Source: a virus. From it: DNA of 24,990 bases. Shown here in pieces: positions 1 to 24,990 of the stretch. The stretch covers positions 1 through 24,990 of the IMG/VR virus record IMGVR_UViG_3300037882_003700; one strand, written 5' to 3'. How positions within the stretch are numbered: the stretch's first letter is position 1; every line of letters begins with the position of its first letter. The translations under genes and the position numbers were made by a program. Below the pieces are notes generated by a model. The model was not told where the DNA came from, did no database searches, and saw only the letters and a list, made by a program, of their open reading frames with translations.

Positions 1-1
1 C

Positions 2-1789
2 TCTGCGCAGAGAACGAATATTAAAAAGGCTTTTGAATCCGGTGCTGATGAGCTGACCACCGCCGCGGCAAGCAGTTTCCTGCGCGCGCAGATCGATGAC
101 ATCGAGACTAAAGTTAAGCAGCTCTCCGGTGAGGCTGGTTCGGAAGGATCGACTTCGCTGCTCAACCTGCAGAAGGAATTGGCTGACCTTACTTCACTCC
201 GGCTGGATCTGGATAAGAAAACTTTCGCGCGCGAAAAAGATCGCGTCGAAACTTCTAACAAGGATGCTGATTTGGCAATTCGTTCCGCGCAGATTACGGC
301 GCAGATCGGAAGCATGAAGGAAGCGGAGCTCGCTACTCAGGAGATCATTAACCAAGCGAAAGTTAAAGAGAAAAACGCCATCGATGAGGCGATCGCTTAC
401 ACGCGCTCCGACAAATTCATCAAGGAGAAATTCACCGAGCTTGGTGTGCGCCCGCCGACGCGCGACCAGCTGGAGACGGATCCGGTGGTGTTGAAATATC
501 GGGAGCAGGTGCGCAGGCAGGCTGAGCTGGATCGTCAGAATACGGTGGACGCTGCCAACAAATCGCTTACCTCGCGGAAATTCAGCGTCGATCCGGCACT
601 GGAGCGCGGTGTCATTACCGACTTCCAACAGTTCCGGTTTCAGCTGCAGGAATCCACCATCGCTTATAAAGCGCAGATCGATGCGATTGAAGCTACAACG
701 CGCTCCCTGCAGGCGCAGCGCGCCAACCTTGATCTCATTCGCAATAAACCTTTCGTCGGCTCCGGCGCCCGGTTCCTGGGTGATCTGGCGCTGGAAGATC
801 GTCAGCGCGCAGACGCCACCGAGCGTAAATTCGCTGCCGACGCGCGGCTCGCGCAGATTCGTGAGGAGATCAAAAAGGCCGAGGCTTTCTCTGGTATTTC
901 CGTGGCCGATGCCGAGCGCAACGCGGCGCAGGGTATCGACTTCGCAGGCAATGCGATTGGCCGCAAGGGAACCAAAGGTTTCAAACTCGATCAGCAGCAG
1001 GCGAAACAGGCGCAGCAGGATCTGTTAAAGCTGGCGGAAGCGCAGCGTAAGGTCGAGGAAGATGCGGCAAAGGCCAATGAGGAGTTTGAGAAATTCGGCA
1101 GGATCCTCACCGAAAATGAACCGCTGGTGAAAACGCTCGACGATTCTTTCAAGGAATTCGCCTATAGTAGCTATTACGGAGCGTTGGCGATGAGCGAGGA
1201 TTTCAAAACCTTGTTCGGTCAAATCAAAGGTGGCTTCTCCGAAGTAGTGAAAGGCTTCGCCGACGGAACCAAGTCCATCGGCCAGTCCTTCAAGGATCTC
1301 GGCGTCACCATTCTGAATACGCTGCTCGATATTGCGACCAAGCGTGCAACGCAGAGCATCTTCGATTCGATCTTTGGCAAGCCCGATACCATTGGTTCCA
1401 GCGCAAGCGCGGGCGGTGGTTTCTTCACCAGTATCCTGGGCTTCCTGGGATTCGCCTCCGGCGGGCGCGTGCGCGGCGGTGTGGCAGGTAAGGACTCGGT
1501 GCCGGGGATGTTGATGCCTGACGAATATGTGGTGAAGGCACCGGCGGCGCGCGCTATCGGATACGATACGCTTGACCGCCTGAACGCAGGGAATACCAAT
1601 GTGCAATCGCAGAGCAATGGAATCTCCCGCGTGGCGTCGAACGATAACGGCGGAGCCACGGTCAACGTCTATGTGGTGAAACCCGATGCTGTGCCTCCGA
1701 TGGGGCCGAACGATGTGGTGGCGATCATCAGCGACAACATCGCGCGCGGCGGAGAAGTGAAGCAGCTCATCAAATCGGTGCAGGTATAA
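2..1789 (+). CDS. Tail tape measure protein, C-terminal part (5' truncated by window edge)
   Basis: The frame is open from the first bases of the window, so the start lies upstream; the TTG at 179 is internal. About 595 residues are visible. The first two thirds are long, charged, Ala/Gln/Glu/Lys-rich helices of coiled-coil type, as expected of a protein that spans the tail tube and sets its length. Near the end is a Gly/Phe-rich hydrophobic stretch (GFLGFASGGRVRGG, about 1438-1480), then a segment with KDSVPGMLMPDEYVVKAPAA. This 'GG..DSVP.ML.PGE.V' type of ending is typical of phage tape measure C-termini (lambda H-like). It sits directly before M-, L-, K-, I- and J-like genes, which is the lambda order. 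Function is inferred from the ending and the position; length and N-terminus cannot be seen. Confidence 0.85.
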   Translation, partial: SAQRTNIKKAFESGADELTTAAASSFLRAQIDDIETKVKQLSGEAGSEGSTSLLNLQKELADLTSLRLDLDKKTFAREKDRVETSNKDADLAIRSAQITAQIGSMKEAELATQEIINQAKVKEKNAIDEAIAYTRSDKFIKEKFTELGVRPPTRDQLETDPVVLKYREQVRRQAELDRQNTVDAANKSLTSRKFSVDPALERGVITDFQQFRFQLQESTIAYKAQIDAIEATTRSLQAQRANLDLIRNKPFVGSGARFLGDLALEDRQRADATERKFAADARLAQIREEIKKAEAFSGISVADAERNAAQGIDFAGNAIGRKGTKGFKLDQQQAKQAQQDLLKLAEAQRKVEEDAAKANEEFEKFGRILTENEPLVKTLDDSFKEFAYSSYYGALAMSEDFKTLFGQIKGGFSEVVKGFADGTKSIGQSFKDLGVTILNTLLDIATKRATQSIFDSIFGKPDTIGSSASAGGGFFTSILGFLGFASGGRVRGGVAGKDSVPGMLMPDEYVVKAPAARAIGYDTLDRLNAGNTNVQSQSNGISRVASNDNGGATVNVYVVKPDAVPPMGPNDVVAIISDNIARGGEVKQLIKSVQV

Positions 1790-1790
1790 A

Positions 1791-2192
1791 ATGGCAACTT
1801 TCGATTTCCCCTGGCATAAGCATCCCGAAGAAGATAACCCGGAATCCGGCACCGGCGTGCAGTTCGGCCAGTCGTATGAGTTTCGCTCCGGGCCGACGGC
1901 GCCGCTGACGCGCACCTTCGTTCTCACCATGCAGGGGATGCGCGTTTATACGCAATCCGACGGCGTTACAATCGACTCCACCACCAATGGCACCAGCGGG
2001 CGCAAGGACAACATCATGGCGCTCTACAACTTCTGGCTGGCCCATAAACAGCACGTTCCGTTCGTCTATAACCACCCGCTGCACGGTGCGATGAATTGCC
2101 GCTTCAAAGTACCGTTGAAATTGCCGACGCCTGTTGATGGCGGCAGTGGTATTTATCCCAATTTCCAGCTGGTGTTCATTGAGGTTCCATGA
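1791..2192 (+). CDS. Minor tail protein, lambda gpM-like
   Basis: 133 residues. It begins 1 nt after the tape measure stop and ends in an ATGA overlap with the next gene, so translation is probably coupled. A mixed beta protein with the pattern 'FGQSYEFR...LTRTFVLTMQGM', then 'MALYNFWLAHK', then 'PFVYNHPLHG' and a final beta strand 'PNFQLVFIEVP'. This layout (early beta strands, a helix that fills a loop, a 'W/F.P..y' strand, a last strand) is that of the Phage_min_tail family, to which lambda gpM belongs. Lambda gpM is a tail-tip component placed between tape measure H and L, as here. Family assignment is by pattern and position, not by a search. Confidence 0.75.
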   Translation: MATFDFPWHKHPEEDNPESGTGVQFGQSYEFRSGPTAPLTRTFVLTMQGMRVYTQSDGVTIDSTTNGTSGRKDNIMALYNFWLAHKQHVPFVYNHPLHGAMNCRFKVPLKLPTPVDGGSGIYPNFQLVFIEVP

Positions 2193-2665
2193 CCGCTATT
2201 GAAGAAGATCGCGTAAAACTAACCGCCGACGGCGTAGTGCAGCTGTTCAAGATCGACCTGCGCAATGGAAGCACGCTGCGCCTGAAAGCGAATAACACCG
2301 CGAGCTGGCAGAGCCAAACCTGGGAAGGCATCGCTATCATGATGCAGGGTGTGAAGAAATCCGCCAGCGAGGAGCTGAGCCGCCCGCAGCTGACCATCGC
2401 CAACAAGGATCATATTTTTACTCAATATGTTAATCAAGGCGTGTTAGAGAAATCCATAGTCACGCGCTACCGCGTGCTCAAGAGCAACTTCGATGGAAAT
2501 ATTAACCTTTATGAGCAAGCAACATGGTACATCGCAAGAGTGATCGGGGTGACAAACGCCAACGTGACGGTCGAGCTGCGAAATCCAATCGACGGCCCGA
2601 CGGTGATCACCCCGGCGCGGATGTACCTACCCCCGGAATTTCCGGCAGTGAGTCTGACGGGGTAG
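2189..2665 (+). CDS. Minor tail protein, lambda gpL-like
   Basis: 158 residues. The start ATG overlaps the stop of the M-like gene (ATGA), with GAGG about 6 nt upstream. The protein begins with a beta-rich part ('VQLFKIDLRNGSTLRLKAN') and carries 'YRVLKSNFDG' and 'WYIARVIGVTNANVTVELRNP' later on. Lambda gpL is a tail-tip hub component that binds an iron-sulfur cluster through its C-terminal cysteines. This homologue shows no cysteine in its 158 residues and is shorter than lambda gpL, so it probably corresponds only to the N-terminal hub part. The last 142 nt also lie in the open frame of the following NlpC/P60 gene. Call rests on position between M-like and K-like genes plus beta pattern. 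Confidence 0.65.
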   Translation: MTAIEEDRVKLTADGVVQLFKIDLRNGSTLRLKANNTASWQSQTWEGIAIMMQGVKKSASEELSRPQLTIANKDHIFTQYVNQGVLEKSIVTRYRVLKSNFDGNINLYEQATWYIARVIGVTNANVTVELRNPIDGPTVITPARMYLPPEFPAVSLTG

Positions 2666-3312
2666 GTACTGAGCAGCCGTGGCGTCGTATAGAGGAAGGG
2701 AAAACCGAGCTGGATCTCCAGCATCTGCGGTATAACCATCTGCTGGGGAAGCCCTACGTCTCAGGAAAACAGGACTGCGGCACGATCCTGAAAAGTTTCT
2801 TCTTCGATAATTGCGGATTCGAATTCACCGATTACGCCCGCCCGGATGACTGGTGGAAACATGGCATGAATTTGTTTTATGAGATCGCAAAACTTGAGGG
2901 TTTCCGCCCTCAAGACATTCCGATCGATAAGATGCAGGTGGGCGATGTGATGCTCATGTCGTATGCGGGCTCGCGCTTTCCCAATCATAATGGTATCTAT
3001 GTGGGTGAGGGGAAAATAATCCAGCATTTCCACGGTAAGCTATCGAACTGTGAGAGGATTCGATCGCACCACCGTGATGCCTTGCTTGCGATTATGCGGC
3101 GGCCTGATATTATCATTAAGCCTCTGCCGGAAAAGGAATTACAGTTGGTGGATGTTCTCTCCCCCTACTGGAAACAGCGGTTGGCAAAGCGATTGGAGAC
3201 TGGCAATGACAAAGAGCTCATCGAAGCCCTCAAAGAAAAACACCCGGACGCCGGCGCTGTCGAAGCCTTCGCTCGAACAGTTGGAGAAATTGCACGACCC
3301 GATGGGGATTGA
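2524..3312 (+). CDS. NlpC/P60 cysteine peptidase, lambda gpK C-terminal domain-like
   Basis: Clear match to the second half of lambda gpK: 'DCGTILKSFF', then 'DDWWKHGMNLF', then 'MQVGDVMLM' and 'FPNHNGIYVGEG' against lambda 'DCYTLFRDAY', 'DDWWRNGQNLY', 'AQPGDVLLC' and 'VPNHAAIYCGDG'. The catalytic Cys is codon 2776-2778, the His is 2986-2988 and a third polar His is 3025-3027. In lambda this protein acts during tail-tip assembly and is thought to process peptidoglycan or tail protein. The start is doubtful: 2524 is the only ATG/GTG/TTG before the Cys, but it overlaps the L-like gene by 142 nt, has no clear ribosome site and its first residues look like an out-of-frame shadow. A strong GAGGAAGGG at 2692-2700 precedes an in-frame CTG at 2710, which would fit the domain boundary. 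The Mov34/JAMM half of gpK is encoded by the next gene instead. Confidence 0.85.
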   Translation: MVHRKSDRGDKRQRDGRAAKSNRRPDGDHPGADVPTPGISGSESDGVGTEQPWRRIEEGKTELDLQHLRYNHLLGKPYVSGKQDCGTILKSFFFDNCGFEFTDYARPDDWWKHGMNLFYEIAKLEGFRPQDIPIDKMQVGDVMLMSYAGSRFPNHNGIYVGEGKIIQHFHGKLSNCERIRSHHRDALLAIMRRPDIIIKPLPEKELQLVDVLSPYWKQRLAKRLETGNDKELIEALKEKHPDAGAVEAFARTVGEIARPDGD

Positions 3313-3592
3313 GCGCGTCGGCTTTGTCCTGCAGGACGGTTCGCTTATCGAAGTGCCGAATATTTCTCCTCATCCTGAGAATTCTTTCATGGTGCGTGGA
3401 GAGGATATTATGAAATACGCGCTCTCCGGCGAGGCGCAGGCGACGTGGCACACCCATCCGGTGAAGGATGGGAATCTGACCATCGAAGATCATGAGATGT
3501 TTTTGAATTACCCGGAGCTGGAGCATTACATCGTCGGCAATGACGGCGTGCGCCGCTATTCCGTCAAGGATGGAAGGGTGATTAATGCGTAA
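3206..3592 (+). CDS. JAMM/Mov34 (MPN+) metallopeptidase, lambda gpK N-terminal domain-like
   Basis: 128 residues from ATG 3206, which has GGAG at 3195-3198, 7 nt upstream. The JAMM zinc-site pattern is visible: E36 in 'ERVGFVL', then H82-T-H84, seven residues, T92 and D95 ('HTHPVKDGNLTIED'). This is HxH-x7-S/T-x2-D with Thr in place of the usual Ser. Lambda gpK carries 'ESCGFVV' and 'VHSHPGG' in the same roles. The family cleaves isopeptide or peptide bonds; in tail assembly its substrate is unsettled. The gene overlaps the end of the NlpC/P60 gene by 107 nt. The helix SLEQLEKLHDP just before E36 fits an MPN domain start, which argues against the later ATG at 3302. The domain order is reversed relative to lambda gpK. 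Confidence 0.8.
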   Translation: MTKSSSKPSKKNTRTPALSKPSLEQLEKLHDPMGIERVGFVLQDGSLIEVPNISPHPENSFMVRGEDIMKYALSGEAQATWHTHPVKDGNLTIEDHEMFLNYPELEHYIVGNDGVRRYSVKDGRVINA

Positions 3593-4199
3593 AAGAATCA
3601 TCTTCCACGGAAGTATCAAGCATCTCCTGCCGGAGCCGGTGGAGATCGATGCCGATTCACCGCTGGAAGCGATGCGCGGGTTGGTGCAGCAATACCCTCA
3701 CTTAAAAAAATTCAATAAATTCGATGAGCGCCCGCTGGTGCAGATTGTCGGATTCGAGGGCAGGCAGCAGCTGACGGAAGCTACCGACGTGGAGGAGCTG
3801 CATGTGGTGCCTGCGATGATCGGCTCCGGCGGCGGTGGCGGAGGCTTCATGAAAATCGCCATCGGCGCGGTGCTGATCGCCGCGGCGGTGATCGCCTTCC
3901 CTTCGCTGCCCTGGGCGGCAAGCATCTTCACCGGCGCCATGAACAGCACGCTGGGATCCATCATGCTCAACCTTGGCGCCAGCCTTATCTTCGGTGGATT
4001 GCTCAGCTTCCTTAGCCCTGCTCCTCCGCGAGATGTTGGCCTTGACGCGCGCGCCGATCCCGAAGCGTCGAAGTATTTGGGTATCGGGCGTAATACGGTG
4101 CGCATCGGAACGCGCATCCCTATTCCTTATGGAACGGCCATTCGGATCTACGGTCACTATCTCAGCATGGATATTCAGGCTAAGGATGTGGCAGTATGA
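3585..4199 (+). CDS. Tail assembly protein, lambda gpI-like
   Basis: 204 residues. The start overlaps the JAMM gene by 8 nt and the end overlaps the J-like gene by ATGA. Residues 1-77 form a ubiquitin-like beta-grasp type domain ('RIIFHGSIKHLLP' through 'EELHVVPAMIG'), then a Gly-rich linker (residues 81-87), then a hydrophobic part with two likely membrane-type segments (about 89-108 and 121-143), and a C-terminal 'YLGIGRNTVRIGTRIPIPYG'. This is the architecture of lambda gpI, a tail-tip assembly protein required for gpJ hub formation but not found in the finished virion. The position between K-like and J-like genes agrees. Confidence 0.85.
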   Translation: MRKRIIFHGSIKHLLPEPVEIDADSPLEAMRGLVQQYPHLKKFNKFDERPLVQIVGFEGRQQLTEATDVEELHVVPAMIGSGGGGGGFMKIAIGAVLIAAAVIAFPSLPWAASIFTGAMNSTLGSIMLNLGASLIFGGLLSFLSPAPPRDVGLDARADPEASKYLGIGRNTVRIGTRIPIPYGTAIRIYGHYLSMDIQAKDVAV

Positions 4200-7100
4200 T
4201 CAAAAAGGAACTGCTCTCCAGAACCATGCTTTATAAGCCCATGCGCGGCGCGGGCGGTGGTGGTAAGCAGTCGGGCAGCTCTACGCCTCCCACGCGCACG
4301 CCTGATACCCTGCGCAGCGCGGATTCGGTCGAGGTCATCATTGGCATCGGTGAAGGCGAGATCGGCGGGCTGGTCAACGGCGCGAAGTCTTTCTTCGTCG
4401 GCGATACGGTGCTGCAGAACGCGGACAATACCTTAAATTTTGAATATTTTGAGTTGGAGATCCGTCCCGGTTTGCCGGAGGACAGCGCGGATTTCCTGGT
4501 GCCGAAGTTGGGCGGAACGTCGAATAACATCCCGGTGAATACCGCCTTATCTTCGGGCGTGGCCGTAGTGCGTCAGATGACGCAGAATCAGATCGATGCC
4601 ATCGATCTTCGCCTGAACGTGCAGCAGCTGTTTCGCCAGGACGATAACGGCGTGTATGTGCATGAGCTGAATGTCTCGGTGGAAATCAAGAAAGATACCG
4701 ACACCATCTGGCTTCCTGCTTTCCAGAACGCCACTCTACCCATCCGCGGTAAAACCACCAGCACCTATGTGAAAGAGCTGAGAATCCCGGTGGCGCGCAC
4801 CGATGATTTCTGGCAGGTGCGTGTGACGAAGTGGAGCACGAACACCGACAATAACCAAGCCACCGACGTGGTTTGGGATTCGATTCAGATGATTAATTTC
4901 GATCTGAAAAAATATGCCAATACCGCCACCTGCCGCGTCTTTGCGCAAGCGACCAACCAGTTCTCGCAGATCCCGGAATTCTCCGGCATCTATAAAGGCC
5001 GCATCGTCAAGGTGCCTTCGAACTACGATACGATCAACCGAACCTATGACGGTGTTTGGGATGGTACGTTCGCGCTGTCGGTGACGGATAACACCGCCTG
5101 GATTCTCTACGATTTTGTGCTGAATACGCGCTACGGTATGTCGAGCGCGATTCAGCTCAACATGGATAAATACGAAGTCTATGACACAGGTGTGTGGTGC
5201 GATACGCCGGTGGATAATGGATCCGGCGGATTCCGCCCTCGCTATACCTTCAACGGTTTGATTTCCGAACCGGCCAGTGCCATCGAAACAGCGCGCTATA
5301 TCGCCGGCACGTTCAATGCCACGCTGTTCGATGATGGCAACGGCACGATCATCCTGCGCGCGGATATGAACCAGGATGCCACGCATCTGTTCAGCCTGGA
5401 AAACGTGACGGAGGAAGGATTCAGCTATTCCTTCACTGACATCAACAGCCGCTATAACGACATCACCGTTTCTTTCCTGAACCCCGATCTCAATTATGCG
5501 GAAGATCGACGCCGTGTTTTCGATCAGGATCACATCGACGAATTCGGGCGCGTGTCGATGGACTTCATCGCCGTGGGTTGCACCAACCCTGTAGAAGCGG
5601 TGGCGCGCGCCAATTATAAGCTCCTCACTGGCATCACCGAAAAACAGCTGGTGACGTTCAATACCAACCGGCTTGGTGGCGTGGTCGAGCCTTTCGAAGT
5701 AATCCTTGTGGGTGATCCCACCGCTGGGTATGCGCTGACGGGCCGCATCAAAAGCCTTAATCTTGCTCGCACGGTGGTGACGCTCCGGGATGCGCTATAC
5801 CTCGAAGTGGGTACGGATTATGTGATGCAGATCCGTGGCGTCGGTGGCCTTTCCAGCGAGCATACGGTGACGGTTCCCAGCTCTGGCTTGGTAACGCAGT
5901 TCAATGTGTCTCCGGCGCTTCCGTCGGATACGCCGGAATTCGCCGTGTTTTATCTGGCCGAGGATCCGGGTGAAGGCATCGGCGCACCGAAGCCCTTCCG
6001 CGTGATGAGCATCGAGGAGCTGCAGGACGATCCCGATCACATCAAAATCACCGCGCATGAAATCAACCGCAATAAATTCGAGGACGCCGAAACCGGTATC
6101 ATCCATGAGCCGACGCAGTACAGCGGCCTGGGCGATCCATCCTCTATCCCCGGCCCGACGAATGTTGAATTCACGGAAACCTTTAATCTCAACGGCAACG
6201 AGGTTTGGCTGATACTGACCGTGACGCTGCCGCGTAACCAATACCGCTATTATACAGGCGAGTTCGAAGTATGGAGCCGCCAGCTCGATGAAGATGATCT
6301 GCCGCTGGGTTCCTTCGAGCAGCGCGTTGTGCAATACGGTGATACCATTATCAATCATCCGCCTGGGAAATTCGAATTCAAGATCCTGCCGAAGAATAGC
6401 CTGGGGCAGACGCCACCTATTGGTTCCGTCACCAGCTGGGAGCATGTGGTGGGTTCGGCAGAGACTGTTGGCACGCCGCCGCAGCCGGTGGAGAATATCA
6501 CCTATCAGCTGACGCCTACCGGTTTCATCGTGCAGTGGGATCCGCCTGCAGGACAGACCACGGTGATTCACCACTACAAAGTCACCGAAGGCGTCGATGA
6601 AGAAAGCGCCACCGTACTGGCGGATAATTTGAAGGATCCGATCCTTGTATTGGATCCGATGACGAAGCGTTCCTACAACCTGTTCATTTACGCGGTGAGC
6701 ACCGCGCAGGTGCCTTCCGATGCTGAGAACGTGACCATCACCAATTCCGCGCCGGTGCCACCCAGCAATATCCGCGTGGAAGTCGGTTACGAAACGGTGA
6801 TGATTTTCTTCGACCGTAATACCGAAATCGATCTGGTCGGATACAGGATTCAGTTCCGGCAGGTGGGGCAGAACACTTGGCTGGATATGGATCCCTCCGG
6901 CCTGTTCGATCAAGGCCAGCCCGATACCGCTTATGAATTCCGGGTGGCGGCGATCGATGCGCTTACCGTGTTGCTTGAAGATGAGATCTGGAGCACCCCG
7001 CGCAGCGTGCGCACGCGCAATACCATCGGCGTTGCGCAAGGAATCGATGAAGTGAAGGTTTCGACCACGCAGAATCTGGTGCGTAACGGCTCCTTCGAGC

Positions 7101-9472
7101 GCGGGATGCAGTTCTGGAATTTCAATACCTCCACGGTGGAGAATGATCCCACCGCGCCGTATATCGATCCGGTGCTCGGCACCACCAACATCGCAATGGT
7201 GGGTGATGGTACTTCCGTCGAAGGTTCGATCGTCAGCGATAAATTCGTGGTACGTTCCAACCAGAATTATTCCATCGGCGCTGACTTCCGCGCCGACGAG
7301 GACGATCCCGGTGAGAGCCATATTTTCACCCTGCGCGTGTACGATTCCGATCAGAATCTGCTCTATGATTACACGGAGGATGAGGGAAAAATCTTCATCG
7401 ATCCGGCGCAGATTTCGACCGATGTGTTCACGCGCATCACCAGCACCTTCCTCATCCCTGGCGGAGGCGTATATGCCGATGTGCTGATCCATGCGCGCGG
7501 GCAGGGTATCTTGCATGTGGATGGTGTGCAGGCGCAGCGCGGCGCGGTGGCTACCGCTTTCAATCCTCACGTCGCCGAGGAATTGACGCCGGAAGATCTG
7601 GACATCATCGCCAACCCGGATAATACTCCTCCCGGCGAAGTAACAGGTCTCTCCGCCGCCGCGGGATTCCGCACGGTGACGCTGACTTTCACCCCACCCA
7701 GCGATTCAGACGTGGATCACTATGATGTGTTCCGTCACACCGCCAACGTGCTTTCCAGCGCCTCCCAGGTGGGAGACGCAATCGCCAACGTCTATGTCGA
7801 TACCGGTGTATTAACCGGCCTGACCTATTACTATTGGGTGCGCGCCGTCGATCGCTCCGGCAACCCTGGTGATTTCACCGGGCCGGTGAATGCCACCACC
7901 ACGCCTTTAACGCTGGCGGATTTCCAGGATCTCAGCATCGTCAACGCGAAAATCGCCAATGCCACCATCGATGACGCCAAGATCGCCACCGTGTCGGCGG
8001 GTAAGCTCACCGCGGGTACGATCACCGCCGGCCTGATTTCGCTCGGAAACGACCGTTTTAAGCTCGAAAGCAATCTCCGGCGCCTCACGGTGCAGGATGA
8101 TCTGAACATGCCTCGCGTGCTGCTTGGAAAGCTCGGCAGCGGCAACCAGGATTATGGTATCCAGATCTACAACTCCTCCGGCTTCCTGATCCTGGGTGCT
8201 GACGGGCTCGGCATCAATGTCGTGGGCGCGGGCCAGCTGCAGGACGGCGCGGTGACAACCGATAAGCTCGTCGCCAATGCGGTGGATGTGGACAAGCTGG
8301 CGGCGAATTCCGTGACCGCCGTTAAGATGGTCGCCGGTTCGGTGACGACGCCGAAGCTGGCGGCGGGCGCTGTTACCGCCGATAAGATGACGGTGGCTGT
8401 GCTCTCCGCGATCGTGGCGAATCTCGGCACCGTCACCGCCGGTACGCTGCAGGCGAATGGCCTTTCGGCGGAGCACAATTACTGGAACCTGGACACCGGA
8501 GCTTTCTCCATCGGGCGCGCGGACGGCGCGCAGTACATGCGCTTCAACCCGGATACGGGAAATATCGAAATCAAAGGCACCGTCATCATCGAAGGCGGCG
8601 AGAATTCCGTCGATTGGTCTGACATCGAAAACCGCCCGACCAATCTCGCAGGCATCAACCAGACAGAGGGTGACAAGCTGGCGGGCATCGCCGCTGGTGC
8701 GGACGTTACCGGCAGCAACACATCGGCCAACACGAACAATGTAGGATCCCTCACCACCGCGCAGGCGATTGCGAAGATCCTCGATCCCGCCGCTACCATT
8801 AACCAGACCGCCACCACCATCGACGGCGCCAAGATCACCACAGGCACCATCGTGGCGAACCGCCTGAGCGTGGCAACGCTGTCGGCGATCAGCGCGAATA
8901 TCGGCACCGTCACGGCGGGCCTGCTGCGCAACGGCGCGAATACCGCCTTCATGAATCTCGATGCAAGCGGTGGACAGCAATTCTTAAATTGCGGTAACAA
9001 CTTCATCGTCGATGCCAATGGAAACGTCACGCTGAATTCCGGCTCGATCAACGGAAACCTGATCGTGGCGGGTTCCATCACCGCCGGTCAGATCGTCGGC
9101 AACGGCATCACCGAAATGGGCGCCGGAACCAATCAGGTGACAGTGGTGATCGAGCCTGGAACGAAGATTATGTTCTTCGTCGATCTGTTTTACATCAACC
9201 AGTATGTGTGGCCTCCCAACGGCGGCAATTCCTTGCGAATGTGCTTGGCGACCGATCCCGCTTCGCAGACCGGAAACCCCAGCGGCCAGATCATGAACCC
9301 GGTTTGCACTTCGGCGTTTTGGGCTCCCGGCCCCGGCACCTATACGGTGAGGGTTTTCATTATCAACACGGCGGTGTTCCAGTGGACGAATTGGGTGTAT
9401 GTTGCAGACTCGCAAGGGTATAAAGGCGCTGCGGCTTCCGCGAACATCCGCTGGATTAAGGTGAAAAGATGA
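4196..9472 (+). CDS. Tail tip / host specificity protein, lambda gpJ-like, with Fn3 and carbohydrate-binding-like domains
   Basis: 1758 residues, longer than lambda gpJ (1132). The N-terminus (Gly-rich 'GAGGGGKQSGSS', then 'LRSADSVEVIIGIGEGEIGG') and the hub region ('RYIAGTFNATLFDDGNGTI', 'EFGRVSMDFIAVGC', 'EAVARANYKLL') follow the gpJ pattern. Fn3-like domains are seen around residues 764-845, 848-940 and 1142-1235. Residues about 960-1115 ('NLVRNGSFERGMQFWNF' ... 'LHVDGVQAQRG') look like a CBM4/9-type carbohydrate-binding jelly roll. From about 1240 comes a stalk of short repeats ('DDAKIATVSAGKLTAGTITAG', 'TTDKLVANAVDVDKLAANS', and two copies of a 17-residue LSAI-AN-GTVTAG unit). The last 120 residues form a separate beta-rich tip, probably the receptor-contact end. 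It acts at the tail tip in adsorption and DNA passage; the receptor cannot be read from the sequence. Confidence 0.9.
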   Translation: MIKKELLSRTMLYKPMRGAGGGGKQSGSSTPPTRTPDTLRSADSVEVIIGIGEGEIGGLVNGAKSFFVGDTVLQNADNTLNFEYFELEIRPGLPEDSADFLVPKLGGTSNNIPVNTALSSGVAVVRQMTQNQIDAIDLRLNVQQLFRQDDNGVYVHELNVSVEIKKDTDTIWLPAFQNATLPIRGKTTSTYVKELRIPVARTDDFWQVRVTKWSTNTDNNQATDVVWDSIQMINFDLKKYANTATCRVFAQATNQFSQIPEFSGIYKGRIVKVPSNYDTINRTYDGVWDGTFALSVTDNTAWILYDFVLNTRYGMSSAIQLNMDKYEVYDTGVWCDTPVDNGSGGFRPRYTFNGLISEPASAIETARYIAGTFNATLFDDGNGTIILRADMNQDATHLFSLENVTEEGFSYSFTDINSRYNDITVSFLNPDLNYAEDRRRVFDQDHIDEFGRVSMDFIAVGCTNPVEAVARANYKLLTGITEKQLVTFNTNRLGGVVEPFEVILVGDPTAGYALTGRIKSLNLARTVVTLRDALYLEVGTDYVMQIRGVGGLSSEHTVTVPSSGLVTQFNVSPALPSDTPEFAVFYLAEDPGEGIGAPKPFRVMSIEELQDDPDHIKITAHEINRNKFEDAETGIIHEPTQYSGLGDPSSIPGPTNVEFTETFNLNGNEVWLILTVTLPRNQYRYYTGEFEVWSRQLDEDDLPLGSFEQRVVQYGDTIINHPPGKFEFKILPKNSLGQTPPIGSVTSWEHVVGSAETVGTPPQPVENITYQLTPTGFIVQWDPPAGQTTVIHHYKVTEGVDEESATVLADNLKDPILVLDPMTKRSYNLFIYAVSTAQVPSDAENVTITNSAPVPPSNIRVEVGYETVMIFFDRNTEIDLVGYRIQFRQVGQNTWLDMDPSGLFDQGQPDTAYEFRVAAIDALTVLLEDEIWSTPRSVRTRNTIGVAQGIDEVKVSTTQNLVRNGSFERGMQFWNFNTSTVENDPTAPYIDPVLGTTNIAMVGDGTSVEGSIVSDKFVVRSNQNYSIGADFRADEDDPGESHIFTLRVYDSDQNLLYDYTEDEGKIFIDPAQISTDVFTRITSTFLIPGGGVYADVLIHARGQGILHVDGVQAQRGAVATAFNPHVAEELTPEDLDIIANPDNTPPGEVTGLSAAAGFRTVTLTFTPPSDSDVDHYDVFRHTANVLSSASQVGDAIANVYVDTGVLTGLTYYYWVRAVDRSGNPGDFTGPVNATTTPLTLADFQDLSIVNAKIANATIDDAKIATVSAGKLTAGTITAGLISLGNDRFKLESNLRRLTVQDDLNMPRVLLGKLGSGNQDYGIQIYNSSGFLILGADGLGINVVGAGQLQDGAVTTDKLVANAVDVDKLAANSVTAVKMVAGSVTTPKLAAGAVTADKMTVAVLSAIVANLGTVTAGTLQANGLSAEHNYWNLDTGAFSIGRADGAQYMRFNPDTGNIEIKGTVIIEGGENSVDWSDIENRPTNLAGINQTEGDKLAGIAAGADVTGSNTSANTNNVGSLTTAQAIAKILDPAATINQTATTIDGAKITTGTIVANRLSVATLSAISANIGTVTAGLLRNGANTAFMNLDASGGQQFLNCGNNFIVDANGNVTLNSGSINGNLIVAGSITAGQIVGNGITEMGAGTNQVTVVIEPGTKIMFFVDLFYINQYVWPPNGGNSLRMCLATDPASQTGNPSGQIMNPVCTSAFWAPGPGTYTVRVFIINTAVFQWTNWVYVADSQGYKGAAASANIRWIKVKR
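8399..8926 (+). repeat. Duplicated 17-residue stalk unit in the J-like protein
   Basis: Two near-identical coding units lie at 8399-8449 and 8876-8926 (residues 1402-1418 and 1561-1577). They read VLSAIVANLGTVTAGTL and TLSAISANIGTVTAGLL. The block between them holds another conserved piece (EIKGTVIIEGG, about 8567-8602). A related earlier piece is KLTAGTITAGL near 8004-8036. These units are common in phage tail-tip stalks and probably form a trimeric beta or coiled stalk; that structural role is inferred. Confidence 0.6.
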
Positions 9473-10491
9473 CCGATAAAACGATTAAAGATCGTGGCCT
9501 TCTTACGACGACGCTCCCGGCGGCGCTGGAGTTTTCATTCGATAAAGAAACCCGTCGGCAGGAGCTGATTTATTATTACCAATACGCGCTGGATAATACG
9601 CTGATCACCGTGATCGGAGAGCAATCACGCACCGCACTCATCCAAAAGACGTTCGCGGATCTTGGGGGCAGCGGCGCTTCGTGGCAGGAGGCTATGCGCT
9701 CCTGGCTGCAGACAGTCATACCAAGCGCGGAAACGAATCTTTACAAGCTCTGGCTCGCTTATTTTGTCAAGTACGCTACCACCCCCGACACAAAAGGAGT
9801 AACCTATGGTGGGCTTTCCGTGGAAGCGGCGTACCGGAAGTTTCTTACTGATTTCATCGGCGATGGAAGCAGCCAAGCTCCTTTCACTTTCAATTTCACG
9901 AATCCTGTTTTCGTCAGTGATCAGGCCGTCTTTAAGCAGCGGAAAGTGTTTCAGGACACTGCTACCTTGAGTGAGCTCGTCGAATTTATTGTCCATAGCA
10001 TCCGTGCTTTTAATGATACCGCGACTCTATCTGATGCTATGGTTCTGACGCAAAAGAAATTCTTCGCCGACTCCTTCGTGATCACCGACAGCATGGTGGC
10101 CGCGCTCAAGAAAGTTTTTGCAGATACAGTCACGATTACCGACGCTTTTACACGCCTCGTTACCTTCACCCGCACCTTCAACGACAGCGCAACTTTGTCG
10201 GAAACCGTTGCATATATACTACGGATTGCGAAGGCCGATACGGTGACGATTTCCGATTCGATGCTCTACACCCTGGCGAAAGTTTTCGGCGATACCGTGA
10301 CGATCAGCGATAGCGTGGAATTTCTACAAACCCTCGGCTTTGACATCGAGGAGTTTGTTACGCTTTCCGATCTCATGCTGGCGGTGCTGATAAAGAATAT
10401 CGCCGATACGATTACCATTTCCGACAGCGCCACCTTCGCCATCGGTGGCTACAACGTCGGAAACTATAACGAAGGCAATTACAATCGTTAA
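9469..10491 (+). CDS. Tail fibre-associated repeat protein (18-20 residue repeats)
   Basis: 340 residues; the start overlaps the gpJ-like stop (ATGA), so it is translated with the tip protein. Residues 1-145 form a mixed domain ('RRQELIYYYQYALDN', 'LYKLWLAYFVKYA') of unknown type. Residues 161-325 hold nine imperfect repeats of 18-20 residues, consensus F-x-D-T-x-T-I/L-S/T-D-S followed by a hydrophobic helix-like half. Unit starts at residues 161, 181, 199, 217, 237, 255, 273, 291 and 311. The C-terminus is a short GNYN repeat ('YNVGNYNEGNYNR'). No catalytic motif is visible. The likely role is an adhesin or fibre extension attached to the tail tip. The repeat is recognisable but I cannot name the family. 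Confidence 0.65.
   Translation: MTDKTIKDRGLLTTTLPAALEFSFDKETRRQELIYYYQYALDNTLITVIGEQSRTALIQKTFADLGGSGASWQEAMRSWLQTVIPSAETNLYKLWLAYFVKYATTPDTKGVTYGGLSVEAAYRKFLTDFIGDGSSQAPFTFNFTNPVFVSDQAVFKQRKVFQDTATLSELVEFIVHSIRAFNDTATLSDAMVLTQKKFFADSFVITDSMVAALKKVFADTVTITDAFTRLVTFTRTFNDSATLSETVAYILRIAKADTVTISDSMLYTLAKVFGDTVTISDSVEFLQTLGFDIEEFVTLSDLMLAVLIKNIADTITISDSATFAIGGYNVGNYNEGNYNR
9949..10428 (+). repeat. Nine-unit protein-level tandem repeat in the fibre-associated gene
   Basis: Unit lengths in residues are 20, 18, 18, 20, 18, 18, 18 and 20, so the spacing alternates between only two values. The core Asp-Thr/Ser-x-Thr-Ile/Leu-Ser/Thr-Asp/Glu is kept in nearly every unit, for example ADTVTITDA, NDSATLSET, GDTVTISDS and ADTITISDS. 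DNA identity between units is lower than protein similarity, so the array is old rather than freshly duplicated. Confidence 0.75.
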
Positions 10492-10533
10492 TGAAATCTT
10501 AAACCATGAACCGGCTACATTTAGGAGGATACC

Positions 10534-11151
10534 ATGCAACCCGATAATTCCACTGGAAATATTCCTGGCGTCGATATAGAGTTGGGCGACGATCCTGAAC
10601 AGGACAAAATCACCGTGGGGGAGCTTCCTATGTTTGCAGCGCTTGCGAGAAAACCGAATGTCCTGCTGGAGTTCTTCGGCCTGTGGCTCCTTAAGAAGCT
10701 CGGTTATCACGATGCGTTCAAGCTGAAATGGAACGTCCATGCCAAGCTCTGGAATCCGCTTACAGGGGAAGTGAAATACGAGGAGAATACCCACAATCTC
10801 GTCGTCACCACCGGCAAGGTGTGGCTCGCTAAAAAGCTCAATGAAGAATCGGTGACGGCGATGAGTCACGTTGCCATCGGCACGTCGAACCAATCGCCTG
10901 CCGCCGGCGACACCGGGCTGGTGGGAACCGAAGCAGGCCGCGTCTCCGTGACGCGCCAACGCACCAGCAACGCGGTGCTCTTTCCCGCTTCCTTCCCTCC
11001 CGGCACCGGCACCAATTCCAACATCAATGAAGCGGGTATCTTCGACGGCAGCTCCGGCACCACCATGCTGGCGCGCGTCGTTACCGCTTCCGCAATCAAC
11101 AAGACGGCATCCGACCAGCTGGACATCAACTGGACGATCACCGTCGGCTAA
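10534..11151 (+). CDS. Phage structural protein of unknown role (tail fibre region)
   Basis: 205 residues with a strong AGGAGG ribosome site 6 nt before the ATG. This gene follows the longest break (about 42 nt) in this part of the operon, so it has its own initiation. The N-terminus is acidic ('VDIELGDDPEQD'), then a helical part ('LLEFFGLWLLKKLGY'), then a beta domain with 'HNLVVTTGKVWLAKKL', 'SHVAIGTSNQSPAAGDT' and 'NEAGIFDG'. The 'AIGT...p..gDT.L..E..R' and 'E.GIFd' patterns recur in small phage tail-associated proteins near fibre genes. It is probably a virion component placed between the repeat protein and the tailspike. I recognise no enzyme motif. Confidence 0.6.
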   Translation: MQPDNSTGNIPGVDIELGDDPEQDKITVGELPMFAALARKPNVLLEFFGLWLLKKLGYHDAFKLKWNVHAKLWNPLTGEVKYEENTHNLVVTTGKVWLAKKLNEESVTAMSHVAIGTSNQSPAAGDTGLVGTEAGRVSVTRQRTSNAVLFPASFPPGTGTNSNINEAGIFDGSSGTTMLARVVTASAINKTASDQLDINWTITVG

Positions 11152-11169
11152 GCTCAGGGAGCCTGACGG

Positions 11170-13062
11170 ATGGCGCGTAATACAGCCGATGTGCTTAAAC
11201 TTACCGGCGCCGTAGGTCTCCCGGATCCGACGCTTGGTTCGAATTCTCAAACCCAGGGGTTTTGGGGCATCGACGTTAATGCGTTGCTGCTCACGATGGA
11301 CGGGGAATTCGCGTTAACCTACGCGGGCAATCCCAATGGCAGCGTGGCGGCGAATTATGTTGGCCGTCAGATCTTCGATACCTCCAACAAAAAAGTGTGG
11401 CGCGCGACTACCACCGGCAATGCCGCCACCGCCGTGTGGATGGACGCAGGTAAAGCGGAATCGGTGGACGTGCGCGACTTCGGCGCGATACCCGATGCCA
11501 AGGGCATCTACGATATTGTCTGCACCAACGGCTCCGCCACCGCCACTTCCGCCACGGCGAATTTCACCGCCGCTGATGTGGGAAAGCAGATCAAGATCTA
11601 CGACATCGCCAACGCGGTTTATATCTTCCGCGGCACGATCTCCGCGCGCAACAGCTCCACGTCGATCACCCTCTCCGGCAATGCTTCCGCCAGCTGCTCG
11701 GCGGGTAACGGGTATGGGTATTACGGCACGAACAATGCCACTGCGATCAATAATGCCCTCACCGCGGCGGCGGCGATGGTGCAGAGCACAATCAACGGCG
11801 CCAACTTCCCCCACGGCACCGGGCAGATCCGTGTCATCTTCCCCATCGATTACCGGGGATCGGGATACCTTTTCAACAGCACCCTGACACCGGGCCGGAA
11901 CGTGGTGATCGACGCCGATGCTATGCTGTTCAATAACTGCGGCAACGGCGCGGCGGATCGTACCTGGGCGATGACGGGAACCGGATTTCATATCAAGAAA
12001 CTGGTCATCGCGCATAACGGCGGGATGGGAATCGACATGGGTACGATTTCCGTCAACTCCTCCAGCGTGATCGAGGATCTGCAGCAATGGACGGTGGGTG
12101 TGAATTTCGACGGCGGCGCAACGCCCAACGCCCAAATCGCCCTCCGAATGACAGGGTACGATTTCATCATCAACAAGAACTGGTCGAAGGGCGGCAACAT
12201 CGCCGTGCATGGCAATCAGGTTTCCGACGTGTTCTGCGCCATGCCAATGGAGCTCATCGGCGCATCGGTATCGATCCAGGCCACCAGCGTGGAGAACGCC
12301 ACCTGGAGCTGGGTAACGGATACCGGCTCCTTCCTGGCGGCGGCGATCGACGGCTCTCGCAACAGCCGTTACTATGGCCGCGCGATGTCGGTGGTATCGA
12401 CGACCCTGACTTATGGTATCCAGATCGGTGAATATGATTCCACGAATAAATGCCGTGGCCTGCTGATCGATTATGTGGCGCAGCGCACCGGCGGCAAGGG
12501 CGCCAAGATCTCGAACTGCGAGGATTCGATCGTCCGTCTGCTGCTGACCAATGCGGCGTTGTTCAGCGCCAGCGGCGGGGCGATGACCGAGGGTGTGGTG
12601 TACGGCTCCGGGAATAATGAATGCCTGCTGGTCGAGCAAACCCGCGATGCAGCGATCACCAGCGCGTTCAGCGGCACTGTGGCTGGGATCCTGCGCGATC
12701 ATGCCGACGGCGCGGAAACCCTATATGGGCCGCAGGCGGCGGGATTAAAAAAGATTGTTTTATCAGGGGTTACGAACGATACCACCTTCTCGGTGCCGGC
12801 AAACCATTACATCGAGCATATCTTCGTTAACAATACCACCGCCAATGCCGTCACCGGCGGGCTCAAGATCGGCACCACTTCCGGCGCGACCGACATCGTG
12901 AATGGCTTCGCGGTGGGTGCCAATGCGAAAGTTTACATCGGCGATGCGGCTCTCCTCAAAAGATGGTTCTCGACAAGTGCGGCTCAAACGTGCTTCTTAC
13001 AGGATGTCACCAGTTGGAACAGTGCCAACCTGACCGTCACCATTATCCTGGGAGTCCTATGA
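11170..13062 (+). CDS. Tailspike / tail fibre with pectate lyase-like beta-helix (candidate depolymerase)
   Basis: 630 residues; AGGGAG lies about 11 nt upstream of the ATG. Residues 1-95 look like a virion-attachment head. Residues 99-110 ('VDVRDFGAIPDA') are the classic entry strand of phage right-handed beta-helix proteins (pectate lyase fold). A beta insert of about 70 residues separates it from the usual helix 'NNATAINNALTAAA' (from about residue 192). Many short Gly/Asn/Ser-rich strands follow to about 530, and a small beta domain ends the protein ('TFSVPANHYIEHIFVNN'). Such spikes bind and often cut surface polysaccharide. The fold is well supported; enzymatic activity is inferred, since no certain catalytic pair can be picked by eye. 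The stop overlaps the next start (ATGA). Confidence 0.75.
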   Translation: MARNTADVLKLTGAVGLPDPTLGSNSQTQGFWGIDVNALLLTMDGEFALTYAGNPNGSVAANYVGRQIFDTSNKKVWRATTTGNAATAVWMDAGKAESVDVRDFGAIPDAKGIYDIVCTNGSATATSATANFTAADVGKQIKIYDIANAVYIFRGTISARNSSTSITLSGNASASCSAGNGYGYYGTNNATAINNALTAAAAMVQSTINGANFPHGTGQIRVIFPIDYRGSGYLFNSTLTPGRNVVIDADAMLFNNCGNGAADRTWAMTGTGFHIKKLVIAHNGGMGIDMGTISVNSSSVIEDLQQWTVGVNFDGGATPNAQIALRMTGYDFIINKNWSKGGNIAVHGNQVSDVFCAMPMELIGASVSIQATSVENATWSWVTDTGSFLAAAIDGSRNSRYYGRAMSVVSTTLTYGIQIGEYDSTNKCRGLLIDYVAQRTGGKGAKISNCEDSIVRLLLTNAALFSASGGAMTEGVVYGSGNNECLLVEQTRDAAITSAFSGTVAGILRDHADGAETLYGPQAAGLKKIVLSGVTNDTTFSVPANHYIEHIFVNNTTANAVTGGLKIGTTSGATDIVNGFAVGANAKVYIGDAALLKRWFSTSAAQTCFLQDVTSWNSANLTVTIILGVL

Positions 13063-13460
13063 AGCACATAGTCTTAACCAATGAAGCAATAGAACAGCTA
13101 CTGGAAACCGAAGTACAACTCGCCGAGGACGGCTCCGACCGCGAGGCCGCTTTCGAGAAAATGCGCCAGCTCATCTGGCAGATCATCCTCAATCCGATGG
13201 AGCAGCAGAAGGAAGCAAACCTGGACTTCATCTATGATTTCATGAAGTGCAAGGACGCCATTCTGGACGTGATTAAAAACCCGGAGAAAGATCGTATTTC
13301 CTTGGAGGACAAGCAGTTCACTACCCTGCTCAACACCTTCAAGGCATTTAATAATTGGAATCTTCAAATCGGTCGTGTTATACTGACCGCCAGTGAGTGC
13401 CTGGACAAAGCAATGATGCCTGTCAGTGCGCCTCCGAAGAAATCAAAGGGAAAAGCATGA
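13059..13460 (+). CDS. Hypothetical helical protein
   Basis: 133 residues from ATG 13059, which overlaps the tailspike stop (ATGA) and has GGGAG 4 nt before it. The longer frame upstream (from 12963) lies inside the tailspike gene and was not used. The protein is acidic and nearly all helical ('NEAIEQLLETEVQLAEDGSD', 'MRQLIWQIILNPMEQQKE', 'LNTFKAFNNWNLQIGRVIL') and ends in a Lys-rich tail (PPKKSKGKA). There is no signal peptide or membrane span. Its stop overlaps the start of the RHH gene (ATGA), so the two are coupled and may work together. I do not recognise the family. Confidence 0.65.
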   Translation: MKHIVLTNEAIEQLLETEVQLAEDGSDREAAFEKMRQLIWQIILNPMEQQKEANLDFIYDFMKCKDAILDVIKNPEKDRISLEDKQFTTLLNTFKAFNNWNLQIGRVILTASECLDKAMMPVSAPPKKSKGKA

Positions 13461-13678
13461 CGCAGAATCCAAAAACCGAACGGCTCACGGTCGATCTGCT
13501 GCCGGATACCAAAAATAAGCTGCGGCTTATCACTGCCGTGCATGGAGAAAAGTATATGCAAAAGATGGTGATTCGGCTAATCGAAGAATGTTACAATCGC
13601 TGTAACCTCGGATCCATCTCTCAAGCGCAACAGAAGATGAATTTTACCGACGAGGAAATGCGTAACCTTCGAGCATAG
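13457..13678 (+). CDS. Ribbon-helix-helix-like small protein (CopG/Arc type)
   Basis: 73 residues from ATG 13457, overlapping the previous stop; AAAGGGAAAAG lies just upstream. The N-terminal pattern is a beta strand 'ERLTVDLLPDTKNKLR' followed by two helices ('LRLITAVHGEKYMQ' and 'MVIRLIEECYNRC'). This is the layout of RHH DNA-binding domains, where the strand reads the major groove as a dimer. The C-terminal 25 residues are a polar tail. A DNA-binding role is inferred from pattern only. It sits between the tailspike and the endolysin, so it could be a late regulator or an antitoxin-like partner of the preceding gene. Confidence 0.55.
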   Translation: MTQNPKTERLTVDLLPDTKNKLRLITAVHGEKYMQKMVIRLIEECYNRCNLGSISQAQQKMNFTDEEMRNLRA

Positions 13679-13688
13679 GAGAACCCTT

Positions 13689-14222
13689 ATGAATCCCGCA
13701 ACCGTTCAAGCCTTCATCGATAGCATCATCGTCAAGGAAACCGACAAATACACCAACCATCCCAAAGACAAGGGCGGGCCGACCAAGTACGGTATCACCC
13801 TCAAAACGCTTTCCGCGTGGCGTGGCAAGCCCACCACCGCCGAGGATGTTGAACATCTGCAGGAAGCGGAAGCGCGCGCGATTTACGAGAAAGAATACAT
13901 CACCGGCCCGCGTTTCGACATGATCAACCGGCCAGAGACGGCAGGTTTCCTCGTTGACTTCGGCGTTACCAGCGGCCCTTCGGATGCTGTGAAAGCGGTG
14001 CAGCGCGTGATGAACGCCGTGGGTGTTCCTCTCAAGGTCGATGGTATCATGGGGCCGAAAACCGCCGGTGCGATCAATGAATACACAGCACCGAAAGAAC
14101 TGCTGAACCGGCTCGTCGCCGAGCGTGTGATCTTCCACGTCGATGATACGCAGAAGCGCCCGGATCAGTTGGTGTTTCTTGAGGGGTGGGTGCGGCGCGC
14201 GCTGAGCTTCCTCATCTACTAA
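13689..14222 (+). CDS. Endolysin, glycoside hydrolase family 108 muramidase with peptidoglycan-binding domain
   Basis: 177 residues; the ribosome site AGGAG is about 7 nt before the ATG. The GH108 catalytic region is clear: E17 in 'IVKETDKYTNHPKDKGGPTKYGIT', split here as 'VKETDKYTNHP' and 'DKGGPTKYGIT', which matches the family's 'hEGGY.NDp.DpGG.T.yGIt'. The middle part 'AEARAIYEKEYITGP' and 'FLVDFGVTSGPSDAVKAVQ' also fits. The C-terminal half ('VDGIMGPKTAGAINEY' to the end) is the PG_binding_3 domain usual in this family. The enzyme cuts the glycan of peptidoglycan at lysis. No signal peptide or N-terminal anchor is seen, so it needs a holin for export. The Gly-Gly of the usual EGGY is replaced by Thr-Asp, a small deviation. 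Confidence 0.9.
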   Translation: MNPATVQAFIDSIIVKETDKYTNHPKDKGGPTKYGITLKTLSAWRGKPTTAEDVEHLQEAEARAIYEKEYITGPRFDMINRPETAGFLVDFGVTSGPSDAVKAVQRVMNAVGVPLKVDGIMGPKTAGAINEYTAPKELLNRLVAERVIFHVDDTQKRPDQLVFLEGWVRRALSFLIY

Positions 14223-14235
14223 ATCGAGAGAGTGT

Positions 14236-14868
14236 ATGGATGACAAGTTATCGAAAGCCACAGGGAGCGATCTGCTAAAGAATGCAGCGCCGATTATGTT
14301 CGGCCTGCTCATCATCCTGGGTTTCTTTTACGTCGTCCATACACTCCTCACCGCCGCTTATCCCGCCGAGAATAAGGATCAGATTAACTCGCTGATCGAA
14401 TTTCTAAAGAACGCAGCCTTGATCGTGGTTGGATTTTTCTTTGGTTCTTCCGCATCCAATAAAACCAAGGATGAGACGATCAGTGATATTGCCAAGATGC
14501 CTGTTGCTCCCGTTGCGCCTGTTGCTCCAGTGGCTCCCGTTGCGCCTGTCGCTCCTATTGCTCCAGTGGCGCCGATCTCGGTTCCCAACGCTAAGAATGT
14601 CACCATTCAAACCCAGGAAGGTGACGTGAATGTAAATTCTAACAATACCAAAAAGGAGAATGATATGACCGCTATCGCTTACGCATTGCAGGCGCTCACG
14701 ACTATTCCGCAGTTGATCGCTGCAGGAATCGATGTGGCAAATTTCATTGAGAGCGCCACTTCGAACCTTCAAAAGATGAAGGATGAGAACCGTAATCCCA
14801 CCGACGCCGAATGGGATGCGTTGAACAAAGAAATCGAAACGCTGCGCGCGCAGCGCCCAAAAGTGTAA
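14236..14868 (+). CDS. Two-span membrane protein with Ala-Pro-Val repeat linker (holin-like fusion)
   Basis: 210 residues, 13 nt after the endolysin, with GAGAG before the ATG. There are two membrane spans at about residues 19-41 and 57-71, then a charged stretch, then a Pro-Val-Ala repeat rod (residues 89-114) and a hydrophilic linker. From M144 comes a compact helical unit: 'TAIAYALQALTTIPQLIAAG' followed by 'DAEWDALNKEIETLRAQ'. Position and two spans suggest a holin or holin partner for the neighbouring endolysin. The C-terminal unit looks like a stand-alone small phage protein, so the gene may be a fusion of a membrane protein and that protein through the repeat. A strong internal ribosome site precedes M144 (separate entry). 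The holin role is inferred; no family is certain. Confidence 0.65.
   Translation: MDDKLSKATGSDLLKNAAPIMFGLLIILGFFYVVHTLLTAAYPAENKDQINSLIEFLKNAALIVVGFFFGSSASNKTKDETISDIAKMPVAPVAPVAPVAPVAPVAPIAPVAPISVPNAKNVTIQTQEGDVNVNSNNTKKENDMTAIAYALQALTTIPQLIAAGIDVANFIESATSNLQKMKDENRNPTDAEWDALNKEIETLRAQRPKV
14500..14574 (+). repeat. 9-nt tandem repeat encoding Pro-Val-Ala units
   Basis: Eight consecutive 9-nt units each encode Pro-Val/Ile-Ala, with varied third bases (cct gtt gct, ccc gtt gcg, cct gtt gct, cca gtg gct and so on). The encoded rod joins the membrane part of the host protein to its C-terminal unit. Such arrays change length by slippage, so copy number may differ between relatives. A poly-Gly-Ala-Thr frame on the opposite strand is only its shadow. 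Confidence 0.9.
14665..14868 (+). CDS. Probable internal-start product: C-terminal 67-residue soluble form
   Basis: Inside the membrane-protein gene and in the same frame, AAGGAG at 14653-14658 stands 6 nt before ATG 14665. This is a better ribosome site than the one of the full-length gene. The product would be 67 residues: a mildly hydrophobic helix ('YALQALTTIPQLIAAG'), then two amphipathic helices with 'NPTDAEWDALNKEIETLRAQ'. It would lack both membrane spans and the Pro-Val-Ala rod. It may act as a free partner or brake of the full-length protein, as known for dual-start holins. Alternatively it could be the relic of a formerly separate gene. Translation from this site is inferred from the ribosome site only. 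Confidence 0.55.
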   Translation: MTAIAYALQALTTIPQLIAAGIDVANFIESATSNLQKMKDENRNPTDAEWDALNKEIETLRAQRPKV

Positions 14869-14878
14869 CGGAGGGTTT

Positions 14879-15238
14879 ATGAAAAAATTTCTATCGCTTC
14901 TACCGTTGGTTTTCCTGATCGCCTGCGCCACTCCGCAGACTGAAAACCCCGGCCAGATCGTTTACCAGATCCAAAGTGGTTACGCGGTGGCGCTGAAAAC
15001 CGAGCTGGCTTATTCCAACCTGCCTGATTGTTCAACAGGTATCAAGCTGTGCTCGAAGAAGGATGTGATCCGTCAGGTACAGAAGGCCGACGATCTAGCC
15101 TGGGATGCGATCCAGGCTGCGCAGACGGCGGTGCGTACTCCAGGCTTCGGTGATAGCGGTGTAACCACCACGATTGCTTCGGCGCGGGCGCTTACCGATG
15201 CCTTTATCGGGATCACCAATACGTTAAAAATTAAATAG
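14879..15238 (+). CDS. Small lipoprotein in the lysis region
   Basis: 119 residues; GGAGG is a few nt before the ATG. The N-terminus 'MKKFLSLLPLVFLIAC' is a lipoprotein signal: Lys-Lys, hydrophobic core and lipobox L13-I14-A15-C16. Signal peptidase II would leave a 104-residue lipid-anchored protein with Ala at +2 and Thr at +3, compatible with the outer membrane. The mature part has two further cysteines, C51 and C58 ('DCSTGIKLCS'), that could form a disulfide in the periplasm. Long helices follow ('DDLAWDAIQAAQTA', 'SARALTDAFIGI'). Given its place after the endolysin it could help outer membrane disruption, but it lacks the Pro-rich sequence of Rz1-like spanins. The family is not certain. 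Confidence 0.75.
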   Translation: MKKFLSLLPLVFLIACATPQTENPGQIVYQIQSGYAVALKTELAYSNLPDCSTGIKLCSKKDVIRQVQKADDLAWDAIQAAQTAVRTPGFGDSGVTTTIASARALTDAFIGITNTLKIK

Positions 15239-15246
15239 GAGGATCT

Positions 15247-15390
15247 ATGCTGTCTCTCATATTGCTGATCGCCGCCTTCATTTTGTTTGCGCTGAGCGCT
15301 TTCAACGTGCCGTCGGGCCGAATCAATCTCACTGCGGCGGGCCTTGCCTGCTGGACGTTGAGCCTGCTCGTCGTCCAAGGGCTGAATTAG
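15247..15390 (+). CDS. Small hydrophobic membrane protein (47 residues)
   Basis: A very strong AGGAGG site lies 4 nt before ATG 15247, overlapping the end of the lipoprotein gene. The frame encodes 47 residues ending at TAG 15388-15390. Two hydrophobic spans are visible: residues 2-18 ('LSLILLIAAFILFALSA') and 27-44 ('LTAAGLACWTLSLLVVQG'), joined by a short loop with Pro, Gly and Arg. It is too short for many gene callers. Its place in the lysis region and two-span shape make it a holin or holin-accessory candidate, an inference. Confidence 0.7.
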   Translation: MLSLILLIAAFILFALSAFNVPSGRINLTAAGLACWTLSLLVVQGLN

Positions 15391-15399
15391 GACAGGGTT

Positions 15400-15427
15400 G
15401 ACTTTTTACTTTTACAGGTAGAAAGTC
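15400..15427 (+). other. Intergenic hairpin between the 47-residue gene and the last late gene
   Basis: GACTTTTTAC (15400-15409) pairs with GTAGAAAGTC (15418-15427) over 10 positions with one G-U wobble and an 8-nt loop. No U-rich run follows (TCCCGGTCG), so it is not a typical intrinsic terminator. It may protect or process the mRNA, or tune the last gene. It lies in the largest non-coding gap of the window (15391-15503), which otherwise holds only the next ribosome site. Confidence 0.5.
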
Positions 15428-15503
15428 TCCCGGTCGAAGAAGGTTGAATCTTATGCCGATCATTTTCATTCGCAACAAACACTTAAAGGAGCTGAGTAAT
15501 CTT

Positions 15504-15707
15504 ATGACCGCATTTCTCGAAGAAGCCCGCGCGCTGCTTAACAACGTCGCCAACGGAGCCGCCGACGCCGCCGAAACCAAAGAGGCGGTGAAGGCGCTGG
15601 AAGTGAAGCTGACGGAGAATTCCGATCTCGATGAGGAACAATCCACCATCATCAAGGAACTCCTCGAAAAGCTGGCCGCTTCCACGCCGACCGAACCCAC
15701 CGCTTAA
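15504..15707 (+). CDS. Small acidic helical protein, last late gene
   Basis: 67 residues from ATG 15504, chosen because AAAGGAG stands 11 nt upstream and 'MTAFLEEARALLNN' begins the conserved-looking helix. An in-frame ATG at 15453 with AGAAGG upstream would add 17 residues and cannot be excluded. The protein is Ala/Glu-rich and helical ('AAETKEAVKALEVKLTENS', 'EEQSTIIKELLEKLAAS') with a Thr/Pro tail. Its shape resembles small coiled-coil proteins found at the end of phage lysis or tail operons, but I do not recognise the family. Its TAA stop shares the palindrome TTAA with the stop of thyX on the other strand. Confidence 0.6.
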   Translation: MTAFLEEARALLNNVANGAADAAETKEAVKALEVKLTENSDLDEEQSTIIKELLEKLAASTPTEPTA

Positions 15708-15717
15708 ATCTTAAGCG
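15701..15717. other. Small inverted repeat at the shared convergent stop codons
   Basis: CGCTTAA (15701-15707), ATC, TTAAGCG (15711-15717): perfect 7-bp arms with a 3-nt loop. It contains the TAA of the plus-strand gene (15705-15707) and the TAA of thyX (15706-15704 on the minus strand). It may add to transcription pausing where the operons collide, but no U run follows on either strand. Confidence 0.6.
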
Positions 15718-16621
15718 ATGAACGGATATGGGCTATCTGCCTTGCGGATAGCCCATATTCTTTTGCGGCTACCTTCCACCAGTCATCCGCGGGTTGGCAC
15801 GCAGCATCCTGCATTGTATAGATCCACTCATGGATGACTTTCATTTGATCTTCGTCGAAATTCACAGCGTTCTTCTGGTGACGCTTAAATGCTGCGTAGG
15901 TGGTCGGCAACCAGTGCTGGAGAATGTTTTCCAGGATGTGCTCGGCATATACCCGGATCTCGTATTGAGCATGGCTGTCGGCCCGCAGAAGCAGAAATCC
16001 GAGCAGGTTGCGCAGATCCACCTTCCACACCCATTCGGTATAGAAATTCGTCGGCAGCACCATGCGCGCCAGCTCGCGCGCAAGGTCATGTCCACCCTCA
16101 ATTAGCACTTCCTTTCCGTCCTTGATTTTCATTCCCAGCAGCTTTTCATACAGCCGGTAGGAAACGGCGGATTGCTCCATGATATTGGCGCGAACCTCCT
16201 GTGCTTCCTCCAGCGGAAGGACATCACCGCGCCCCTGCCTGTTGGTGGTCGATTGCACCGCGCATTGAGCATTTTCAGGCACATAAAACAAAGCCGGTAG
16301 GATAGAGTAGCGGGCGCTCATTTCATTGACGCTGGCGGTGCGGTGCCTGATCCACTGGCGGGCCACGAAGATCGGCATCCGAACGTGCATTTTGATCTCG
16401 CACATTTCGAAGGGTGTCATGTGGTGGTGCGAGAGCAAATAGTTGATGAGCTGCTTATCGGTGCTGATCTTCTTCGTACCCTGCTGATAGCTGGTGCGCG
16501 CGGCATCGACGATGCACTGGTCGGTTCCCATGTAATCGAGCACGACCACATGGCCGTGATCGAGGATTGGCTTCACTTCGCCGAGAATGTTATCCATGTA
16601 TTCAGATGATGGGCGAGCCAT
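15704..16621 (-). CDS. thyX: Flavin-dependent thymidylate synthase ThyX
   Basis: 305 residues. It converts dUMP to dTMP with methylene-tetrahydrofolate, NADPH and FAD. The ThyX signature RHRxxSxNxxSxR is complete at residues 92-104 ('RHRTASVNEMSAR'). Flanking family features are 'SHHHMTPFEMCEIKMHVRMPIFVARQW', seen here as 'LSHHHMTPFEMCEI' and 'MPIFVARQW', and the C-terminal 'LRNLLGFLLLRADSHAQYEIRVYA' region ('HAQYEIRVYAEHI') that binds flavin and dUMP. Length is slightly above the usual 220-270. AGGAG lies 6-7 nt before the ATG, inside the end of the dCMP deaminase gene, which it overlaps by 20 nt. It is the last gene of the minus-strand operon; its 3' end carries the late terminator of the opposite strand. 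Confidence 0.96.
   Translation of the reverse strand: MARPSSEYMDNILGEVKPILDHGHVVVLDYMGTDQCIVDAARTSYQQGTKKISTDKQLINYLLSHHHMTPFEMCEIKMHVRMPIFVARQWIRHRTASVNEMSARYSILPALFYVPENAQCAVQSTTNRQGRGDVLPLEEAQEVRANIMEQSAVSYRLYEKLLGMKIKDGKEVLIEGGHDLARELARMVLPTNFYTEWVWKVDLRNLLGFLLLRADSHAQYEIRVYAEHILENILQHWLPTTYAAFKRHQKNAVNFDEDQMKVIHEWIYTMQDAACQPADDWWKVAAKEYGLSARQIAHIRSSLKI
15726..15765 (+). terminator. Intrinsic terminator of the late operon, embedded in the thyX coding end
   Basis: ATATGGGCTATC (15726-15737) and GATAGCCCATAT (15747-15758) are perfect 12-nt inverted arms. The loop TGCCTTGCG can extend the stem by three pairs, including one U-G. On the plus strand a short T-rich stretch follows (TCTTTTG, 15759-15765). 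It lies 18 nt after the last late stop, as expected for a terminator. The same bases code ThyX residues near EYGLSARQIAHI on the minus strand, where no U run follows, so it should stop mainly plus-strand transcripts. Confidence 0.75.
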
Positions 16622-17030
16622 AAATCACTCCTGCGTCGTCAAATTGTTGTTTTGAAAATTTCTGCTCCTCGGCCCAGCGTTCATCCGAAGGGTTGGCAAG
16701 CGCAACGACGCGCCTGATGCCTTTCTGGATGATGCGCGCCGCGCATTGAGGGCAGGGGAAGAAGGTGCAATACAGAGTACAGCCTTCGGTGTAAGCCGCA
16801 TTATCCAGCGCGTTCGATTCCGCATGAACCACCAGCTTGTATTTTACATCGCGGTTCTGCAGCCTCTCATCGGTGTCCTTCACGCCGCGGGCGAATCCAT
16901 TATATCCTACGCCCACCACGCGCCGCTTATCATCGACGATGACAGCGCCTACCTTCGTGCTTGGATCCTTGCTCCATTGTGCGACGTGCTCCGCAAGGGA
17001 GAGAAAACGCGCATCCCATTTACTACACAT
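16602..17030 (-). CDS. dCMP deaminase
   Basis: 142 residues of the zinc-dependent cytidine/deoxycytidylate deaminase family. The zinc site is H69-A-E71 ('VVHAESNALDNAA') and P92-C93-x-x-C96 ('FFPCPQCAARII'). The N-terminal 'SKDPSTKVGAVIVD' and 'VGVGYNGFARGV' match the dCMP deaminase pattern for phosphate and base binding. It makes dUMP from dCMP, the substrate of ThyX, whose gene follows with a 20-nt overlap. The start overlaps the preceding gene by 8 nt and has no clear ribosome site, so it probably depends on coupling. Phage homologues include T4 Cd; allosteric control by dCTP/dTTP is possible but cannot be read here. Confidence 0.93.
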   Translation of the reverse strand: MCSKWDARFLSLAEHVAQWSKDPSTKVGAVIVDDKRRVVGVGYNGFARGVKDTDERLQNRDVKYKLVVHAESNALDNAAYTEGCTLYCTFFPCPQCAARIIQKGIRRVVALANPSDERWAEEQKFSKQQFDDAGVIYGSPII

Positions 17031-17517
17031 CGATCTTGGTCTGCTTATCGGAAAATCCGATAGTGGTCAGCCTCCCACGCTCCTGCCGAAGGGCGATCTT
17101 CATCTCCTCGGTGTTGGTGACAAAACCCTGGCAGAGCAGGTACATCAGCTCCGGCTCGAATTGATCCTGATGCAGGTACACCAGCACGTCTTTCCCTTGG
17201 CCGGCGGCATAGCCCGCCTCCAGGTGCGCCGAGCGTCCGCAGGGGAGCAGCAGCACACAGGTATCGCACCAGTTGAGCGCGTCTTTGTCGAAGCCGAAAC
17301 CTTTCTCCGCGACGGGAGAGTTTTCGATCATGTGAACATACTGCCGCAGGTTCCAATTCTTCCACTCTGGATCCATCTGGCTCCAGGCGAAGCCGCTTTG
17401 TCCTGGCGCGGGATTGCGAAAGTCATAGACCTCATGCCCTTCGGCGCGCAGCGCCGCCAGCACTTCCGGCTGGTAAGGGTTACGCCACGAACTGGCGAGA
17501 TAGATTTTGCGTTTCAT
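17023..17517 (-). CDS. Nucleoside 2-deoxyribosyltransferase-like / nucleotide N-glycosidase-like enzyme
   Basis: 164 residues with AAAGGAG about 9 nt before the ATG. The fold markers are the N-terminal 'KIYLASSWRNPYQPEVLAAL' with a bound-sugar loop, 'DALNWCDTCVLLLPCGRSAHLEAGYAAGQGK' seen as 'WCDTCVLLLPCG' and 'RSAHLEAGYAAGQGK', and E100 in the latter, matching the catalytic Glu of the Nuc_deoxyrib_tr family. Members either move deoxyribose between bases or hydrolyse (deoxy)nucleotides at the glycosidic bond. It lies directly before dCMP deaminase and ThyX, so a role in shaping the dNTP pool, or in removing an unwanted nucleotide, is likely. Substrate is unknown. Confidence 0.8.
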   Translation of the reverse strand: MKRKIYLASSWRNPYQPEVLAALRAEGHEVYDFRNPAPGQSGFAWSQMDPEWKNWNLRQYVHMIENSPVAEKGFGFDKDALNWCDTCVLLLPCGRSAHLEAGYAAGQGKDVLVYLHQDQFEPELMYLLCQGFVTNTEEMKIALRQERGRLTTIGFSDKQTKIDV

Positions 17518-17774
17518 TAATTGAGCTCCTTTTGGGTTGGTTTTTCGGGTGGGTTAAGGGTGAGAATCAGCTCCGGGTGGAAGAACACCAGGAACTGGTT
17601 GATCATCGAAAAGATGGCCGATGAGATCGGCCCTTCGAGCAGAGCGATGAATTGCTGCGACTTAAATATGTCGAGGCGCGGATCGTCCTGGTGGCAGTTG
17701 ATCTCCATGCCGATGCCGAGGTTTATGTTCAGCGTCGTTTTCGGCGTGGGATTCGGATCGGTGTTATCGTTCAT
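17517..17774 (-). CDS. Hypothetical protein
   Basis: 85 residues; GGAG lies about 5 nt before the ATG and the stop overlaps the next start by 1 nt. The N-terminus is polar and Pro/Thr/Asn-rich ('NDNTDPNPTPKTTLNINLGIG'), followed by 'DIFKSQQFIALLEGP' and a hydrophobic stretch 'ISSAIFSMINQFLVFFHPELILTL' that could be an amphipathic or weak membrane helix. I recognise no family. It travels with the nucleotide enzymes but nothing visible ties it to them. Confidence 0.6.
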   Translation of the reverse strand: MNDNTDPNPTPKTTLNINLGIGMEINCHQDDPRLDIFKSQQFIALLEGPISSAIFSMINQFLVFFHPELILTLNPPEKPTQKELN

Positions 17775-17953
17775 GACAGCTCCATTATTTGATTGATTTC
17801 TGGATCCTTCACTTGCTCCTGCCGGATTTCATCACGAAACATTCTCATGGCGATGGCTTCGGCCTGCTCTGAATTCGCAGCATAGACCTTCTTGTTGTAA
17901 TGCTGCGAAGTCCAGTATCGGATATTGACGTTGTAGTTTTTAATTTCGCTCAT
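17771..17953 (-). CDS. Hypothetical small protein
   Basis: 60 residues; GGAG about 9 nt before the ATG; it overlaps the next gene start by 4 nt and the preceding gene end by 14 nt. The layout is beta ('YNVNIRYWTSQHYNKKVYA') then one helix ('SEQAEAIAMRMFRDEIRQEQ'). This strand-strand-helix shape with 'A.s..eA...A...f' recurs in small phage proteins of unknown function. No enzyme motif or membrane span is visible. Confidence 0.6.
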   Translation of the reverse strand: MSEIKNYNVNIRYWTSQHYNKKVYAANSEQAEAIAMRMFRDEIRQEQVKDPEINQIMELS

Positions 17954-18149
17954 GTTTTACTACTCCGAAAAGAGGCTCATCCAATGTGGCGAATCCCTTG
18001 AAAGTACGGAGCCACACGCTGAAAGTTTCATGACCGTATCTCTCGGTGAAATATTCACATTGTTCGCGGGTTAATTTGAAACCAGCTTCGGCGATCGTTT
18101 GATAGATCTCCCGGCCTTTCGATGTGATGACGATCACCAGCGCGTTCAT
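17940..18149 (-). CDS. Hypothetical small protein
   Basis: 69 residues; GAGG or AAAGGA precede the ATG. It starts 3 nt after the DNA ligase stop, so it belongs to the same transcript. Visible parts: a strand 'NALVIVITSKGREIYQTIAEAG', a helix 'TREQCEYFTERYGHETFSVWL', then 'FKGFATLDEPLFGV'. I recognise no family. Size, tight spacing and good ribosome site support it as a real gene. Confidence 0.6.
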   Translation of the reverse strand: MNALVIVITSKGREIYQTIAEAGFKLTREQCEYFTERYGHETFSVWLRTFKGFATLDEPLFGVVKHERN

Positions 18150-18152
18150 ACC

Positions 18153-19283
18153 TCAATCCTTTCGTCCAATATCGACGCACACAGGAAAACGTGGGATGCC
18201 ATCCGGTGTGAGATGGAAGTATCGGATGGTGGCGCGCTGCCCCACAAATTGATCTCGCTTTGCAAGCAGAAAGCGGTAATGATCTCGACCACCTTTAATG
18301 CCTGACTGGAAGGGGCGTCCGTCAGCGAGCCGAAGCATGAGCGATCCGGCCATACCAGACCGATTACCGACACCTTCGAGCACGTCGAGAATTTCAAACT
18401 CGGCATCCTGAAACTCCTTCCTTTTCAGCAGAGCGCTGGTGCGTTTGTTTTCATACGGCGCATTGAACCGGATGATTCCACCTTCATACCCCTCGCCGGT
18501 TGCCAAGCCGTAGCACTCATCAAGGTTGGTGTCGTTGTTGACCGACCATGTTTTGACGAACTGGATCGCAGGGAAAAGGGTAGGATTATTGACGAAGAAC
18601 TGATGCAGCCAGCGGTATCTTTCCTCAAACGTGGCATCGGGGCGCGCGCTCAGAAAGACATCGTAGATGTGGTACTGGATGGTTTTATTGATCTGATCCT
18701 GAACCGCTTCGTAGCCTTTGGTTTTGCGGACGAGCGAGGCGATGGTATTGAAATCTTCACGCAGGTCATGGTTGTAAAGCTCGCCGTCGAAGTAGATTCC
18801 CTCCGGGAGATTTGACAGGATAGAAGCGATGTGGCCGCAGGAGGGTATATGTTCTCCGGTGCGGCTGCGCAGATCCCCGCGGTGGGAAATGCAACGAATA
18901 CCATCCAGCTTAGGCTGAACAAAAACGCTGCCTTCCTTGCCGAGCCGCCAAGGGAGTTGGGTTTCATATTTCTTGAAATCCTTGGCGAGCATTGGTTCGA
19001 AGAAGTGCATCTTCTCTGTCTGCGCGGCTTCGATGGTGTCATGATAGCCTTCCTTCCGTTTCTTCTTGTAGGCTGCTTCCACTTCGAATTTGCATTGGTC
19101 GATGGGGCCGCGCTCATGCTTTTTCCCCACGTTCGTACTCTGCGCCGCCGTCCAGTCGGAGGCGACGAGCTGGCCGTGCAGCTGGCCGCTGACCATGCGG
19201 TAGGCGGTCAGGCTGTCATGCACTTCGATATGCCACTGGCGTATAGCGCCAGTGGTATCTTTCTTGAAAAGCGTCGGCCACAT
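18153..19283 (-). CDS. ATP-dependent DNA ligase
   Basis: 376 residues. It seals nicks in duplex DNA using ATP. The nucleotidyltransferase motifs are present: I at K125-L-D-G128 with R130 ('QPKLDGIRC'), III 'YFDGELY' with E168, IIIa 'QYHIYDVF', IV 'GYEGGIIRF' and V 'LLKRKEFQDAEF'. An OB-type C-terminal part follows ('VGNRSGMAGSLMLRLADG' to the end). The first 85 residues ('LFKKDTTGAIRQWHIEV', 'STNVGKKHERG') form a WGR-like domain seen in some phage ligases. AAGGAGG precedes the ATG by about 10 nt. It sits among recombination and nucleotide genes, so it likely serves phage replication and joint-molecule sealing. Confidence 0.93.
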   Translation of the reverse strand: MWPTLFKKDTTGAIRQWHIEVHDSLTAYRMVSGQLHGQLVASDWTAAQSTNVGKKHERGPIDQCKFEVEAAYKKKRKEGYHDTIEAAQTEKMHFFEPMLAKDFKKYETQLPWRLGKEGSVFVQPKLDGIRCISHRGDLRSRTGEHIPSCGHIASILSNLPEGIYFDGELYNHDLREDFNTIASLVRKTKGYEAVQDQINKTIQYHIYDVFLSARPDATFEERYRWLHQFFVNNPTLFPAIQFVKTWSVNNDTNLDECYGLATGEGYEGGIIRFNAPYENKRTSALLKRKEFQDAEFEILDVLEGVGNRSGMAGSLMLRLADGRPFQSGIKGGRDHYRFLLAKRDQFVGQRATIRYFHLTPDGIPRFPVCVDIGRKD

Positions 19284-19618
19284 TAGACCAACCCTCCTTC
19301 TAGCTTGGCGCGGTATTTCACCAGCTTCTTACGCAGCACATCATCGAGATCGATGCCACGTTCGTAAGCGAGCATCTGCAGATAGCTGTAGGTATCGGCG
19401 ATCTCCTCTTCGAATTCGAGATCGGGAATCGGCTGGCCGCGCATGGTTTTCTTGTAAAGATTGGCGACTTCTCCCGCTTCACCGGCGAGGCCCATCGCGC
19501 AATATTCCTGGCGCCCTTCCGAAGTGCGCAGGTGCTCCTTGCCTCGCCCCAGCGCAAGGTCAATCGTCTTGTGATGGAGATCCACCATATCGTCATAAAC
19601 ATCTTTTGCCATTGGCAT
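19283..19618 (-). CDS. MazG-like nucleotide pyrophosphohydrolase
   Basis: 111 residues from ATG 19618, chosen because AAGGAG stands 7 nt before it; the longer frame to 19663 lacks such a site and runs into the upstream gene. The all-alpha NTP pyrophosphatase motif is complete: E47-x-x-E50 ('LAGEAGEVANLYKK') and E72-x-x-D75 ('EEEIADTYSYL'), 21 residues apart, for Mg binding. The family hydrolyses (d)NTPs to monophosphates, either cleaning non-standard nucleotides or, in phages, altering (p)ppGpp or dNTP balance. It may supply dCMP or dUMP to the downstream deaminase and ThyX; this is inferred. The stop overlaps the ligase start by 1 nt. Confidence 0.85.
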   Translation of the reverse strand: MPMAKDVYDDMVDLHHKTIDLALGRGKEHLRTSEGRQEYCAMGLAGEAGEVANLYKKTMRGQPIPDLEFEEEIADTYSYLQMLAYERGIDLDDVLRKKLVKYRAKLEGGLV

Positions 19619-19632
19619 AATAATTCTCCTTC

Positions 19633-19908
19633 TCAGGTACAGATGAAACGAATGTTCTGGCAATTCTGTATGGCTTTCATGGCCTCACGGAATTCAGGAC
19701 GCGGAAGTTGCTGGATCAGCTTCATCAGATCCTGCGAGTCGATGGTTATCACGACATCTTTCTCACGCGGTTCGGCCTGTGTGAGGGCGGATGCAGCCAC
19801 GGATTTCACCTTGCTGAAAAAATCAGCCAGGGTGGTCTCCAGCTCTGGCACCGTATTGAGGAGGGTGCCGGCGTGTGAAGCGATTACGGGTGAAGTGGAT
19901 TCAGACAT
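19633..19908 (-). CDS. Hypothetical protein
   Basis: 91 residues from ATG 19908, selected because AGGAG lies about 7 nt upstream; the longer frame to 19965 has no such site. A low-complexity Ser/Thr N-terminus is followed by helices ('LLNTVPELETTLADFFSKV', 'SQDLMKLIQQLPRPEFREAM') and an ending 'IQNCQNIRFICT'. There is no signal or membrane span. I recognise no family. It lies 14 nt before the MazG-like gene, in the same operon. Confidence 0.6.
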   Translation of the reverse strand: MSESTSPVIASHAGTLLNTVPELETTLADFFSKVKSVAASALTQAEPREKDVVITIDSQDLMKLIQQLPRPEFREAMKAIQNCQNIRFICT

Positions 19909-19965
19909 TTTGTTCTCCTGTTTTGGGTATAAAAGATGGGCGTCCATGTAGAGATCATCACCCAT

Positions 19966-20238
19966 TTACTTGCACAGCTTTTCGAGTTTATCGACGCGGA
20001 CACTCATTTCAGCGAATTTGTCGTCTCTGCCAAAATTATCGGTGGAGACTCCTACAGCGGTGAGTGTGAGAATCACCATGACCAGTAATATATTCATGAC
20101 TACCGACCTATAGATCTGGCGATCCATGCCGTAAATATCTTCGCTGAGTTTCCTGATCGATTTTAATGTATAAATATCGTAGGCCATCATAATGAAGAAT
20201 AGGCTGTAAAACCCTATATGATAAAAATTGACTTCCAT
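19966..20238 (-). CDS. Small two-span membrane protein of unknown function
   Basis: 90 residues; AAGGAG is 6 nt before the ATG. Two membrane spans: residues about 5-23 ('FYHIGFYSLFFIMMAYDIY') and about 46-64 ('SVVMNILLVMVILTLTAVG'). Between them is a charged loop with 'RKLSEDIYGMDRQIYR' and after them a short heptad-like tail ('MSVRVDKLEKLCK'). The DNA is clearly richer in A+T than the neighbouring SbcC and MazG genes. A membrane protein is unexpected between recombination and nucleotide enzymes; a superinfection-exclusion or replication-anchoring role is conceivable but unsupported. Confidence 0.65.
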   Translation of the reverse strand: MEVNFYHIGFYSLFFIMMAYDIYTLKSIRKLSEDIYGMDRQIYRSVVMNILLVMVILTLTAVGVSTDNFGRDDKFAEMSVRVDKLEKLCK

Positions 20239-20240
20239 AA

Positions 20241-20453
20241 TTATCTCCTTTTTCTAAAATGGTTTATATCTTCTGCTAATTTATCGGCGTATTTTATCGC
20301 GCCTTCTTTATCGTAACCGCTGAATATTATATTCATCTCGGAATCATCGCTTATCACGATTTCCACCCACCATTGTCCAGCATCGTTACATCCGTATTTG
20401 ATCGCTCTGACATGCTCGGTTGAGATCCATTTGGTTCCTGTTTTGATTAACAT
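20241..20453 (-). CDS. Hypothetical small protein
   Basis: 70 residues; GGAAGG lies 6 nt before the ATG, and the gene starts 3 nt after the SbcC-like stop. The fold looks like beta strands plus a final helix: 'TKWISTEHVRAIKYG', 'WWVEIVISDDSEMNIIFSGYD', then 'KEGAIKYADKLAEDINHFRKR'. Small PH-like or DUF-type proteins of this layout are common in phages and bacteria. The DNA is A+T-rich like the next gene. Function unknown. Confidence 0.6.
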   Translation of the reverse strand: MLIKTGTKWISTEHVRAIKYGCNDAGQWWVEIVISDDSEMNIIFSGYDKEGAIKYADKLAEDINHFRKRR

Positions 20454-20455
20454 CT

Positions 20456-22447
20456 CTACCTTCCTAATTCGATGTAGTGATCAGCATCGGGCCGCTTGTG
20501 AGAAATCAGCAGCAGCTGCGATACATGCTTGGTCAGACGCCGCAAGCACTCGGCGGTAAATTCCGCACGTTCATCGTCCATCGATCCGTCGATCTCATCG
20601 GCCATGAACACAGGGAATTTTTTCGCAATTAAGACTTGGCCCAGGGCGATTCGAATTGCTAAGTTAGCAACCGCCTTGCCGGAGCCGGAGAGGGTATTTA
20701 ACGCCTGCCCGTCGATGAAGATCTCGAAATCCTCTGTGACCTCAACACTGCTGCGCGAGCCACCAGTCATCTGCGCCAGCAATGCCGACGCTACCCGGTT
20801 CAGGCTCGGCACCAGATACTTCTTCACCGTGCTGCGCGCCTCCTTGAGCGCGATGCGCGAGCGTTCATACTGGTTGAGCAGGAGCGATTTTTCCTGAATT
20901 ACCCCCAGCTGGATGTTGTAATATTCGATCTGTTTCTGATAGTTAGAGAAAGCATGATCGTACAGAGCCACCTGTGTAAGCAGGTTGCGCAGCAGCTGCA
21001 CCTGATTCGGCACGTTTTGCAGCTCCAGATACTCGGCATGGTTCTTATGATAGTCAGTAACATACTGATTATAATTAATAACCGCCTGATTATATGCCGC
21101 AAGCTGCTGTTCGAACAGCTGGCGGCGCTGGATCATCGACGCATAATCCGGCACGCCTTGGGAGAAATACGCCTGTAGATCAGCCAGCTCCTGCTTAGCC
21201 TGCTGCATGGTCTCTCTTTCGCCCAGGGAACGCTCCTGGATAGCGATCTCGTCTTTGGATATGGTTGGGGTACTGATCTCACCCAACTCTGCTATTTGAG
21301 CCTCTAAAGTGGTTCTGTTGGGTTGATCCCTTTCATAGGCTTCCATTAACGAATAGTCATGCGGGCCGGGAACGTATTGCGGCATCGGCGTCATGCTTAC
21401 TTTTTCGAAGGCTTTCAGCTGCTCGGAAGCCACCGGCCAGTGGTGCTTGCACTTCGGGCATTCGTTCTCACCCTGGGCCAGAAGCTGCTCCTTCTGTTTC
21501 CAGGCGGCGGCTTGCTGCGCCTGCGCGCTCCACTCCTCCAGTTGCTGGCGGGTGTAGGGAGGCGGCGCGGTGAGGCGGGAGAGCTGGTGGCGCAGATCCG
21601 AGAGCTTATCCACCTGTTCCCATTGCACTTTCAGCGCGGCGATCTGCTCCGGCGTCAGGGTAGGTTCGGTATAGCGGGCCACCTGCTTCTCCAGCTCCCG
21701 CAGCTTCGCCATCTGGCCCGATACCTGCGCATTGCCTGCCACCAGTTCGTCCATGCTGGCGAGCTGGGGATCGGTCGGCGGTATCGGCTGCTGGTGCGGA
21801 ACGCTCAGCCATTGGCGCAGATAATGAAAGCGCTGCTCCTGCGTGACCAGTCCGTTAATTTCCGTCTGGATCTCACCGGCGGCGCGATACCCTTCGGGAA
21901 CCACCGGCGCCTGCGGCTGCACCGTGGTGACGCGCAGCGTTTCCAGCTCGGTATTCAGGGTGCCGATCTTGGTGGCGATGGACGCGCTCAGCTTATCGAT
22001 GATCGTCAGGCCGATGACATTATCGACCATCGACTTGCGTTCCGTCGGCTTCATGTTGCCGAGTTTCAGCAGCTCATCCTGGTTGGCGCAGTTGGCGATG
22101 CTGAACACCTTGAAGTCGTAACCCAGGATTTCCAGCAGCTTCGGATTGACCACCTTGATTCCGGTGGCGACTTCCTTTCCGTTCACATACAGAAGGCATT
22201 TCGAGCCGCTGCGCACCACGCGGTACTCGACGCCGAGCACGGTGAAATCCAGCGCGACGTAGAGCTTCTTGTAGTCATCGGCGCTGCCGCGCAGCGCCAC
22301 GCTCCCGAACAATGCGAAAGCGATCATCTCAAAGATCAGCGATTTCCCGGCTTCATTAGGGCCGGTGATCGCGGTGAGTCCGGTAGTGAATTCAAACACG
22401 CAGTTGGCGTGCTTGAAACAGTTCTTCAATTCAAGTCGTTTAAGCAT
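20456..22447 (-). CDS. SbcC/Rad50-like ATPase, recombination nuclease subunit (T4 gp46-like)
   Basis: 663 residues. It is an SMC-type ATPase that works with the SbcD/Mre11-like nuclease encoded just upstream, in end resection and recombination-dependent replication. Walker A is G29-PNEAGKS36. Zinc-hook C330-P-K-C333 is in the middle ('GENECPKCKHHW'). The coils around it are short compared with bacterial SbcC. The C-terminal lobe has a signature-like 'LNTLSGSGKAVANLAIRIALG', a Walker B 'FMADEIDGSMDD' and an H-loop 'LLLISHKRPDADH'. The signature Ser-Gly-Ser-Gly differs from the common SGGE/SGGQ. AGAGGAAG precedes the ATG; the gene overlaps the SbcD-like gene by 8 nt, so the two are made together. 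Confidence 0.93.
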   Translation of the reverse strand: MLKRLELKNCFKHANCVFEFTTGLTAITGPNEAGKSLIFEMIAFALFGSVALRGSADDYKKLYVALDFTVLGVEYRVVRSGSKCLLYVNGKEVATGIKVVNPKLLEILGYDFKVFSIANCANQDELLKLGNMKPTERKSMVDNVIGLTIIDKLSASIATKIGTLNTELETLRVTTVQPQAPVVPEGYRAAGEIQTEINGLVTQEQRFHYLRQWLSVPHQQPIPPTDPQLASMDELVAGNAQVSGQMAKLRELEKQVARYTEPTLTPEQIAALKVQWEQVDKLSDLRHQLSRLTAPPPYTRQQLEEWSAQAQQAAAWKQKEQLLAQGENECPKCKHHWPVASEQLKAFEKVSMTPMPQYVPGPHDYSLMEAYERDQPNRTTLEAQIAELGEISTPTISKDEIAIQERSLGERETMQQAKQELADLQAYFSQGVPDYASMIQRRQLFEQQLAAYNQAVINYNQYVTDYHKNHAEYLELQNVPNQVQLLRNLLTQVALYDHAFSNYQKQIEYYNIQLGVIQEKSLLLNQYERSRIALKEARSTVKKYLVPSLNRVASALLAQMTGGSRSSVEVTEDFEIFIDGQALNTLSGSGKAVANLAIRIALGQVLIAKKFPVFMADEIDGSMDDERAEFTAECLRRLTKHVSQLLLISHKRPDADHYIELGR

Positions 22448-23477
22448 TGGCTTCCTCTGCTCTCAGGCGTTGGAATTCGGTTTCGATAAAGCTAGTGACG
22501 GACGGATCGGTGACACCCTGCAGCCCCAGCTCGTTGCGGATGATGGCGAGGAAATCAAAATCCTCCAGCTCGACGGTGAGATCTTCATCCTCGTCGGGAG
22601 CATCCATTCGCTTGGTGGTGTATTGCAGGCAGTCCAGCGATTCCGGCGCGTCCTCATTCGGCGCAAGGACAATGCGCACGCATTTATCCTTGAGCGTGGT
22701 GGGATCCATCGCTTTCAGCATATCCATCGTCAGGCTGACGTAGAGCAAGCGATCAGGATCTTCGCTGTGGTTGTAAGGCTGCATCGATCCCACCACCACC
22801 AGCTCCAGCGCTCCGTACTCACGAATATCCGGCAGGTGAATATGACCGGTGAAAGCCTGATCGGTGATCGTCGTTGCCAGCTCATGCGGAAAGAGATTGT
22901 GCGGCATCTCTCCGAATTCATCGAGATCCCAATGGCCGAAGATCGCCGCGAAGCGATCGATCTTTTTCCCTTTCCAGGTTTTGATGCACTCCGCCATCAT
23001 ATCGTAGCTGTTGATGAACGGATCGTAGGGGAAGAAAGCGAAATGCTGGCCTTTGAATTCCCACTGCTGCGGAAGCAGCACCACATGAATATTGTCGAAG
23101 AACGTCACCATTTCCTTGAACACCCGGAAGCTGGAAAATTTATCCTTATCCCGGCTCATGTCATGGTTTCCCATGAGGATGAAATAGTGGGTATTGGTGT
23201 TGCGCATCGCCGCGGCTTGATAAAACTGCGCCGCCGTTACCATCGTGGTCGGATCGACCACGAAGTTATCGAACAGATCACCCATGCACACATGCACGTC
23301 CGCTTCGGTGAGGATGATACTGTTCTGGAAGTCATGCCACATCATCTGTTCACGTTCTCCGCGCCGGTGGAGGGGTACACCGGAGACGAAGCGCTTGCCG
23401 AGATGCGGATCGCCCAGCACTTCGACCTTCACACCGTCGAAGTTGTAGAGCAGATCTTCTTTATTTCTGAATTTCAT
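22440..23477 (-). CDS. SbcD/Mre11-like nuclease subunit (T4 gp47-like)
   Basis: 345 residues. The calcineurin-like metallophosphoesterase motifs are all present: D23-P-H25 ('GDPHLG'), G66-D67 ('MGDLFD'), G103-N-H-D106 ('LMGNHD'), G181-H182 ('FGHWD') and G211-H-I-H214 ('TGHIH'). These bind two Mn ions for exonuclease and endonuclease action on DNA ends. After the catalytic part comes a capping region and an acidic C-terminus ('APDEDEDLTVELEDFDF') that would contact the SbcC partner. AGGA lies close to the ATG; the end overlaps the SbcC-like gene by 8 nt. Confidence 0.93.
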   Translation of the reverse strand: MKFRNKEDLLYNFDGVKVEVLGDPHLGKRFVSGVPLHRRGEREQMMWHDFQNSIILTEADVHVCMGDLFDNFVVDPTTMVTAAQFYQAAAMRNTNTHYFILMGNHDMSRDKDKFSSFRVFKEMVTFFDNIHVVLLPQQWEFKGQHFAFFPYDPFINSYDMMAECIKTWKGKKIDRFAAIFGHWDLDEFGEMPHNLFPHELATTITDQAFTGHIHLPDIREYGALELVVVGSMQPYNHSEDPDRLLYVSLTMDMLKAMDPTTLKDKCVRIVLAPNEDAPESLDCLQYTTKRMDAPDEDEDLTVELEDFDFLAIIRNELGLQGVTDPSVTSFIETEFQRLRAEEANA

Positions 23478-23482
23478 AAATC

Positions 23483-23890
23483 CTACGAAACTAATAATTG
23501 CATGACTGGATGAGATATTTTTTTATCGATCAGCTTATTTTTCAAACCATCAAGTTCCAAAGTATCAAAGCCTGAAATTCGTACCAGTTGGTTATTTACT
23601 AGACCATAAATGCCCTCAATGATGGCGGTGGATCCATAGAACGGGCGAGCAATAGTGAAAGTATCACCATTATACATTCGAACCCTCTGTAACATTCTTT
23701 TTTTCTCACCTTTTTTGGGTTCAGATAAATCAGGCTGTGAGATCCAGATGGTTTCATTACCATCCTTATCTTTTTCACCATCCCAAATGTAAAAATCTAA
23801 TTCAGGATTAGGTCTAAAAGCTGAATCAAATATCTGCCGGATAATTTCGGGTTCTTTCTCACCATCTACTAATCTTGTTAAAGTACGCAT
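23483..23890 (-). CDS. Hypothetical protein (A+T-rich gene)
   Basis: 135 residues from ATG 23890, chosen for AAGGAG 7-8 nt upstream; the longer frame to 23962 lies inside the exonuclease gene. The protein is mostly beta with 'PELDFYIWDGEKDKDGNET', 'MYNGDTFTIARPFYGSTAII', 'GLVNNQLVRISGFDTLELDG'. Five counted 60-nt blocks give about 32-43% G+C against more than 50% in flanking genes. This suggests a separate origin. There is no motif I can name. It sits between the exonuclease and SbcD-like genes with gaps of 5 and 11 nt. Confidence 0.6.
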   Translation of the reverse strand: MRTLTRLVDGEKEPEIIRQIFDSAFRPNPELDFYIWDGEKDKDGNETIWISQPDLSEPKKGEKKRMLQRVRMYNGDTFTIARPFYGSTAIIEGIYGLVNNQLVRISGFDTLELDGLKNKLIDKKISHPVMQLLVS

Positions 23891-23901
23891 AGATTTTCTC
23901 C

Positions 23902-24474
23902 TTAGTCCGCGACCTGATTGATCGCGGCGAAAACAGTTTTGATTTGATGGCGGCAATCCCAATACGCATGGTGCTTTTCACCTTCGAAAGGAATGTCCAC
24001 CAGAGGGGAGCAGTCATCGAGGATAGTGCCTTTGAGGAAGCTCGTCATCTCGATCACATTCTTGTAATTGAAAGGGCAGGGAACCTCGAAGTCCGTGAAA
24101 TACGATTCCACGAACATCCAGTCGAACGGTCGGCGGCACCAGAAGTTGGGAACGTCCGTCGATTTCAGACTGTTCACGAATTCCGCGAAGTTGATCAGAT
24201 TCTGCACGATGCCACTTTGGTTGGCGCAGATATGATCGTACACGTTCTTGTTGTTGGTGAGCCACCAGTTCAGGGTATCGATGGAAAAACTTCTCCACGC
24301 AGGCATGGTCAAATACCCGTCGAAATATCTCTCGCAGATCACCTGCGCCTTTAGATCGAAGGGTACGCATGAAAGCTGAATCATCGCGTGTCTGCCGGGA
24401 TTGATCCCGGAGGTTTCGATGTCCACCATGAAGTCTTTGTATTTAGTAAATTGCTGCGAGGGGATCTGTTCCAC
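23902..24474 (-). CDS. DEDD-family 3'-5' exonuclease (DexA/Rv2179c-like)
   Basis: 190 residues from GTG 24474, which has AAAGGAG 7 nt upstream; the longer frame to 24624 lies inside the resolvase-like gene. The catalytic acid pattern is visible: D18-I-E20 ('DFMVDIETSG'), a middle Asp in 'RRPFDWMFVES', and H169-x3-D173 ('HAYWD'). The 'NWW', 'W..R.FDW.F' and 'HxAxxD-like' spacing resembles T4 DexA and the Rv2179c RNase-T-like group. It would degrade single-stranded DNA or RNA from the 3' end, either for host DNA breakdown or editing. It overlaps the upstream gene by 32 nt. Confidence 0.85.
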   Translation of the reverse strand: MEQIPSQQFTKYKDFMVDIETSGINPGRHAMIQLSCVPFDLKAQVICERYFDGYLTMPAWRSFSIDTLNWWLTNNKNVYDHICANQSGIVQNLINFAEFVNSLKSTDVPNFWCRRPFDWMFVESYFTDFEVPCPFNYKNVIEMTSFLKGTILDDCSPLVDIPFEGEKHHAYWDCRHQIKTVFAAINQVAD

Positions 24475-24913
24475 GACCGAACTCCTTTTGAAGGTTTGAA
24501 AGTTTAATGCTGGTGATCGGCATGGATTTTTCATAATTGCGGACGAAGTAAACGCCCGGAACGCAGTACCATTCCATACGACCGACATGCAGGATGAAGA
24601 TATAATATTGCCCTTTGGCTGCATCCTGCTGGATCATGCCTCGGAGTTGCGACTTTTCGATTCGATTGAAACGGAAAGTATCGGTGTCGGTGCCTTTCAC
24701 TTCGGCATAAAACATCTTACCGTTGAGAGTCACCGCATAATCCGCCGGGTTGGGCGGAAGATGAGCGTAAGTATCCTGCCCGGTGGCTTTCTTGAAGCGC
24801 GAACGGATGTCGGATGTGTCAGGAAGGCGCGTGAGATACGCTTCCTTTCCGAAAGCAGAAATCGCTTTCTCAAACTGGCTCTCTGCCAGCTGCTTGATTT
24901 GATACGGCGTCAT
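24443..24913 (-). CDS. RecU-like Holliday junction resolvase (PD-(D/E)xK nuclease)
   Basis: 156 residues. The PD-(D/E)xK core is visible: D58 in 'PNPADYAVTLNGK', E71-V-K73 in 'MFYAEVKGT', and Q89 in 'FNRIEKSQLRGM'. This order (PaDy, EvK, then a Gln after 'i..sQ') is that of the RecU/penicillin-binding-protein-related factor A group. The N-terminal 'AESQFEKAISAFGKEAYLTRLPDTSD' region, seen here as 'SQFEKAISAFGKE' and 'RLPDTSD', also fits. It would cut four-way junctions or other branched DNA made during recombination. The ribosome site is weak (GAGA), and the start overlaps the previous stop (ATGA), implying coupling. Confidence 0.8.
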   Translation of the reverse strand: MTPYQIKQLAESQFEKAISAFGKEAYLTRLPDTSDIRSRFKKATGQDTYAHLPPNPADYAVTLNGKMFYAEVKGTDTDTFRFNRIEKSQLRGMIQQDAAKGQYYIFILHVGRMEWYCVPGVYFVRNYEKSMPITSIKLSNLQKEFGRGTDPLAAIY

Positions 24914-24990
24914 GATTTCATCTCAAATGCTTCTGCCGGAACAAAATAAATACGCAGTTTCCCTGGCGGAAGGCCGGTCTTACCCATAGC
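24910..24990 (-). CDS. Partial gene end at window edge
   Basis: The minus frame from the window edge reads 26 codons to a TGA at 24912-24910, which overlaps the ATG of the resolvase-like gene. Visible residues include 'GKTGLPPGKLRIYFVPAEAF'. An ATG is present at the second visible codon, so this could be either the end of a longer gene or a very small gene. No function can be given. Confidence 0.45.
   Translation of the reverse strand, partial: AMGKTGLPPGKLRIYFVPAEAFEMKS

Follow-up and report, generated by a model that had tools for sequence, protein, structure and literature searches.

A predicted one-way terminator for late phage transcription coded within the 3′ end of thyX

In the viral DNA analysed here (24,990 nt, IMG/VR record IMGVR_UViG_3300037882_003700, referred to below as the window), a late operon and an early operon ending in thyX converge without a gap, and a hairpin with an adjoining U-tract lies antisense to the last thyX codons (Table 1). 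Judging from its sequence features, this element most probably serves the late operon (tail and lysis genes) as its intrinsic terminator, a reading to which we assign a probability of roughly 0.8. The stop codon of the last late ORF (TAA, 15705-15707, plus strand) and that of thyX (TAA, 15706-15704, minus strand) overlap, corresponding to a gap of -4, which bears out the sequence-only reading that convergent late and early operons end here on overlapping stop codons that both use the same TTAA. The last late ORF itself has no database match, and its frame has the top coding score among the six frames of 15504-15704.

Table 1. Coordinates of the features at and around the convergent junction in the window.
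Feature	Position	Strand	Remarks
Endolysin, glycosyl hydrolase 108 family	13689-14222	+	Marks the plus-strand operon as late/lysis
47-aa ORF, holin-like, lysis region	15247-15390	+	Likely two transmembrane segments; membrane character judged by eye from the translation
Last late-operon ORF	15444-15707	+	87 codons from TTG; likely start ATG 15504 or 15453
Inverted repeat of 7 bp at the stop codons	15701-15717		CGCTTAA 15701-15707 / TTAAGCG 15711-15717
TTAA common to both convergent stop codons	15704-15707	both
thyX, FAD-dependent thymidylate synthase, 305 aa	15704-16621	-	Pfam Thy1 E=4e-50; phrog_85; alignments
Predicted terminator stem-loop for late transcripts	15724-15760	+	17 contiguous pairs including G-U; loop CTT
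U-tract TCTTTT	15759-15764	+	Directly after the perfect stem; late strand only
dCMP/cytidine deaminase family	16602-17030	-	Upstream neighbour of thyX; nucleotide-metabolism operon

The core of the hairpin is a perfect 12-bp inverted repeat (ATATGGGCTATC at 15726-15737 and GATAGCCCATAT at 15747-15758, with a loop of 9), which is separated from the smaller repeat at the stop codons by 8 bases (15718-15725). In RNA of the late strand, G-U pairs lengthen this core to a stem of 17 uninterrupted pairs that closes on a 3-nt loop (-28.2 kcal/mol) and precedes a TTTT, and the 86-nt region around the hairpin has a folding z of -7.4. The stem-loop is coded within ThyX residues E288-I299, its stem starts 16 nt past the last late stop codon, and hairpin and U-tract together (15724-15764) reside wholly within thyX. 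The site combines the features of an intrinsic terminator, that is, a stable, G+C-containing hairpin with a short loop, a U-rich tract, if only a modest one (TCTTTT, then GC), and a position just downstream of the last gene of the operon. On the thyX strand, in contrast, the main stem comprises 12 bp before an A-C mismatch (-20.2 kcal/mol), and CCGTTC comes next. The late strand has the stronger stem because the non-Watson-Crick positions pair as G-U in the late RNA but are A-C mismatches in the thyX RNA. The features of a bidirectional terminator are absent, as the thyX strand lacks a T-run after the stem and the hairpin does not sit in an intergenic gap. Given this asymmetry of both fold and U-tract, the hairpin resembles an intrinsic terminator that works one way, on late transcripts.

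Alternatively, the hairpin might act in the thyX mRNA, for example, as a 3′-end stabiliser, as an RNase III or truncating termination site as in E. coli arfA, or in translation control. The arfA gene provides a precedent: the 3′ part of its reading frame contains a regulatory stem-loop that faces the 3′ UTR of the convergent mscL (PMC10070815), and the window resembles this pair in having a stem-loop inside the 3′ coding end of one of two convergent genes. The thyX-strand stem is also stable. We nevertheless regard such a role as unlikely: the stem on that strand is the shorter one, the sequence behind it is not U-rich, and the position of the hairpin matches that of the late/early junction terminators of related phages (see below). 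Moreover, the arfA stem-loop reportedly acts in arfA RNA, together with antisense control of mscL, whereas the asymmetry in the window points to termination of the opposing transcript.

With its arm of 12 bp, the hairpin core surpasses in length every other perfect short-loop repeat of the window; 30 dinucleotide shuffles produced arms of 11 at a rate of 0.03 per shuffle and none of 12. When the whole window was scanned for hairpin-plus-T sites on both strands with a home-made scoring rule, the hairpin ranked first (47, next 40). A built-in terminator scan missed the site, probably by extending the stem over the first U positions, and the window contains no Rfam match. The second-best terminator-like site (19230-19258, plus strand; ATGCCACTGGCG...CGCCAGTGGTAT then CTTTCTTG) sits in the 5′-terminal part of the ligase gene (18153-19283, minus strand) and reads in the late direction; its synonymous null stands at 26 of 4,000 recodings, and it is possibly a back-up stop for late read-through. 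With one of the two best plus-strand sites located deep in the ligase gene, such hairpins can thus arise within coding regions and at a distance from operon ends.

The thyX portion that codes for the stem is genuine protein-coding sequence. Phage and alphaproteobacterial ThyX proteins share a conserved GLSxRE C-terminus, with which the C-terminus of the window's ThyX (YGLSARQIAHIRSSLKI) can be aligned; the segment coded by the stem reads YGLSARQIAHI. A scenario in which the C-terminus arose from an old intergenic terminator that was read through into the gene was rejected, since the homologues have a native C-terminus to which the final 17 residues can be aligned. Upon recoding of the last 27 codons with the codon usage of the phage, an arm of at least 12 bp was obtained in only 2 of 200,000 cases, and none of 6,000 synonymous recodings reached the observed terminator score. 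In addition, rare codons occur in the stem, namely CTA (3 % of the Leu codons) and ATA (4 % of the Ile codons) as well as, towards its centre, AGG (5 % of the Arg codons); the preferred codons would be CTG, ATC, and CGC. On these grounds, the nucleotide sequence of the thyX 3′ end appears to be constrained beyond the protein, and selection for termination presumably shaped its codons. That the codons of this segment are self-complementary by mere coincidence is highly improbable: the protein sequence does permit a long stem, with approximately 0.03 % of recodings under uniform codon choice reaching arms of at least 12 bp, but this frequency drops to about 1 in 100,000 when the codon usage of the phage is applied, the stem includes several rare codons, and the U-tract lies on the correct side of a hairpin placed 16 nt past the late stop. 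The earlier proposal that the ThyX C-terminus codes for the stem of a terminator in the late direction is hence well supported by the 17-bp stem with its U-tract, the recoding null, and the genuine ThyX alignment.

Further insight came from related phages. By its gene content, the window is a fragment of a siphovirus similar to Caulobacter phage Seuss and Achromobacter phage JWF, with 12 of its proteins matching Seuss and 11 matching JWF, on corresponding strands and largely in the same order. The shared arrangement features tail genes on the plus strand and SbcC/SbcD-like proteins as well as an exonuclease on the minus strand, whereas the JWF ligase is placed differently from that of the window. 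Late and early operons also converge in six annotated relatives, namely Seuss (NC_047757), JWF, Achromobacter phage 2-1, Xylophilus phage Lumi, and the Acinetobacter phages fJoAci04 and Mystique, all of which have a window-like junction between tail/lysis and nucleotide/replication genes. In these six phages, the junction gap of 23-58 bp is taken up by a strong predicted hairpin that is flanked by A- and T-tracts on either side. Altogether, 13 distinct convergent junctions of the lineage (these six included) have short gaps and hairpins scoring at least 30 in both directions; they were found with a simple, crude gene caller, and six were checked against the record annotation, while the late/early assignment of the seven unannotated ones is inferred. 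The 13 hairpins are intergenic, save for one or two outer bases in two cases, and some relatives have no clear junction terminator under the crude gene caller. The sequences of the relatives' junctions are unrelated, and the hairpin-plus-U-tract form at the junction is the same.

The window departs from this layout in several respects. While its more distant Seuss/JWF-like relatives have the hairpin in the gap and tracts on both sides, the window is gapless, with the hairpin in thyX and a U-tract in the late direction only. The junction gene likewise differs, being thyX in the window and a ribonucleotide reductase subunit, a dNMP kinase, or another gene in the relatives. No relative with thyX at the same junction was retrieved in searches with the ThyX protein and alignment, the hairpin-arm DNA pattern, the late-gene protein, the nucleoside deoxyribosyltransferase, a tail protein, or an SbcC alignment. 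Known phages with the most similar ThyX (those of Rhodobacter and Loktanella) were uninformative on the stem, as thyX there precedes genes on the same strand. The nucleoside deoxyribosyltransferase family gene of the window (phrog_12607; 17023-17517, minus strand) has relatives of 70-75 % identity, the fetched flanks of whose contigs are otherwise unlike the window. Read against its lineage, the window keeps the typical (predicted) junction terminator, with the gap lost and the early-direction U-tract absent.

This comparison also bears on the notion that the palindrome functions at the DNA level, that is, as a protein binding site or as a replication or packaging signal. A perfect 12-bp inverted repeat could indeed bind a dimeric protein, but the window holds no second copy of the full repeat (its own arm being the sole match), the extension by G-U pairs would be meaningful in RNA only, and the relatives show the same form at the junction despite unrelated sequences; we therefore consider this explanation exceedingly remote.

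For the terminator reading, the following course of events can be envisaged. Late RNA polymerase would pass the last late stop codon, whereupon, 16 nt further on, the 17-bp hairpin with UUUU behind it would form in the late RNA, and release would take place approximately 61 nt into thyX. The thyX-embedded terminator would hence do the job of the bidirectional gap terminator found at the late/early junction of relatives, and late transcription presumably terminates at the hairpin in vivo. Intrinsic terminators between convergent genes are often two-way (PMC7566282), and a bidirectional terminator has been predicted between the converging units of phage tf (PMC3517423). Phage tf and the window have in common an intrinsic terminator between two converging phage transcription units; however, the terminator described for phage tf separates two gene sets, whereas that of the window is coded in one gene.

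The sequence-only reading had furthermore predicted that the compact layout entails colliding transcription or an antisense control that the late operon exerts on thyX. In favour of this idea, the operons converge without a gap, read-through between convergent bacterial genes giving rise to antisense RNA has been documented (PMC3027695), and for arfA/mscL, an overlapping 3′ end reportedly causes antisense crosstalk (PMC10070815). Nonetheless, this outcome is very unlikely: the terminator lies at the very 3′ end of thyX and ranks as the top-scoring terminator-like site of the window, and the junction terminators of the relatives separate operons rather than link them. By stopping late RNA 61 nt into thyX, the terminator would cap late antisense at about that length and therefore protect most of the gene, so that the prediction loses its footing. 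The opposite direction is a different matter. No strong terminator in the early direction, i. e., for thyX transcripts, emerged near the junction in our scans, and these transcripts may end by Rho or continue into the late genes. Since the thyX strand has no recognisable terminator, read-through from thyX into the late genes would be the more likely source of antisense RNA, as compared to late read-through.

Less importance can be ascribed to the inverted repeat at the stop codons. Its fold is more stable in the thyX orientation (-12.1, as opposed to -7.5 in the late one), and no U-tract adjoins it in either direction. The window contains 20 perfect repeats whose arms measure 7 bp or longer (loops of 3-8), compared to about 9 expected from simple shuffles, and TTAA is common to 12 of the 15 convergent pairs with a 4-nt overlap among the fetched loci (window pair included). 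The shared TTAA palindrome, initially highlighted as special, thus turns out to be ordinary. A more far-reaching scenario is that loss of the gap forced a swap of the conserved bidirectional terminator for a one-way terminator in the ThyX C-terminus, whereby rare codons and possibly residue changes (RQIAHI as opposed to the mostly RExxE(F/L)-like motif of the homologues) were accepted for the sake of the stem. The second hairpin at the stop codons would then be tuned to the thyX strand, and thyX transcripts would run into the late genes, resulting in a one-sided antisense coupling of the early and late operons. We put this forward tentatively and consider it rather improbable as a whole.

Terminator-like sites embedded in convergent genes were also encountered elsewhere. 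Among the fetched loci, strong antisense hairpin-plus-T sites occurred in 15 of 6,305 gene-interior blocks of 90 nt versus 8 of 148 strand-ends of overlapping convergent pairs, although several of these eight embedded sites stem from related loci and do not constitute eight independent cases. Besides the window, they comprise a thyX group of freshwater phages, a phage pair (L089/L201), an alphaproteobacterial pair (L101/L103), and L007, a doubtful call in that the opposing ORF is antisense to thyX. In the alphaproteobacterial pair, the gene concerned is a bacterial ORF that is MazG-like as judged from sequence (L101:486-857, L103:1300-1671) and abuts a convergent gene, with an antisense terminator-like hairpin at its 3′ end.

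The freshwater phages (L173-L188, L234, L235; e. g., L184, L181, and L188) are unrelated to the window and have a convergent overlap of 12 nt instead of 4. Like the window, they code for a hairpin followed by TTTT on the opposing strand within the ThyX C-terminus, yet with other codons (EKALGLDAGLG segment) and a shorter stem. This stem is poorly kept, being broken in L182 and L179 and absent in L189, L190, and L236; by inspection, without scoring, a single pair is changed on both sides (G-C to A-T, L173 vs. L188), and the synonymous null for L188 is weak (77 of 4,000). As far as these sequences tell, the freshwater thyX group is a case of recurrence, not of strict conservation. Alphaproteobacterial thyX genes (L113-L168 and others), especially those of Pelagibacteraceae/SAR11, frequently have convergent overlaps of 4-26 nt with no embedded terminator. 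In E. coli, mapping of 3′ ends yielded 99 primary ends that at the same time lie antisense to a gene (PMC7815308).

The predicted thyX-embedded terminator reveals no new mechanism, and the window is a strong example of an already known kind, namely a terminator embedded at overlapping convergent genes. Here, one stretch of DNA codes for protein on one strand and, as all signs in the sequence suggest, provides a terminator on the other, and relatives of the same lineage show the non-overlapping layout at the same junction. Terminator predictors that are limited to intergenic gaps would miss such operon ends in compact genomes.
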